From Deltaproteobacteria bacterium (lineage in GTDB: Bacteria > Desulfobacterota > Syntrophobacteria > Syntrophobacterales > Syntrophobacteraceae), in assembly GCA_012517315.1 (NCBI GenBank), contig JAAYVE010000057.1, positions 1 to 64,000 of the forward strand: a stretch of 64,000 nucleotides of DNA. The letters run 5' to 3'. Position 1 is the first letter of the stretch; each line of letters starts with the position of its first letter. The position numbers and the translations under genes are program-made. Below, in pieces: positions 1 through 64,000 of this stretch. The notes beneath the pieces are model-generated. The model was not told where the DNA came from and ran no database searches. It saw nothing but the letters and a program-made list of their open reading frames with translations.

Positions 1-1
1 C

Positions 2-586
2 AAGATGGGCAAGGCTTTCCAATCCCTTTGTGATCGTTTTCTGAGAAGAATCAACGGAACGCTGGACACCATGCTTCAATTCTCATCCCAGCTTTTCTCC
101 CTTCCTTTCGAGCGGATTTCCTCCGAGTCAAGGTGGAAAGTGGAATCCAGGTTTTACTACAAATTCGAGGAAGATCCCGTGGGGCTGGACCTGCTGGAAT
201 CGTCTCTCACGGAAGTGTTTCCCGGATGGGTCAGCAACCGGTTCGCCAAGCTCAAGGCCTTCCTCTTCCGCGTGGCCAACCGGAGGATCGTGAAGAAGCG
301 CAAGGCACATCTGGTTCAGACCATTGAAATGCAGGCGGGGCGCATCCGGTCGGATTTGCTGGAGCGTCTCAACCAGAGTACCCAGGCTTTCAGGTCTGAA
401 ATGCTGAGAAAGGTCGAAACGACTGCAGACGGCATCGCCGCTGCCATCGAAAACGGCGTGAAACAGAAATCGCAGGGTGAAAGGGAGGTTCGAGCGCGGC
501 AGGAAGTTCTCACGGCAGAACTGGCCGGGATCCGGGAAATGCGCGAAGAACTGCTTCGCATGGAAAAGTCTGCGGAGAACCTCTGA
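2..586 (+). CDS. C-terminal part of a dynamin-family GTPase-like protein (5' truncated by window edge)
   Basis: The reading frame is open to the left edge, so the first Met (position 5) is probably internal and the N-terminal GTPase part lies outside. The visible 193 residues are helical and charged, with a long heptad-like stretch in the last 100 residues (around IEMQAGRIRSDLLERLNQS). This pattern resembles the C-terminal stalk/assembly region of bacterial dynamin-like proteins of deltaproteobacteria; that assignment is from memory of the family and no GTP-binding motif is visible here. Bacterial dynamins act at the inner membrane in remodelling. Another large coiled-coil protein is possible. 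It ends in TGA at 584-586. Confidence 0.5.
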   Translation, partial: KMGKAFQSLCDRFLRRINGTLDTMLQFSSQLFSLPFERISSESRWKVESRFYYKFEEDPVGLDLLESSLTEVFPGWVSNRFAKLKAFLFRVANRRIVKKRKAHLVQTIEMQAGRIRSDLLERLNQSTQAFRSEMLRKVETTADGIAAAIENGVKQKSQGEREVRARQEVLTAELAGIREMREELLRMEKSAENL

Positions 587-1140
587 TCGGCTCACCCTAA
601 GATGGACAGGATTTCCGCTTTGCCACCGGCAGCGTTTTCAATCCCCCCAGACTAGGCCGGCGGCAGGGGAGCTGGAGACTTCCCGAGGAGCTTTTGTGCT
701 TGACAAAAAAGGCGCTGTCAAGTAGCTTGGCGCCGCATGTGAAAAAAGCATAGAGGGGGTTTTTTGGGTCCGGCGGCGTTCTTCGTTCGAGAGCTAGGTC
801 GGACTGTTGATTTTGAGCCCATTGCTGAAGGTGTCTTTTTCACAGTGCCGCATCTGATGGTTTTTTTTCCACCTGATCGTCCTCAGCTGTTCCCACAGAA
901 ATCAAGAACAACGCTTTTTTAAGCGAAGGGACTGGTTTGCCCCCTCCTCAGGCGAACGGGGCATGCGACCGCTTTATGGCTTTTCCGACTGGAGATGAAC
1001 GCTTCATGACTTCATCCAAGGAATAGAGGAGGTGAGAAGAGCAGGGAGATCCAAGAATCAGTGAGAGCCGGCGGATGGCTTTCACCGCAAAAACGGGTGT
1101 TTCGTTCAGTCATTCAGGTGATTTCTTCAAGGAGGAGTAA
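587..1140. other. Intergenic region upstream of hppA, no gene seen
   Basis: I find no convincing ORF in these 554 bases. A perfect -35-like TTGACA sits at 700-705 with TAGCTT 17 bases on (723-728), a poor -10. It overlaps two mutually exclusive small hairpins (699-722 and 711-734). If this were the hppA promoter the leader would exceed 400 bases. I did not recognise a riboswitch in it. Confidence 0.4.
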
Positions 1141-3186
1141 ATGAAAGCTAGCAACCTCGTGATGTTTGCCCTTGGATGTGGCGGGCTCGGCGTCCTCTAC
1201 GCCCTGTTCACCGCTGCATGGGTTTCCAAGCAGCCTGCCGGTTCCGAGAGAATGCAGCAGATCTCGGACGCCATCAAAGAGGGCGCGATGGCCTTCCTGA
1301 ACAGGGAGTACAAGACCGTGGCCATTGTGATGGTGGTCCTCGTCGGGCTTCTCACCTACCTTGGCAAATGGACCGCCATCGGCTTTGTCATTGGCACCGT
1401 GGGTTCTGCTCTGGCTGGCTACATCGGCATGATGGTGTCCGTGAAGGCAAACGTGAGGACCACCGAGGCAGCCAAGAGCGGCCTTCAGACTGCGTTGACC
1501 GTTGCATTCAAGGGTGGCTCCGTGACCGGAATCATGGTGGTGGGGCTGGGATTGCTGGGCATCGCCGGCTACTACATGGTCGTGAAGTCGGTGGCACCTG
1601 TGGATGATGCGTTTCACGCCTTGGTAGGTCTTGGTTTCGGCTGTTCCCTCATGAGCGTTTTCGCCCGTATCGCCGGCGGCATTTACACGAAGGCCGCAGA
1701 CGTCGGCGCCGACCTGGTGGGAAAGGTGGAAGCCGGCATTCCTGAGGACGATCCGCGAAATGCGGCTGTCATCGCCGACAACGTGGGTGACAACGTGGGT
1801 GACTGCGCAGGGATGGCCGCCGACCTCTACGAGACCTACACGGTGACGCTGGTTGCTGCGATGCTGTTGGCCAAGACCGTTTACGGTCCCGACAGCATGT
1901 GGGTGGAATTTCCCCTCCTCATCGGGGGCATCTCCATCATCGCCTCCATCATCGGCACCTATTTCGTCCGCCTCGGCAAGAACCAGTACATCATGGGCGC
2001 CCTGTACAAAGGGCTGGCCGTTTCCGGTATCCTTGCGGCCATCGCCTTCTATTTTGCTTCTGACTGGTTCCTGAAGCTCCCGGGAGTTGAGCAGGCATTC
2101 ACTTCCATGGGTGTTTTCACAACGGCAGTCATCGGATTGGCTTTGACCGGCCTCATCGTCATGATCACCGAGTATTTTACTTCCAAGAGTTTCAACCCGG
2201 TCAAGCACATTGCTGCTGCCAGCCAGACCGGCCATGGTACGAACGTTATCGCGGGACTTGCCGTCAGCATGAAGTCCACCGGGGCCCCTGCCCTGGTCAT
2301 CTGTGGCGCCATTGTCTGGGCCTACGCCCTGGGTGGCGGTTTCAGCGGAAACCCTGGCGGCGGTCTTTTCGCCATCGCCCTCTCCGCCGTCGCCATGCTT
2401 TCCATGACGGGAATCGTGGTGGCCATTGACTCCTATGGTCCCATCACGGACAACGCGGGCGGTATCGCGGAGATGGCTGAACTTCCCGACAGCGTCCGCG
2501 CCATCACCGATCCCCTAGACGCGGTGGGCAACACCACCAAGGCCGTCACCAAGGGATATGCCATCGGCTCCGCCGCTTTGGCCGCTCTGGTTCTTTTTGC
2601 CGAGTACTCCCGGTCCTTCGGCGAGTCCCTCGCATTCGACCTCTCCAATCCATTGGTCCTCATCGGTCTTTTCATCGGTGGTCTTCTTCCTTACTTCTTC
2701 GGTTCTCTTCTTATGGAAGCAGTGGGTAAGGCCGCAGGCGGCGTCGTTGAGGAAGTGCGCCGCCAGTTCCGCGAGATTCCCGGCATCATGGACGGAACGG
2801 CGAGGCCCGAGTATGGCAAATGCGTGGACATCGTGACCAAGAGCGCCATCAAGGAAATGATGATTCCCGCCCTCATCCCTGTTGCAGCTCCTGTCATTGT
2901 CGGCCTTTTGGTAGGGAAGGAAGCTCTGGGCGGCGTACTCATCGGCGCCATCGTCACGGGTCTCTTCCAGGCCATCGCCATGACGAGCGGCGGTGGTGCG
3001 TGGGACAACGCCAAGAAGTTCATTGAAGACGGCATGTACGGCGGCAAGGGTTCCGATGCCCACAAGTCCGCCGTCACCGGTGACACCGTGGGCGATCCGT
3101 ACAAGGACACTGCCGGTCCTGCCATCAACCCCATGATCAAGGTGGTCAACATCGTGGCGCTCCTGATCGTTCCTCTGATCAAATAG
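1141..3186 (+). CDS. hppA: Membrane-bound proton-pumping pyrophosphatase, K+-independent type
   Basis: This is an integral inner-membrane pyrophosphatase that couples PPi hydrolysis to ion pumping. It has 681 residues, the usual length, with many hydrophobic segments. The signature loop (residues 188-231) contains the acidic substrate/Mg-binding motifs [13 protein letters not shown] and [19 protein letters not shown]. The site that separates K+-dependent from K+-independent enzymes reads [10 protein letters not shown], with Lys467 and Thr470. K+-dependent enzymes have Ala and Gly/Ala there, so this should be a K+-independent H+ pump. The start is well supported by AAGGAGGAG just upstream of the ATG. 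It stands alone and is followed by a terminator. In syntrophic or sulfate-reducing bacteria it recovers energy from PPi made by fatty-acid and sulfate activation. Confidence 0.96.
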
Positions 3187-3207
3187 CTGCTGCCTCATAA
3201 AAGCACG

Positions 3208-3245
3208 AAGCCGGCGGGGAGTCATCCCTGCCGGCTTTTGTTTTC
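3208..3245 (+). terminator. Rho-independent terminator of hppA
   Basis: A 13-bp stem (3208-3220 with 3225-3237, one G-T pair, 4-base loop gtca) built on AGCCGGCGGGGA is followed by TTGTTTTC. It lies 22 bases after the hppA stop codon. Confidence 0.85.
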
Positions 3246-3390
3246 GTCCGTGCCGAAAAAGGCCGGACTCAGAGGGGTGCATCGGGCCTTGTGCCCGCAG
3301 GCTCCGCCAAGCACTCAAGGGATCCTGTTGCGACCGAGCCTCTCCCCCCTGTCCGCTTCACCGTAACCGAGCACGAAACATTTCTTCGAA

Positions 3391-3861
3391 TCAGAGGCGA
3401 ATGGCAAGAATCCGGTAACTGCGCATTCCCGAGGGAGTGCGGACGGTGACCTCGTCCCCTTCAAAGCGCCCCAGCACAGACCTCCCCACGGGGGATTCGA
3501 TGGAGAGCTTTCCATCTTTCACGTCGGACTCATAGGGCCCAACCAGCTGATATTCCTGCTTTTCACCCGTTTCCGTGTTCTGCACGAGGATCACGGTTCC
3601 GAAACCCGCCTGCTTGAAGAAAAACTTTCGGCCCACCACGATTTCGCAGCGTTCCAACTTGTTTTCCAGTTCATTGATCTGCCTTTGCAGAATCAGGTGG
3701 CGTTCCCTGGCAAGCAGGTACTGCTGATTTTCCCACTTGGCCCCGAAAGCCCGGGCATCCTGGAGTTCCTCCAACACCCTCGGCCGCACCACACCGCGCA
3801 GATAGGCCAACTCTCTCAGGAGGCAACGATAGCCGCGCCGTGTGATGGGAATTTTCGCCAT
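3391..3861 (-). CDS. GreA/GreB-family transcription elongation factor-like protein
   Basis: This 156-residue protein has the two-domain Gre layout: an N-terminal antiparallel coiled coil (about residues 1-75) and a C-terminal FKBP-like domain that binds RNA polymerase (about 80-156). Gre factors stimulate transcript cleavage in backtracked polymerase through two acidic residues at the coiled-coil tip, Asp41 and Glu44 in E. coli GreA. Here the tip reads GAKWENQQY, so Glu44 is kept but Asp41 is Ala. It may therefore bind polymerase with altered or no cleavage activity. It starts 7 bases after the NUDIX stop, so the two form an operon. Confidence 0.85.
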   Translation of the reverse strand: MAKIPITRRGYRCLLRELAYLRGVVRPRVLEELQDARAFGAKWENQQYLLARERHLILQRQINELENKLERCEIVVGRKFFFKQAGFGTVILVQNTETGEKQEYQLVGPYESDVKDGKLSIESPVGRSVLGRFEGDEVTVRTPSGMRSYRILAIRL

Positions 3862-3868
3862 GGGGATT

Positions 3869-4423
3869 CTATCCCAAGAAACCCTCGGGGATTCCGCCGC
3901 TCTTTTGCCGAGCGAGGAAGAGGGAAATGCCGATCACCGTCTTTCCGTCTTGAATGACACCTTTGAGAATGAGATCCTGAACTTCCGAAATAGGGATGAC
4001 TTCTACACGGGAGATTTCGACCGTGTCCTCCCTTTCCGACACCCTCACGAGTCCTGCGGCGGCGTAGATGCGGATGAGTTCGTTGGAATAGCCGATGGCT
4101 GGATAGTAACGAAAAATGGGGAACATGCGAGAGGCCGAATGCCCGGTTTCCTCCTTCAGTTCCCGGTATGCACACACCTCTGCGTCTTCCTGCGGATCCA
4201 CTTTTCCGGCAGGAATTTCCAGTGTTTCCTGCCCGACGGCATAACGCCACTGGCGCACCATGAGAATGCGCTCCCTGTCGAGAAATGGTACAACCGCCGC
4301 CGCTTCGGGGTGATCGATCTTGATTCTCTCGGTCAGTGTCCCTGTCCGCAAGCGGACGGTATCCAGCTGGGCGCTGAAGTGTTTGGCGTTGATCCTGGCC
4401 AAGGTCCTGATGGTCTCTTCCAT
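3869..4423 (-). CDS. NUDIX hydrolase, ADP-ribose pyrophosphatase type
   Basis: This 184-residue protein carries a complete Nudix box in its second half: Gly, five residues, Glu, seven residues, then REL-EETGH. The N-terminal beta sheet and the segment before the box (PFLDRERILMVRQWRYAVGQ) are typical of ADP-ribose pyrophosphatases, which cleave ADP-ribose to AMP and ribose-5-phosphate. The exact substrate cannot be told from sequence. The gene starts 97 bases after the nifB stop and lies 7 bases before the GreA-like gene. Read-through from nif is possible, as I saw no terminator in the gap. Confidence 0.88.
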   Translation of the reverse strand: MEETIRTLARINAKHFSAQLDTVRLRTGTLTERIKIDHPEAAAVVPFLDRERILMVRQWRYAVGQETLEIPAGKVDPQEDAEVCAYRELKEETGHSASRMFPIFRYYPAIGYSNELIRIYAAAGLVRVSEREDTVEISRVEVIPISEVQDLILKGVIQDGKTVIGISLFLARQKSGGIPEGFLG

Positions 4424-4520
4424 GGTTCACATCCACACGCAGAAGGTTCGGGGACGCTTCCTTCCATTGGCCTGTTCAACAGAATAAAAGCATTTTTCGA
4501 CCGGGGGATCAAGCGGCTTC

Positions 4521-5792
4521 TCAGAGACATCCCGTCCCGTCGCTGGAGCAGCAGCGCCCCTCGCCTGCACCTTCCCGTCTGCCTCTCACGGCGTGGAGAT
4601 CCCCCCCCTCGTAGACCGCCTCCAGCCCCATGGTGATGAAACCGCTCATTTCCACCGGCAGGATGCCCGATTCCATCAGGACTTTGGCGGGAGTCTCCCC
4701 AATGCCGCTCACAAGAACGGCTCTGCAATCCCGAAGGAGGGTGGCAAGCTCGGCCCAGCGTTTGGTTCCTCCACCGGGAAGCGGAGCGGACCTCTCCTCC
4801 ACGAGATTGAACCCCCCTTCTTCTCTCCGCCAGATCTGAAAGCGTTCCGCTTCGCCGAGGTGCTGGTTGACCAGCATCCCTTCCAGGGTCGCCACGGCCA
4901 CGTATGGCCTCTGTTCAACGGAAGGATGGAAGAATGTGGCGGCACCGAGAAAGGATCGGAATTCTTCCGCCCTGTCCGAATCGAGGAGCCCCACCGCATC
5001 GGCGCGGCATCGGGTGCAGTGTCGCAACTGGGGGAGATGGGCTTCGGCGCGGGCACGAATTCTCTCCATCTCTTCGTGTGTGGGTTCCACCACATCCGCA
5101 AACGCCGTGTGCTCATTGGGATAGATGGACATACAATTGAGAATATCCACTCCCAGTCCCGACATCTTGACCGCAACCGCCTCCACATGATGATCGTTCA
5201 CGCCGGGGATGACGATGGTGTTCACCTTGACGATGATCCCCCGCTCTTTGAGTCCTTTGATGGCTCCCAGCTGGCGGCTCAGGAGCAGCTCGGCCCCCTC
5301 TGCCCCTCGGTAGATCACCCTGCCGTCCCTCACCCAAGCGTAGATTCGCCGGCCCACCTCCGGGTCCACAGCATTCACGGTGAGCGTCACGTGAGACACG
5401 CCGATTGCGGCCAGTTCATCCAGATGGGCGGAGACAGCGAGACCGTTGCTGGCAAGACAAAGGATCATTTCGGGGAACCGGGCCCGCACAAGGCGCAGTG
5501 TTTCCAGAGTCTTACGGGGATCGGCGAAGGGATCACCCGGTCCTGCGATTCCCGCCACCGTGATGCGCGGCTCCCGCCGCAGGACCTCCTCCATATACAT
5601 CAGGGCCTGCCTAGGAGAGAGAACGGCACTGGTCACCCCCGGACGACTCTCGTTCACGCAGTCGTATTTCCGGTTGCAGTAATTGCACTGGATATTGCAC
5701 CTGGGAGCGACGGGCAGGTGAACTCGCCCGCAATGTCCCTTCACCTCTTTGTTGAAGCACGGATGTCGATGGATGGGCAAAGTCGCGTTCAT
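4521..5792 (-). CDS. nifB: Nitrogenase cofactor biosynthesis protein NifB (radical SAM + NifX-like domain)
   Basis: NifB is a radical SAM enzyme that fuses [4Fe-4S] units and inserts carbide to make NifB-co, the precursor of FeMo-co. The cluster motif CNIQCNYC gives Cys32, Cys36 and Cys39, preceded by HRHPCFNKEVKGHCGRVHLP as in NifB proteins. The last 120 residues or so form a NifX/NafY-like domain that can carry NifB-co. I choose the ATG at 5792 (MNATLPIHRH), preceded by AAGGA, rather than the upstream frame extension that would overlap nifN. The length is 423 residues. It starts 13 bases after nifN ends and is the last gene of the nif operon. Confidence 0.95.
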   Translation of the reverse strand: MNATLPIHRHPCFNKEVKGHCGRVHLPVAPRCNIQCNYCNRKYDCVNESRPGVTSAVLSPRQALMYMEEVLRREPRITVAGIAGPGDPFADPRKTLETLRLVRARFPEMILCLASNGLAVSAHLDELAAIGVSHVTLTVNAVDPEVGRRIYAWVRDGRVIYRGAEGAELLLSRQLGAIKGLKERGIIVKVNTIVIPGVNDHHVEAVAVKMSGLGVDILNCMSIYPNEHTAFADVVEPTHEEMERIRARAEAHLPQLRHCTRCRADAVGLLDSDRAEEFRSFLGAATFFHPSVEQRPYVAVATLEGMLVNQHLGEAERFQIWRREEGGFNLVEERSAPLPGGGTKRWAELATLLRDCRAVLVSGIGETPAKVLMESGILPVEMSGFITMGLEAVYEGGDLHAVRGRREGAGEGRCCSSDGTGCL

Positions 5793-5805
5793 GGCATGGT
5801 CCTTA

Positions 5806-7188
5806 TCACATGTAGCCGTAGCCGACGGGGGAGTCTTCCTGCTTCTTTTCCAGGAGCGCATTGACAACCCGGTCCAGGAGGTTCTGCGTTCCCCGGTATG
5901 CCAAATGGAGGATTCTCTGCCCGCCGAACCGGTCGTGAATGGGAAAACCCACGCGGATGAGAGGAATCCCCAGTCTTTTCGCCAGGTGGAATCCCTTGCT
6001 ATGCCCTATGAGTAAGTCGGGGGAGAGGGATTCCGCTTCTTCGGCAATGTCGTAGAAGTCCATTCCCTCGCGCACTTCCGGCGATGGGGAAAGGATTCCG
6101 GAAGTGACTCCCTCGATGCATTCCCGGAAACGCCCACTTTCTCCCCCGGAGGCGCAAAGCACGGGAACGGCGCCGATTTCCGCGAGAAATGCGGTGAGCC
6201 CCACCACCAGGTCCTCCTCGCCGAACACCACCACCTTCTTTCCGAAGACGTACTTGTGGGCATCCACATAGGCGTCTACCAGACGCCCCCGCTCCAGGGT
6301 GTGTTTCCTGGGAATCTTTCGTTGGAGCGTGCATTTCAGGGTGCTGAAGAAAACGTCCGACTCCCGTAGTCCGATAGGCGTCCCCATGCCGTGGAGGGGA
6401 ACGCCACAGCGTTCCCTTAGGAGTCGTCCCGCCGTGTCTGTACCCATGATGGTGCGGCCCAGTTCCAGGGTGCACCGGGACCCGCCCATGGACCGAATGT
6501 CCTCAATGGCAGTGCCCCCCCCGGGGATCTTGGCATAATCCTCCATGGCTGGACCGTCCATGGTTTCGGAGATGTCGGGCAGAATCACCGATTCGACGCC
6601 GAAATCGTCGAGGATTTCCCGCAAGTACCGGGTATCGGCAGGAGAGACAAACCCGGGGAGCAGATTCACCCGGTTCTCCCGGGGGGGAAGGACTTCCGGG
6701 TCGCCGGTGAACTGATCCACGACGGCCCGTACCGCTCCATGGAAACCTTCCATGTGTGCTCCCGAATAGCTCGGGGTGGAGACGCTCACGAGGGCAGGGA
6801 GGGAGGAGCCCACGCCCGATTCCTCCATCTCCCGCCGGAAGGCCTTGAGGATCATGGGAACATCGTCCCCGATGGTTTCCGTCAGGCACGTGGTGGCGAC
6901 ACCCACGAGCTTTGCCTCATACTTGTGCATGACATTCCTGAGACCCTGCTTCAGATTGGCTTCGCCCCCGTAGACGGCGTGTTTTTCCCCCAGAGAGGAC
7001 GATGCGATGTCCATGGGTTCCCGGAAGTGGCTGATGACGTAGCGTCTCATGTAGGTCGCGCAGCCCTGGGAGCCGTGGAGAAAGGGGACAGCACCTTCGA
7101 TGCCTCGAAACGCAAGGCATGCCCCGAGGGGTTTGCACAGCTTGCAGGCATTGGTGGTGGAGGTGTAAGGGGCATTGGAGTGATGCAT
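5806..7188 (-). CDS. nifN: Nitrogenase FeMo-cofactor scaffold subunit NifN
   Basis: NifN is the beta-like subunit of the NifEN scaffold on which NifB-co is matured to FeMo-co. Cys-containing motifs near the N-terminus (CKLCKPLGACLAFRG, GSQGCATY) and TTCLTETIGDD match the NifK/NifN family. Position after nifE and before nifB, and the absence of a full set of NifK P-cluster features, support NifN. The start is taken at the ATG at 7188 (MHHSNAPY), which follows AAGGACGG; the longer frame would overlap nifE. About 460 residues. Confidence 0.92.
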   Translation of the reverse strand: MHHSNAPYTSTTNACKLCKPLGACLAFRGIEGAVPFLHGSQGCATYMRRYVISHFREPMDIASSSLGEKHAVYGGEANLKQGLRNVMHKYEAKLVGVATTCLTETIGDDVPMILKAFRREMEESGVGSSLPALVSVSTPSYSGAHMEGFHGAVRAVVDQFTGDPEVLPPRENRVNLLPGFVSPADTRYLREILDDFGVESVILPDISETMDGPAMEDYAKIPGGGTAIEDIRSMGGSRCTLELGRTIMGTDTAGRLLRERCGVPLHGMGTPIGLRESDVFFSTLKCTLQRKIPRKHTLERGRLVDAYVDAHKYVFGKKVVVFGEEDLVVGLTAFLAEIGAVPVLCASGGESGRFRECIEGVTSGILSPSPEVREGMDFYDIAEEAESLSPDLLIGHSKGFHLAKRLGIPLIRVGFPIHDRFGGQRILHLAYRGTQNLLDRVVNALLEKKQEDSPVGYGYM

Positions 7189-7216
7189 GGTTCCGTCCTT
7201 CTTTGTGAATCCTTCC

Positions 7217-8638
7217 TCAATTTGGGCGGCATTCAGCGCCGGCCTTAAACAGGCTCTCCGTGAAAGCAGGTTCTTTTCCCCGGTGAATGCTTCTTGGGAC
7301 AAACCTCCACACGGGACTCATGACCGAGGAATGGACTTCTTTCGCGAAATTCAGCATGCCCACGAAGCCTTCGAGAGGCTCCTTCCGCTCGTGGTTGTGA
7401 TCACAGAAGCCGACCCCTAGCTTGTAGGCGATGGGGCGCTCCTTTACGCCCCCCACGAAGATGTCCACGTCCTTTTCCTTCAGGAAGGAGGAGAGCTCGA
7501 GGGGATTGGAGTCATCCACGATGATGGTCCCCTCGTCGGTGATCTCGTAGAGTTCCTGGTAGTCTTCTTCCGTGCCTGTCTGGGAACCCGCCAGCACCAC
7601 CTGCATGCCCAGGAGTCGAAACGCTTTCACCAGGGAGAAGGCCTTGAAGGCTCCTCCCACATAGATGGCCGCCTTCTTCCCCTCCAGCGCTCTGCGATAC
7701 TCCTGGAGCCGCGGATAAAGGACGGCGAGCTCTTCCCTCACGAGAGCCCGCGTGCGGTCCATGATCGCCGGATCCCTTTGCAGGAAAAACCGGGCGACGG
7801 CATACAGGGATTCCGCCATGTCTTCCACCCCGAAGTAGGAAACCCTCAGAAACGGCGTGCCAAAGGTCTCCTGCATCATCTTGGCGAGATCCATGGTGGC
7901 CCCGGAGCACTGGACCACGTTGAGCGCCGCCCCGTGGGCCCGGCGAATATCGGCTACGCGCCCGTCTCCCGTGATGTTGGCAACGGTTTCGATGCCCATC
8001 TGCCGGAAGTATTCCCGAATGATCCAGATTTCCCCCGCCAGGTTGAAGTCCCCCAGGAGGTTGACGGAAAGGGGAGAGATGCCTTCGGTGCTTCCCTTTC
8101 CCATGAGCTGAAACATGGCCTTGCACGCCGCATGATAGCCGGAGCGCTTGTTTCCCTTGAAACCCTCCGATTGGACGGGGAGCACGGGAATGCCCTTCTC
8201 CCGGCTGACCCTGGCGCATACGGCATTGAGGTCGTCCCCGATGATTCCCACGATGCACGTGGAGTAGACGAAGGCGGCTGCGGGAGCATGACGGTCGATG
8301 AGTTCCACCAGGGCTTTGTAAAGTTTTTCCTCGCCGCCGAAGATCACATCCTTCTCCTGCAGGTCGGTGGAGAAGCTCAGGCGATGCAGGGCCGGCCCGG
8401 AGGACAGGGCTCCGCGGATGTCCCACGTGTAGGAGGCACACCCGATGGGGCCGTGTACCAGGTGGACCGCATCGGCTATGGGGTAGAGGACCACCCGGGA
8501 CCCGCAAAAAACGCAGGCCCTCTGGCTGACCGCCCCGGCGAGGCTTTCCCGGTTGCAGCCCATGGTGAAAGGGGCATCCCCCTTTCGATGGATCTGATCC
8601 TTCCGCTCATCAAAAATGACGGACTGTTCCAAAGACAT
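7217..8638 (-). CDS. nifE: Nitrogenase FeMo-cofactor scaffold subunit NifE
   Basis: NifE is the alpha-like subunit of the NifEN scaffold. The 473-residue protein shows the conserved Cys motifs ACVFCGSRV, HGPIGCASYTWDIR and YSTCIVGIIGDD, which place it in the NifD/NifE family. The SRVVLYPIADAVHLVHGP stretch is characteristic of NifE. Its ATG at 8638 follows GGGGGAGAA. It lies between the small ferredoxin gene and nifN, with gaps under 30 bases, so it is cotranscribed. Confidence 0.94.
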   Translation of the reverse strand: MSLEQSVIFDERKDQIHRKGDAPFTMGCNRESLAGAVSQRACVFCGSRVVLYPIADAVHLVHGPIGCASYTWDIRGALSSGPALHRLSFSTDLQEKDVIFGGEEKLYKALVELIDRHAPAAAFVYSTCIVGIIGDDLNAVCARVSREKGIPVLPVQSEGFKGNKRSGYHAACKAMFQLMGKGSTEGISPLSVNLLGDFNLAGEIWIIREYFRQMGIETVANITGDGRVADIRRAHGAALNVVQCSGATMDLAKMMQETFGTPFLRVSYFGVEDMAESLYAVARFFLQRDPAIMDRTRALVREELAVLYPRLQEYRRALEGKKAAIYVGGAFKAFSLVKAFRLLGMQVVLAGSQTGTEEDYQELYEITDEGTIIVDDSNPLELSSFLKEKDVDIFVGGVKERPIAYKLGVGFCDHNHERKEPLEGFVGMLNFAKEVHSSVMSPVWRFVPRSIHRGKEPAFTESLFKAGAECRPN

Positions 8639-8665
8639 GGTTCTCCCCCATCTCCTGCGCTCGCA

Positions 8666-8968
8666 TCACCCCAGCAGATAATCTGCGGCAGGTTTGCCTG
8701 ATTCCAGCGCATCCAGGATTGCGTCGACGGCCTCTTCCCCTACCACTCCACGGTACCAGTAGCCATGAGGGTAAATAAGCATGATGGGGCCCTCTTCGCA
8801 CAGGTTCATGCAGCCGGTGCTCGTCACCATGGCATTGAGACCGCGGCCGGCGATTTCCTCTTCCAGGTAGGGAATGAGCTGCATGGATTCCTTTTTCATG
8901 CACATACCCTTGGCTTCTGTTCCCCTGAAACTGGCACACACAAAAATATGGTGTTCGGGTTTCTGCAC
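8666..8968 (-). CDS. Thioredoxin-like [2Fe-2S] ferredoxin within the nif operon
   Basis: This 100-residue protein has four cysteines in the pattern of thioredoxin-like (Shethna/NuoE-type) [2Fe-2S] ferredoxins: Cys11 and Cys23 around CASFRGTEAKGMC, and the pair in TGCMNLCEEGP. Such ferredoxins are found in nif clusters of anaerobes and may donate electrons to nitrogenase or to cofactor assembly; the partner here is inferred. The start codon is GTG at 8968, preceded by AGGAGA at good spacing. It sits between nifK and nifE, 47 and 27 bases from them. Confidence 0.9.
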   Translation of the reverse strand: MQKPEHHIFVCASFRGTEAKGMCMKKESMQLIPYLEEEIAGRGLNAMVTSTGCMNLCEEGPIMLIYPHGYWYRGVVGEEAVDAILDALESGKPAADYLLG

Positions 8969-9015
8969 GGTCTTCTCCTTCTCGCCTCTCCTGTCGGAAT
9001 TCTTGTCTCCATGCG

Positions 9016-10392
9016 CTACATCACCAGCTCAAAGCGCTCTTCCGGGGCATCCCGGTCCTGGCGTTCCAACAGCGTGTCGAGGATCTTCTCCAGCAGGCGC
9101 ATGCCTCCCCGATACCCCACGGTGGGGAAGTAGCTGTGACCGACCCGGTCCAGGATGGGAAACCCGAAACGGATGAAGGGAATGTCCTCGTCCCGGGCGA
9201 TGTATTTTAGATACGTGTTTCCCATCATCAGATCCACCGGGTCGTTTTTGACCCACTGGTGGAAGAGGAACATGTCCCCCCCGGCCCGCACATTGACGCT
9301 CCGTGGAACGTCCCGGGTGATTTCGCGGATCCGGTTTTCGAACTCCTTGCCGGGTGTCCCCGTGAGAACGTGAATGGGGCGCATGTCGATAGAGACCAGG
9401 AATTCGGTGAGGGAAATGAGCTGGTCCGGGTCGCCCACGAGGCCCACCGTCTTCCCGTAAAAGCAGTGATGCATGTCCGTGACGATGTCCAGGAGCTGCC
9501 CGCGCTCAACATTGAGGGATTCCGGCACGCTCACACCCGCAATTCGTCTCAGTGTGTCGATGAAAACATCCGTCTTCCTCAGGCCGATGGGCAGGTCCAG
9601 AATTTCGCACGGCACCTTGCACTTGGTGTCCAGGGCCCGGGCCGCTGGCCCGGAAGCGAGTCTTCCGAGGGCGATGGTCGCCATGCTGTCGCCTGTGCTC
9701 TTGAGGGCTTCCACGGTCACCCCCCCCTTGGGGAACATTTCGTGCCTCCCCGTCTGAGGGGAATTGAGGACTCTCGAGGTATCGGGAAACAAGACCGCTT
9801 GCACCCCGAGCATTTCCACGATCCGCCGGATTTCCTCCATGTCGGAAGGCTCCACGTACCCGGGGATGATGTTCACCTGGTTGCACTTCGTTCCCGTGCT
9901 GACGGCAAAGTAATCCACCATGGACTTGGTCATGCCGGCAAACCCCGTCACATGGGAACCCACATAGCTGGGCGTGTTCACATGGATCACGTGCTTGCCT
10001 TCGGGAATCTTCCCGTCGGCCAGCGCCTTCTTGGCGATCTGTGGAATGTCGTCGCCGATGGTTTCCGAAAGACAGGTGGTGTGAATGGCGATGACTTCCG
10101 GGTTGTAGACGGAAAAGATGTTGTCGATGGCCTGAACCAGGTTGGCCTGCCCTCCAAAGACGGAAGAACCTTCCGTAAAAGAACTAGTGGCCGCCATGAC
10201 CGGTTCCTTGTAATGACGGCTGAGCGTGCTCCGGTGATATGCGCAGCAACCCTGTGACCCGTGGCTGTGGGGAAGGCATCCGTGAATCCCCAGGGCGGCG
10301 TACATGGCCCCGATGGGCTGGCACGTCTTGGCCGGGTTGACGGTCAACGCACTGCGCTCAGCGATTTCCTTGGGTGTGTGTCTGAGTAACAT
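9016..10392 (-). CDS. nifK: Nitrogenase molybdenum-iron protein beta chain NifK
   Basis: NifK is the beta subunit of dinitrogenase and shares the P-cluster with NifD. The P-cluster cysteine motifs are visible: CQPIGAMYAALG, GSQGCCAYHRS and TTCLSETIGDD. At about 458 residues it lacks the long N-terminal extension of Azotobacter NifK, as expected of group II/cluster III enzymes. I choose the ATG at 10392 (MLLRHTPKEI), which follows AGGAAGGA. The alternative at 10428 would overlap nifD by 14 bases. Confidence 0.95.
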   Translation of the reverse strand: MLLRHTPKEIAERSALTVNPAKTCQPIGAMYAALGIHGCLPHSHGSQGCCAYHRSTLSRHYKEPVMAATSSFTEGSSVFGGQANLVQAIDNIFSVYNPEVIAIHTTCLSETIGDDIPQIAKKALADGKIPEGKHVIHVNTPSYVGSHVTGFAGMTKSMVDYFAVSTGTKCNQVNIIPGYVEPSDMEEIRRIVEMLGVQAVLFPDTSRVLNSPQTGRHEMFPKGGVTVEALKSTGDSMATIALGRLASGPAARALDTKCKVPCEILDLPIGLRKTDVFIDTLRRIAGVSVPESLNVERGQLLDIVTDMHHCFYGKTVGLVGDPDQLISLTEFLVSIDMRPIHVLTGTPGKEFENRIREITRDVPRSVNVRAGGDMFLFHQWVKNDPVDLMMGNTYLKYIARDEDIPFIRFGFPILDRVGHSYFPTVGYRGGMRLLEKILDTLLERQDRDAPEERFELVM

Positions 10393-10414
10393 GGCCCCGT
10401 CCTTCCTTTGATCC

Positions 10415-12076
10415 TCAATCACAGGCATACTTGGCGGAGAGCTCCGGGTTCGTCTGCCAAGGTGCCTTGAGGTAACTCCATACCTTGCTGTTCACCATGC
10501 GATCCATTTCTCGGTAGAAATTGACCGCCCCCTTGAAGCCTGCATATGGCCCACCCGAGTCATAGCTGTGGAGCTGTTTCAGGGGGATGCCCATCTTCTG
10601 GACCACGTACTTTTCCTTGATGCCGGCACAGAAGATGGACGGCTTGTAGGCTTCGATGAGCTTGTCCGTCTCGTGGTGGCTGATGTCATCGATCACCAGG
10701 GTCTGGTTTTCCATTTCGGGCATCATGCCTTCGTAATCCTTGAAGCTGAACCCTTCCCGACGGAGGCGTTCAATCTCTTCAGTGGTCTTGCGGGGGCGGT
10801 ACCGTTCCGGATCCTCGTGGACTTCCAGCTCTTCGATGTTTCGGCTGTCCGCGTCGACCTTCAAGCCTGAAAGAACTCTTCGACCCTCGTAATCGTCCCG
10901 GTGGGCGAACTCGTACCCCGCTGCGATCACTTTCATGCCGATTTCCTTGAACAGTTCCTGGTAGTGATGGGCACGAGAACCGCCTACGAAGAGCATGGCC
11001 GTCTTGCCTTCACAGCGACGCCTCACTTCCTCACGCACCCTCAGGATCTCTGGCATTTCCCTGGCGATGACTTCTTCCACACGCTCGGTCAGTTCCGGTT
11101 CATCGAAGTACTTGGCAATTTTCCGCAAAGACTTGGCCGTTGCTTCCGCTCCGATAAAGTTGATCTTGATCCACGGAATCCCGAACTTCTTTTCCATCAT
11201 TTCCGCCACGTAGTTGATGGAGCGGTGGCACATGACGGCGTTGAGGTCCGCCGTGTGGGATATGGAAAACTGGTCGTACGTGGAGTTGCCGCTGAACGTG
11301 GCCACCAGGGTGATGCCGCATTCCTTGAAGATACGGTCCAGTTCGAACGCGTCTCCTCCGATGTTGTATTCCCCCAGGAGATTCATCTTGTATTTGCCCT
11401 TCGGAGCCGTGTCGTCGAGGCCGATGATGTGGGTGAACAGCCCGTTGTTGGCGATGTGGTGACCCGCCGACTGGCTCACTCCCTTGTATCCCTCGCAGCT
11501 GAAGCCGAAGACGTTGATCCCCAGCTTTTCCCTCATCTCCCGGGCAACCGCGTGGATGTCATCCCCGATGAGCCCGACGGGGCACGTGGCGAAGATGCTG
11601 ATGGCCTTGGGTTTGAAGATGTCGTAGGCTTCCTGTATGGCCGCCCGGAGCTTCTTCTCCCCTCCGAACACGATGTCCTCGTCCTGCATGTCCGTTGAGA
11701 AGCAATAGGTCATGAACTGATGGTCTTTCGGGTTCTCGAGGCGGGTCTGGTTTCTCCGGGTGAGCCAGCTGTAGAACCCGCATCCGATGGGTCCGTGCGT
11801 GATGTTCACGATGTCCCGGGTCGGCCCCAGGACCACCCCCTTGCAACCGGCATAGGTGCACCCCCGCTGGGTGATGATGCCCGGCACTGTTCTGGTGTTG
11901 GCCCCAATCTCCGGAACACCTCCCCCTTCTTTCACCTTATTGACGACGATCTGCTTGGCCCGCTTGCGGGCGACTTTCGTGGGGTAGACGCGCAGGAGCT
12001 CCTGCTTAAGCCCATCGGGGCTCAGACACTCGTTTTCCAGGTCCAGCTTCGATTCGGTGGATTTCAAGACAGCCAT
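10415..12076 (-). CDS. nifD: Nitrogenase molybdenum-iron protein alpha chain NifD
   Basis: NifD carries the FeMo-cofactor where N2 is reduced. P-cluster ligand motifs are QRGCTYAGCKG, HGPIGCGFYSW and TCPVGLIGDD. The cofactor pocket is intact: CEGYKGVSQSAGHHIANN holds the His195/Gln191 equivalents, MCHRSINY holds the cofactor Cys, and LHSYDSGGPY holds the cofactor His. These point to a molybdenum nitrogenase. At about 553 residues it is longer than Azotobacter NifD because of an insertion of roughly 50 residues around DADSRNIEELEVHEDPERYR, typical of cluster III/group II. The ATG at 12076 has GGAGAAACGAA upstream. Confidence 0.96.
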   Translation of the reverse strand: MAVLKSTESKLDLENECLSPDGLKQELLRVYPTKVARKRAKQIVVNKVKEGGGVPEIGANTRTVPGIITQRGCTYAGCKGVVLGPTRDIVNITHGPIGCGFYSWLTRRNQTRLENPKDHQFMTYCFSTDMQDEDIVFGGEKKLRAAIQEAYDIFKPKAISIFATCPVGLIGDDIHAVAREMREKLGINVFGFSCEGYKGVSQSAGHHIANNGLFTHIIGLDDTAPKGKYKMNLLGEYNIGGDAFELDRIFKECGITLVATFSGNSTYDQFSISHTADLNAVMCHRSINYVAEMMEKKFGIPWIKINFIGAEATAKSLRKIAKYFDEPELTERVEEVIAREMPEILRVREEVRRRCEGKTAMLFVGGSRAHHYQELFKEIGMKVIAAGYEFAHRDDYEGRRVLSGLKVDADSRNIEELEVHEDPERYRPRKTTEEIERLRREGFSFKDYEGMMPEMENQTLVIDDISHHETDKLIEAYKPSIFCAGIKEKYVVQKMGIPLKQLHSYDSGGPYAGFKGAVNFYREMDRMVNSKVWSYLKAPWQTNPELSAKYACD

Positions 12077-12116
12077 TTCGTTTCTCCGTTGCGGTATTGA
12101 TTGGACGTTCAGGCTC

Positions 12117-12497
12117 TCAGGCCCCATCGAGGGTGGCATCTCCCCTCTCGCCGGTGCGCACACTGATGGAGTCCGTACATGGCATGACGAAGATCTTGCC
12201 GTCTCCTGATTTTCCCGTGTGATTCACCCTCATGATGATTTTGACGGTCTTGGACACGAGCTTGTCGGGGACCACGACGCTGAGGATTCTTTTGGGAATC
12301 ATGCGCTGACTCTGACCCAGCTGGGCAATGGCTTCCTCGTATCCCTTTTCGGCCCCTTCGAGAAGCGTCGTGTCCACCAGTCCCTTGCCGCGTCCCAAGG
12401 CATCCTTTGCGGTCATGGACGAAATACCCGCTTGGGAGAGGGCCTGCTTGGTCCTGTTCATCATGTTCATGCGAATGATGGCCATGATCTCTTTCAT
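12117..12497 (-). CDS. nifI2: PII-like nitrogenase regulator NifI2
   Basis: This is a 126-residue GlnB/PII-family protein of the NifI2 (nifHD2) type. With NifI1 it binds dinitrogenase and blocks it when ammonium is present; 2-oxoglutarate and ATP relieve the block (known from methanogen work). The PII fold is visible from MAIIRMNMMNRTKQAL to the C-terminal GDGKIFVMPCTDSISVRTGE. A longer, divergent T-loop region (about residues 38-75) distinguishes it from classical GlnB, with no obvious uridylylation Tyr. The start overlaps the nifI1 stop by four bases (ATGA), indicating translational coupling. Confidence 0.93.
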   Translation of the reverse strand: MKEIMAIIRMNMMNRTKQALSQAGISSMTAKDALGRGKGLVDTTLLEGAEKGYEEAIAQLGQSQRMIPKRILSVVVPDKLVSKTVKIIMRVNHTGKSGDGKIFVMPCTDSISVRTGERGDATLDGA

Positions 12498-12850
12498 ATC
12501 TTCACCTCAACGGTCTCACCACCCGCCGTCTCCTTAATCCCGGAGCTGATGGTATAGACATCCTCCACGGGGGTGACGAATATCTTGCCGTCCCCGAAAG
12601 CCCCTTTCTCTCCAGTCCTGGCAGCCTTCATCACGGTCTTGATTACGAAATCCTTGTCCTGTTCCTTCACCACGGTGATGAGCAGTTCCTTGGGGATTTC
12701 GTCGTAAGTGATCTCCCCGATCTTGATCCCCCGCTGCTTGCCTCGACCGACCACGGATACTTTGGTCACCGCGGGAAAACCCGCTTCCATGAGGGCGGCG
12801 AGGACATTGTCCACTTTGGTCGGCCTCACAATGGATCTGATCATGAGCAT
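12494..12850 (-). CDS. nifI1: PII-like nitrogenase regulator NifI1
   Basis: This 118-residue PII-family protein is of the NifI1 (nifHD1) type. It begins MLMIRSIVRPTKVDNVLAAL and has the ATP-binding GDGKIFVTPVEDVYTISSG near the C-terminus. NifI1 acts with NifI2 in post-translational control of nitrogenase by nitrogen status. Placement between nifH and nifD is diagnostic of nif operons in methanogens, clostridia and sulfate reducers. AGAAAGGGTG precedes the ATG. Confidence 0.93.
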   Translation of the reverse strand: MLMIRSIVRPTKVDNVLAALMEAGFPAVTKVSVVGRGKQRGIKIGEITYDEIPKELLITVVKEQDKDFVIKTVMKAARTGEKGAFGDGKIFVTPVEDVYTISSGIKETAGGETVEVKI

Positions 12851-12967
12851 GGTGGCACCCTTTCTCCATTTATGTCAGTGTGATTGATACCGTGCAGTCT
12901 CCCCAGCAGTCGAAACTCCCGGGCCTCCATTGGGACCTCGAGTCCGGTTTCAAACACTCCACAGAGG

Positions 12968-12982
12968 CCCCGTATGCCGGGG
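12968..12982 (-). other. Small hairpin in the nifH-nifI1 gap
   Basis: On the minus strand CCCCG, GCATA loop, CGGGG lies inside the 192-base gap between nifH and nifI1. Stem-loops after nifH often stabilise nifH mRNA or partly attenuate downstream genes; that role is inferred here. There is no T-run. Confidence 0.3.
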
Positions 12983-13042
12983 TTCCCCTTGTCCGGTTTC
13001 GTTTCCTCATCCCATGGGCCTCGCCGGCCGCATCCTCAATCG

Positions 13043-14514
<1,472 letters not shown>

Positions 14515-15180
14515 TCTTTTCAAGAACGGCGAGGCCAGCGGCTGCAGCCCAATGCAGGCCGACACGAGCAAATTCAGAGTGGACTATGTTCCTTTGACCG
14601 CCGCTCAGCGTTTCGGGTCTTTGAAAGCGGGCGAACTGGATGTACTCGCCCGCAACACGACTTGCACCATGGAGCATGCGGTCGGGCTGGGAGTCCTCCT
14701 CACGGGGGTCTTCTATTATGACGGCCAGGGCTTCTTCGTTTCTTCGTCCAGCGGAATCACAGGGATCTCTCAACGGAGCCACGATTTGCGTGATCAAGGG
14801 AAGCACCCACGAGGACCGTCTGTCTGCGACATTTGGCGCGCGGAACTGGACGCGCCGGGCGCTCCTGTTGGAATCGCAGGCTGAGGCGGCTACGGCCCTC
14901 TATGAGGGGAAGTGCCGGGCGTTCACTTCCGGGAGGCCGCAGCTGAAAGCCGCGCGGATGCTTGCGCCAGGGGGCCCGACCAGTACACGCTCTTGAAAGG
15001 GACGATCTCCGAGGAACCCATGGGTCCTGTGGTGCGACAGGGCGACGAGGAGTGGTTCACCCTCGTGCGGTGGATCCCGTTCACCCTCATTCATGCCGAG
15101 GCGGCAGGCTACACTCAGGCCAATATCCGGGCAAGAACGGAAGATCCGAAAGACTTTTATGGCAGTGAGAGGAAGTCCTG
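14515..15180 (+). pseudogene. Decayed amino-acid-type periplasmic binding protein (paralogue of the gene at 57929-58963)
   Basis: Pieces in all three forward frames align in order with the intact binding protein at 57929-58963. These are YVPLTAAQRFGSLKAGELDV and LLTGVFYYDGQGFFVS (first frame), ATICVIKGSTHEDRL and YEGKCRAFTSGRPQL (second), and ISEEPMGPVVRQGDEEWFTL with AAGYTQANIRARTEDPKDF (third). The signal peptide and first quarter are missing, at least two frameshifts occur, and homology stops near 15178, where permease sequence begins. It is a truncated, frameshifted remnant that cannot make a working protein. Confidence 0.9.
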
Positions 15181-15439
15181 CCCGAGCCGGCCTTGGGAAC
15201 GATGTTCACCGATTGGCCGGACTTCACCCTGCCGGTGTTCGTTGCCATGATGTTCGGGCGGACTTTGGGTGGGAACGCCAACCTCATCGGTGCATCGGCC
15301 AATGTGGTGAATGCCGGAATCTGCGCCGCCCACGGCAAGCGGCTGAGCTTCGGCGGTTTCGCCCGATCCGGGGTCCCGTTGACTATGGCCCAGCTGGCCC
15401 TCTCGGCCGTCTATGTCCTGACGTTGGCCCGGATATTGG
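15181..15439 (+). pseudogene. C-terminal remnant of an SLC13/ArsB-NhaD-like permease (paralogue of the gene at 55615-56952)
   Basis: The frame from 15181 reads PEPALGTMFTDWPDFTLPVF and continues through GANANLIGASANVV-type residues to LSAVYVLTLARIL. It matches the last 85 or so residues of the intact permease (ELALGRAFTDWPASTLPVF through MIYILLLAWL). The first 80 percent of the gene is absent. The join to the preceding binding-protein remnant at about 15178-15182 looks like the scar of one large deletion. The open frame runs on to 15567 without homology. Confidence 0.9.
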
Positions 15440-15650
15440 GCCGATGGCAAGCCCGCCGACAAACATTTCAGGGCTCCATATCCAGAGGGCCGGGGTTGCT
15501 CCTGGATGGGCTGAGAAGGCGGTCGCCGGGGGAGATGACTGAACGCGGGAGCGGACGGGAGGGATGAGGAGAGCGCCCTGGTCCCTCCGGGTCGCTCGAC
15601 GGCAGCAGGGTTTCGAAGGTGAGGGGTGAGAAGTTCCGGAATTGGTGATC

Positions 15651-17228
15651 CTAGGTGCCCCTCCGCATGCTCCTTTTCCCGGCTCTGCGTTTGTTCACGA
15701 GCTTTTCCAGGCCGAACTTCTTGATGCGGTAGCCCACCTGCCTGAGGGTCAGTCCCAGCTCTTTGGCCGCTTGAGACTGGATCCACCGATTCCTCTCAAG
15801 GGCCGCCACCACCTCTTTTTTCTCCATTTCTTCGAGGCGGGACAGGCTCTCGGAGACTCTCCGTTCCGTCACGGTGAGCGTTTCGGCCGTCTCCTGAAGG
15901 TACTGGGGATAGTGTTCCAGGTCGATCTCGTTTCCATCCACCATGATGGCAAGACGCTCCATGAGATTCTCCAATTCCCTCACGTTTCCCGGCCATTCGT
16001 AATTGACAAGAATCTGGAGGGCATGGGGGGTGATACGCAGGGTCCGGCCGTATTCCTTGGAAGTTTTGTCCAGGAAGTGATGGACGAGGGAGGGGATGTC
16101 CTCCCTGCGCTCCCTCAAGGGAGGGACGTGTATGGGAAAAACGTTGAGGCGGTAATAGAGATCTTCCCTGAAAACACCCTCCCTGACGGCTTCCGAGAGG
16201 TCCCGGTTGGTGGCCGCAATGATGCGCACATCCACCTTCCGCGTTCGGGAACTGCCCAGCCGCTCGAATTCGCGCTCTTGGAGAAACCGGAGGAGCTTCG
16301 CCTGGAGGGAGTAGGGCAGTTCACCGATTTCGTCCAGAAAGATCGTTCCCCCGTCCGCCTCCTCGAAACGCCCCGGCTTGGCCTTGGCTGCCCCCGTGAA
16401 CGCCCCCTTTTCGTGGCCGAAGAGTTCCGATTCCAGGAGGTTCTCAGGCAGTGAGGCGCAGTTGATCTTCACGAAGGGAAACTTCGTCCGGTTACTCAGT
16501 TCGTGAATGATACGGGCAATGAGGGTTTTCCCTGTTCCGGATTCGCCTAGCAAAAGAACTAAGGCTTTGCTCGGAGCCACTCTCCTGATGAGCCGGTGGA
16601 CGTCGGCCATGCTCGGGCTCTTACCCAGCGCGAAAAAATGATTGTACCTTTCGGACAGCCTCGCCCGCAGGGTGAGATTCTCCCTGCGCAGCTTCTCCTC
16701 CCTCGCCCGCACCTCCTGGTTCAGGCTGACGAACTGGGCGATGAGGGTGGCCACAATGGAAAGAAAGCGGATGTCCTCCTCAAAGGAGATCTCGTTGCTG
16801 AACAGACGGTCGACACTCAGCACACCGATGGAGGATCCGTGCAGGAGAATGGGCACCCCGAGAAAGGCGATCCGGCCCTTTTCGATCTCTCTCGCCCGTG
16901 TCTTGTTGAGGAAAAGAGGCTCCCTGCTGATGTCCGGAACAATGAAGGGTTCCGCCGTGCGAAAGATGAGTCCAGTGACTCCCTCGTCCTGCCGATAGAC
17001 CCCCCGCTTCTCCTCCGCCTCACTCAGGCCGTAGGACGCCCGTATCACAAGGTTGCCCGATTCCTCCTCCTTGAGAGTGACCGTCGCCCGCTTCATTTCC
17101 AGGGAATCGGAAAGAATTCCCAGAACGGTGTGGAGGGCGTTGTCGAGGTCCAGAGCCTGCCCGATGATCCTGCTGATGTCGAAGAGGACCTTCAGTTCCA
17201 GTGTGTTGACGATCGCTTTCATACCCAA
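15651..17228 (-). CDS. nifA: Nif-specific sigma-54-dependent activator NifA
   Basis: This 525-residue protein has three domains: GAF (about 20-170), AAA+ (about 200-435) and a C-terminal helix-turn-helix (about 480-512, [20 protein letters not shown]). Walker A GESGTGKT is at 228-235 and the sigma-54 contact loop GAFTGA at 275-280, both intact. The interdomain linker has no Cys motif of the kind found in oxygen-sensitive rhizobial NifA. Proximity to nifH and the sigma-54 promoter supports NifA rather than another enhancer-binding protein. Met1 or Met3 could be the start. Confidence 0.92.
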
Positions 17229-17553
17229 GACCGACTGGGCAAGAAGGATGCCGAAAGAACCCTGATAGCTTTGAATGCCTGTTTCTGCGGCTGTGGAAGA
17301 GGTTTCTGGAAGTCAAGGAAGCGGCCTGAGTGTTACGGATTTGTGCTTTATTGGGTGAATCGGCTTTCCGTATAGGCGTGCACATACAATTTTGTGCCAC
17401 CTGGGCAGGGTGTGCGAACGACTTTTCAAGGAAACCGTTCTGCAGTAGAAAGAGGACAACGATTCGGAACGCCCGGTCTTCAGACGGCATTGGACTCAGG
17501 CGCGAGCGGAGAATTGAGCACTCGACTTGAAAGCGAATGGAGGAGAGGAAAAG
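17229..17553. other. Divergent intergenic region between nifA and the oxidoreductase gene
   Basis: No gene is seen. A TGGCAC half-site on the minus strand near 17391-17396 recalls a -24 box, but the matching -12 element is off by one base and lacks GC, so I do not call a sigma-54 promoter for nifA. Confidence 0.35.
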
Positions 17554-18462
17554 ATGAAAGAGAGGGTCGGATTCATGGGTCTGGGCATCATGGGTGTTCC
17601 CATGGCGGCCAACATTGTCGCGGCGGGATATTCCCTGACGGTTTACAACAGGACGCCGGGGAAGGAGGAATCACTGAGGAAAAAGGGAGCGAGAGTGGCA
17701 TCCACCCCTCGAGCATTGGCGCAGGCCGCGGATGTCATCATCGCCATGGTGACAGGCCCCGAAGCTCTGAACGAGCTTCTATGGGGAGAGGACGGGGCAG
17801 CGGCCGCCTTCACGGGGGAGAAGACCTTCGTCAACATGAGTTCCGTGTCCCCCATGTTCAGCAGGGAACTCGCCCGGAGACTCGCCCCGACGGGGGTCGC
17901 CTTTGTGGATGCCCCTGTTTCGGGATCGAAAAAGCCCGCAGAAAACGCCGCCTTGCTGATCCTGGCCGGAGGTCCCAGGGACCGCGTGGACGCCCTCGCC
18001 CCCCTCTTCCAGACCATGGGCAAACGGGTGGTATACTGCGGGGAGGCTGGCCAGGGGTCCATGATGAAAATGATGAACAACCTTCTCTTGGGGGCCATGC
18101 TGGAGGCCTTCACTGAGTCCGTCCAATTTGGAAGGACTGGGGGATTGTCCCTGGAGAGCATGTTGGAGGTCATCCTCTCTGGCCCCTTGAGCGCCCCCAT
18201 CTTCCAAATGAAAGTCCCCATGGTGAAAGAAGGGAGCTATCCTCCCAACTTCCCACTCAAGCACATGACCAAGGACCTCAAGTTTGTCGTGGATACCGCG
18301 TATGAAACGGGAGCACCGGTGCCAATCGGGCACCTTTTGCTCCACCTTTTCAGGCTGGGTGTTGGGCAGGGTCTGGGAGACGAAGATGTGGCCGCCATCG
18401 CCAGGGTCCTGGAAAACATGGCCCCTGGGTCGGGAGAAGTCGCCTCAAGCCCTTCACAATAA
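17554..18462 (+). CDS. NAD(P)-dependent beta-hydroxyacid dehydrogenase (3-hydroxyisobutyrate dehydrogenase family)
   Basis: This 302-residue protein has the N-terminal Rossmann fold with GLGIMGVPMAANI and the family substrate motif DAPVSGSKKPAENA. The catalytic Lys lies in GQGSMMKMMNNLL. Family members oxidise 3-hydroxyisobutyrate, tartronate semialdehyde or succinic semialdehyde, and the substrate here is not clear. The ATG at 17554 is chosen because GGAGGAGAGGAAAAG precedes it; the upstream ATG at 17527 has none. It seems monocistronic, converging on the small gene at 18549. Confidence 0.9.
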   Translation: MKERVGFMGLGIMGVPMAANIVAAGYSLTVYNRTPGKEESLRKKGARVASTPRALAQAADVIIAMVTGPEALNELLWGEDGAAAAFTGEKTFVNMSSVSPMFSRELARRLAPTGVAFVDAPVSGSKKPAENAALLILAGGPRDRVDALAPLFQTMGKRVVYCGEAGQGSMMKMMNNLLLGAMLEAFTESVQFGRTGGLSLESMLEVILSGPLSAPIFQMKVPMVKEGSYPPNFPLKHMTKDLKFVVDTAYETGAPVPIGHLLLHLFRLGVGQGLGDEDVAAIARVLENMAPGSGEVASSPSQ

Positions 18463-18548
18463 TTGGAAAGCTTGTGAAAAGGGTGCCGTGTTTTTCTTAT
18501 GGCATACGGTTGGGCACAGGACCTCGATGGGCCTCTTCCACGGAAAGG

Positions 18549-18815
18549 CTATCCGTGGGGAGGCCCCCAGAGCGCCAGTTCGATGGGCACCTCCGAAGCG
18601 AGCAGCCTCGACTTCTCCAAGTCCGCCAGCCTTTTTCCATAGTATTTCTCACGAGCCCGGAGTTCGGGATTCTCGGGATCTCCCCGGAGAGCTTGCCGGG
18701 TTTCGCCCAGGATGGAGGCGATTTCCCGATGCTCCCTCTCCAGGGCCAGGATGGATTCGCGGGCGAGACGGAACTCGTCCATTTCATCCCATTCATCGAA
18801 ACACCACATGGTCAT
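18549..18815 (-). CDS. Small uncharacterised coiled-coil protein
   Basis: This 88-residue protein begins MTMWCFDEWDEMDEF and is then mostly charged helix (residues 18-70), suggesting a short coiled coil. I do not recognise the family. The start at 18815 is supported by GAGGAG seven bases upstream. It is convergent with the oxidoreductase gene and divergent from the PC4-like gene. Confidence 0.6.
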   Translation of the reverse strand: MTMWCFDEWDEMDEFRLARESILALEREHREIASILGETRQALRGDPENPELRAREKYYGKRLADLEKSRLLASEVPIELALWGPPHG

Positions 18816-19043
18816 GGTCAATCTCCTCATGGACCGCCACACAAAAGTCGGCACCCATTTTTTCAACCGGCTCTCATTTCCCGCCTTGATTATTCCTTGA
18901 TCCCATGGAGACGATCTGGTAGTGCAATGGGCAAATCGTGGCGATGATCCTCACATTTCGGTTCGGCTGCAAACCTTCTCCTTCCGGTCATGAACCGTTC
19001 GTGGGATTTCCGGCATGGGCAACAGTTGCAGGAAAGGGTTGGG

Positions 19044-19274
19044 ATGGCCAAAGACGAAGCCAAGGTTGTGCACTCGTTTCCCAAGAATCCCTTGGAAGAA
19101 GTGAGGGCCTCCTTGACCGTTTACAAGGGAAAACAGTACGTGGATCTGCGAATCTATTACAAGGGGGATGACGATGAGTTCCGACCCTCCAAGAAGGGCC
19201 TGACCCTTGCCCTGGATCTTTTTCCAGAGCTGGAGGAGGCTATCGCGAAGCTGAAGGAGGCCATCGGGGAGTAG
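19044..19274 (+). CDS. PC4/p15-like single-stranded nucleic-acid-binding protein
   Basis: This 76-residue protein contains the transcriptional coactivator p15 (PC4) fold: a short beta sheet (VRASLTVYKGKQYVDLRIYY) followed by FRPSKKGLTLALDLFPEL and a helix. Bacterial PC4-like proteins bind single-stranded DNA and are thought to act in transcription or repair. The ATG at 19044 follows AGGAAAGGG. It is a single gene, converging on the MoaD-like gene. Confidence 0.82.
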   Translation: MAKDEAKVVHSFPKNPLEEVRASLTVYKGKQYVDLRIYYKGDDDEFRPSKKGLTLALDLFPELEEAIAKLKEAIGE

Positions 19275-19338
19275 GGAGCGGTAGACCGCGATCGCACTTA
19301 GGAGGCGTCCCCTTTTCATGGGGAGGAGGGACTGCGAT

Positions 19339-19578
19339 TCACCCGCCTCCCACAGGGGGGAAAAGCGCCACCCGTTCGTTCCCCTGGAGGACCGTATCCC
19401 ATTCCCCTGCACGGCCGTTCACCATGATGAGCTTGACTTCCTCCCCTGCAATTCCGAGCTGTTCGGCCACTTGGCGGACCGTGGCACCGGGGGCCGCGTC
19501 CACTTTCTTCCCCACTGCCGGATCGTAGTCCGCAACGTATTTTCTCAGACTTGCCGCAAGCACGACCGTCAACGGCAT
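19339..19578 (-). CDS. MoaD/ThiS-family sulfur carrier protein
   Basis: This 79-residue ubiquitin-like protein ends in FPPVGGG; the terminal Gly-Gly is the site of adenylation and thiocarboxylation. MoaD-type carriers give sulfur to molybdopterin, or to tungstopterin in some anaerobes. That would fit the formate dehydrogenase nearby, but the partner is not proven. It starts 13 bases after minE ends, so it rides at the end of the minCDE operon, an unexpected position. Confidence 0.85.
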   Translation of the reverse strand: MPLTVVLAASLRKYVADYDPAVGKKVDAAPGATVRQVAEQLGIAGEEVKLIMVNGRAGEWDTVLQGNERVALFPPVGGG

Positions 19579-19590
19579 GGATTTCCTCGA

Positions 19591-19869
19591 TCACGCATTC
19601 TGTGCGGGCAATGCACGGCGGTAGACCCGCTTGATGTGCACGTTGGATACGAGGGCTGTATATTCCTTGCCTTTCTCCAGATCCACCCGGATGCTCTGCT
19701 GGTCGATCTCCATGTAGCGGGACAGCACACTCAAGATGTCATTTTTCAGGCATTCCAGCACGTCGGGAGTCAGGTCCATCCGGTCGTGCATGAGGACGAC
19801 CTGCATCCGCTTGGCAGCCACCTTTCCGCTTGCTTTTTCACCGAAGAACCGGCGAATGGCATTCAACAT
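19591..19869 (-). CDS. minE: Cell division topological specificity factor MinE
   Basis: This 92-residue protein begins MLNAIRRFFGEKASGKVAAK, the membrane-targeting and anti-MinCD region, followed by RMQVVLMHDRMDLTPDVLEC and the dimerisation domain. MinE drives pole-to-pole behaviour of MinD to place FtsZ at midcell. The ATG at 19869 is chosen; longer frame extensions run into minD. The genes are minC-minD-minE in order on the minus strand. Confidence 0.95.
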   Translation of the reverse strand: MLNAIRRFFGEKASGKVAAKRMQVVLMHDRMDLTPDVLECLKNDILSVLSRYMEIDQQSIRVDLEKGKEYTALVSNVHIKRVYRRALPAQNA

Positions 19870-19885
19870 GGACAACTCTCCTCCC

Positions 19886-20677
19886 CTAACCGCGGAACAG
19901 CCGCTTGAAACGCTCCAGGAAGCCATCCCCGTAGCCGTTGTCGAAGGGAATGCTCTCACCGTTGAGACGCGCCGCAATGCGCTGAAATGCGATACCGGCC
20001 TTGCTCCCCCGATCATGAACCAAAGGCACACCCCGGTTGGTGGAAATCACCACGTCCTCGCTCTCGGGAACCACGCCCAGCAGGGGCACGGAAAGGAGGT
20101 TCACGATATCCTCCGTGGACATCATGTCCCCCTTCTTCACCATGCGGTAATTGAGGCGGTTGACGATGAGGTGAATATCCTTGAGAAGGCTGGCCTCCAG
20201 CAACCCGATGACCCGGTCCGCATCCCGGATGGCCGAGACTTCGGGTGTCGTGACCACAATGGCGATTTCCGCGCCTGCCACGGCGTTCTTGAATCCTCGC
20301 TCAATACCTGCGGGGCAGTCGATGATGACGAAATCAAACTCCTCCGCCAGCTGCCTGCACAACTCCTTCATCTGTTCCGGCTGCACCGCGTCTTTCTCCC
20401 GCGTCTGAGCGGCAGGGATGATGAAGAGGTTGTTCAGCTTTCGATCCCGCAGCATGGCCTGTTCCTTGCGGCATTTTCCCTCGATGATGTCCACGAGATT
20501 GTATACGATTCGGTTTTCGAGCCCCATCACCACGTCGAGGTTTCGCAGGCCGATGTCTGCATCCAGCATCACGACGCTGTGTTTCTTCTTTGCAAGGACA
20601 GTCCCGATGTTGGCGACCGTCGTGGTCTTTCCGACGCCGCCCTTTCCCGAAGTGACTACAATGGTCTTGCCCGCCAT
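19886..20677 (-). CDS. minD: Septum site-determining ATPase MinD
   Basis: This 263-residue ParA-family ATPase has the deviant Walker A GKGGVGKT at residues 11-18, DADIGLRNLD as switch I, and FVIIDCPAGIE as Walker B. The C-terminus FLERFKRLFRG is the amphipathic membrane-targeting helix. It recruits MinC and is released by MinE. It ends 16 bases before minE. Confidence 0.97.
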   Translation of the reverse strand: MAGKTIVVTSGKGGVGKTTTVANIGTVLAKKKHSVVMLDADIGLRNLDVVMGLENRIVYNLVDIIEGKCRKEQAMLRDRKLNNLFIIPAAQTREKDAVQPEQMKELCRQLAEEFDFVIIDCPAGIERGFKNAVAGAEIAIVVTTPEVSAIRDADRVIGLLEASLLKDIHLIVNRLNYRMVKKGDMMSTEDIVNLLSVPLLGVVPESEDVVISTNRGVPLVHDRGSKAGIAFQRIAARLNGESIPFDNGYGDGFLERFKRLFRG

Positions 20678-20773
20678 AACACCACCTTGCCATTACAAGG
20701 TTTATGGATGCACCCGCCTGACATGGCTCCCTGGATGCTTCACACCTGTCCAATGTTTGATCCGTCGCCCCAC

Positions 20774-21457
20774 TCAAATGGTGATCACCTCGATGAGATT
20801 GTTCTGGATTTCCGCTATTTCGAAACGCTTCGGAGTGGGCTTGTTCCCGCGGGGTGGAACCGCCACGAGGTCGGCGATGCGAATCTGGTTCGGTTCGATG
20901 CTCAACGCCCAAATCTTGGCCGACCGATTGCCCCCGGCTCCGGCGTGGGCAACTCCCCGAAGATTTCCAAAAACAATGATGTCCCCCATGGCCAGGACTT
21001 CGGCCCCTGGATTGACATCGCCCAGTATGAGGCAGTCGGAGGGGGCAACAATCTGCATTCCCGACCGGCAGGTATGCTTCACGATGAGAGGGGCATTGTC
21101 CTGCTGTTTGGACTTGGAGACCTTGGAATCCAATGGGGATCCCCCATTCCTGGTATCCAGCCAGAAGGAAAGATCCTCTTCCAACCTGACCTCGGCTAGA
21201 CTCGCTCCCCCATGGTCTTTGAGCACCCGGTGAATCTGCAGAATCTCGTCGGTCCCGAAAGCCCGATTCCTCGCGTCCAGAGCCACAGTCGACCGCTGGA
21301 AGAACTCCCGCGATTCCTTCAGACGCCGCTCCAGGTAAGTCAGTATCTCCGCAAAGGGCGTATCCCGATCGGGAATCAGGGTGAATCCCTTTCGGGTGGC
21401 CTTGATCTGGACGGGAAGAGTATCGCTCGGCTGCATGACTGGAATGACGCTGTCCAC
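20774..21457 (-). CDS. minC: Septum formation inhibitor MinC
   Basis: This 227-residue protein has the N-terminal FtsZ-inhibiting domain and the C-terminal beta-helix (IVKHTCRSGMQIVAPSDCLI, GDVNPGAEVLAMGDIIVFG, LRGVAHAGAGGN), as in MinC. The start is uncertain: GTG at 21457 or ATG at 21436, neither with a strong ribosome site. It lies 96 bases before minD. Confidence 0.93.
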   Translation of the reverse strand: MDSVIPVMQPSDTLPVQIKATRKGFTLIPDRDTPFAEILTYLERRLKESREFFQRSTVALDARNRAFGTDEILQIHRVLKDHGGASLAEVRLEEDLSFWLDTRNGGSPLDSKVSKSKQQDNAPLIVKHTCRSGMQIVAPSDCLILGDVNPGAEVLAMGDIIVFGNLRGVAHAGAGGNRSAKIWALSIEPNQIRIADLVAVPPRGNKPTPKRFEIAEIQNNLIEVITI

Positions 21458-21673
21458 ATGGCAATGTCTTGTCGGCAGTGGTTATTGGGACTCTGACCGA
21501 CCCCGGACCACCTTTCCACATTTCCCCTGGAACCCGATCTTCCCACCCCCGCAGCTTTGGCAAAAGCGCTCTGCCCCCACGGGTCAGAGGAACCTGGAGA
21601 CCTTTCCGGATAACGCTTTCCAACTCCGCAGGGAGAGGCAGGGGGAGGTTTCCTGGGACACTTGAAAATCTTT

Positions 21674-22276
21674 TTACCCCATTCCGTTCTCAGGAAGCAA
21701 GAACCATCGGCGCAATTCAAGCCAGCTGCTGACTCGTGGAAAAGCCTCCGCATGGGGAGTGCGATTCCAGGGTTGGTCGAACAGGATCGGCTGAATTCCC
21801 TCCCGGGCAAGGAGGGCGCACGTCTCCCAACGGTCCTCCAGGAAGTAGCGGATCCCCAGTTCTCTTAGAATCCTCAATTTGATCTCGGGGGCTCCCGTGG
21901 CAATCACCTGGATTCGGTCCGGATCGACATTTCCAAGGGTTTTTCGCAACCACAGGAGAATGGAGTCGGGCCAGATGCGGGCGGTGACAAAACGCAGCGT
22001 GCCATGCTGCGCGAGATCGGTGAGCACGTCGGGGGCCGCCGGCATGGGTGGGGTCTCCAGCGTGTGATGGTCATCGAGAGTGAGGCAGATGAGATCGTCG
22101 ATGATCTCTTTTTTCACATCCAGGCAACGGTACAGGTCATATTGCCGGATGTCGTCCTTGGTGAGATGGGCAAGCCCGTAGCGTTCTCTGGCAAGTCTCA
22201 CGAAAAGGGCCATGGTGTCCGCAACCACCCCGTCCACGTCGAAGGCGATGTGTGCTGGATCAATGGTCAGGTTCAA
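21674..22276 (-). CDS. HAD-superfamily phosphatase/nucleotidase-like protein
   Basis: This 200-residue protein has the HAD motif I IAFDVDGVVADTM, with the nucleophile Asp and acid/base Asp. Later elements are FVTARIWPD (motif II region) and YFLEDRWETC (motif IV region). It may dephosphorylate a small metabolite; the substrate is unknown. The start is taken as TTG at 22276 because GAGGAGG lies 6-7 bases upstream and the open frame further up overlaps the preceding gene. It probably shares a transcript with the CoA-transferase/GNAT gene, 14 bases away. Confidence 0.8.
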   Translation of the reverse strand: MNLTIDPAHIAFDVDGVVADTMALFVRLARERYGLAHLTKDDIRQYDLYRCLDVKKEIIDDLICLTLDDHHTLETPPMPAAPDVLTDLAQHGTLRFVTARIWPDSILLWLRKTLGNVDPDRIQVIATGAPEIKLRILRELGIRYFLEDRWETCALLAREGIQPILFDQPWNRTPHAEAFPRVSSWLELRRWFLLPENGMG

Positions 22277-22289
22277 CGAGCATTCCTCC

Positions 22290-24259
22290 TCAGCAGTCGG
22301 TGAAACACGTCTGAGCCGGTTCGTCAAAGCGAAATGCGATTTCGTAAACGCCGTCCTCGAGTGAGCTGTGCACCACGTATCCCACCTTGTAGAAAACGGA
22401 AAGCATTCTCCGATTGCCTGCGAGAACGTAGGCCGAAAATCCGGTGATCCCCTTTTTCTTGGCGATCTCGCACAGATAGCGGAGGAGAAAGGAACCGATT
22501 CCAAGCCTCTGCCATTCCGCGCGGACGGCAAAATCCACTTCCGCCATATTCGTCTTTTGATCGAGGATATAGCGTCCCATCCCGACGATCGTCTCGTTTC
22601 CAATGGGGCCGGTCACTCCCACGATGGTCATTTCATGCTCGTAGTCGATGTTGCACATCCCCTGCGTGTTCCGATGGGGAAAAACCTTCATGGCGGACAG
22701 AAACCGGTAGTAGATGTCCTGGTCGGGCAGGGAATAGAAAAACTCCTGGAGAGCCCTTTCATCAGTGGGTTTGATGGGCCTGAAAAAAACCTTCAGGTCT
22801 CCCGGAAAGACCCGATCCGTTTCCCACTGGCCCGGCTCAAGAAGGGTGGGTGGGAGCCCGGTCGCTCCCTCCCCGTCGAATATCTGGTCTGTTTCCCATT
22901 GGTTCGGATAGAGCGACTCGAATACGGGTTGCAGAATCTGATCCTGGTAGATGTAACGCAGTCGCTTGGCCTCTTCAAGAAGAGACTCCCTGAACTTGGG
23001 GTGGGCGATATTGATGAGGGCTAAGGCCCTCTCCCGCACCGTTTTCCCATGGAGGTAGGCGACGCCGAATTCCGTTACGACCAAGCGCACACTGCTGCGG
23101 GGCCCCACCACCCCCCCCCGTGGGTCAGGTGGCTCACGATGCGCGAGCGCTTCCCATCGGTCGTGGTGGAGGGGAGCACGATGATGGACTTGCCGTTTCG
23201 GGCGAGGGAAGCGCCGTGGATGAAATCCACGTAACCGCCGATGCCGCTGTAAAAGCTGTGACCGATGGAATCGGCGCACACCTGCCCCGTCAGGTCGATT
23301 TCCAGGGCGGAGTTGATGGAGACCATGTTGTCGTTCTTGCACACAACCCGTCTTTCGTTGACATAGTCAATGGGATACATCTCCACGACAGGGTTGTTGT
23401 GAACAAACTCATAAAGGGCCCGGCTCCCAAGGCACAGACTCGCGATCATCTTCCCTGGATGCAGCGTCTTGCGCCGACCCGTCAAAACTCCCTTTTCCAC
23501 CAGTGCCAGGTGAGCGTCCGTGAGGATTTCCCCGTGCACACCCAGATCCTTTTTTTCCTTCAGGGACATGAGGACCGTGTTCGCCATGCGCCCGACACCC
23601 ACCTGGATGGTGGAACCGTCCTCTACCAGGGCCGAAACATACTGGGCGATCCGATCCGCCACGGCGCTGCGGATCGTGTGTGTCATTTCCAGAAGGGGCT
23701 CTTCACACTCCACGAAATGATGCATCTGGCTCACGTGAAGAAAACTGTCCCCGAAAGTGCGCGGCATGAGCGGGTTGACCTGAGCGACCACGGTTTTGGC
23801 CGTCTGGGCCGCCGCCTTGTTGATGTCCACCGCAATGCCGAGGGAACAGAACCCATGTTTGTCCGGAGGGGAAACCTGGACGAGGGCGACGTCCAGTTCC
23901 CAGGAATCGTCCTCCCGAAAAAGGTTGGGAACCGATGAGAAATAGGTGGGAACGTAGTCCGCCAATCCCTGGTTCACCGCCCTTCTCGTCTTTTCCCCGA
24001 TGAAGAACGTTTTGATCCTGCAATGCTTTTGCAGCTCGCTCCAGTCTTCCGGGATGCACCCCATGGAGAGGTTCTGCACCAATTCGAGATCCCGGTGCTC
24101 GGGAACAACCCGCAGGAGGGAACGGACCAATTCCTGCGGTTCGCTGCATGCCGAACCCACAAAGATCCTGTTGCCATCCTGAAGGATGCGCCCGAGGATG
24201 GTCTCCGCATCGCCAAGGCGTTGCCTGTAATAGTCTTTCCACCGGGTTTCAAATAACAT
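22290..24259 (-). pseudogene. Acetyl-CoA hydrolase/CoA-transferase fused to GNAT acetyltransferase, split by a frameshift in a G9 run
   Basis: The first frame (24259 to about 23110) encodes an acetyl-CoA hydrolase/4-hydroxybutyrate CoA-transferase-like domain (VGVGRMANTVLMSLKEKKDL, YSGIGGYVDFIHGASLARNG). At 23111-23119 a run of nine C on the plus strand (G9 in the mRNA) ends the match. One added G would give HGGGVVGPRSSVRLVVTEFG, continuing in the frame down to 22290. That frame finishes the transferase (TEFGVAYLHGKTVRERA) and adds a GNAT domain (VDFAVRAEWQRLGIGSFLLR). The whole would be about 656 residues, a known fusion type in deltaproteobacteria. Either the run is miscounted, the gene is broken, or the tract is variable. 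The ATG at 24259 is used. Confidence 0.85.
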
Positions 24260-24439
24260 GTTCGGTCGAAAACCTCTTCCTGCGCCCCGCTACCCCTTGA
24301 GATAAAAAGCTCCTGAACTGCAAGGCCGCGCAGTCTGCAGAAATCCTGCGGTCGTCCCCTTTCTCCCCAACTGGAAAGTCAAGACGCCTTTTCAGTCTAA
24401 CACAAAACCGCAGGCGAGACGCAAAGGTTCACATGGGAT

Positions 24440-25360
24440 TCACGGCCCCACGTCCCCGTAGACGACCTTGGAGAGGGCTCCCGGCTGCTGCCAGCCGTCC
24501 CTTTGCGCGAGGAGATCCAAATGGAGCGTCGTCCACTCCTCCAAGGGGAAATATGGGAGATCGAGCATTTCCCGCGTGTCCACCAGTTTGAAGTAGTTCC
24601 TGCAGAGGCGGCAGTACTGGATTCTGTAGTTGGGCTCACTCTCCGCATAAAGATATCCGAGAGACTCATGGTGACGGTTGTCGCAGGAGGGGCACTGCAG
24701 GCGGTGAAGCTTCCAACGGGTAGAACACCATGAGCAGTAAGCCCGACGTTCACCTTCGCCGACGGAAAAGAGCAGGGCGGGAAGGGATCCGCAAATGGGG
24801 CAGTAGCCCTTCATCCAGCCCTCGGGAACCGGGAAACGCTCCGTCAGGTCCAGCGCCCCCCGCTCAATGGACGGCCTAATGCAACTCCTCCCCAGAAAGA
24901 AAAAGGACACAAGGTCCTCTTGTGCAAGGGGGATTTCCTCCTCCCAATCCACCCAACCTTCCTCCCCGGAAAAAATACGCCACACGGATCCCCCATCGGA
25001 ATGCGGGGCATCTCTGAAGAGAAGCTCCGCAAGAACACCGTGGGCTCTCCTCAGAGACTGGTTGGTCTCCGGGATGTGGGGAAGAATCGAACGATGGATC
25101 TCTTGAGCGGACTCCACATCCAGGGGAAACTCCCACCGCCGGCAAAGGGGAAACCCATTGTCCCACTTGGCCCGCACCAGGTCTGCCGCAATGGAAGGGG
25201 GGGAGACGGTCACCCCCCGTTTCACCGAAACCTGAAGGAGAAAAAGCGCTTCCAGAAAGGGGTAGATGTCGCCATAGGCAGGCTTTTGCTTCTTCGCCAA
25301 GCTGAGGGAACGAAGAATCGCTTCTCTTTCCTTGTCACAGTCCGAATGGGAATACGCCAT
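24440..25360 (-). CDS. fdhE: Formate dehydrogenase accessory protein FdhE
   Basis: FdhE is a cytoplasmic rubredoxin-like iron protein needed for formate dehydrogenase maturation before Tat export. The 306-residue protein has four CxxC pairs in its last 130 residues: CPIC, CSWC, CPSC and CRLC, as in FdhE. The ATG at 25360 (MAYSHSDCDK) is my choice with a modest AAGGGG upstream; a longer N-terminus is possible. It is the third gene after fdhA and fdhB on the same strand, with a 177-base gap. Confidence 0.9.
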   Translation of the reverse strand: MAYSHSDCDKEREAILRSLSLAKKQKPAYGDIYPFLEALFLLQVSVKRGVTVSPPSIAADLVRAKWDNGFPLCRRWEFPLDVESAQEIHRSILPHIPETNQSLRRAHGVLAELLFRDAPHSDGGSVWRIFSGEEGWVDWEEEIPLAQEDLVSFFFLGRSCIRPSIERGALDLTERFPVPEGWMKGYCPICGSLPALLFSVGEGERRAYCSWCSTRWKLHRLQCPSCDNRHHESLGYLYAESEPNYRIQYCRLCRNYFKLVDTREMLDLPYFPLEEWTTLHLDLLAQRDGWQQPGALSKVVYGDVGP

Positions 25361-25537
25361 GGAAACCACCCCTTCAAGCACGAAAACGGGGGACCCCGGA
25401 CAGATCCGGCTTCCCCCGCGCGAAAGAATTTTCACTGCGTCGTGATTTGCCTTTTTCCGTTCGGATGGAAGAAACGGTACGGCCATCTCATCCGAACGGT
25501 TCCCTACCGAGATGCACCGGGGCTGGAGAGCTTCGTC

Positions 25538-26245
25538 TCAAACCCAGTCCCTCTTTCGCAGCCCTCCTGCAAGAAGCTTGCGAATGAACCCCGGGTTCAC
25601 GCTGGCAATGGCGTTCTTGTGGTATTTTCTGGGTTCGTCCACCACCAGGTAGATCACCCGGATCTGATCCGCATCGATCAACTGGGCCTTGGGATACTTC
25701 CCCTTGAGCTTTTCCAGGCGCTCTTGGGCCAGCTTGAGCATGGCCTCCCGGTCGCCGAAGTTCATGGCCCCCGTGGGGCAAATCTTCACGCAGGCCGGCA
25801 GCAAACCGTTGCTGACGCGGTCGATGCACATCGTGCATTTGACAATCTGCCCGTTCTTCCCCTTCCTAGGAATGTCATACGGGCAGGAGGAGCGCACCTC
25901 GTCGAACGGGGCTTCCTTGCTCTTTTCCAGGTAAACCACGGCTCCCGTGGCTTCGTCCTGCACCACCCCCCCCTGGACATAGCCTTCGATGGTGTCCTTG
26001 CAGGGAGGCTCCAGGCAGTGCCTGCACTGGTCTGGAAAGAAATACCAGGCCGGTTTGCCGTCCACTTCCTGTTCACTGTATCGCACGAGTTTGAAAGTGC
26101 TCCCATCCAGATCGGGGGGGTTCTGGTAACTTCCCTGATTCTTGGTGGGGACCGTGGCGTTCTGGTTCCAGTTCTTGCATGCCATCTGGCATCCCCTGCA
26201 GGCCGTACATTTCGTCGTGTCGATGAAGAAGCTTTTTCCAGCCAT
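25538..26245 (-). CDS. fdhB: Formate dehydrogenase beta subunit, 4Fe-4S electron-transfer protein
   Basis: This 235-residue ferredoxin-type subunit carries electrons from FdhA. Cysteine clusters are CTACRGCQMACKNW, CRHCLEPPC, a Cys in SSCPYDIPR, CTMCIDRVSNG and CVKICPTGAM, enough for four [4Fe-4S] centres. I see no C-terminal membrane helix, unlike E. coli FdnH. This suggests a soluble periplasmic FdhAB dimer that passes electrons to cytochromes, as in sulfate reducers. It starts 3 bases after the fdhA stop. Confidence 0.95.
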   Translation of the reverse strand: MAGKSFFIDTTKCTACRGCQMACKNWNQNATVPTKNQGSYQNPPDLDGSTFKLVRYSEQEVDGKPAWYFFPDQCRHCLEPPCKDTIEGYVQGGVVQDEATGAVVYLEKSKEAPFDEVRSSCPYDIPRKGKNGQIVKCTMCIDRVSNGLLPACVKICPTGAMNFGDREAMLKLAQERLEKLKGKYPKAQLIDADQIRVIYLVVDEPRKYHKNAIASVNPGFIRKLLAGGLRKRDWV

Positions 26246-26248
26246 GGC

Positions 26249-29200
26249 TTACACCCCCTTCTTGCGCACGTTCACCATGAAGGCCTTGCTCTCGGGAATC
26301 CGGGTATTGGGATCTCCGACGGACGCCGTCAGGAGGTTTGCGCTGTCGCCCCCTTCCGCGGGCCATACCCATCCATAATGATACGGCAATCCCACCTCAT
26401 GGATTTCCTGATCATGGATCTTGAACGGTTTGAACCGCTTGGTCACCAGTGCCACGGCTTCCAGGGACCCTCTCGGGGACTCCACGATGACCTTCTCGCC
26501 GTTCTGGATGCCCCGGAGCTTGGCAAGCTCCTCGCTCATCTCCACGAACACCTGCGGCTGGGCCTCAATGAGCCAGGGAAGCCATCGGGTGAGAACTCCC
26601 GTCTGCCAGTGCTCGGTCACCCGATAGGACGTGCCCACGAAGGGGAACCTGGGGTCGCAGGTCATCCTCACGTCCTTGTCCGTCTTGTAAGTCACCGCCA
26701 CTGGATTGATCAGTTGAGCGCCGAACAGGTTCTTCTCCACGGGGCACTCCAAGGGTTCGTAGTGCTCCGGGAAAGGTCCGTCCTTCAATCCGGGACCAAA
26801 GATGGAGCCGTACCCGTCGGGTTTCATGATGAAGGGGAGTTTTCCGTCCTCTCGCGCCGTTCCATCGGGGTTCTTGAGGGGATACCATGGACCGTCGGGA
26901 ACGTCCCCCTTCCACTTCTGGGAGACGTACTTGCCGTCCTTCACCTCCCCCACGAACTCCACCACCGGCTTCTTGGGATTCCAGGGTTTGCCGGTGGGAT
27001 CCACCGACGCCCGGTTATAAATGATGCGGCGGTTGACCGGCCAGCACCACGCCCATTTGGGATAAAGCCCGATGCCGCTGGGATCGGAGTTGTCCCTGCG
27101 GGCCATGTTGTTGCCCTCGTTGTTGTAGCTCTGGCAATAGATCCAGTTGCCCGAGGAGGTGGACCCGTCGTCCTTCAACATGGCGAAAGCAGGAACGAGA
27201 TCCCCCGCCTTGTACGTCTTGTCTCCAACGGTGGTGTCTTTCAGAAAATAGCCATTGACCGCCTTGGCGACTTTGTGGGGATCAAAGGCATGATTGGTGG
27301 CGTAATCCCACTTGAGATTCAGTATGGGATCGGGGAAGGCGCCTCCCGGCTTCTTGTAAAGGGCCCGGATCTCGTTGAAGAGCTCCACAATGATGTCCCC
27401 GTCCGGCTTGGACTTGCCCGCAGGGTTCTGGGCCTTGTAACGCCACTGGACCCAGCGCCCGCTGTTGGAAATGGAGCCCTCCTTTTCCATGGACGCGGCG
27501 CACGGCAGGAAGAATACCTCCGTCTTGATCTTCTTGGGATTCATTCCGGGGCCCTTCCAAAAGGATGCCGTCTCGTTGTCGAAGAGGTTCACCACCACCA
27601 TCCAGTCCAGGTTCGCCAGGGCTTGGCGGGTCTTGTTGGAGTTGCCGCCGCTGCAGGCTGGATTCTGTCCCCAGGAGAAGAATCCGGAGATTTCCTTACG
27701 GTACATCGCATCGAAAAGATCGAGCCAGCTGTAGGACTTCCCATCCTGGAGCTTGGGCAGCCAGGCGTAGCAGAACTCGTTTTCGGGCTTGGCCACGTCT
27801 CCGTACATGGTCTTGAGGAAGCTCACCATGTACTTGGGACGGTTCTGCCACCAGTTGGCGCTGCGGGGATCCTTTGTGACCGGAGTGAACTTCTTGTTGT
27901 AGTCGGCTAAAGTGGGCACCGAAGCACTCGGCACCGGCAGATAGCCGGGATAGATGTGAAAGAGCAAGCCCGCATCGGTGGATCCCTGAACGTTGGATTC
28001 CCCGCGAAGGGCGTTCACTCCACCTCCCGCCACCCCCATGTTGCCCAGGAGCAGCTGGATGATGCACATGGCCCGGATGTTCTGCACCCCCACCGTGTGC
28101 TGCGTCCAACCCATGGCGTACATGATGGTCCCGGCCTTGTCGGGAACCCCCGTGGCGGCATAGGCCTCATAGACCTTCAGCAGCTGGTCCTTGGGCGTCC
28201 CGGTCACCTTGGAAACGGTATCCATGTCGTACCGGGAATAATGCTTCTTGAGCAGCTGGAAGACACACTTGGGATCCTGCAGGGTGAGGTCCTTATTGGG
28301 AATGCCCTTTTCATCGAGTACATAGGCCCAGGAAGAGCTGTCGTAAGCCCTTTTCTCCGCATCGAAGCCCGAGAACAGACCATCCTTGAAATCGTATTTG
28401 TCGCCAAGGATATAGGCTGCGTTGGTGTAATTGACGACGTAATCCTTGAAATACTTTTCGTTTTCAATAATGTACTTGATCATGCCCCCCAGGAAGGCGA
28501 TGTCCGTTCCCGAACGCAGAGAAGTGTAAATATCGGCTTTGGAGGAGGTCTGCGTGAAACGGGGGTCGACACTGATGAGGGTGGCGCCGTTGTCTTTCGC
28601 TTTCATCACCCATTTGAAGGAAATGGGATGGTTGGAAGCCGGATTCGCTCCCATGGCCAGGATACAGTCACTGTTCGCCAGATCATTCCAGTGATTGGTC
28701 ATCGCACCGCGTCCGAACGACTCTGCCAGAGCCGCTACCGTGGCGCTGTGTCAAATACGGGCCTGGTGTTCGATATAAACCATCCCAAGGGCACGCAGCA
28801 TGGCCTGGTAAATCCAGCACTCCTCATTGTCCAGGGCGGCGCTGCCTACGGAAGCGATTGCCTCGCAGCGGTTGACCACCTGCCCCTTTTCGTCCTTCAC
28901 CTTGAAGCTGGCATCCCGGCTCTTTTTCACCCTCTTGGCGATTTCCTTCAAGGCCCAGTCCCAGGTCTTTTCCTGCCACTTGTCCGAATTGGGCGCCCGG
29001 TAGAGCACCTTGGTGAGCCGCTTCGGGTTCTGCGCCAGTTGATAGAGGGAAGCGCCTTTCGCACAAAGGGAGCCCTGGTTGATGGGATTGTCGGCGTCGC
29101 CTTCCGTGTAGATCACTTGCCCCGTCTTGGCATCCGTATGACAGATGATCCCACATCCGACACCGCAGTAACAGCAGATGCTCGGCGTCTCCTTGGCATT

Positions 29201-29323
29201 CTTGGTGCGCAACTCCCAAGCATAAGCCTCGACGGGACGTAGATCCAATCCCATTCCGCTCAAGGCCAGCCCGGCAGTCGCCGCACCAGAGACCCTCAGA
29301 AAATCTCTTCGCGTCAGCTTCAT
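26249..29323 (-). CDS. fdhA: Selenocysteine-containing formate dehydrogenase catalytic subunit (TGA at 28751-28753 read as Sec)
   Basis: This is the periplasmic Mo/W-bisMGD formate dehydrogenase, which oxidises formate to CO2. The frame is interrupted only by TGA at 28751-28753. Read as selenocysteine it gives ARI-U-HSATVAALAESFG, the exact active-site context of formate dehydrogenases (Sec191). The protein is then 1024 residues. The Tat signal TRRDFLR at residues 4-10 is followed by a hydrophobic stretch, and the [4Fe-4S] motif CYCGVGC with a later Cys87 comes next. The ATG at 29323 has GGAGGG upstream. An inverted repeat TATGCT-N6-AGCATA at 29459-29476 may be regulatory. A generic annotator would split the gene at 28751. 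Confidence 0.96.
28712..28753 (-). promoter_or_regulatory. Selenocysteine codon and probable bacterial SECIS region of fdhA
   Basis: Bacterial SECIS elements lie directly after the UGA inside the coding region. The next 39 bases (TGACACAGCGCCACGG and on, with GGCTCTGG) resemble the E. coli fdhF/fdnG context TGACAC..GGTCTG. I did not fold it; the role rests on position and context. Confidence 0.55.
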
Positions 29324-29774
29324 ACTCTGCCCTCCATAGTCCATCCGATCCACACAAACCGTGATTTAAACGCCTGTGAGGCTCTCCAGAAGTCTCAGAG
29401 GCTACCAGTCGCAGGGACTCACCTCCTTTCTTTGTGAACAACGAGACAAAGATGCTCCTATGCTCGGTTCAGCATATATTTCAAGATACGCTTACACTTG
29501 GGGCTAGACATGATGTGTGCTCGAGCAGGGAACAAAGGTGGATGAAATGATAGACTGCTAAAACAGTTTGCATATTAGCGCGCCGGTGGAAGCGCTGTCA
29601 ATGAGTATCTGGAGATGTGGAGGGGCCTCACGCCCGGCACGGCACCGCCAAGAACGAACCTTTTGAAGAGGCCGACAGGGAATGATCTCAAGGGCGTTCT
29701 TGATATTGTGACAAATGACACAAAGCCTGTCCCCCGTGCAGGAGTGCCTGAAAGCGGCCCTCACATTCCCCTTC
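29324..29774. other. Intergenic region upstream of fdhA
   Basis: No gene is supported in these 451 bases. The inverted repeat TATGCT-CGGTTC-AGCATA at 29459-29476, about 140 bases before fdhA, is the only structure I would single out as a possible operator. Confidence 0.35.
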
Positions 29775-31247
29775 TCAGGGCCAGTTCAACACGTAGCGGT
29801 CAACGGGCGCGAAATCATCCGTCAGGACAGGCAGAGCCGGAGACACGGCCCCGGTCCAAAGGTGGCGCAGAAGCCCGTTCAGTTCCTCATCCTTGCTCGT
29901 GAAAATCGGCTTTTCGGTGGATTTCAGGGCAACAAGCATGACATTCTGCCACTCTGCGGGATCCACGGGATCCGAAACGGGAAAGAGGTATACCTGGGGG
30001 AAGACGGCGGCGAACGTGGAAAAGGCCGCCTGCAGAAAACGCCCATCCTTTCCCTCCAGGGCGGAAAGCATATTGGCCATGACGGCGCCACCGTCCGCAA
30101 GGGCCTCGTAGCATTTTTTCACCGCTTCCACTGTGGCGCAGTGAAAAGGAACGGCGTAATGAGAAGTGAAGAGGTCCACGAAGATCACGTCGAACTGCTC
30201 TTGGTTGCGATTGAGAAAGGTTCGAGCGTCTTCATGATGAATCCGCAGGCCGGGGGTGTCCGCCAAATGGAAGAAGCGCCTGGCGAGATCCGTCACCTGG
30301 GGATCCAATTCCACCACGTGAACCGATACGGAAGGAAAGTTGTGGAGCAGGTACTTGGGAAAGGAATAGCCTCCACCGCCCAGAACAAGGGCATTATGGA
30401 GACGGCTCACGAAGTGTGTCGCCATCCGATAGAATCTGGTGTAGTCGAGGGCCAGTTCCAGAGGGTCGTCCAGGTACATAGCCGACTGCATGGCCCTGGG
30501 ATTGGTCGTCATGATGCGCATCATCCTGCCCGTTTTTCCGTCGAGACCGGCATAAACCATGACCCTGTTGTATCGGGTATCGACATCGTGGATGTCCATT
30601 CCTGCAAGGTAACGGTCATATGCCCCTGCGGCGAGGAAAAGAAGGATCATGAGGAGGAACATCGCTCCCTGAAGGCGAAGATGGCGGCGGCTGGCAAGGA
30701 GGGAAGTCACCACAAGGGTAAGGGCCATCAGGATGAGAATCCGGGTACTGCCCAGGTAAGCGATGAGAAAAAATCCCGCCAGAAAAGTACCGCCAATGCT
30801 TCCCACAGTGGAGAGAGCATAAAGGCTCCCCACAGTCCTGCCGGATTTTCCCAGGTCGTTCATCTTCAGCTTGACGGCGTAAGGGGAAACCATCCCCAGC
30901 AGCACACTGGGCGGAGCGAAGAGAATGAGCGTCGCCGCCGTCGATCCCAGGTGGACACTGCCGCTGGATGCCTGGATCCAGTCCAGCACCATGGTCTTGG
31001 AGACGGAAACCCCAGCGACGCAGAAGGCGGCGAGGAGAATGATGACCGAAAGATTCTGAGGACTTGGGTTCCGGTCTGCGATGCGGCCTCCCCACCAGTA
31101 GCCGAGGCTCAGGCATCCCAGGATCACTCCGATGAGGCTTGTCCACACCACTATGGACGTGCCGAGGTAAGGAGCCAGGATTCTGGATCCCACCATCTCG
31201 AGAATCATCACGACAGCGCCGCATACAAAAACAACAATCTCCAGCAT
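29775..31247 (-). CDS. Membrane-bound spermidine synthase-like protein
   Basis: The N-terminal half has about seven hydrophobic segments starting at MLEIVVFVCGAVVMILEM. The C-terminal half is a class I methyltransferase-like SpeE domain: LVLGGGGYSFPKYLL (ligand loop), VHVVELDPQVTDLARR, IHHEDARTFL and FDVIFVDLF. Such fused proteins are annotated as polyamine aminopropyltransferase-like; true activity is unproven because substrate residues vary. The ATG at 31247 follows AGGAG. It is monocistronic between purA and the fdh operon. Length is 490 residues. Confidence 0.85.
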   Translation of the reverse strand: MLEIVVFVCGAVVMILEMVGSRILAPYLGTSIVVWTSLIGVILGCLSLGYWWGGRIADRNPSPQNLSVIILLAAFCVAGVSVSKTMVLDWIQASSGSVHLGSTAATLILFAPPSVLLGMVSPYAVKLKMNDLGKSGRTVGSLYALSTVGSIGGTFLAGFFLIAYLGSTRILILMALTLVVTSLLASRRHLRLQGAMFLLMILLFLAAGAYDRYLAGMDIHDVDTRYNRVMVYAGLDGKTGRMMRIMTTNPRAMQSAMYLDDPLELALDYTRFYRMATHFVSRLHNALVLGGGGYSFPKYLLHNFPSVSVHVVELDPQVTDLARRFFHLADTPGLRIHHEDARTFLNRNQEQFDVIFVDLFTSHYAVPFHCATVEAVKKCYEALADGGAVMANMLSALEGKDGRFLQAAFSTFAAVFPQVYLFPVSDPVDPAEWQNVMLVALKSTEKPIFTSKDEELNGLLRHLWTGAVSPALPVLTDDFAPVDRYVLNWP

Positions 31248-31483
31248 GAATCTCCTGTGCCCCCCAAAAACCGCGCCCTTTACACATCCCCCACGACCGA
31301 TGGCAAGGGCGCCTCCTGCCTCAGACCTTCTGGTGTCTAGCACGCTGAGCCGCAGTAGGGGGCTGGCCCCCCACCCCACCCGAATCCATTCCTCTCACCG
31401 TTGAGGGAGAGGCCTGCCGTCGAGCCGGCAGCGCTGCTTCCGATTCCCCCCCGGAGAAGGCCTGCCGGGAGACGGCACAACCA

Positions 31484-33101
<1,618 letters not shown>

Positions 33102-33575
33102 ATGCCCACGATCCATGACGTGAAGCAGGCTTTGAGGGAAAAGGGGATCGAGGTGTGGGAGTTCACCGCTCCCACACCCAATTCCTTGGCTGCGGCAAGG
33201 GCGGTTGGCTGCAGCGTGGGGGAAATCGCCAAGAGCATCCTCCTCGTGGTGGGTGAGGTGCCCGTCCTCGTCGTCACTTCCGGCGACAGGAAGGTCAAGA
33301 ACTCCAAACTGAAACACGCAACGGGACTGACCGGAAAGGTGCGCTTGCCCGATGCAAAAGAGGTCGCCCATTACACCGGTTATGCTCCCGGAGGCGTCTG
33401 CCCTTTCCTGCTGCCAAAAGAGCTGCGCGTGCTGGTCGATTCCTCCCTGCGTCGCTTCCCCAGGGTCTATGCCGCTGCGGGAAACGACCATTCGGCGGTA
33501 CCCGTCACCACGGATCAAATTCTGGAACTCACGGGCGGAGAAGAGGCGGACCTTTGTCAGGGGCCGGAATCCTGA
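33102..33575 (+). CDS. YbaK/ProX-type aminoacyl-tRNA deacylase-like protein
   Basis: This 157-residue protein has the YbaK/EbsC fold that hydrolyses misacylated tRNA: AKSILLVVGEVPVLVVTSGD with the conserved Lys, GYAPGGVCPFLLPK and the C-terminal NDHSAVPVTTDQILEL. The exact tRNA specificity is unknown. The ATG at 33102 (MPTIHDVKQAL) is used; AGAAGGA lies about 11 bases upstream. Confidence 0.88.
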   Translation: MPTIHDVKQALREKGIEVWEFTAPTPNSLAAARAVGCSVGEIAKSILLVVGEVPVLVVTSGDRKVKNSKLKHATGLTGKVRLPDAKEVAHYTGYAPGGVCPFLLPKELRVLVDSSLRRFPRVYAAAGNDHSAVPVTTDQILELTGGEEADLCQGPES

Positions 33576-33672
33576 AAAAGCCGCCCCTCCCCTTTTGCCG
33601 GGAAGCGGCGGCTCATCGGACATGAATCGGTAATGATAAGACAAAAACGGCGACCACCTCCTGGGCACAATA

Positions 33673-34530
33673 CTAGGCGGGTCCCATGGAACGCAGCCTG
33701 CGGATGCGTTCATGGATGGGGGGGTGAGTGCTGAAAAGATTCATGAGGCTGCTGCCCGTAAGGGGATTCACGATAAAGAGGTGGGCCGTCGATGGTTTTG
33801 CGTCCTGCATGGGAATGCGCTCCGACGCCATGGCCAGTTTTTCCAGGGCACGTGCCAGGTATTCCGGGTTATGGGCAAGCCGGGCACCTGTTTCGTCCGC
33901 AAGGTACTCCCTCGACCGGGATATGGCCATCTGAATGAGCATCGCCGCGATGGGCGCAAGGATCGAGAGGAAGATCATGCCCAGTATCCCCCCGCCGCCG
34001 CCTTCCTCGTCGTCGCCGCGAAAGCCGCCGAAAATGGCTCCCCACCGCGCCATGTCCGCCAGAACCATGATGGCTCCCGCCAAGGTCGCCGCAATGGAAC
34101 TCACCAAGATATCCCGATTCTTGATGTGTCCCATCTCATGGGCGATGACCCCCCGGATTTCCTGGGGGGTCAACAGGCGGACCAATCCTTCCGTAATGGC
34201 AACCACAGCCTTTTGCGGGTTACGCCCTGTGGCAAAAGCGTTGGGTGTCTCTTCCGGGATGAGATAGACCCTGGGCATGGGCATTCCCGCTTCGGCGGCC
34301 AACTCCCTCACCATTCCATAAATCTCGGGGGCCTGATACTCGTCAATGGGTTGGGCCCGATACATGCTGAGAACGATCTTGTCCGAAAACCAGTAGCTGC
34401 CGATGTTCATGACTGCGGCGATGATCAATGCGATGACCATTCCATTTTGGCCACCGATCATCCGCCCGATCCACAGGATCAGGACCGTCAACAGAGCCAG
34501 CAATAACGTCGTGCGAACCCTTGTCTCCAT
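33673..34530 (-). CDS. htpX: Membrane zinc metalloprotease HtpX
   Basis: HtpX degrades misfolded inner-membrane proteins. The zinc motif HEMGH sits in [14 protein letters not shown], with the third ligand Glu in [11 protein letters not shown]. Two N-terminal membrane helices (about residues 6-45) and two in the middle ([20 protein letters not shown] and [17 protein letters not shown]) are visible. Length is 285 residues. AAGGAGG precedes the ATG at 34530, a strong start. Confidence 0.96.
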
Positions 34531-34655
34531 TTTTTTCAACCTCCTTATCTTTGTCGCTCTTTCTTCATGGCTACCGGGAACGTGCCTCGAGCGCCACGGC
34601 AAGGCGTTTTCCTAGTAGGGGACAACGAACGTCTCAAGGAAAACTGGCATTGACA

Positions 34656-35120
34656 TCAGGCCGTCCTGATCTTCACCTTGATTGCGGCAGCCTCCTCCGT
34701 CTGCTCCTTGGGAACGGTCACCGTCAGGACTCCACCTCCAAACTTTGCCTCGATTCCTTCCCGCATTACGTTAGGTGGTATTGCAAAGGACCTTTCAAAA
34801 ACGCCTCGGGGTCTTTCAGAGAAGGAAATGCGGGTGCCTTCGTTCGAGGGGACAGTCTCCCTCTTTCCACGAATGATCAAGCGATTCTCCGCGATCTCTA
34901 CGCTCACCTCCTGCTCATCCACGCCGGGCAGATCCATGGAAAACACCCATTCTTCCTTCGTTTCCCAAAGATCTGTTGTCGGTTCCCACGACGGCTCCCC
35001 TGGAGGGGCCTTCAACCCCTGCGTGCCCGCCTCCTCAAAAACCTCGGAAAAGAGCCGTTCCATCCGATCCTTCATGCTCTTAAGTTCGTTCAACACCGAT
35101 CTGCCCTCCCACTCTTTCAC
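34656..35120 (-). CDS. Small heat-shock protein, Hsp20/alpha-crystallin family
   Basis: The alpha-crystallin domain spans about residues 40-135 of a 154-residue protein: WEPTTDLWETKEEWVFSMDL, PGVDEQEVSVEIAENRLIIR and the C-terminal GGGVLTVTVPK. It is an ATP-independent holdase. I pick GTG at 35120 (VKEWEGRSVL) because GGGAGGGAG lies just upstream. The longer open frame to 35237 would begin at or before the predicted transcription start. Confidence 0.88.
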   Translation of the reverse strand: MKEWEGRSVLNELKSMKDRMERLFSEVFEEAGTQGLKAPPGEPSWEPTTDLWETKEEWVFSMDLPGVDEQEVSVEIAENRLIIRGKRETVPSNEGTRISFSERPRGVFERSFAIPPNVMREGIEAKFGGGVLTVTVPKEQTEEAAAIKVKIRTA

Positions 35121-35236
35121 CCGACTCCCTCCCTTCTTGGACGCCTGCCGTGTGGTCTTGACCCGTAGATACTCTTCCAGTGCGGATGTAAAAACGCTTC
35201 TCTGACGCTCATCAAGCGCAAGTATCTTATATTGCA

Positions 35237-35265
35237 AAATTAATGGACTGAAAAGAGCCTGTCAA
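35237..35265 (-). promoter_or_regulatory. Candidate promoter of the Hsp20 gene
   Basis: On the minus strand TTGACA (35260-35265), 17 bases, TAATTT (35237-35242). If used, the transcript starts near 35230 and has a leader of about 110 bases before the GTG start. Confidence 0.4.
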
Positions 35266-35421
35266 GGAAAGGCGCAGGCATCGGGAAATCCTCGTAATCT
35301 TCCAGAGGTAATGGGACGAACACGCCGGAACCGGCCTTGGACTGTCGGGCGGGCCACACCATGCTGACCCCTGGCGCAGGAACCGCAATGCAGCGCAAGG
35401 GTGGAAAACCATGAATAAGGG

Positions 35422-35451
35422 TTGAGCCGTCCAACGGGGACATGCTAGTAT
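35422..35451 (+). promoter_or_regulatory. proS: Candidate promoter of proS
   Basis: TTGAGC (35422-35427), 18 bases, TAGTAT (35446-35451). Matches are moderate. It would place the start about 75 bases before the proS ATG. Confidence 0.35.
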
Positions 35452-35535
35452 CCTCCCCGTCCCTTATGGGCACAAGATTTGGGGGAAAAGCCGTCCAGGA
35501 AGAATTCCCAACCGCCGGGTGAAAGGCCTCTAAGC

Positions 35536-37281
35536 ATGCGCTATTCACGTTATTTCATTCACACCCTTTATGAAGTGCCCAAAGAGGCGGAAACGCCATC
35601 CCATATTCTGCTCCTCCGCGGATCCTACATTCACCCCCTCGCTGCGGGGATCTACTCGCTCCTTCCCCTTGGGCACCGGGTCGCCGAGAAGATCAAGGGG
35701 ATCATCCGGGAAGAAATGGATGGAATCGGCGGAATCGAACTGACCATGCCGGTCCTTCACCCCGCCGAGATCTGGAAAAAGACCGGCAGATACTTCGACA
35801 TCGGACCTGAGCTTTTCCGCCTCAAGGATAGGAAAGATCGGGATTTCGTCCTCGCCATGACCAACGAGGAGACGGTCACTGACATCGCCCGGCAGTTCCT
35901 GCGATCTTACCGGGACCTGCCGGTTATGCTCTACCACATCCAGACCAAGATTCGTGATGAAGCCCGGCCCAGAGCCGGTTTGCTGAGGGTCCGCGAGTTC
36001 TTCATGAAAGACGCCTACAGTTTTCACCCGGATTTTCAAGACCTGGATGCCTACTATCCCAAGATCTTCAATGCATATCTGAGAATCTTCGCCCGGTGCG
36101 GCCTGAAGAGTGTCCCCATCGAGGCCGACAGCGGCATCATGGGAGGGACCGGCTCCCACGAGTTCATGCTGGAATCTCCGAACGGGGAAGACCAGTTTGT
36201 TCTCTGCAGCAAGTGTGACTACCGTGCCAACACCGAAAAAGCGACCGCCCTGAAACCTCCTTCCCCGGCCATTTCCAAGGATCCTCCTCCCATGGAGAAG
36301 GTGGCCACGCCGGGAATCAAAACCATCAGTCAACTGATGGAGTTCTTTGGGGCGACGGATTCGCTTTTTCTCAAGACCGTGGCCTATGAAGCCGACGGGG
36401 AACTGGTCCTGGCCATGACTCGCGGGGATTACGACATTTCGGAGACCAAACTCACCAATCACCTCAAAGCCAAGAGATTGGAACTGGCCTCGGAAGACAC
36501 GCTACTGAAAAAGGGGCTCCACGGCGGCTTTCTCTCACCAGTGGGAATCCGTGGAATCCGTATGATTCTGGACCCTCTCGTCAACGAAGGGAGTGCATAC
36601 ATCGCCGGAGGCAACGAACCGGACGTGCATCTCCGAAACGCTTGCCTCGGCAGGGATTTTCAGGTGGCCGAGCGGGTCGACATTTCCGAGGTCAAACCGG
36701 GTGATGTTTGCGCCCAGTGCGGAAAGGGCACACTGGAAATCCGACGGGGAATCGAACTGGGACATACGTTCAAGCTGGGAATCAAGTACACGGCCGAAGA
36801 TTCCATGGATGTGACGTTTCTGGACGCGGCGGGGGAGCAGAAACGGGTTGTGATGGGGTGCTACGGCATCGGCGTCGAGCGGCTCATGGCCTCCGTCGCG
36901 GAGCAGTGGCACGATGAAGCCGGCCTCGTTTTTCCACCCACCGTCGCTCCCTTTCAGATCATCCTTTCGTCCCTGGGCAGGAAGCAGGAAGTGGTGGAAG
37001 CGGCCGACAGGCTTTATTCCCGTCTGGGGAGCAGCTTCGAGGTACTCTACGACGATCGGGACGAATCACCCGGCGTGAAACTGAAAGATGCCGATCTCCT
37101 GGGAATCCCCATCCGCCTGGTGGTCAGCCAGAAATTGCAGAAAGATGAGCAGGTGGAAATCAAGGTGAGACAGACGGGAGAGATCGTCATCTGCCGGCAA
37201 ACGGAACTGGAGGAAAAGCTAAACCAGGCCCTTGCCGCCCTCCAGCCAATGACGGATGACCTGCCCTGCATGCTCGAGTGA
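35536..37281 (+). CDS. proS: Prolyl-tRNA synthetase
   Basis: This class IIa synthetase of 581 residues is of the bacterial type with the editing (INS/YbaK-like) domain inserted between motifs 2 and 3 (about residues 225-400). The N-terminal [20 protein letters not shown], motif 2 region [20 protein letters not shown], and motif 3 region [13 protein letters not shown] are all present. The C-terminal anticodon-binding domain follows. A separate YbaK-like editing protein is encoded 2 kb upstream. Confidence 0.97.
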
Positions 37282-37318
37282 GGGGGAGCCAAGGCATCTT
37301 CTCTTCGATCCACCGCTC

Positions 37319-38737
37319 TCATTCCCACCGTGTTTCGATGCACAGCACTTTGCGCGTTTCCTCCGCCACCTTGACCCGCTCATCGATGCGATGTCCCACC
37401 ACCCAGCAGATCTTTTCCCTGTCACACACAAGGGGAATCTCCCCTCTCACACGGCGGGGAATTCCGGCGTCCACCAAGAAGTCCTGCAGTTTCTTGCTCC
37501 CCTTCATTCCAAAAGGCTGAAAACGGTCTCCGGGCTTCCAGTGCCGAACCGTGACAGGCCAGAGGACCTTCTCCGCGTCCAGGAACGCTGACATCCTCTC
37601 CGTCCGGAACTTTCCCCCGGCCTCGCAAACCTGCCGCTCCTCCAATGAAAAACGGAACCGGAGAGTCCCAAAAAAGGCGATGCCCGGTTCCCGGACCAGC
37701 GTCTCGGGCACGTTCACGGGCATTCCATTCGGCGTCTCGACTTCAATGGCCACACTGCCTCCCTCCTTGAAAGCCTGCATGGCTCCGGGAAGTGTCACCC
37801 GTCTGCCCGAGGTGCTCTGGCGAACCAGCTGCAAGACCGCTTCCACGTGAACCGCCTCCAGGCCGTAGCGATCTCCTTTCAGGAGTGCGATGGCATGGCG
37901 GATGAGGCGGCGCTGGAGAGCGGGGTGCATTCCCAGGAAATCAGAGAGCCGGAGGGAAATCCTGGAGGGGCTTCTTCCATCCTCCACCCTCTTCCACCCC
38001 CGCTCCACTTCCCGGGACCAGAAGTCCTCCTCGTCCAGGGCGAGCCGGGCGCAGCGGCAGAGAACCGGCACCACGGAACCGTGGAAGTGTTTCTCCACAA
38101 GTGGCAGGACCTCGTTTCGCAGGACATTCCTCCGGCAGGAAGCAGTGAAGTTCGATGCGTCCTCTCTATGGGGGAGCCCGTGAACGCGCAGGTAGGTGAG
38201 CACTTCCCGCCGGGTGAGGAAGAGAATGGGGCGAATCAGGCCGCCCTTGCTCCTGGGCGGCATGGCTGCCAGCCCCGCGGGGCCGGTGCCTCGAAACAGC
38301 CTGAGCAGAATCTCTTCTGCCTGGTCATTTGCCGTATGACCCAGTGCAATACAACGGGCACCGCACGCCCCCAGTGCCTCCTGGAAGAAGCGATGCCTGC
38401 AGACCCGCGCCGCCATCTCCAGGGAGAGCCCGTGCGACTCACGGTAGGCTGCAACATTCTCCCTTCCGAGAATGAAGGGAAGCTGTAAATTCTCGGCCAT
38501 GGTCCGGACGAAGGCGGCGTCTTTACAAGATTCCTCGCCTCGGAGTTCGTGATCAAAGTGGAGGACGGAGATGCACGCCAGGGAAAGGGAATTTTTCAGT
38601 CGGTGGAGAAGATGGAGGAGGGCAACCGAGTCGGGCCCCCCCGAAACGGCTACCAGAAGATGATCTATTCCTTTGAGGAGCTCGTGTCTTTCGATGAAGG
38701 AGCGTACACGGCTCTCAACAGGGTCATGATCCCTCAT
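37319..38737 (-). CDS. tilS: tRNA(Ile)-lysidine synthetase
   Basis: TilS converts C34 of tRNA-Ile(CAU) to lysidine. The PP-loop SGGPDS lies in LLVAVSGGPDSVALLHLLH near residue 33. HFDHELRGEES and ALGHTANDQAEEILLRLFRG are the family ATP/Mg-binding stretches. The C-terminal part (from about 370) includes the TilS C-domain (VLWPVTVRHWKPGDRFQPFG). Length 472 is normal. The start overlaps the stop of the upstream membrane-protein gene by four bases. Confidence 0.95.
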   Translation of the reverse strand: MRDHDPVESRVRSFIERHELLKGIDHLLVAVSGGPDSVALLHLLHRLKNSLSLACISVLHFDHELRGEESCKDAAFVRTMAENLQLPFILGRENVAAYRESHGLSLEMAARVCRHRFFQEALGACGARCIALGHTANDQAEEILLRLFRGTGPAGLAAMPPRSKGGLIRPILFLTRREVLTYLRVHGLPHREDASNFTASCRRNVLRNEVLPLVEKHFHGSVVPVLCRCARLALDEEDFWSREVERGWKRVEDGRSPSRISLRLSDFLGMHPALQRRLIRHAIALLKGDRYGLEAVHVEAVLQLVRQSTSGRRVTLPGAMQAFKEGGSVAIEVETPNGMPVNVPETLVREPGIAFFGTLRFRFSLEERQVCEAGGKFRTERMSAFLDAEKVLWPVTVRHWKPGDRFQPFGMKGSKKLQDFLVDAGIPRRVRGEIPLVCDREKICWVVGHRIDERVKVAEETRKVLCIETRWE

Positions 38738-39552
38738 GTACTCTCGGCATCGACAGCCTGCGGAAGAATGCTTCCCGGCTTTTCGCTGGGCGGCGTAGGG
38801 ACGGTCACTTCAGGCAGAAGGGGTTTCATGTGCTTCCCCTTCTTGCCGTTGATCAGCAGCCTGCCCTCACCGTTGAGGACGGTGTTGTCCTCGAGAATGA
38901 TGAGCCCGAAGCGCTGTGCCACATCGCTCCGGTACTGGTATTCCATGGAGCGCTTCCTCAGTCGGTAGTTGAGAAGGATGAGAAGGAAGGCGAAGCCGGC
39001 AAGAAGCAGGACCAGTGAGCCAATGGATAAGAGAAGAATCCTCACCGACTGCTCCCCCACGTTCCCGAGGAACCCCAAGATGGAATCCAGCTGGTAACAC
39101 AAGCCGATGGTGGCCCCGAGAAGGATGAGGAGGCTCAAAAAGGGAAGTCGCTGGAGCCAGTTGACGGTTCGGAGCAGTTTATAGGCCCGGCCGGATCGGT
39201 CCAGTGGAAGGTCCATGTTTTCTTCGCCGGGGAGCCCGGCGGACTGGCTTTCCTGTTCTCCAAAATACTTGTTGAACCCCACGATGATGACCCCGACCAG
39301 GAAGGTGATGGCCACCGGGGCAAGGAACGCGATGAGGAAATACGCTTTCCAGGGGAAGGCGGCGTCTACCCGGTCCGAGTGGGCCGTCACACCGTCGCCC
39401 AACTGGTAGAGCCAGCAGAAGGCGAAGATACCCACTTCGACCCATAGCAGGAAAAAGAGGTATTTCTTGAACAGCTCCTTTTTCTCCATATCATTGAAAA
39501 GAGCAGCAATCCCACGCAGCGTCCGTTCCGATGTCTCTGTCGCGCTCTTCAT
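38734..39552 (-). CDS. Four-helix membrane protein of unknown function
   Basis: This protein of about 272 residues has four strong membrane segments: KYLFFLLWVEVGIFAFCWLY, AYFLIAFLAPVAITFLVGVI, FLSLLILLGATIGLCYQL and LLLSIGSLVLLLAGFAFLLI. A basic juxtamembrane stretch and a soluble C-terminal tail with prolines follow (KPLLPEVTVPTPPSEKPGS). No family is recognised. It is translationally coupled to tilS (ATGA overlap). Start ATG at 39552, or GTG at 39561. Confidence 0.75.
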   Translation of the reverse strand: MKSATETSERTLRGIAALFNDMEKKELFKKYLFFLLWVEVGIFAFCWLYQLGDGVTAHSDRVDAAFPWKAYFLIAFLAPVAITFLVGVIIVGFNKYFGEQESQSAGLPGEENMDLPLDRSGRAYKLLRTVNWLQRLPFLSLLILLGATIGLCYQLDSILGFLGNVGEQSVRILLLSIGSLVLLLAGFAFLLILLNYRLRKRSMEYQYRSDVAQRFGLIILEDNTVLNGEGRLLINGKKGKHMKPLLPEVTVPTPPSEKPGSILPQAVDAEST

Positions 39553-39725
39553 AGCCAACACCTGCCGCCTGTTCTTCTTTTGTTTGACATCTCACCAGAA
39601 ATACTGGATATGCACAGCGGATGAGGATAGCAAATGGACAAGGTGGGGTCAACTCGCTTGTGGCATAAAGGTTTGCCCAAGGACCCGGGTACCTTCTCCG
39701 CTGATGATCTGCCGGGAGGAAATTC

Positions 39726-40625
39726 ATGTCGTCCCAACCTGTTTTGGAAACGCGATTCCCAGGTCTCAAACTGATCGCCCGGGGAAAAGTTAGAGACATT
39801 TACGACCTGGAAGATTCGCTGCTCATCGTCGCCACCGACCGAATATCCGCATTCGACGTGGTCATGCCGACCCCCATTCCGGACAAGGGAAAGATCCTCA
39901 CACAGTTATCGAATTTCTGGCTCCATTTCCTGAACGGCGTGATCGAACACCACCTCATCAGCACCGACGTGTCCATGTTTCCCATGAACTGCCGGCATTT
40001 ATCCAGTGAACTGGCCGGACGCACCATGTGGGTGAAAAAGGCCGAGGTCCTTCCCGTGGAATGCATCGTGAGAGGGTATCTCGTCGGATCGGGATGGAAG
40101 GAATACCTGGAAACCGGCAGTGTCTGCGGCATCCCCCTCCCAGCAGGGCTGAGGGAGGCGGAAAGGCTGCCCAGAACCCTCTTTACCCCCTCCACCAAGG
40201 CGGTGCACGGGGCTCACGACCAGAACATCTCCTTCGACGAGATGGCCAGGCTCATCGGTGCCGACTTGTCCCGGAGAATCGAGGAACAAAGTGTCCGCAT
40301 CTATGAAAAGGCGTCCCGCTACGCAGCGGAAAAGGGAATCATCCTCGCGGACACGAAGTTCGAGTTCGGCCTGCGTGAGGGGCGGCTCATCCTGGTGGAC
40401 GAGGTGCTGACCCCTGATTCCAGCCGGTTTTGGCCCGCGGATCGCTACGAACCGGGGAAGAGCCCGGAGAGTTTCGACAAGCAATACCTGAGGGACTACC
40501 TTCTCAAGTCGGGATGGAAGAGCGGCGATCCGCCACCCGAATTACCCGAAGATGTGGTCCTGAACACCCGGGCAAGGTACATGGAAGCGTTGGAGCGACT
40601 GACCGGCAAAGGGCTGGTGGAGTAG
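39726..40625 (+). CDS. purC: Phosphoribosylaminoimidazole-succinocarboxamide synthase
   Basis: PurC joins CAIR with aspartate in purine synthesis. The 299-residue protein is of the longer type: GKVRDIYDLEDSLLIVATDR, RISAFDVVMPTPIPDKGKIL, VECIVRGYLVGSGWKEYLE and LVDEVLTPDSSRFWP are hallmarks. A TTGACA at 39584-39589 may belong to its promoter. Confidence 0.97.
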   Translation: MSSQPVLETRFPGLKLIARGKVRDIYDLEDSLLIVATDRISAFDVVMPTPIPDKGKILTQLSNFWLHFLNGVIEHHLISTDVSMFPMNCRHLSSELAGRTMWVKKAEVLPVECIVRGYLVGSGWKEYLETGSVCGIPLPAGLREAERLPRTLFTPSTKAVHGAHDQNISFDEMARLIGADLSRRIEEQSVRIYEKASRYAAEKGIILADTKFEFGLREGRLILVDEVLTPDSSRFWPADRYEPGKSPESFDKQYLRDYLLKSGWKSGDPPPELPEDVVLNTRARYMEALERLTGKGLVE

Positions 40626-40633
40626 AGTTCATC

Positions 40634-41611
40634 GTGGAAGACCCTTCCTACAGGACCGTCCTCCTCGACCTAATCAACTGGAAGGACGAACGGTTCGCCA
40701 TCACGTCGTATCTTTCGTCTCCACTCCTGGATCAATCCCTGGAACGCTGGGGGATGCTCGCCCCCCCCTGGCTTTGGGACACGGGTGAGGCCGGCTGCAC
40801 CATCGTGGACGGTTTCAAGCGACTGGCCTGGGCCAGGGATCGGCGCTTATCAAGCGCCCGTTGCCTGGTGTTTCCGCAGGAGTCGGATTTCCAACGCCTC
40901 ATGCTGCTACGACTGGAAACCAAACTCTGCAGCCTCGCCCTCAATGTCGCCGAAAAGGCACAGGTTCTTGCGGCGCTGGTGCGATGCGCGCTTTCGGAGA
41001 ACATCCTCCAGGAATATCTGCCCCGCCTGCATTTGCCTGCGCGGAGAGAAGTCATCGGCCCGTGGTGCAGACTGGCCGCCTCCCCATCCCGCCTGCTCCA
41101 ATCCGCCGCTTTAGGGACGGTCTGTGAACGTGCCGCCTTGGTTCTCGCCGACTGGGAAGACGATGCCAGAAACGAAGGCTTGGCCATTTTAGAGCAACTG
41201 CGCTGCAGCGCGAGCATCCAAATGGAGATCCTGGAGCACGTCTCGGAAATCGCACTTCGGGAGGGAAAACCCAAGGTGACGGTACTGACCGATCCCACCG
41301 TGACCGGTCTGCTCCAAGACAGGCACTCCAATCACCGGCAGAAAACTCAAGCCCTTAGGACGGCCCTCACGCGCATGCGCTTTCCAAGGCTTGCCGCACG
41401 AGAGATGGAGTTCCGTGAAACGCTTGCCCGGGCGAACCTCCCCGGTTCCATCCGTCTCCTCCCGCCTCCTGCCTTCGAGGGAGATGGATGGCAGTTGACG
41501 CTTTCGTTCTCCAACCCCCATGAACTGCGCCGTGTTCTCCCGAAAGCGACAGCCTTCGCCTCCTCACCTCTGCTGGAGGAAATCCTCGGGAAGAAGGGTG
41601 GGAGTTCATAA
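40634..41611 (+). CDS. ParB N-terminal-domain-like protein, paired with an SPL-type radical SAM gene
   Basis: This 325-residue protein resembles the ParB/Srx-like N-terminal fold in residues 1-90: MLAPPWLWDTGEAGCTIVDG, FKRLAWARDRRLSSARCLV recall the PP..., IV-G-KR and A-L pattern of ParB-like domains. The rest is helical and not recognised. GTG at 40634 is taken as the start, 9 bases after the purC stop. The next gene starts 6 bases after its end, so the two are an operon. The function is unknown; it is not next to a parA. Confidence 0.65.
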   Translation: MEDPSYRTVLLDLINWKDERFAITSYLSSPLLDQSLERWGMLAPPWLWDTGEAGCTIVDGFKRLAWARDRRLSSARCLVFPQESDFQRLMLLRLETKLCSLALNVAEKAQVLAALVRCALSENILQEYLPRLHLPARREVIGPWCRLAASPSRLLQSAALGTVCERAALVLADWEDDARNEGLAILEQLRCSASIQMEILEHVSEIALREGKPKVTVLTDPTVTGLLQDRHSNHRQKTQALRTALTRMRFPRLAAREMEFRETLARANLPGSIRLLPPPAFEGDGWQLTLSFSNPHELRRVLPKATAFASSPLLEEILGKKGGSS

Positions 41612-41617
41612 AGCCCC

Positions 41618-42706
41618 ATGCGGTGCACTCCTCCCCGTAAAATCATCGTAGAAGCCAGTGTTGCGCAGGACCCGTCTGTGGCCGCTTTGAGAGCGAATCT
41701 CCCCAGCGCTGAATTCGAGGTGGTGGATGAGGTCCACGACACGCTATCCCATGATGCCGGTTTGCTGGAAGTGGTGCGTTTCCGCGGCCGCTTTCTCAGG
41801 CCCTGCCCGGGAACCCGCCGCTATCACTGCTGCGGCTACAGGATTCTGCACTTCGGCACGGGGTGTTCTCTCGGATGCACGTACTGCATCCTCCAAGCCT
41901 ACCTCAACAACCCGAACCTCAGGCTCTTCGGCAACACGGATGACCTCTTCAGGGATCTCCAGCAGGATCTTCTGGCATCCCCCCACACCCTTTTTCGCAT
42001 CGGCACCGGAGAATTCACCGACTCCCTGCTGCTGGACCCGTGGACCGGCTTTTCACGCCGGCTGGTGCCTTTCTTCGCCCGGCAGACCAATGCGATCCTG
42101 GAACTCAAGACCAAAACGGATTTCGTGAAGAACCTGGAAGATCTCCATCACAGGGGGCGAACCATCGTCGCATGGTCCCTCAACGGGGCATCCGTAGTCA
42201 GAGGCGAAGAATACGGAGCCGCGACTCTCCAGCGACGCCTCGAAGCCGCCCGCTCCTGCGCCCAATGGGGGTATCACCTTGCCTTCCACTTCGACCCGAT
42301 GCTCGACTACCCTGGCTGGCGGGAAGAATACGGGGAGGTCCTCAACAGGCTGTTCGACACCGTGCCTTCGGAACGCATCGTCTGGATCAGTCTGGGGGCG
42401 TTTCGCTTCATGCCCCAACTTAAAGCCACCATCCAGGAAAGATACCCCCGGAGCCCCATTCTCTGCGGTGAATTCATCAAGGGCCTCGACGGAAAAATGC
42501 GTTACTTCCGGGACATCCGAGTGGAACTCTACCGGTACATGGTGGAACGGATCCGCAACGTAGACCCGACATTGTGCGTTTACCTCTGCATGGAAGCCAC
42601 GGACATCTGGCAGGAGGCTTTCGGCTTCTCCCCGGAGAGGAAGGGCGGAGTGCCGGCCATGCTCGATCGAGCGGTGAGGGAGCGCATGGGCATCGAGAAA
42701 CCGTGA
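41618..42706 (+). CDS. Spore photoproduct lyase-like radical SAM protein
   Basis: This 362-residue protein has the radical SAM motif CSLGCTYC (CxxxCxxC) after RILHFGTG, as in the SPL family. Downstream it keeps the SPL layout TGEFTDSLLLDPWTGFSRRL, ILELKTKTDFVKNL and YHLAFHFDPMLDYPGW. SPL in sporulating Bacilli repairs thymine spore photoproduct. In a probable non-sporulating host the substrate is unknown, perhaps another DNA lesion. It is co-transcribed with the ParB-like gene. Confidence 0.85.
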   Translation: MRCTPPRKIIVEASVAQDPSVAALRANLPSAEFEVVDEVHDTLSHDAGLLEVVRFRGRFLRPCPGTRRYHCCGYRILHFGTGCSLGCTYCILQAYLNNPNLRLFGNTDDLFRDLQQDLLASPHTLFRIGTGEFTDSLLLDPWTGFSRRLVPFFARQTNAILELKTKTDFVKNLEDLHHRGRTIVAWSLNGASVVRGEEYGAATLQRRLEAARSCAQWGYHLAFHFDPMLDYPGWREEYGEVLNRLFDTVPSERIVWISLGAFRFMPQLKATIQERYPRSPILCGEFIKGLDGKMRYFRDIRVELYRYMVERIRNVDPTLCVYLCMEATDIWQEAFGFSPERKGGVPAMLDRAVRERMGIEKP

Positions 42707-42851
42707 CGCACGAGATCATTTTAGTTTTTATTTCCCCGTGAGATTTGGTATGGAGAAATAACTTTTGGGAATCACAAACCCGTGAGGGGACATGCCGGTT
42801 TTCCCCCTGGCGTCCTGGGGGGAAGGAACCTCACATTCAAGGGAGGAATGG

Positions 42852-44036
42852 ATGGATTTTCAACTCACCGATGAACAGCGCATGATCCAGGAAAGTGTGA
42901 GAAAATGGGCTGTCAACGAACTGGGACCGTTGCAGGAGAAGATCGACGAGGAGGACTGGTTTCCGCCGGATTTTTTCAAGAAGTGTGCTGAGATTGGGAT
43001 ATTGGGCATCACCATGGACGAGAAGTACGGTGGACTGGGGGGGGATGTGCTCATGCAGACGCTGGCTATTGAGGAAATGAGCCGCGTTTGCCCCGCGTTA
43101 GCCATGACGTACGCGGCGCATTCCAATCTGTGCGCCAACAATATCCACAAGAACGCCAACGAAGCCTTGAAGGAGAAGTATTTGCCTCCTCTCATCGCCG
43201 GGGAAAAGATCGGGGCCCTGGCCCTCACCGAACCCAACGCGGGCTCCGATGCCATGAGCCTCAGGACCCGAGCCATGAAAATGGGCGACAAATATATTCT
43301 CAACGGCAGCAAGATGTTCATCACCAACGGGCCTGTAGCGGACACCCTGCTCGTATATGCCAAGACCGACCCTGACAGGGGGGCCAAGGGGATCAGCGCG
43401 TTCATCGTGGAGAAGGACTTCCCCGGCTTTTCGGTTTCCAGGAAGTTGAAGAAGTGCGGCATGAGAGGGTCCCCCACCGCCGAACTCACCTTCGAAGACT
43501 GCGAGGTGCCGGCAGAGAACCTGGTGGGCGAACCGAACCAGGGCGTCCATGTCATGACCAGTGGTCTGGATATCGAGCGGATCGTGCTGGCCGGGGGTTC
43601 TGTGGGCATGGCTCAGCAAGCGCTGGACTATTCCATCCGGTATTCGGTGGAGCGGGAGCAGTTCGGTCAACCGATCGCCGGTTTCCAGATGATCCAGCAA
43701 AAGCTTGCGGACATGTACGCCCGCACGGAGGCGGCCAGGCTTCTCGTTTACCGGGCGGCCGTGGTGGCACAGGACGCTCCGCGGGGCGGCAAGGGAACCG
43801 AACTCACGAAGATGGCCGCCGCCGCCATTCTTTTCGCTGCGGAGACGGCCACCTGGGTGTGTGACCAGGGGATTCAGATTCATGGAGGCTACGGTTACTG
43901 TCTCGAGTTCCCCGTTCAGAAACTCTGGCGTGACGCAAAGCTCTACGAAATCGGCGCGGGCACGAGCGAAATCCGTCGCATGATCATCGCCCGGGAATTG
44001 ACTCGGGACGAGTACGCCCGCAAGGGATATCGTTAG
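42852..44036 (+). CDS. Acyl-CoA dehydrogenase, isovaleryl-CoA dehydrogenase type
   Basis: This 394-residue flavoenzyme oxidises isovaleryl-CoA to 3-methylcrotonyl-CoA. FAD/substrate motifs are ALTEPNAGSDAMSL and NGSKMFITNG. In isovaleryl-CoA dehydrogenases the catalytic Glu sits in GLD-ER-VLAGG; here Glu242 in GLDIERIVLAGG matches. The position used by medium-chain enzymes is Ala (YEIGAGTSEIRR). That supports the isovaleryl type. GGGAGGA precedes the ATG at 42852. It leads the leucine-type operon. Confidence 0.92.
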   Translation: MDFQLTDEQRMIQESVRKWAVNELGPLQEKIDEEDWFPPDFFKKCAEIGILGITMDEKYGGLGGDVLMQTLAIEEMSRVCPALAMTYAAHSNLCANNIHKNANEALKEKYLPPLIAGEKIGALALTEPNAGSDAMSLRTRAMKMGDKYILNGSKMFITNGPVADTLLVYAKTDPDRGAKGISAFIVEKDFPGFSVSRKLKKCGMRGSPTAELTFEDCEVPAENLVGEPNQGVHVMTSGLDIERIVLAGGSVGMAQQALDYSIRYSVEREQFGQPIAGFQMIQQKLADMYARTEAARLLVYRAAVVAQDAPRGGKGTELTKMAAAAILFAAETATWVCDQGIQIHGGYGYCLEFPVQKLWRDAKLYEIGAGTSEIRRMIIARELTRDEYARKGYR

Positions 44037-44058
44037 ACACGGCGGACCGGAGGGATCC

Positions 44059-44841
44059 ATGGCGAACGATTTCATCCTTGAGGAGAGGCAGGACCAAGTT
44101 GTGCTGCTGACACTGAACCGGCCCGAGGTCATGAACTCCTTCAATTTCGGAATGCTCCGCTCTTTGAAGAAACGGATGGAAGCACTATACCGGGATGCGC
44201 AGGCCCGGGTGATCATCATTACGGGGGCGGGGGACAAGGCTTTCTGTTCCGGGGCGGATCTGAAGGAGCGGTTGACCTACACGGAAGACGAGGTACGGGA
44301 GTTCATCCACACCATTCGCAATCTGTTCACCTTCATCGAGTCCCTCAACAAGCCCGTCATTGCCGCAGTGAACGGTATCGCCCTGGGAGGGGGAACCGAA
44401 CTGGCTTTGGCCTGTGACATCCGCATTGCGTCCGAGACGGCATCCATGGGTTTGACGGAAACGCGACTGGCCATCATCCCGGGAGCGGGGGGAACACAGC
44501 GCCTGCCCCGCCTGGTGGGGAGGGGAAAGGCCAAGGAACTCATTTTCACCGGCCGCCGTGTGGATGCCCGAGAGGCTCTGGAAATCGGCCTTGTCAATAA
44601 GCTCTCTGCTCCCGGATCTCTCCTGGAGGATTGTATGGCCATGGCTTCCATGATCTGTGAAACAGGGCCCATTGCCATCCAGCAGGCCAAGTTCGCCATC
44701 AACCAGGGAATTGAAACGGACCTGAACACCGGATTGGCCATCGAGTCCAACGCCTACTGGATCACCATCCCCACGGAAGACCGGCTGGAAGCCCTGGCGG
44801 CTTTTCGTGACAAGAGAAAACCGGTGTTCAAGGGGAAATGA
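44059..44841 (+). CDS. Enoyl-CoA hydratase, probably methylglutaconyl-CoA hydratase
   Basis: This 260-residue crotonase-family protein has the oxyanion-hole motifs KAFCSGADLKER and NGIALGGGTELALACDIRIA, with catalytic acids in GLTETRLAIIPGAGGTQRLP. Between isovaleryl-CoA dehydrogenase and a carboxyltransferase, the natural role is hydration of 3-methylglutaconyl-CoA to HMG-CoA. That role is from context. CGGAGGG precedes the ATG; it starts 22 bases after the dehydrogenase gene. Confidence 0.9.
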   Translation: MANDFILEERQDQVVLLTLNRPEVMNSFNFGMLRSLKKRMEALYRDAQARVIIITGAGDKAFCSGADLKERLTYTEDEVREFIHTIRNLFTFIESLNKPVIAAVNGIALGGGTELALACDIRIASETASMGLTETRLAIIPGAGGTQRLPRLVGRGKAKELIFTGRRVDAREALEIGLVNKLSAPGSLLEDCMAMASMICETGPIAIQQAKFAINQGIETDLNTGLAIESNAYWITIPTEDRLEALAAFRDKRKPVFKGK

Positions 44842-44939
44842 TGGGCGAATCGCGGACACGGCCCCCGGGCGGCCGCGAAATCCGCCTTCCGGGTCATGGT
44901 CCGAGGTAGTTCCCTCCTTTCTGAAGCAAAGGTCCCATC

Positions 44940-46541
44940 ATGGCGGATGCACGAACGGAAAACAGGCTTTTTTGGGAAGAGGAAGAGAGGAAACTGGAAG
45001 AGCGGGTGGAGATGGCCATGTGGCCCGGCGGGCAGTCCGCCGTGGACCGACTGGCCACGCAGGGGAAGAAACCTGTCCGGGAGTTGGTCGGGAATCTCAT
45101 CGACGAGGGGTCGGAATTTTATGAGCTGAGCCGGATTGCCGGGTTCGGCATGGGCTATCCCGATGTGGACGACGTGCCGTGCGGAGGCATCGTCACGGGA
45201 CTTGGCAAGATCCACGGCCGATGGACCATGGTCCTGGCCAATGACAGCCGCGTAAAAGCGGGAACCTACTTCCCCATCACTCTCAAGAAGCACATGCGGG
45301 CACAGGCCATCGCCGAACGGTGCGGCCTCAACTGCGTTTACATCGCCGATTCCGGAGGCGCCTACCTGCCCATGCAGGCCGAGGTCTTCCCGGATGATCA
45401 GCATTTCGGCTCCATGTTTTACAACATGGCTCGCATGTCCGCCATGGGGCTCAAGCAGATCACCCTGAGCACGGGGGGGAACACCGCCGGGGGGGCTTAC
45501 ATCGTTTTCATGGCGTGCCAGGCGGTGATGATCGACAAAATGGCCTATTCGTTCTTGGGGGGGCCGCCGCTGGTGAAGGCCGCCACGGGGGAAATCATCT
45601 CCGCCGAAGATTTGGGTGGAGCCAGGGTCCACACCCAAATCTCCGGGGGGGCCGACCACTTCTGCCGCAACCAGGACGAAGCGGTGGCCAGAGTGAGGGA
45701 GATTCTCTCCATGGAGCCGCCGCAGCAGCTTTTCTCCCACCGGTACCCGGAAGAACCTCCCAAGGCACCCCCGGAATCCATTTACGAACTCCTTCCCGCG
45801 AAAATCCATCAGGGGATCAATTCCCGGGAGTTCCTCAAAGCCATCGCCGATGACAGCTTCTTCTCCGAGTACAAGAAACATTACGCACCGGGGCGGGGAG
45901 ACAACATCATCACGGGCAAAATCCGCATCAAGGGGATCCCAGTGGGGGTCGTCGCAGCCAACGGGGTGGGGATCATCTTCGTGGAAGCGGCCCGAAAGGC
46001 CACCGAGTGGATTGTCCGCTGTTCCCAGGAGAAGGTTCCCCTTCTGTTCATACAGAGTTCGCCCGGATACATGGTGGGGTCCGAATCGGAACACATCGGC
46101 ATCGGCAAGTACGGGGCGGATATGGTGCGGGCGGTTTCCTGCGCCCAGGTCCCCAGGATTCAGCTCGTCATCGGGCCGGACAACGGTGCAGCCAATTACG
46201 GTATGTGCGGTCGTGCGTACCGGCCTCACTTTCTCTTCCATACCATGCGGGCGCGCACATCCGTCATGAGCGGCCGCTCCGCCGGGGAGGTTCTCCTTTC
46301 CATCGAGGAGCGCAAGCGTGCCCAGAGTGGCAATCCCATGAGTCCCGAAGAGTTGCAGGCCTTTCGGCAGCAGATGATCGACAAGTACGATGGGGAGGCG
46401 CACCCCTTCTACTGCGCTGCGCGCCTTCTCAACGACCGGGTGCTGAAGTTCCGGGAGATTCGAGACTGGCTGGCCATGGCTCTTGAGGTCAGTCTTCTCA
46501 AACCCATCGGGGAGCCTGCTTTCGGCAACCTGAGATTCTAG
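44940..46541 (+). CDS. Acyl-CoA carboxylase carboxyltransferase subunit, probably methylcrotonyl-CoA carboxylase beta
   Basis: This 533-residue protein has both carboxyltransferase halves: YIADSGGAYLPMQAEVFPDD, STGGNTAGGAYIVFMACQAV and YSFLGGPPLVKAATGE, then PLLFIQSSPGYMVGSESEHI and SAGEVLLSIEERKRAQSGNP. It moves carboxyl from biotin to the acyl-CoA. No biotin carboxylase or biotin carrier gene is present in the cluster; it must be encoded elsewhere or this enzyme works differently. Substrate by context is 3-methylcrotonyl-CoA. Confidence 0.92.
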   Translation: MADARTENRLFWEEEERKLEERVEMAMWPGGQSAVDRLATQGKKPVRELVGNLIDEGSEFYELSRIAGFGMGYPDVDDVPCGGIVTGLGKIHGRWTMVLANDSRVKAGTYFPITLKKHMRAQAIAERCGLNCVYIADSGGAYLPMQAEVFPDDQHFGSMFYNMARMSAMGLKQITLSTGGNTAGGAYIVFMACQAVMIDKMAYSFLGGPPLVKAATGEIISAEDLGGARVHTQISGGADHFCRNQDEAVARVREILSMEPPQQLFSHRYPEEPPKAPPESIYELLPAKIHQGINSREFLKAIADDSFFSEYKKHYAPGRGDNIITGKIRIKGIPVGVVAANGVGIIFVEAARKATEWIVRCSQEKVPLLFIQSSPGYMVGSESEHIGIGKYGADMVRAVSCAQVPRIQLVIGPDNGAANYGMCGRAYRPHFLFHTMRARTSVMSGRSAGEVLLSIEERKRAQSGNPMSPEELQAFRQQMIDKYDGEAHPFYCAARLLNDRVLKFREIRDWLAMALEVSLLKPIGEPAFGNLRF

Positions 46542-46612
46542 TCCCCTGTCCCGGGACTCGCTCTTGCCTTTCCTAACACACCGGGAACATTCAACAAGCA
46601 TGGAGATGTGAA

Positions 46613-47632
46613 ATGGCGATCATGAACTATCCGAAAAAGGTGGTCCTGGGAGATATCACGGTACGCGACGGGTTTCAGCACGAGGAGAAATTCATCCCGA
46701 CGGATGCCAAGCTATGGGTGGCGGAGCAATTGATCCTCGCCGGGTTCCGACGCATTGAGGTGACCAATTTCGGGAACCCCGTTGGCATGCCCCAGTTCAA
46801 GGACGCGGACGAACTCATGAAGCGTCTGCGGGGGAGCAAGAAAGTCGGGCATCTTCTCAACGAGGTGGAAATCACGTGCATCACCATCCGGGAAAAGGCC
46901 GTGGAACGGGCGGTACGGGCCCGCAAGGAAGGTTTCGGACCGGACCGCATCCTGTTCATGGTCTCCACAAGCGAATCCCATCACAGGACCAACTCGGGAA
47001 CCTCCCTCGCCGAGTATTGGAAAATGTGCGAGAAGTACATTCCCATCGCCCACGACGTCGGCATGAAAGTCTGTGGAACGGTGAGCACCATCTGGGGGTG
47101 CCCCATTGAGGGACCCACGGAACTGAAGAAGGCGGTCGAGTTCACCCAGCGCTGGCTGGATATCGGGGCCGACGACATCGAGCACGCGGACCATGACGGC
47201 TCTGCGCCTCCAAACAAAGTCTATGAATACTACTCCATGATTCTGGATGCCATACCCGATCCGAGCAAGCACATCGCCCATTTTCATGTGACGCGGGGAT
47301 GGGGGCTTGCCAATGTGCTTGCGGCCCTCAACGCGGGAATCACCCATTTTGAATCCACAATGGGGGGGACTGGGGGGCAGCCGGCCAATTTCGTCGACGG
47401 AGTGCCCGTTGCGGGAACGGGCGAATACTATTACGCGGATCCTACCATCACCGGACTGGTGTGTACGGAAGACATGGTGGTCATGATGGATGAGATGGGC
47501 ATCGAAACAGGCATCGATGTGGATCAACTGCTGAAAATAGGGCGCATGGTGGAACGTATCGTAGGCCGGCGACTGCGGTCCGAGTGCGTTCGAACGGGAA
47601 GAATCCCCAAGACCCTCACCGGCCGGAGATAA
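46613..47632 (+). CDS. HMG-CoA lyase-like pyruvate carboxyltransferase family protein
   Basis: This 339-residue TIM-barrel protein begins with LGDITVRDGFQHEEKFIPTD, carrying the metal-binding Asp and the RDG(F)Q motif. Later elements are HVTRGWGLANVLAALNAGIT (metal-binding His) and STMGGTGGQPANFVDG with the flexible-loop equivalent. HMG-CoA lyase splits HMG-CoA into acetyl-CoA and acetoacetate, the last step of leucine breakdown, which fits the operon. GGAGATG precedes the ATG. Confidence 0.88.
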   Translation: MAIMNYPKKVVLGDITVRDGFQHEEKFIPTDAKLWVAEQLILAGFRRIEVTNFGNPVGMPQFKDADELMKRLRGSKKVGHLLNEVEITCITIREKAVERAVRARKEGFGPDRILFMVSTSESHHRTNSGTSLAEYWKMCEKYIPIAHDVGMKVCGTVSTIWGCPIEGPTELKKAVEFTQRWLDIGADDIEHADHDGSAPPNKVYEYYSMILDAIPDPSKHIAHFHVTRGWGLANVLAALNAGITHFESTMGGTGGQPANFVDGVPVAGTGEYYYADPTITGLVCTEDMVVMMDEMGIETGIDVDQLLKIGRMVERIVGRRLRSECVRTGRIPKTLTGRR

Positions 47633-47673
47633 CCGCAGTCGTCCCGTTTCCGTGGGTTTCCACAGCAATCAGG

Positions 47674-47730
47674 GGAGGCGCGACCTTCGCCTTTGCCAGC
47701 AGGGTAAGGTCGGCCTCCTCTTTTCTTTTT
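47674..47730 (+). terminator. Terminator of the leucine/isovalerate operon
   Basis: GAGGCGCGACCTT (47675-47687) pairs with AAGGTCGGCCTC (47706-47717), one base bulged, 18-base loop, followed by CTCTTTTCTTTTT. It lies 40 bases after the last gene. Confidence 0.8.
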
Positions 47731-47880
47731 CCGGCAACGTTCCCCACATCTCCCTTGGAAAAGTGCAAAAAACAAGTATGATGCCAATCTGTTTGCATGA
47801 GCCTCCCCTGCGCACGCAACCGGGTTCTTCCGGCAGGCGTCAGGGAAGCGGACAAGGCAGCTCCGAAGCGGCGGAATCCC

Positions 47881-48942
47881 ATGGAATATGGAATCAGGCA
47901 TTACGAGGCGGCACAGAGACTCCTGTGGTTGATGGTTTTCATCATCTCCCTCGGGTTGGCCTACCTGATCAAGGGTTCGGACGCCTACCAACGATCTTAT
48001 CCCGTTCCAACGGTCGGCACCCTAAAAACTGCGGATTTCTGGCTGGAGCTTCAAGGGCTTCAAATTCAGCCGCCGGGTACGACGGGAGCCAGGGCGACAA
48101 CCCAGGGAGGCAGTGATTTCCACCGCACCATTCAGGCTGCACCCGGAATCCTCGCCGGGATCATGATCTATCTGATCCTGCTCAATGCGGTTTTTCTGGG
48201 GCTCAGAGCGGTGTGGCTCCTGGTCCAACTGGTGGGGAAGAGCCTCATTCAGATTCTCCTCAAGACCCATGTGAAAAAGCCCGTAAGACGCCAGACCGCC
48301 GCCCTGGACAGCTTGGCGCGCCATATGGACCGTTTTTTCACGGGCGAAACCCTGGCCAAAGAGGTCAATCGTTTTCCTCTTCCCTTCGTCTTCCACCCTT
48401 TCAAGAGGTTGAAGCTTCTCCTGTCCCAACCTCAAGCCACTCTCTCTGCTGAAGAACTGACGGAGAAGGATAGACGCATCGCCGAAACCGACTGGCAGAT
48501 CCTCTGGCAGTCCTGGCTGCCTTTCAACTGGGTCTTCTGGACACTTCCCGTCCTCGCCCTCTTACAGTCCTCTTCCCTCTTTTATGTGGAACTCCTGCCC
48601 ATCTTTTCGGGAAAGCGGGAACTTGCGGAGTTCTCCACCCCTCTTCTCACGGGACTCATCCCCCTTTTCCAGGTAGTTGTGATCTCTGCGGTGCTTAAGC
48701 TCGCCTCCACACTTCTCAAACGCATCGACGAGCTTTACCTGGCAAACCTGGACGCGCTCTTCTACGACGAGTTCATCGCACGACTCCCGCTTCACAGCGC
48801 AGACACTCTCATTCTGCTCCAGACCATGCAGAGACAGTTCATGGAAATCCAGTCCGCCCTGAGGCGCCTCGAGCGTTCTCTCCCCGTCCATGGAACCGGG
48901 GAGGAGACGGGGAAGGAGAGAAAGAAGCTTGAAAGGGGATGA
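47881..48942 (+). CDS. Membrane protein of unknown function
   Basis: This 353-residue protein has four membrane segments: RLLWLMVFIISLGLAYLI near the N-terminus, LAGIMIYLILLNAVFLGLRA, FNWVFWTLPVLALLQSSSLF and LTGLIPLFQVVVISAVLKLA. The C-terminal 70 residues are charged and helical. I do not recognise the family. The ATG at 47881 has only a weak ribosome site; 47797 is an alternative. The DciA-like gene overlaps or abuts its end. Confidence 0.75.
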   Translation: MEYGIRHYEAAQRLLWLMVFIISLGLAYLIKGSDAYQRSYPVPTVGTLKTADFWLELQGLQIQPPGTTGARATTQGGSDFHRTIQAAPGILAGIMIYLILLNAVFLGLRAVWLLVQLVGKSLIQILLKTHVKKPVRRQTAALDSLARHMDRFFTGETLAKEVNRFPLPFVFHPFKRLKLLLSQPQATLSAEELTEKDRRIAETDWQILWQSWLPFNWVFWTLPVLALLQSSSLFYVELLPIFSGKRELAEFSTPLLTGLIPLFQVVVISAVLKLASTLLKRIDELYLANLDALFYDEFIARLPLHSADTLILLQTMQRQFMEIQSALRRLERSLPVHGTGEETGKERKKLERG

Positions 48943-49423
48943 AGGACCATCGCCACTGGGTTCACTTCTGAAAGGGCTGCTGAGACGGCATCCCTCCTTT
49001 TCCGCAAGCCCCCTCGGCGACTGGCGCGACCTGGTGGGGGAACAGGCGGCCCGCTATTCCCAGCCGGTCTCCCTCAGGAAGGGGGTACTGGTGATCGTGG
49101 CCTACGACTCCATCTGGAAACACCACCTCGAACTCCATAAGGCCGTGCTTCTGGAAAGAATAAACGAGAAGGCGCCCGAGTCCCTGGTTGAAAAGATCGT
49201 CATCCGGGTGGGCGAGGTGCCTGACACCCCTCCCGTTCTCAATCCCCACCAACGGCAGTTGGAAAAACTCTCCCCCGTCCGGTCCCGACGCAGAAGGCAG
49301 CGAAAGGCGGCCATGCGACCTCTGACGGCTGATGAAAAGGATCTGATCCGCAGTCTTCCCGATGCGTCCTTGAGGGCCATTGGGACGCGTCTGCTCCGCC
49401 GCACGGAGCACCCTGAAAGCTAG
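48929..49423 (+). CDS. DciA-like (DUF721) protein
   Basis: This protein of about 164 residues has the DUF721/DciA domain in its first half: LLKGLLRRHPSFSASPLGDW, WRDLVGEQAARYSQPVSLRK and LVIVAYDSIWKHHLELHKAV. DciA loads the replicative helicase DnaB in many bacteria. The basic C-terminal half is of the variable sort. The TTG at 48929 is favoured because AAGGAGAG lies about nine bases upstream; ATG at 48890 has no ribosome site. Confidence 0.82.
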   Translation: MKGDEGPSPLGSLLKGLLRRHPSFSASPLGDWRDLVGEQAARYSQPVSLRKGVLVIVAYDSIWKHHLELHKAVLLERINEKAPESLVEKIVIRVGEVPDTPPVLNPHQRQLEKLSPVRSRRRRQRKAAMRPLTADEKDLIRSLPDASLRAIGTRLLRRTEHPES

Positions 49424-49516
49424 CTGCGGAAAAAGGGGATTCCCCCGAACCAAATGGATCCAGGGTGGGTCATGGGAAAACACAGCAATCCATGGGAACG
49501 GGGCAATTGTAACCGT

Positions 49517-49900
49517 TCACCGCCCGCAGAGGATCAATGCACCAGAGAAGGCCTGGGCAACCCCTTGAATGCTGCTTCCATAGGCTGAGAGAGAAGTTGA
49601 AAGGAGTCTCTTCCTTGAAGCCGGCAGGTCCTGGTCACCGTCAGGACTCTCTCTGTGACTCGTTCGGCGCCATATTGGATTGGTTGCCGAAGCAGAGTTG
49701 TCTCCATACGTTCGCTTTTTGGATTTGCCCACCTGCGGACCATCGGATGATGGCGGCCTGGAAGAGTTGGCGGAATTGGTTGTGAGGGAAGCAATCTTCT
49801 TTTCCAACGTGCTGATCTGCGCCTTGAGGAACTCAACCTGGGCATGCAGTTCCAGAAGCGTCTTTACGACAGTCTCCCTGCCGGCTTCGAAAATCAGCTC
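49517..49900 (-). pseudogene. N-terminal remnant of an IS66-type transposase
   Basis: The minus-strand frame from 49900 reads ELIFEAGRETVVKTLLELHA and then LEKKIASLTTNSANSSRPPS followed by SDGPQ. This is the coiled coil plus (N)SS-PPSSDGP signature of IS66-family TnpC. After KSKKRTYGD the homology is lost. No start codon, zinc-finger or DDE parts remain. Confidence 0.8.
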
Positions 49901-50032
49901 CCCTCTGTGCCAGTGTGACTGTGAAGAAAGCGGATATGGATGGTTGGAAGGAGCGGGGAAAGGACTTTGGAGGAGAAAAGAATCAACTGGAATAGTTGTG
50001 AGTGTATCGCACCAGGATCCTTGGAGACAAGT

Positions 50033-50209
50033 TTAGGTTGAGTTGTTCATGACATTCCGCCACGCCTCCAAGCGGTATATTTCCACGCCGAGTTCGCGGC
50101 TCACGGCATCCAATGGCTCGCCCTGAAACAGTCGAAGCACTGTGTCTCTCTTGCGGCGTGCGCTCCAACTCTGGTTCGGACCCAGCGGACCCTGTTTCTC
50201 CGTTCCCAT
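50033..50209 (-). pseudogene. Truncated helix-turn-helix transposase OrfA-like gene
   Basis: The frame begins MGTEKQGPLGPNQSWSARRK with GGAGGG upstream. RDTVLRLFQGEPLDAVSREL followed by GVEIYRLEAWR is a helix-turn-helix of the IS3-OrfA kind. It stops after 58 residues at RNVMNNST, where relatives continue, so it is truncated. The IS family is not certain. Confidence 0.65.
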
Positions 50210-50261
50210 AGCTAACCCTCCTTGGTTCACATGTTACTGTAAATCCGTGTCCAAGAAAATC

Positions 50262-50435
50262 GGGCCCGGTATAACGAGCAATCTCGGGTTCGCCGACTGG
50301 ACCCAGGTTTTCGGCGATGCGACCATGACCGCCGCACTCCTGGACCAGCTGACCCACAAGGCTCACATCGTCAACTGCAGCTGGGAGAGTTACCGGCTCA
50401 AACAAAGCCCCAATCAGAAATCGAAGCGTGCATAG
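50262..50435 (+). pseudogene. C-terminal remnant of an IS21-type IstB ATPase
   Basis: The plus-strand frame reads ITSNLGFADWTQVFGDATMT, then ALLDQLTHKAHIVNCSWESY and RLKQSPNQKSK. This is the typical end of IstB, the IS21 helper ATPase (TSNLxFxxWxxVFGD ... LLDRLTHxxH...GESYRLK). The first three quarters are missing. Confidence 0.85.
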
Positions 50436-50451
50436 CGAGGAGCCCCGACCT

Positions 50452-50703
50452 ATGGAGATCACCCTTTACAACCCCCAAAAAGGGCGACTCTTCACGATCC
50501 CAGTCCAATTCACCAAGGACAACACAACCTGGTTCGAAAGTTACCGGAATTCCAGTGATATTGGAAGGATAACGGATTTTGAAGGCGGCCTGCTCATTGC
50601 TGGATTTGATTACACCTATCCGGTCTGGATCTACGATAAATCGAGGGCTGACATCGGCTACAGCCAGAAAAGAGCAAATCAACTGCTGAGGATGCACGTG
50701 TGA
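50452..50703 (+). CDS. Small hypothetical protein
   Basis: This 83-residue protein starts MEITLYNPQKGRLFTIPVQF. It has mixed beta character and several aromatic residues and no recognised domain. GAGGAG lies about ten bases upstream. It sits between IS remnants and the ISKra4-like element, so it may itself be a fragment. Confidence 0.45.
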   Translation: MEITLYNPQKGRLFTIPVQFTKDNTTWFESYRNSSDIGRITDFEGGLLIAGFDYTYPVWIYDKSRADIGYSQKRANQLLRMHV

Positions 50704-50866
50704 GTTCGGCACCGCCATTGGAAACGCCGGCAGGTGAAACGGAGGGAGCATCGGGGGCGACATGAGTTTGAGCTGCCCGTCCCATGGCGGCACGAGGATG
50801 ATCACCTCCTCATTCTCCATGATGATTTTCTCTGCACAAGGGTGGTCAAATTTCGGTTATCGCAGA

Positions 50867-50889
50867 TGGGTGCGGCTCTTCTGGAACGA
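50867..50889 (+). repeat. Left terminal inverted repeat of the ISKra4-like element
   Basis: ATGGGTGCGGCTCTT and the next 8 bases match the reverse complement of 52521-52543 in 20 of 23 positions, with the outer 15 perfect. Confidence 0.88.
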
Positions 50890-50926
50890 CGGTCAAAGAG
50901 CGGCACCCGCATGAGATATTGTTGAA

Positions 50927-52499
50927 ATGTCAAGCCTATGGACATCTCGCCTCCATTATGAGAATGTACCTTGGGAACCCATAACCCAAGGAGGCCCTTT
51001 GATGATCCTGGCGTACCCGATGGAAAGTGAGGTGTTTGGTTCGGCTTGTGAGCAGTTCGAGTCCCTTATCTCCCGGCTCATCGGTGAGGTGCCCGGACAG
51101 ATGGAGCATGGCCCCATTGAAGCTCTGATTTTTGGAGAGGGAACCGAACTGCTGAGGCGCCTCATGCAGGGCTACCTCGATCTTCGGGCAAGTCGGGAAC
51201 CGCGAAGACACGATGTGATCAGTCCTGAAGGTATCTCGCTCACCCATTGCAGAGCGAATGGTGAGCGGCAACTGATGACGCTTTTCGGAGAGGTCACGAT
51301 CAGACGAAAGGGATACAGTCGTGCCGGGATTCCCAGCATGTTTCCGTTGGATGGAGAACTCAATCTGCCCAAAGACCATTACTCCCACGGACTCAGATAT
51401 CGAGTGGCGCAAGAAGCCGCCGTGAATTCGTTCGATGAAGGGGTGGTCAATATTGACAAGACGACGGGCGGAAAGGTTCCCAAACGACAACTGGAGGATG
51501 TCGCGGTTGTTGCTGCCCAGGATTTTGATGCGTTCTATTCGGCCGGAAAGACCGAGGAACCCCGGCTGACATCGGACATCCTGGTGATAACCATCGATCA
51601 GAAAGGGATTGTCATGCGCCAGGAGGACCTTCGAGCCGCCACACGCAAAGCGGCCGAAGAGTCCGTGCGCCGTCCCGGCGCCCGGCTCAATCCCGGAGAG
51701 AAGCTGAATCGCAAGCGCATGGCAACCTTGCGGCCGTCTACGACATCAAGGCTCACGAACGCAGCCCCGAGGAGGTCATGGGACTGTGCCCGGATGAGGA
51801 GAAGTCTGAGCGACCCCGAGCCACCCCCATAAACGGGTTTGGGCCAGTGTGGAAAGGGAACAGGAGGATGTGATCCAGGACATGTTTGACGAAGCGCTGC
51901 GCCGTGATCCGGAAAAGAAGCGCCCTTGGGCTATTCTGGTTGACGGGGGCGAGAAGCAGCTCGATCTCTTCTTTGGTTTGATTCGTCAGCATCGACCGGA
52001 TGTGTCCCTTATTCTGGATTTCATCCATGTTCTGGAATACCTGTGGAAGGCTGCCTATGCCTTCCATGCCGTTGGGAGCGTTGAGGCCCAAGACTGGGTG
52101 GCCGAGCGGGCACTCAAGATCCTGCAGGGAAAGGCTGCCGAAGTCATCTGCGGATTGCGCCAAAGCGCGACTATTCACCAGTTGAGCTCCGACAAACGCA
52201 AGGCCGTCGACAAGTGTGCCGATTACCTTGAAAAATACCGGCCCATATTGCAATACAACCAATACCTCTCGGAAGGCTTCCCCATCGCCACCGGGGTCAT
52301 TGAGGGCGCCTGCCGACATCTGATCAGGGACCGCATGGACCGGACAGGGGCACGCTGGCCATTGAAAAGAGCAGAGGCGGTGCTCAGGATTCGTTCCCTC
52401 CGTTCGAGCGGCGACCTTGACGCCTACTGGGCATTTCACCAAAGCCAGGAGCACCAGCGCAATCACTGCTCATGCAGTGGTTGCACCTGCGCAGCGTGA
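50927..52499 (+). pseudogene. ISKra4-family transposase, broken by two frameshifts
   Basis: The first frame (to about 51725) has the N-terminal part, with SDILVITIDQKGIVMRQEDL as the first catalytic Asp region and NPGEKLNRKRMAT. The match then moves to a second frame (AAVYDIKAHERSPEEVMGLC, to about 51825). It then passes to a third frame (VEREQEDVIQDMFDEALRRD; WAILVDGGEKQLDLFFGL; LDFIHVLEYLWKAAYAFH; GVIEGACRHLIRDRMD), which ends at 52499. The late frame carries the Asp and Glu of the DDE site. Intact relatives are a single frame of about 500 residues. Confidence 0.88.
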
Positions 52500-52520
52500 A
52501 AAGGCGGCGGGGCAAGGCAC

Positions 52521-52543
52521 CGTTTAAAAAGAGCCGCACCCAT
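52521..52543 (-). repeat. Right terminal inverted repeat of the ISKra4-like element
   Basis: AAGAGCCGCACCCAT at 52529-52543 is the perfect inverse of 50867-50881; the inner 8 bases match at five positions. Confidence 0.88.
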
Positions 52544-52708
52544 TCAGCCATCAATTCCTCAATTCTCGTAAGCCTTTGATTTCATTTCAAGCACCGAGGA
52601 CACGAAGATCACGAAAATGAATTCATCTAACCTTATGTTATCTCTTCATGTCTTTTCGCGCTCTTCGTGGTGTGAATCAATACGTGCAAAAGAACAAAGG
52701 CCCTTCAA

Positions 52709-53115
52709 TCAGCTTTCAAGGATTTTGCGCAGATCTTCTTCAGCTTCAACCGTCAGCGAAGTTTGAAGCACTTTCCCTTTGAAACCTCTCTGCTTCAGCC
52801 TTTCGAGGACCTTTTCGCCGGTCACCGAGCGAAAAAGGATAAAAAGGGCCGACGTCCCCTCCTTTAGGTCTGCGGCCAGTTCTTTCATGAATGCGTCGCT
52901 GATGCCGACGTCTTGCAATTTACCCGCAAGCGCACCGCTCCCGCGGCGGTCAAGTTAGAGGCCTGGTGCAGCTTGACCTTGCCTTTTTCATCCTTGGTGA
53001 CCACCACCACGTCGTCCATCTCGATCAAATACTCTTTCTGCAATTTGGCAAGCTCGGCACGCATGTCAAAGGCCGCCACCTGATCGGCGAACTCAATCAC
53101 GACTAGCTTACTCAT
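52709..53115 (-). pseudogene. DUF1269 membrane protein with internal deletion of its glycine-rich segment
   Basis: The first frame (53115 on) reads MSKLVVIEFADQVAAFDMRA through KVKLHQASNLTAAGAV, the start of a DUF1269 protein. The match then jumps, in another frame, to ALAGKLQDVGISDAFMKELA and ends FKGKVLQTSLTVEAEEDLRK. Intact DUF1269 proteins have about 25-35 glycine-rich, membrane-inserting residues between these parts. They are gone here, and the deletion also shifts the frame at about 52935-52945. The function of the family is not established. Confidence 0.85.
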
Positions 53116-53149
53116 GGGTCATACTCCTCTCTTATTCAGCAAGATTCCG

Positions 53150-53584
53150 TTACTGGGTGGTACACACACCAAACGCAACATCACCGACAAGGTCCCCAGA
53201 GGCGGTCAGAACCATTTGGCCCGTATCCTCCATAATGGCAATCGTCCAGCCGAACCCGTCTCTGATGTCATCCCCTCCCTGTTCCGCGCCCTGAAGCATC
53301 AGCTTGCCATCAACACGTTTGACCTGATCTATCTGACTCTTGCGGGCCTCATCGCCTTGCTTTTTGCTTTGAATGGTCTTTTTGCCGACGTCGATCCACA
53401 GAAGCCTCGGCAGGTTGATGTCCTCCGCGCTTATCTCTTTACACTTCTCCCCACCAAGACATTCCGTGACCTCGATCACAGTGCAAAGCAAAGGTTGCGA
53501 CCCGTCGAAACCGGCGCCTGCCACCAAAGTGGGCGCGAAGGAGATGCAACATATTGCCAATACGACAGCGACTCTTCTATTCAT
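53150..53584 (-). CDS. Secreted protein of unknown function
   Basis: This 144-residue protein begins MNRRVAVVLAICCISFAPTL with cleavage likely after VAGA. The mature part (GFDGSQPLLCTVIEVTECLG) contains several Cys and is not recognised. AGGAG lies eight bases before the ATG at 53584. It is next to the Gly-zipper gene and reads the same way. Confidence 0.7.
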   Translation of the reverse strand: MNRRVAVVLAICCISFAPTLVAGAGFDGSQPLLCTVIEVTECLGGEKCKEISAEDINLPRLLWIDVGKKTIQSKKQGDEARKSQIDQVKRVDGKLMLQGAEQGGDDIRDGFGWTIAIMEDTGQMVLTASGDLVGDVAFGVCTTQ

Positions 53585-53621
53585 GCCCATTTCTCCTGAC
53601 TTTGAGGATATCGAGATCAAT

Positions 53622-54107
53622 TTACCGTGTACCTTTGCCCTCCAGACAGGTTCTGAAAGCGCAGTTGAACCGGTCCCGGTCCTGAGCGTGCTGGACGGAC
53701 TGCTGCTGGGCCCACTGCCGCCGGGATTCTTCCTCTCTCCTTATCTGGTCCGATCTCCTCATGGCGCCCAGCAACGCTCCGGTGCCGGCGCCGATGGCCG
53801 CACCTCTTCCGGCATCCCCTGCGATCGCCCCTCCAACCGCTCCAACCGCCGCACCGCGGGCACCGCCTCGGACCAATCCGCCCTGGGGCGCATCCCTGGA
53901 GGGCGGAGGCACAGTGGCCCTGGGTGTCGCCAGGGGATCGAAACCCGTCTGCTGCCGGGCCCAAACTTGACAATCGGCCTTGTCCCTGTCCATTTGCTGC
54001 TGGCTTTGCCCCTGGCTGGGAAAAACGAAGAAATCCTGTGCCGGTAAAAGCTGAGTGAAGGATAACAGGACAAAAAGGAAGGGAGGGATGGACAACATCG
54101 ACTTCAT
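53622..54107 (-). CDS. Secreted glycine-zipper protein
   Basis: This 161-residue protein has a signal peptide (MKSMLSIPPFLFVLLSFTQL, cut near LPAQ) and a glycine-zipper stretch GGARGAAVGAVGGAIAGDAG followed by RGAAIGAGTGALLGAM. It ends with a charged, Gln-rich helix and two Cys. Such proteins are periplasmic or outer-membrane-associated; the role is unknown. It starts 38 bases upstream of the secreted-protein gene's start, and the two are likely cotranscribed. Confidence 0.75.
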   Translation of the reverse strand: MKSMLSIPPFLFVLLSFTQLLPAQDFFVFPSQGQSQQQMDRDKADCQVWARQQTGFDPLATPRATVPPPSRDAPQGGLVRGGARGAAVGAVGGAIAGDAGRGAAIGAGTGALLGAMRRSDQIRREEESRRQWAQQQSVQHAQDRDRFNCAFRTCLEGKGTR

Positions 54108-54137
54108 AATTTGGATCCTTTCCTCACATGAGAGCGT

Positions 54138-54467
54138 TCACTTCATCCAACGTCCCCACCAACACTGCAGTCCCAATGACTCGGAAACCGTGTTGATCAT
54201 GATTTGGGGCGGACTGATGAGAAGGCTGCTGGTCCCCTTCAACACGGCAAAAGGGTCTGAGCATAAGTATTTATCCAGCGATTCGCGACTCATCCATTGG
54301 TGAAGAAGAGTGAAGCAGTTCTCGTGCTCGATGTCTCGGAGGACGTCAAAGCTCAAACAGCCTTTTTCGTTTCGCGTAGGCTCAATCAGTGCGAGCGGTG
54401 TTTGCTTGAGCTCCAAGCACTTTTCAGGAAGGGCTTTCATCTTTATGACGGCAATAATCAAAAGCAC
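54138..54467 (-). CDS. ABM-domain (antibiotic biosynthesis monooxygenase-like) protein
   Basis: This 109-residue protein has the ABM ferredoxin-like fold: LLIIAVIKMKALPEKCLELK, PTRNEKGCLSFDVLRDIEHE and LLHQWMSRESLDKYL match small quinol monooxygenase-like proteins. GTG at 54467 is chosen to begin at the first beta strand; the upstream frame lacks homology. Reaction unknown. Confidence 0.75.
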   Translation of the reverse strand: MLLIIAVIKMKALPEKCLELKQTPLALIEPTRNEKGCLSFDVLRDIEHENCFTLLHQWMSRESLDKYLCSDPFAVLKGTSSLLISPPQIMINTVSESLGLQCWWGRWMK

Positions 54468-54649
54468 CTCTGTGTATCCATAGAAACACAGTCCGAAAGA
54501 CCCTGCGTTAACCGGCAACACTTCCAAGATTGGCCATGAGCACAGCTGGATCTTCGCGCCGTAAATCCCTTCCTTCCTTTCCGACTGCCCATCGGCTCTG
54601 AGTGAAGATCTGCAGTGTCATGATGGGGGCGAATCCATGGTTCGATGCT

Positions 54650-55324
54650 CTACTTCCAGCCCTGACGGTGATAGAAGGCAACCGTCTTGTATGCGAACTG
54701 CTCGGCCAGTCGATCTATATCGGCCTGGATACCTCCCATGACCTCCCTCGCGGTAGCCAGCCCTGCATTGACTAACACTGGAATCAAAAAGCCGGTCCCG
54801 GCTGCTGCGGCCCCCGAGACCGCCACGCCGGGCATCCTGTTGCCCCTTGCCTGGCCCTCCACTTCCGAGATCCGTTGCAGTCCGCCTTCCGCCATCCGGT
54901 AGATCTGGACCTGGACCTGCAGCAGGCTGCTTCCCGCCCCGAAGCCCACCAGCACTCGCTTCGCCCAGCTTCCTTCCTGGATCGTCTCGAATTGACCCTT
55001 CACAACCAACGCATGCAGCGGGACGTAAGTCGAATCGGTGGCGCACTGAGCGGCAATGCCGACGGATTCAAGCTTTCTGACCACCTCCTCGGAAAAGGAC
55101 TTCGCAATCTCTTGTCCACGTGCGATCTCCAAGGAGGGCGGAGCGTCCTCGGGAGCCACAGCGAAATCGTAGATAAGCAGCACAGGCGGGCGCGCCAGAG
55201 ATCCCTTTTCCACGGCTTGCCCCGTTCATCGGGTGGTTGCGCTGGCGCAACCCATCACAATGGAAAGTGCAAGGCAGACAGCCAGGCACATGAGCCCTCT
55301 GAAAAGCCTGACGGTTTGCTCCAT
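54650..55324 (-). pseudogene. DUF4410 lipoprotein interrupted by an in-frame TGA
   Basis: From ATG 55324 the frame gives MEQTVRLFRGLMCLAVCLAL then SIVMGCASATTR, a lipoprotein signal with lipobox VMGC. TGA follows at 55226-55228 (codon 33), and the same frame continues TGQAVEKGSLARPPVLLIYD through the DUF4410 domain to 54650. The total would be 224 residues. A C-to-T change of an Arg CGA codon would explain it. A cytoplasmic product could restart at GTG 55213, but without the lipoprotein signal. Confidence 0.82.
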
Positions 55325-55563
55325 ACCGGTCTCCCCTCGATTGAAAGATGAGTCTGGCTCAGGCGAGGAACGTATCGCCGGACTAACGTGAATATGCACC
55401 GAGCCATGCCGCTTAAAGGGGATGGCACCCAAAAACCTCAAAAATTCGACTGCTTTAAGTCTAGATCTGTGCCAGCGGGATCGATTGGTGGCCTGAGAGC
55501 CTAAGTTGCTGTGATCCAATTGAATTGTAAGGCAAGCCGAACCCGGAGGATCTCATCCGGATG

Positions 55564-55597
55564 TGCCCATATATGGCCTTTTGCCCATATATGGGCA
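55564..55597. repeat. Paired AT-core palindromes after the permease gene
   Basis: TGCCCATATATGGGCA (55582-55597) is a perfect 16-base palindrome. A near-copy, GTGCCCATATATGGCC, lies 18 bases to its left (64-79). Together they lie just after the permease stop on the minus strand. They could be a dimeric protein site or part of a decayed element. Confidence 0.5.
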
Positions 55598-55614
55598 TGA
55601 ACATACAGCAACCC

Positions 55615-56952
55615 TCAGATCAGCCACGCCAAGAGAAGGATGTAAATCATCGAGAAGGTCAGTTGTACTGCCGTCAAGGGAGCTCCATATCGGGCGAAAG
55701 TGATAAAGCTCACAGGTCTGCCGTAGCTGGCACAGATCCCGGCGCCCACCACATTGGCGGAAGCGCCGATGAGGGTCGCATTGCCACCCAACGTTCCACC
55801 GAACATCATGCCGACAAATACAGGCAAGGTAGAAGCGGGCCAATCCGTGAAAGCCCTCCCTAGAGCAAGCTCCGGGACGAACTCAGCCGCCACCAGGTAC
55901 CCCTTGACGACCAGGATCATCGCCGCAACCAACGGGATATTGGCCAGAAAACCAGACGTCAGGGCAACGCCCACGAGCATGACCATTGCCACCATGAGCA
56001 GCTGCGTTCCAAACCACCCGTACATTCCTTGAGAAACGCTCTGCAGGATGCCGGTTCTCGTGATCGCTTCCACCATAAGAAACATGCACGTGAGGAAAAG
56101 GAGGGTCTTCCAGTCCACATCCTGAAGCACCCTGTCCAGAGGCTCGACTCTCACCCCATAAATGACGAGAAGCGCCAGGGAAGCTCCGACAATGGCCACA
56201 GAAGGGGGGAGCAGCGGCGCCGGCATTTTTTCTCCGACCAGGAAGAGCAAAACCATCACGACCAGCACGAGCAGAGCCATCACGCAGAAGAGGGGACGCT
56301 CCAGGCTGGGCAGCGGAAGGTCCGAAGGGAGGGATCGTTTCGTTTGCCAAATGTCTTTCATGAGCCATGGAAGGACCGGAATGAGCACGATGATGGAAAT
56401 AAGCCCACCCAGGCTCACCTTGCGGAGGTACTCACCGAAGCTCATGCCGATGGAGCTCCCCACCAGAAAGGTCGCGGGGTCCCCCACCAGGGTCAACAAC
56501 CCTGCGGAATTGCTGACAATAGCCGTAAGGACAACGGGAGCTACGTAATCGATATTCAGCGCCTTGGCAGCACGAATGATGATGGGGGCGATCAAAATCA
56601 CAACCGTTGCATTGGGGAGAAAGGCGCACACGGGAGCCGTCATGATGACGATGCCCAGAAGAAAACGCTTTCCGCTCCCCCCGGTCGCCCTCAGGAAGTA
56701 CGTGCCAAGCAGATCGAATAATCCCGTGGGCACCAAGGTCCTCGCTACCACCATGCCACCGAAAAGGAGAGAGATGGGCCCTCCGGCAGTCTGCGCCGCA
56801 TTGAGAAACTCCTGGCTGGTGAAGACGCCAAACAGAAGCATCGTGCTGACCCCGATGAGGGCAGCCAAAACGATGTCGAGGACGTTGAAGACGATGCAAA
56901 GGATCACCCCTGCGAAAATGATGGGAGTAACAATGACCTGCAGATCAGTCAT
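55615..56952 (-). CDS. SLC13/ArsB-NhaD-like ion or carboxylate permease
   Basis: This 445-residue protein has about 11-12 membrane segments, starting VIVTPIIFAGVILCIVFNVL. The halves each hold a family loop: FLPNATVVILIAPIIIRAAK with NSAGLLTLVGDPATFLVGSS, and TSGFLANIPLVAAMILVV with GGTLGGNATLIGASANVVGA. These are features of the ion-transporter superfamily (ArsB, NhaD, SLC13, CitM). The substrate is unknown. It is the last gene of the operon with the binding protein, SH3b protein and ecotin. A C-terminal copy survives at 15.2 kb. Confidence 0.88.
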   Translation of the reverse strand: MTDLQVIVTPIIFAGVILCIVFNVLDIVLAALIGVSTMLLFGVFTSQEFLNAAQTAGGPISLLFGGMVVARTLVPTGLFDLLGTYFLRATGGSGKRFLLGIVIMTAPVCAFLPNATVVILIAPIIIRAAKALNIDYVAPVVLTAIVSNSAGLLTLVGDPATFLVGSSIGMSFGEYLRKVSLGGLISIIVLIPVLPWLMKDIWQTKRSLPSDLPLPSLERPLFCVMALLVLVVMVLLFLVGEKMPAPLLPPSVAIVGASLALLVIYGVRVEPLDRVLQDVDWKTLLFLTCMFLMVEAITRTGILQSVSQGMYGWFGTQLLMVAMVMLVGVALTSGFLANIPLVAAMILVVKGYLVAAEFVPELALGRAFTDWPASTLPVFVGMMFGGTLGGNATLIGASANVVGAGICASYGRPVSFITFARYGAPLTAVQLTFSMIYILLLAWLI

Positions 56953-57014
56953 GGAAGACCTCGTTCAAGGAAAGGGATCCGCAACCCCTTTCGCGTATTC
57001 AGGATTCTCTGGCA

Positions 57015-57497
57015 CTATCCCACTTCCATTGGCCTCATCTCGGGCTCGGCCCGCCATATCCGATAACGCACTTCAACGCCTTCGGGTACGTAGACCACCA
57101 CGGGCAAACGGCTGTTGTACCGGATGAGGTGCGGCTCTCTGGCAAGCTTGACAAACCGTTCCACCTTCGGCGCATCAGGATCGACCGCCATCAGCGACCC
57201 TCCCATCGGACCGAGCGCCTTGACCATGTAGCGTGGAAATCCCCAGCCCTCGATGGTTTCTTCTACAATCCTGCCACCGAAGAAGTAGACGTTGTTTGCG
57301 TCGGTCAGAACCGTTTTACCGACGATCAATTCCACTCTGAAAAGAGATTCATCATCCTGCTTCGGCAACTGAAGGACATGTCGAGTCATTCCCTCGTCCG
57401 CTGGAGGGAAAGCTTTCATGTTGTCTGCGGCCCGGGCGACCGGGACTGCAAGAAAAAACGACAGCAACGCAGTCAGACACAGGTTCTTCACACACAC
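57015..57497 (-). CDS. eco: Ecotin-family serine protease inhibitor
   Basis: This 160-residue protein has a signal peptide ending near VARA and the ecotin fold. KAFPPADEGMTRHVLQLPKQ, ETIEGWGFPRYMVKALGPMG and RYNSRLPVVVYVPEGVEVRY align with E. coli ecotin. The reactive-site P1 Met is kept (GGSLM-AV against VSTM-M-AC). Both disulfide Cys of E. coli ecotin are missing from the mature protein. Ecotin inhibits trypsin-like and elastase-like proteases in the periplasm. It sits 19 bases after the SH3b gene and 62 bases before the permease. Confidence 0.9.
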   Translation of the reverse strand: MCVKNLCLTALLSFFLAVPVARAADNMKAFPPADEGMTRHVLQLPKQDDESLFRVELIVGKTVLTDANNVYFFGGRIVEETIEGWGFPRYMVKALGPMGGSLMAVDPDAPKVERFVKLAREPHLIRYNSRLPVVVYVPEGVEVRYRIWRAEPEMRPMEVG

Positions 57498-57516
57498 TCC
57501 TCTCTTGTCCGGGGCG

Positions 57517-57924
57517 TCACTGTTCGGCTCCTGCCGCCGGTTTCCCCGAATGCTCCATCACTGCGGGTGGATCGTTGTCTTCCATCAGATATCGGCCCGC
57601 AACCCAGCCCACGGTGTTTCGATAACGCACCCTGCACCAACGGTCCCGACCGGCTCGCCTGCGTTCGGCCTCGGACATCTTGAGCCACTCGGCAAAGTTC
57701 GGCCCGCCTGTACAGCCAAGGTTCTGCAAACCTCGAGCGTCGTGCGGAATTTCCCCGATCTTCCTGCTCCGGGCCGAAGCTTCCTCACGGATGTTGAGGA
57801 CACTATCAGCGGCAACGCCGATCACAGCATAATAGTCGGGTCCGCCGTCCGCCTTGGCTGAGGAACAAACGTTCAGCAGCGCCAATCCAAATACGACTGC
57901 GATAGCCCATGGGCTTCCCGACAT
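57517..57924 (-). CDS. Secreted bacterial SH3-domain protein
   Basis: This 135-residue protein has a signal peptide (MSGSPWAIAVVFGLALLNVC, cut near AKA) and one SH3b domain: YYAVIGVAADSVLNIREEAS, KIGEIPHDARGLQNLGC, and the end RWCRVRYRNTVGWVAGRYLM. SH3b domains bind peptidoglycan or peptides. The start at 57924 lies 4 bases after the binding-protein stop. Confidence 0.85.
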   Translation of the reverse strand: MSGSPWAIAVVFGLALLNVCSSAKADGGPDYYAVIGVAADSVLNIREEASARSRKIGEIPHDARGLQNLGCTGGPNFAEWLKMSEAERRRAGRDRWCRVRYRNTVGWVAGRYLMEDNDPPAVMEHSGKPAAGAEQ

Positions 57925-57928
57925 ATTC

Positions 57929-58963
57929 TCACCGATAAGGCGGAGCGTACATGAGGCCGCCGTCCTTCCAAAGCTTGTTGAACCCGCGCTCCAGTTTTAG
58001 AGAACTGCGCTCTCCCAGGTTGCGCCCGAAGATCTCACCATAATTCCCGACGCTCTCCACGATGCGGATTCCCCATCCCGGGTCGATGCCCAGTGATTTG
58101 GCTACGAGTCCATCCATCTCTTTCCAGGACCTCGCAGCGAAGTCGTCTTGGTTCTCAAGCCGGGAGCGCACGTTGGTCTGCGTGTAATCCTCTTCTTCAG
58201 CCCGGATGAGCGTGAACAGAACCCATCGGACGATGGTGAACCACTCGTCGTCCCCCCATCGAACCACCGGACCCATGGGCTCCGTGGAAATCTGTTCCGG
58301 CAGAATGATGTATGGGTCAGGTCCACCGGCAGCCTTGATACTGGCAGCGATGAGTTGAGGTCTTTCCGAGGTGAAGGCCTTGCAGCGTCCCTCGTGCAGC
58401 GCCTCTATCGCTTCCCCTGGGGATTCCAGAGGCACGGGGCGAAAGTCCCAACCCTTCGCGCCGAATACCTGTGCCAGGTTTCCTTCATGCGTGGTTCCCT
58501 TGACAACACAAACAGGGGATCCGTTCAACTGAGCCAGTTCTTGTACCCCGCCGGATTTCGAAACCAGAAAACCCTGTCCGTCGTAATAGAGAACCCCGGT
58601 GAAAAGGATTCCCAGAACAGCTTCGCGCTCGAGTGTCCAGGTGGTGTTTCGGGCGAGGACGTCCACCTCGCCGGCTTTGAGCGCGGAAAACCGGGCAGCG
58701 GCAGTGAGGGGCACGTAGATTGCCTTTTCGGGATCACCCAAAACCGCTGCACTCAAAGCCCGGCAGAAATCCACGTCCATGCCGGACCATCGCCCGTTTT
58801 GGTCCTTCATGGAAAGCCCAAGGATGCCATCGCTCACGCCGCACTTGAGGTTTTTGCGTTCCTTGATGCGAGTGAGTGTATCGCCGGCCTGCACCGGCCC
58901 GGACAGTAAAAGGACCGCCCCAATGGCCGAAATGGACGCAACAGTCTTCCCCAAACGATTCAT
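57929..58963 (-). CDS. Periplasmic amino-acid-type substrate-binding protein (AapJ-like) without ABC partners
   Basis: This 344-residue type 2 periplasmic binding protein has a signal peptide (MNRLGKTVASISAIGAVLLL, cut near VQAG). Family motifs are LKCGVSDGILGLSMKDQNGR, WSGMDVDFCRALSAAVLGD, LKAGEVDVLARNTTWTLERE and SEPMGPVV-type residues. It resembles the general L-amino-acid binding protein AapJ. No ABC permease or ATPase gene is nearby; instead SH3b, ecotin and an SLC13-like permease follow in one operon. The ATG at 58963 gives the best signal peptide; ATG at 58987 is an alternative. Confidence 0.9.
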   Translation of the reverse strand: MNRLGKTVASISAIGAVLLLSGPVQAGDTLTRIKERKNLKCGVSDGILGLSMKDQNGRWSGMDVDFCRALSAAVLGDPEKAIYVPLTAAARFSALKAGEVDVLARNTTWTLEREAVLGILFTGVLYYDGQGFLVSKSGGVQELAQLNGSPVCVVKGTTHEGNLAQVFGAKGWDFRPVPLESPGEAIEALHEGRCKAFTSERPQLIAASIKAAGGPDPYIILPEQISTEPMGPVVRWGDDEWFTIVRWVLFTLIRAEEEDYTQTNVRSRLENQDDFAARSWKEMDGLVAKSLGIDPGWGIRIVESVGNYGEIFGRNLGERSSLKLERGFNKLWKDGGLMYAPPYR

Positions 58964-59145
58964 ACCAACCCCACTCCGGGTCGCCATCTGGGACCCTGTG
59001 ATCCCTCTGCCCCCGAGAGTTAAGGGGAGAGGGGATTTCTGGACGTTGACCAGTTAAGGATCAAAGGCTCTCAAAGTGTTGCCGCTAGTCGCCCCAGGAT
59101 TGCTCCATCTTGGCCATAAATTCAGCACTTCCTTGAAGAAGTCAA

Positions 59146-60442
59146 TCATCTGAATCTCGATTTGTCTCCGGATGCATCCATCACCACCAGATCGTGTCGC
59201 CAGAGCTGCTCGAAGAAGCGGCGGGCGCGGATGCGCTCCGGCGGTTGCCGCTCCCCGCCCATGACAGGCTCCAAAATCGCACCGACCGTTTTCCGGCCAT
59301 CGATGGCGTCGAACCAGCGCCCCTGCTCTTCATCGATCGGCAGAAACAGGTCCTTATCGATGTGGGCCCGATTGATGAGCACCGCCACCGCACCCGGAGG
59401 CAGCCGCTCCTCCACACGGATCGTCTCCGGCAGCCGGATCGGGACATAGCCCAGCCACCCGTCGTCATCGAAACGGTGCGGCCGGCCGCCACCGGGGCTA
59501 TCGTCCCGGTGGACGATCAGGCTGTGGCGCAGCATCGTCCCCCGAAACAGTTCCACCGCGGCATACTGCTCCCGTGGCGATAGCGTCGAAAGTCTATCGG
59601 CATGGGGTGTGGCGGCCGGAAAGGCCGCAGCCCGGCAAATATGGCGCCTGACGCACCCAACGGCCGAACCTGAGCCCGCAGCCCTCGATGAGGTCAAAGA
59701 GCTGCGGCACGCTGTAGGCCCGGTCCTGCGGGTTGAGCAGCGCATCGGCCAGACCGTCCGGGCTTTGGAAGTCGGGCGACTCGGCAAGCAGACGGGCCAG
59801 CGGATGGGCGCGCGGCAGGGCGGTCAGTGTGACAGCCAGGTCACGGATCTCCTGGCGGCTGTGGCCGATGACTAAGCGCCGGCAATAGTCCTGCAAGAGA
59901 TAGACGCCCGCCCTGCCGTAGGGGGCGTAGACCATCAGGTGCAGGGCGCCGCCCGGTTCCAGCACCGCCTGCAAGGCCCGCAATCCGGCATCCGGAGCCG
60001 GCAGGTGGTGCAGCACACCCGTGCAGACGATCTTGTCGAAGCGCCGGCCCAGCTCGCCGACCCGCTCGATGGGCAGTTGCCGGACCTCCAGGTTGGCCAG
60101 GCTCTAGCGGCTGCGCAGCGCCTCGGTGTAGCGCACGCCGGCCGCGCTCAGGTCGATGCCGACGACCTTGCTCTCAGGCTGGCGCAGGGCATGCTTGGCG
60201 GCCTGCGACGTGCCGCAGCCGGCGACCAGCACGCGCAGGTCCGCGCGGTAGGGCTGCTCCAGCCAGTGCAGGTGGAATTCCGCACACCGCCGACCTTCAT
60301 CCTGCCAGCACCGGCGGTAGCCTTCCAGCTCTTCCAGAGGCGGCGGATAGGGATGCGCCTCGTAGAAGGCCCGCACGGCCTCCCGGGTGCGGTCAGGCTG
60401 TTTGCGCTGCGTTGCCACTGGGTCCATCAGAGTATCTACCAC
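59146..60442 (-). pseudogene. Class I SAM-dependent methyltransferase, broken by a nonsense codon and a frameshift
   Basis: The frame from 60442 contains REAVRAFYEAHPYPPPLEEL and the SAM-binding VLVAGCGTSQAAKHALRQPE. TAG at 60104-60106 stops it; read through, the same frame goes on SLANLEVRQLPIERVGELGR and VLHHLPAPDAGLRAL. At about 59600-59655 a frameshift moves the match to TPHADRLSTLSPREQYAAVE, which ends at 59146. CAG to TAG would account for the stop. Confidence 0.82.
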
Positions 60443-60459
60443 ACCATAGGCGCCGGGTG
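60440..60459 (+). repeat. 20-base direct repeat, copy 1
   Basis: CACACCATAGGCGCCGGGTG matches 61048-61067 in 18 of 20 positions in the same orientation. The two copies flank the broken small membrane-protein gene. Confidence 0.6.
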
Positions 60460-60511
60460 AGCTACGAATCAGGGAAAGCCTACCTGCCCCGCCGTCTTCT
60501 GCAGCACTTGG

Positions 60512-60885
60512 TTAGGCGTTTTCGCGGGCGGCCATCCGAACGGCGAGCCAAGTCCATGTGGCGGCGCACGCATCAATCGCCGCAAACAATAGTACGCCCG
60601 GCCCCATCTTCCCTAAAGCGACCATCAGTACCCCATAAATGCCGCAGCGTAATAGCGAGCCGATACCGTCGAAGGAATAAAGCGATCCAGCTGCGACCGC
60701 GCGAAAAGGATGTAATAAACTCCCATGATCGACGCCAGCATCCCGACAAATCGAATCCATACATCATCGCCGGCCGACAAGTGAAAGAAGTCGAGGATAA
60801 TCATTGGGAACAGCAGGAAGCCTAATCCAACCATGAATACCATATAGAATCCGAACACCAAAACGCTGAGTCTCGCTCTGTTCAT
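60512..60885 (-). pseudogene. Small membrane protein, frameshifted
   Basis: The first frame begins MNRARLSVLVFGFYMVFMVG and goes to DRFIPSTVSAR. The match then moves to a second frame, LLRCGIYGVLMVALGKMGPG, then VLLFAAIDACAATWTWLAVR. The joined product would be about 123 residues with four membrane helices. One base is gained or lost near 60655-60665. The stop codon lies inside GCCTAAC, but no integron partner box was found. Confidence 0.7.
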
Positions 60886-61047
60886 ATTGTCCCCTTGTAT
60901 TTAAGGGTCGCGGTCTACCGAAGGCTACATGCAACGCGTCCCACACCCGGCTACGCCGAGCTGGGTGTTCCTCCCGCGAATTACTCAGTGTCGCCATGGC
61001 TGCGGCCATTTTTCGATTCCCCGCCGTTTCGTCTCTCCTCCGCCGAA

Positions 61048-61067
61048 CACACGATAGGCGCCGGGCG
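61048..61067 (+). repeat. 20-base direct repeat, copy 2
   Basis: CACACGATAGGCGCCGGGCG, 18 of 20 identical to 60440-60459. Its GCCGGGC can also pair with GCCCGGC just downstream, making a small hairpin after the sulfatase stop. Confidence 0.6.
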
Positions 61068-61094
61068 CTTTCACAGTGCCCGGCACCTCAAAAG

Positions 61095-62633
61095 CTAGTA
61101 GTCGAAACTCTGCTCCATCTTCTTCAACACCTCGTCGATGGTGAAGCTGGCAGGCTTCATGCGCGGCGGGAACTCCTTGAAGGTACTCAGAAACTCACGC
61201 ACGATGTACTGGGCGGCATAAGTCAGGTAGACGCGGTCGATCATCCAGTCCCAGTAGGTGTTGGAGGTGATGTCCGCCCGCTCGAAGGGGTCGGTGCGCA
61301 GATTGAAGATCTTGGGGACGCGCAGATGAACGAACGGTTCCGCCCAGATCTGCACCGTACCATGGCAGCGCTGTTCGGCGAAGATGAACTTCCAGTTGTC
61401 GTAGCGCAAACCGACCAGGTCGCCGTCATCCGAGAAGTGAATGAAGCCCGGCCGGGGCCCTTTCTCCTCCTTGCCCGTTAAGTAGGGCAGGAAGTTGTAC
61501 CCGTCCAGGTGCACTTTGAACTTCTTGTCCCCGGCCGTGTGGCCTTTCTTGAGCTTTTCGCCGATGTCCTTTTCGCCGGCGGCCGCCAAAAGCGTCGGCA
61601 GCCAGTCCTGGTGGGCGATGATCTCATTCGAAACCGTGCCGGCCTTGATCTTGCCGGACCAGCGCACCATCATCGGCACCCGGAATGCACCCTCTCAGTT
61701 GGAGTTCTTCTCGTTGCGAAAAGGGGTCATGGCGCCGTCGGGCCAGGTGTTCATGTGCGGGCCATTGTCGGTCGAGTACATCACGATCGTGTCCTTGGCG
61801 ATGCCGAGCTCGTCCAGGAGATCCAGCATCTGGCCGACGTGCTTGTCGTGCTCCACCATGGCGTCATGGTAGAAGGACTGCCAGCGCCCGGCCTGGCCGA
61901 GGATCTCCTTCGGCGGGTGGACGCGGAAGTGCATCCACGTGGTGTTGAGCCACACGAAGAAGGGCTTCTCCGCCTTGTGGGCGCGCTGGATGAAGTCCTT
62001 CGCCGCGCCGAGAAACTCGGTGTCGCAGGTCTCCATGCGCTTCTTGGTCAGCGGCCCCGTGTCCTCGATCTTCTGCTTGCCGACGCGGCCCCAGCGAGGG
62101 TGTTCGGTCGGGTCGTCCCTCTCGGTGGCCCAACTGTGCATGATGCCCCGCGGGCCGAAGACCTTCTTGAAATCGGGAAAGTCCGCGTCCGTCGGGTAGT
62201 CTACGTTTTCCGGCTCCTCCTCGGCATTGAGGTGGTAGAGGTTTCCGAAGAACTCGTCGAACCCGTGGGCCGTGGGCAGGTACTTGTTCTTGTCGCTGAA
62301 GTGGTTCTTGCCGAACTGGCCCGTGGCGTAACCGAGCGGCTTGAGCAGCTCGGCGATGGTTGGGTCCTCGGCCTGCAGGCCGATGTCCGCGCCGGTCATG
62401 CCGACTTTCGTCAACCCGGTGCGGTAAGGGCTTTGCCCCGTGATGAAGGCCGCCCTGCCCGCCGTGCAGGTCTGCTGGCCATAGGAGTCGGTGAAGCGCA
62501 TGCCCTTGTTGGCGATCCGGTCGATGTTGGGGGTGCGATAGCCCATCAACCCGTCCGAGTAACAGCTCAGGTTGGTGATGCCGATGTCGTCCCCCCAGAT
62601 GATGAGAATGTTGGGTTGCTTCTGTTTTGCCAT
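61095..62633 (-). pseudogene. Arylsulfatase-type sulfatase with an in-frame TGA
   Basis: The frame starts MAKQKQPNILIIWGDDIGIT, with the metal-binding DD. The formylglycine motif is CTAGR (Cys56), and YSTDNGPHMNTWPDG and FRNEKNSN follow. TGA at 61695-61697 (codon 313) interrupts; the same frame resumes EGAFRVPMMVRWSGKIKAGT to the end at 61095, 512 codons in all. Relatives have Trp here (NWEGAFRVP), so TGG to TGA is the simple explanation. The C-terminal part would be lost. Confidence 0.88.
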
Positions 62634-62798
62634 GCGTTATCTCCTTGGTTGAGTAGTTGGACGTCTGTGATCGCCTTAGTCAGCCCCATGATTCCCTGCC
62701 ATCTGCCGTATTCGGCAGACTCAGTTTGTAGTTCGTCCCACCGGTCAGACATAGAGAGCCCCACCGCGATCCACTTGCGCAGTGGTCAGCGACCATGG

Positions 62799-63574
62799 CT
62801 ACTTCACCAGTTCGATGTCACCCGGCTTCCACGTCTTCTCGAACCACGGTTCGAGCGGGGCGTAGAGTCGCAGCAGGGCCGACCAGCTCTTGCCGGGCAT
62901 GGTCTGCACCCAGTTGCCCTCCTTGCCGGTGGGCGCGGTCGGTGCGAACCAGACGGTGTAGGAACCGTCCGGGTTGGCCTTCAGGTCCGGGCCCAGGCTG
63001 TCGACACCGGCGCTCTTCTGGTCGCTCTCCAGCAGGCCCCGGTGCTGACCCGAGTAGACGACGAAGGACCAGAATTCCGCAGCGGGGACAGGTACTTGCC
63101 GCCCTGGCCCCGGTCGGGACCGGTGAAGCCGACGTAGGTGACCCAGCGGATGTAGGCGTCGTCAACAGGCCCGAGGACACCGGGCGGGACCTCCATGACC
63201 GTCGGCCCGTGCTCGACGTTGATCTCCGCGATGCAATAGACAACCGTGGTGCTGGGGGTCAGCCAGAGGGTTTGCGCGTCGAGCAGCTGCTCGGTGATGC
63301 CCATGCTGAAGGTGCCCATCCAGGCCTGCTTCATGCCCTGGAGGAAGGCCTGGATCGAGGCCGCCGGACAACCGCTCAGGAAGGTCTCGACACCGCGCGC
63401 GAAGTCGAGCTGGTCGTAGACCTTGCGCACCGTCTCGTCGGAGGGCATCCCGTCGAAGAACGTCAAATCTCCGAGCTGCTCCGTCTCCACACGATCCGGT
63501 GTCCGGATCGACTCGGGGACCCTCGCCGCGTATTTCGGGCTGCTGCCTCGGTCATTCTGCACATTTCCTCTCAT
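62799..63574 (-). pseudogene. DUF1254/DUF1214 protein with internal deletion and frameshift
   Basis: The first frame has DUF1254-type sequence: FFDGMPSDETVRKVYDQLDF, WMGTFSMGITEQLLDAQTLW and YVGFTGPDRGQGGKYL. At about 63080-63090 the match jumps to another frame with the DUF1214 end: AEFWSFVVYSGQHRGLLESD, EGNWVQTMPGKSW and LYAPLEPWFEKTWKPGDIEL. Compared with intact relatives about 200 residues between the two domains are absent. It ends at TAG 62799-62801. Confidence 0.78.
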
Positions 63575-64000
63575 GATAGGACCTTCACGATGTCGTCAGG
63601 TCTCCAGGTCTGCTCGAAGAAGGCTTCCAGCGGCCCGTACAGGCGGATCCACACGAAGTGGCCCTTTCCGGGCACGGTCCGGATCCAGTTCTTCTCCTTG
63701 CCCTCCGGCGCTGCCGGGCCGAAGTAGATGTCGACCGAGTTGTCCGGGTTCACCTCGGGCTGGTCGAAGGCGCTGCTGATGCTCGGCTTCGGCTGGCCGT
63801 TCTGCAGCAGCGAGCGCGTCTCGGTGTCGTAGACGGTCACCGACCAGAAGTTCTTCGCCGGAATCCCGGCCGGCAGCCGCAGCCGATAGCGCTGTCCGCC
63901 GTCCAGGTAGGCGCCGCTGGCGTCCTTGTAGGTCGTGAGGTATTGCGAGCCGACGCCGACCATCTTGGCTTCCATCGCCGGAGTGACCACGATGGCGCCA
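63571..64000 (-). CDS. DUF1214-domain protein, C-terminal part (cut by window edge)
   Basis: The frame is open to the right edge, so the true start lies outside. The visible 143 residues have the DUF1214 end: GIPAKNFWSVTVYDTETRSL, PKPSISSAFDQPEVNPDNSV, GKEKNWIRTVPGKGHFVWIR and GPLEAFFEQTWRPDDIVKVL. Its stop overlaps the start of the next, broken homologue by four bases (63571-63574), so the two formed a tandem pair. Function unknown. Confidence 0.8.
   Translation of the reverse strand, partial: GAIVVTPAMEAKMVGVGSQYLTTYKDASGAYLDGGQRYRLRLPAGIPAKNFWSVTVYDTETRSLLQNGQPKPSISSAFDQPEVNPDNSVDIYFGPAAPEGKEKNWIRTVPGKGHFVWIRLYGPLEAFFEQTWRPDDIVKVLS

Follow-up and report, generated by a model that had tools for sequence, protein, structure and literature searches.

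A conserved pair of a ParB-like protein and a spore photoproduct lyase-fold protein as a candidate two-component radical SAM enzyme

In the window analyzed here, a 64,000-nucleotide stretch of a Syntrophobacteraceae contig, two neighboring genes on the plus strand encode a ParB-like protein of 325 amino acids (P0001; 40634–41611, GTG start) and a spore photoproduct lyase (SPL)-type protein of 362 amino acids (P0002; 41618–42706, ATG start). We propose, with confidence that is about evenly balanced, that the pair constitutes a dedicated two-component radical SAM enzyme, which probably acts on nucleic acid or a nucleotide. The proposal draws on the folds recognized by profiles and predicted models, on conserved residues, on the co-occurrence of the two genes, and on genomes in which only the C-terminal domain of the ParB-like protein adjoins the SPL-type gene. 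From these we infer a physical complex, a docking domain, binding of an iron-sulfur cluster and SAM, binding of a nucleotide, and, by family resemblance, the class of substrate, most likely a nucleic-acid base or nucleotide. The 6-base spacing from stop to start between the two ORFs, reported in the earlier note, was found at these coordinates. That note had read the pair as a module that modifies or repairs DNA or nucleotides: the ParB fold, the SPL-type radical SAM enzyme, and the conservation of the pair held, whereas modification or repair of DNA, with the ParB-like fold as the DNA binder, stays hypothetical. The lack of a ParB-like fold or of a conserved pair was to have spoken against that reading, and both the fold and the conserved pair were found.

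P0002 matched the Pfam SPL family at 2.7e-31 and a PDB profile at 1e-36. Its predicted model (pLDDT 93.9) aligned with SPL over 317 residues (model residues 2–325; VIA Z 35.6, rmsd 2.1) and showed the partial TIM barrel and N-terminal domain that make up the SPL fold. The likeness to SPL (SplB; PF20903, TIGR04070; PDB 4FHC, 4RH0) covers the whole fold, the CX3CX2C motif, and the first active-site tyrosine, Y97 of B. subtilis SPL corresponding to Y89 of P0002. The radical SAM motif C83-SLG-C87-TY-C90, noted earlier as CSLGCTYC, was located at residues 83–90 (41864–41887, plus strand), and C83, C87, Y89, and C90 were kept in 67 of 67 relatives. In contrast to SPL, P0002 has Glu132 in place of Cys141 and Ile91 in place of Tyr99. 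The glutamate, in GTGE(132)FTDS (42002–42025, plus strand), aligned with the hydrogen-donor site of SPL (Cys140/141) and was Glu in all 67 relatives, while the same site was Cys in Bacillus SPL and three SPL-family references and Tyr in a phage reference. Position 91, the second tyrosine in SPL, was Ile in 60, Val in 6, Phe in 1, and Tyr in none of the 67 sequences.

P0002 also has features that are additions relative to SPL. A CPGTxxYxCC motif (residues 63–72; 41804–41833, plus strand) was missing from the SPL references compared, with C63 and C72 present in 67/67 relatives and C71 in 64/67. Two HMMER alignments placed C72 opposite residue 76 of chain 4RH0, while MAFFT introduced gaps in this stretch. 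A C-terminal extension with C324-M-E326 (42587–42595, plus strand) was found in 67/67 relatives, while the four cellular references stop at the C324 strand, where they have Thr. A third addition is the co-inherited partner. The P0002 family had 44 invariant columns in 67 sequences, and P0002 itself scored 102.6 bits against TIGR04070, below the curated cut-off of 400, and 37 bits against TIGR03886, for which the cut-off is 437.55. As judged from the alignment, P0002 is not a canonical SPL, the donor Cys being changed to Glu and its partner Tyr lost in 67/67. Because the active site is altered, a reaction different from that of SPL is probable, and caution is needed with the homology-based name spore photoproduct lyase, which this active site contradicts.

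P0002 would be the catalytic subunit, predicted to bind a [4Fe-4S] cluster and SAM, to make a 5'-deoxyadenosyl radical, and to take hydrogen from a substrate that is most likely a nucleic-acid base or a nucleotide. With Glu132 and Ile91 in place of the Cys/Tyr return path, it would not repair spore photoproduct along the route used in Bacillus. A hydrogen donor, if there is one, would have to lie elsewhere, and the invariant Cys72 is one candidate; a donor other than that of Bacillus, C74, is reported for the SPL of C. acetobutylicum (PMC5368176). The three or four extra conserved cysteines might bind a second Fe-S cluster. As a further difference from SPL, no match to SASP (PF00269) was found in the genome that encodes P0002, while among 14 controls only B. 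subtilis matched; the earlier remark that sporulation genes are absent thus holds for this family, the one searched. TIGR03886 proteins of cyanobacteria and Acidobacteria are likewise SPL-family proteins outside Bacillus, but the three references compared retain the Cys and Tyr that P0002 lacks. SplB-like radical SAM genes with accessory genes are also known from SOS-linked operons, where ImuB-C, SRAP, and further repair genes adjoin them; the text of that paper (PMC3765255) does not mention ParB.

When searched alone against Pfam, NCBIfam, and PDB sequences, P0001 gave no ParB match. The profile of its family, however, matched T. thermophilus Spo0J at 1.7e-22 (profile positions 33–191), and 24/60 relatives matched Pfam ParB_N (E <= 0.001) and 32/60 matched TIGR00180 (E <= 0.01), P0001 itself matching neither. 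PrpF, the WHIM1 motif, and dCTP deaminase appeared as weak single-sequence matches of P0001 (E 0.019 or worse) and were set aside as probable noise, since PrpF was not among the families that members match at E <= 0.001. The predicted model of P0001 (pLDDT 95.3) matched ParB and Noc. Residues 1–101 (40634–40936, plus strand) formed a ParB/sulfiredoxin-type nucleotide-binding fold (PadC 6ryk: VIA Z 13.8, rmsd 2.6, 99 aligned), and residues 101–207 (40934–41254, plus strand) a ParB-like helix-turn-helix domain; here Noc 6y93 aligned at Z 8.1 and rmsd 2.6 (113 aligned, residues 88–207), and Noc 7nfu aligned over 1–207 at rmsd 7.3. The ParB-N-like N terminus proposed earlier from the first 90 residues was thus supported by family profile and model, not by single-sequence search, and the likeness extends beyond residue 90, through the helix-turn-helix, to about residue 207.

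Like ParB, Noc, and orphan ParB-fold proteins (PMC12704722), P0001 has the ParB/Srx fold, a helix-turn-helix, and GxxR. It differs from these in having no adjacent parA, in its degenerate GERR and ENxQR motifs, in a C-terminal domain of its own, and in its co-inherited SPL-fold partner. Box II of P0001 reads GFKR (G60-F-K-R63; 40811–40822, plus strand), the GxxR phosphate motif that is GERR in canonical ParB, and G60 and R63 were invariant in 60/60 ParB-like relatives while position 61 was Glu in 0/60. Box III reads ETKLC versus ENxQR, so that (E/D)-N becomes T-K; Asn occurred at position 97 in 28/60 relatives. The N-terminal ParA-binding motif LGKGL was absent from P0001, whereas the genome's own ParB has LGRGL. 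On these motifs P0001 is not a canonical ParB, with the GERR Glu lost in 60/60 and GxxR kept in 60/60 of the aligned relatives. Glu78 and Glu111 of ParB presumably lie in the GERR and EN motifs. These two are the candidate catalytic residues of ParB named in PMC8494293. P0001 would be an accessory subunit that is not a ParB-type CTP-hydrolyzing clamp; its ParB/sulfiredoxin fold may bind a nucleotide via GxxR and either regulate the enzyme or position the substrate.

The C-terminal domain of P0001 (residues 208–325; 41255–41608, plus strand) contains two invariant residues, P251 and E282. In Pfam searches of the C-terminal part, where ParB has its dimerization domain, no family was matched by more than 1/58 members, and P0001 itself matched none; against PDB profiles the best match was weak (5.3e-4 over 48 positions). 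The VIA fold rows for P0001 covered residues 1–251 and barely touched 252–325, and the missing family is no sign of a new fold. In five genomes, four of them from a single family and the fifth from a second, the C-terminal domain from about residue 169 on was encoded alone, 5' of the SPL gene. Because such C-terminal-only variants adjoin the SPL gene, the constant partner of the SPL protein seems to be the C-terminal domain rather than the ParB fold, and the accessory subunit would associate with the enzyme through this domain. One long open frame 5' of an SPL gene was examined and contained no Pfam domain, and none of the ORFs in the scanned loci joined the two proteins in one chain. More specifically, and only tentatively, a ParB nucleotide-switch subunit may switch a catalytic subunit of SPL fold whose active site has been remodeled, which would amount to a new nucleic-acid reaction and an undescribed enzyme.

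In one unlikely alternative, a strong form of the earlier note's reading, a ParB-like clamp carries an enzyme for repair or modification of DNA along the DNA, with the helix-turn-helix holding DNA and the N-terminal domain CTP. Both relatives have DNA as their target: a dithymine is repaired by SPL (PMC5368176), ParB accumulates on DNA with CTP (PMC12704722), and Noc is reported as a DNA-loading CTPase. A helix-turn-helix fold was also present in the model. Against a clamp stand the loss of the GERR Glu in 60/60, the T-K at Box III (E/D)-N, the slightly acidic helix-turn-helix, and the five genomes in which the ParB half is missing beside the SPL gene. The net charge of the helix-turn-helix averaged -1.6 in the family (sd 3.1) and was -4 in P0001, versus -1, 3, 3, 3, 4, and 5 in six canonical-motif ParBs from six genomes; this contrast is weak evidence, because values of -3, 4, and -7 were found for three divergent ParB-like proteins from the same genomes. 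The earlier suggestion that the ParB-like fold supplies DNA or nucleotide binding is thereby divided: DNA binding is disfavored by the acidic helix-turn-helix, weakly, and by the occasional lack of the ParB half, while a nucleotide may still be bound, given the invariant G60 and R63.

A second alternative, to which we assign a similarly low probability, is a small-molecule enzyme whose substrate is a nucleotide in free form or a metabolite derived from one, bound or presented by the ParB-like protein. The best non-SPL VIA row for P0002 was viperin with bound CTP (Z 14.4), though SuiB, lipoyl synthase, and others lay within 1 Z of it, and ParB-fold proteins bind CTP, ATP, or GTP (PMC12704722). 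SPL nevertheless matches much more closely (35.6 versus 14.4), and the match includes the SPL N-terminal domain. The frequent purC neighbor also fits a nucleotide metabolite. The purC gene (SAICAR synthetase; 39726–40625, plus strand; Pfam PF01259, 5.4e-76) lies directly 5' of the ParB-like gene, preceded it in 30/30 loci of the class (the best 30 matches), and adjoined it in 7/12 loci of other families in which the SPL gene is non-adjacent. This link is conserved synteny only, however, and purC was absent from 22/30 ParB-like loci sampled in other families.

It is also conceivable, though quite improbable, that the SPL-fold enzyme modifies its partner protein, for example at the C-terminal domain with its invariant P251 and E282. 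Proteins or peptides are the substrates of many radical SAM enzymes, and two invariant residues in this domain would suit such a role. Residues 208–325, however, include no invariant Cys, Lys, Tyr, His, Ser, or Thr, the best being K237 (Lys in 46/60), SPL works on DNA, and the partner is otherwise variable. The two-component reading, too, is burdened by this variability: mean identity was 38% for the ParB-like protein versus 63% for the enzyme, which is odd for an active-site part.

The two-component reading was further examined across 296 genomes of the phylum, of which 160 carried both genes, 6 the ParB-like gene only, 5 the SPL-like gene only, and 125 neither (phi 0.925). This co-occurrence is far above chance and bears out the claim of a conserved pair. 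Of the six ParB-like-only cases, three had a contig that broke off right after the gene, two had a sub-threshold SPL-profile match, and one had the partner present and no SPL match; the five SPL-like-only genomes gave ParB-profile matches no stronger than those of ordinary ParB. A control gene, dsrA, was above the cut-off in 146/296 genomes and reached a phi of only 0.23–0.25 with both genes, and a link to sulfate reduction was rejected on this value. Among the 135 of the 160 genomes for which places were listed, 85 had the genes adjacent, in the same order and strand with a gap below 500 b, and the same order was seen in Pseudodesulfovibrio/Desulfovibrio and KSB1 loci; the pair is present in KSB1 and probably in Calditrichota. 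Because the genes lie apart in 50/135 listed genomes (8 within one contig, 42 on different contigs or strands), a single operon is not obligatory. Pairwise distances of the two proteins correlated at 0.85 over 27 loci, versus 0.70 and 0.75 with PurC. Chance neighbors with separate jobs are very improbable: the separation in those 50 genomes, the purC that adjoins the ParB-like gene in 7/12 non-adjacent loci, and two Desulfonatronum loci with no partner-profile match at E 10 in the ~4.9 kb upstream of the SPL-like gene would fit, but co-occurrence persists without adjacency, and in nine families the sampled genomes carry both genes or neither.

No published description of a ParB-like/SPL-like pair was found in the open-licence literature. 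The main text of a ParB-fold survey (PMC12704722) has no mention of radical, photoproduct, or Desulfo, and in the accessible parts of the sources no link between the two families appeared in work on the ParB-fold DndB (PMC10853773) or in PMC10782964, which lists COG1533 among shared genes, nor was a phenotype for either gene seen in that part of a Desulfovibrio fitness paper (PMC5764234). If the proposal is true, SPL-type chemistry would extend beyond spore DNA repair, and a ParB nucleotide-switch fold would have been co-opted by a radical enzyme. The pair was found in loci of Desulfovibrio and Desulforhabdus, genera with cultivable members, and its target is therefore directly testable.

Beside the pair itself no parA was found, as the earlier note had it: the closest match to PF13614 (ParA/MinD-type ATPase) on the contig lies about 20 kb away (20207–20668, minus strand), and the best match in the genome is on another contig, where ParA-like and ParB genes occur together. 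An origin from mobile elements was also rejected; P0002 matched seven plasmid and two phage records, all below 60% identity. Every plasmid match falls short of 80% coverage of the query, and 6/7 are annotated, as SPL or SPL family; one unannotated phage record covers 84% of P0002 (19.9% identity, 1e-6). When 110 of the 183 neighbor ORFs were scanned for a third lasting partner (Pfam, E <= 1e-8), only purC looked lasting among the 25 of 94 families listed, with SAICAR synthetase in 7, a family-2 glycosyltransferase in 5, elongation-factor-G domains in 3, and staphylococcal nuclease in 2. A cluster of family-2 glycosyltransferases was present in 8/57 of the stretches compared.

The gene for a 325-aa ParB-like protein (P0001) occupies positions 40634-41611 of the plus strand, with a GTG start, and six bases separate its stop from the ATG of the gene for a 362-aa radical SAM protein (P0002; 41618-42706, plus strand). 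The sequence confirmed both open reading frames and their spacing as placed by the earlier note, which had read the pair as a DNA- or nucleotide-modifying or repair module. The purC gene lies directly upstream (39726-40625; Pfam, SAICAR synthetase, 5.4e-76) and an acyl-CoA dehydrogenase gene downstream (42792-44036). Profile searches of the genome (4.43 Mb, 61 contigs) returned P0002 as the single match to Pfam SPL (spore photoproduct lyase) and zero matches to SASP. A separate ParB is encoded on contig C9, with an adjoining ParA-like gene. Matches to PF13614 (ParA/MinD-type ATPase) were also present on the minus strand of the window at 20207-20668 (3.7e-19) and 13727-13861 (7.1e-8), some 20 and 27 kb away from P0001 and P0002.

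E-values for P0002 were 2.7e-31 with Pfam SPL and 2e-29 with NCBIfam TIGR04070 (102.6 bits, below the cut-off of 400), and its family profile matched a solved SPL structure at 1e-36. An AlphaFold2 model built with 67 sequences (pLDDT 93.9) could be superposed on SPL with 317 residues aligned (Z 35.6, rmsd 2.1). Viperin (14.4) and SuiB (14.1) came next, within a tied group of assorted radical SAM enzymes. This superposition and the gap to the next entries indicate that residues 2-325 of P0002 adopt the SPL fold and that the protein is more than a generic radical SAM barrel.

In SPL, Cys141 donates hydrogen to the allylic radical and is refilled via Tyr99 with the assistance of Tyr97 (PMC5368176, in part). 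We aligned 13 P0002-family members with five references, namely Bacillus SPL, three SPL-family proteins (two from cyanobacteria, one from an acidobacterium), and one protein encoded in a phage record that carries no annotation. The Cys and Tyr99 were retained in all four cellular references, and the phage-record protein retained Tyr99 with Tyr replacing the Cys. Compared with Bacillus SPL, all 13 members kept Tyr97 but carried Glu for the Cys and Ile for Tyr99. Across 67 family sequences Glu132 was invariant, and position 91 was Ile in 60, Val in 6, and Phe in 1. The radical SAM protein P0002 has the SPL fold, and its active site is altered.

Residues C63, C72, and C324 were present in all 67 sequences and C71 in 64, and no Cys aligned at these positions in the five SPL-family and phage references. 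In two HMMER alignments C72 aligned with a Cys of the 4RH0 chain (by title a C140A/S76C mutant), which is residue 76 by count along the chain; MAFFT, unlike HMMER, left the stretch around C72 gapped. In C. acetobutylicum, SPL reportedly employs a Cys located elsewhere, C74 (PMC5368176, in part), which we infer to correspond to residue 76 of 4RH0. Because of this alignment and the use of C74, C72 might be the hydrogen donor. In the four genomes of family f40 whose partner is reduced to the C-terminal domain, C71 was Ser (including loci L079, L081, and L082), and CPGT read CPCT in the f40 stretches L130-L132, so that the number of cysteines was unchanged, as if one had shifted.

P0001 alone gave no ParB match against Pfam, NCBIfam, or PDB sequences. 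Its family profile (60 sequences) matched Spo0J (1.7e-22) and Noc (1.2e-21), and more weakly sulfiredoxin (2e-4), SerK (4.7e-4), and SbnI (6e-4); KorB, at 0.25, was not significant by sequence. In the P0001 model (pLDDT 95.3), on which Foldseek was also run, residues 1-101 matched PadC (Z 13.8, rmsd 2.6) and residues 88-207 the DNA-binding domain of Noc (Z 8.1, rmsd 2.6). The ParB-like start proposed in the earlier note was thus borne out by profile and model, and the likeness extended to about residue 207. Residues 1-207 together fitted Noc loosely (rmsd 7.3), suggesting a domain arrangement different from that of Noc. Residues 252-325 were almost uncovered by structural matches.

Compared with canonical ParB, the Gly and Arg of GxxR are kept (G60 and R63, 60 of 60 family members), but the other motifs are worn. 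GERR is GFKR in P0001, and none of the 60 members has Glu at position 61; Box III ENxQR is ETKLC (28 members carry Asn at position 97), and the Box I Gln is Ala (Gln in 8 members). The ParB on contig C9 has every canonical motif plus the ParA motif LGRGL. We take Glu78 and Glu111 of ParB to lie within GERR and EN. Both are candidate catalytic residues (PMC8494293). The partner P0001 combines a ParB fold, CTPase motifs that have degenerated, and one further domain. The net charge of its helix-turn-helix was -4, with a family mean of -1.6 (sd 3.1, 60 members); among nine ParB-profile matches from six genomes, it was -1, 3, 3, 3, 4, and 5 in the six with canonical motifs and -3, 4, and -7 in the three divergent ones. 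This slightly acidic region argues weakly against DNA binding by the family, and a DNA enzyme guided by a ParB clamp appears unlikely.

In five genomes (G088, G121, G146, and G170 of f40, and G219 of f76), the gene preceding the SPL gene encoded the C-terminal part only, as open reading frames of 175-184 aa that matched the profile from about position 169 onward. A search with the N-terminal half found no dedicated N-terminal half in these genomes; the best matches were ParBs (1.7e-21 to 1.6e-18), the level at which the ParB on C9 scored (5.5e-19). Weaker or divergent ParB-like genes were found in G219 (2e-17), G088 (4.1e-15 and two more), and G170 (4.2e-12), and one of these could serve in trans. 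Because of the C-terminal-only genes, the ParB fold can be lost beside the SPL gene with the C-terminal domain remaining. This pattern suggests a putative docking role for the C-terminal domain and a regulatory one for the ParB fold.

We consider it an even chance that P0001 and P0002 form a two-component enzyme, in which P0002 would perform cluster and SAM chemistry, a nucleotide would be bound within the pair, and the substrate would be a nucleic acid or nucleotide. The main doubt concerns the substrate class, and an enzyme acting on a small molecule is an unlikely alternative. Modification of the partner by the SPL-fold protein is quite improbable. Each half of the proposed two-component enzyme is a member of a known family. 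Literature searches found no description of the combination, the active-site change, or the C-terminal domain; the pair was not described in the main text of PMC12704722 (term search) or in the portions consulted of PMC3765255 and PMC10853773.

A relative of P0001 was present in 49 of 55 genomes of the class. For the phylum, 296 genomes were drawn evenly with a requested completeness of at least 90, and presence was set at E < 1e-15 (P0001 family) and E < 1e-60 (P0002 family), thresholds picked after viewing the tables; ordinary ParB scores roughly 1e-8 to 1e-15 with the P0001-family profile. The families occurred in 166 and 165 genomes, respectively: both in 160, the P0001 family alone in 6, the P0002 family alone in 5, and neither in 125. 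At 1e-20 for the P0001 family, 149 had both and 6 and 16 had one alone; at 1e-15 and 0.001, the counts were 162, 4, and 15. With the kinship of the genomes still included, phi was 0.925 for the pair; with dsrA, which is patchily distributed and served as control, it was 0.233 and 0.253. The conserved pair anticipated in the earlier note is real. Chance pairing is highly improbable given this phi and nine families containing genomes with both genes and genomes with neither, even though two Desulfonatronum loci (L057, L059) had no partner within about 4.9 kb upstream of the SPL-like gene, even at E 10.

Among the six genomes with the ParB-like gene alone, in three the gene sits at the end of its contig, so that a following gene would be missing; G149 and G168 had an SPL-profile match below threshold, and G151, outside the contig-end group, had none. 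Ten genomes (G056, G077, G080, G186, G198, G206, G220, G257, G263, and G329) showed a weak SPL-like profile match (1e-20 to 1e-44) with a partner not above the ordinary ParB level, and may hold other SPL-family proteins. For the 135 of 160 two-gene genomes with places listed for both, 85 had the P0001-P0002 order on one strand with a gap below 500 b, in 8 the two genes were separated within a contig, and in 42 they lay on different contigs or strands. The same order was seen in Pseudodesulfovibrio, Desulfovibrio, Desulfonatronospira, and two KSB1 loci. At the edge of a contig, a Calditrichota locus carried the final part of the partner ahead of the SPL gene. Over 27 class loci, pairwise distances of P0001 and P0002 correlated at 0.85, and with PurC at 0.70 and 0.75, without a significance value.

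The 30 best-matching class loci (L002-L031) all had purC ahead of the ParB-like gene. So did 8 of 30 loci sampled in other families, and seven of these 8 belonged to the set of 12 loci whose SPL gene is not adjacent. We regard this tie as synteny and claim no link to purine synthesis. Pfam scanning of 110 neighbour open reading frames and locus clustering revealed no other strongly recurring neighbour among the matches listed. Elongation-factor-G domains were matched by 3 of the 110, with a matching protein group spanning L047, L049, L051, L055, L058, L124, L141, and L142, and staphylococcal nuclease by 2, with a nuclease-like group spanning L136, L142, L144, and L157. Elsewhere on the plus strand of the window, a DciA-like gene (48890-49423; PF05258, 2e-17) and a membrane H+ pyrophosphatase gene (1141-3186; PF03030, 7.9e-271) were observed.
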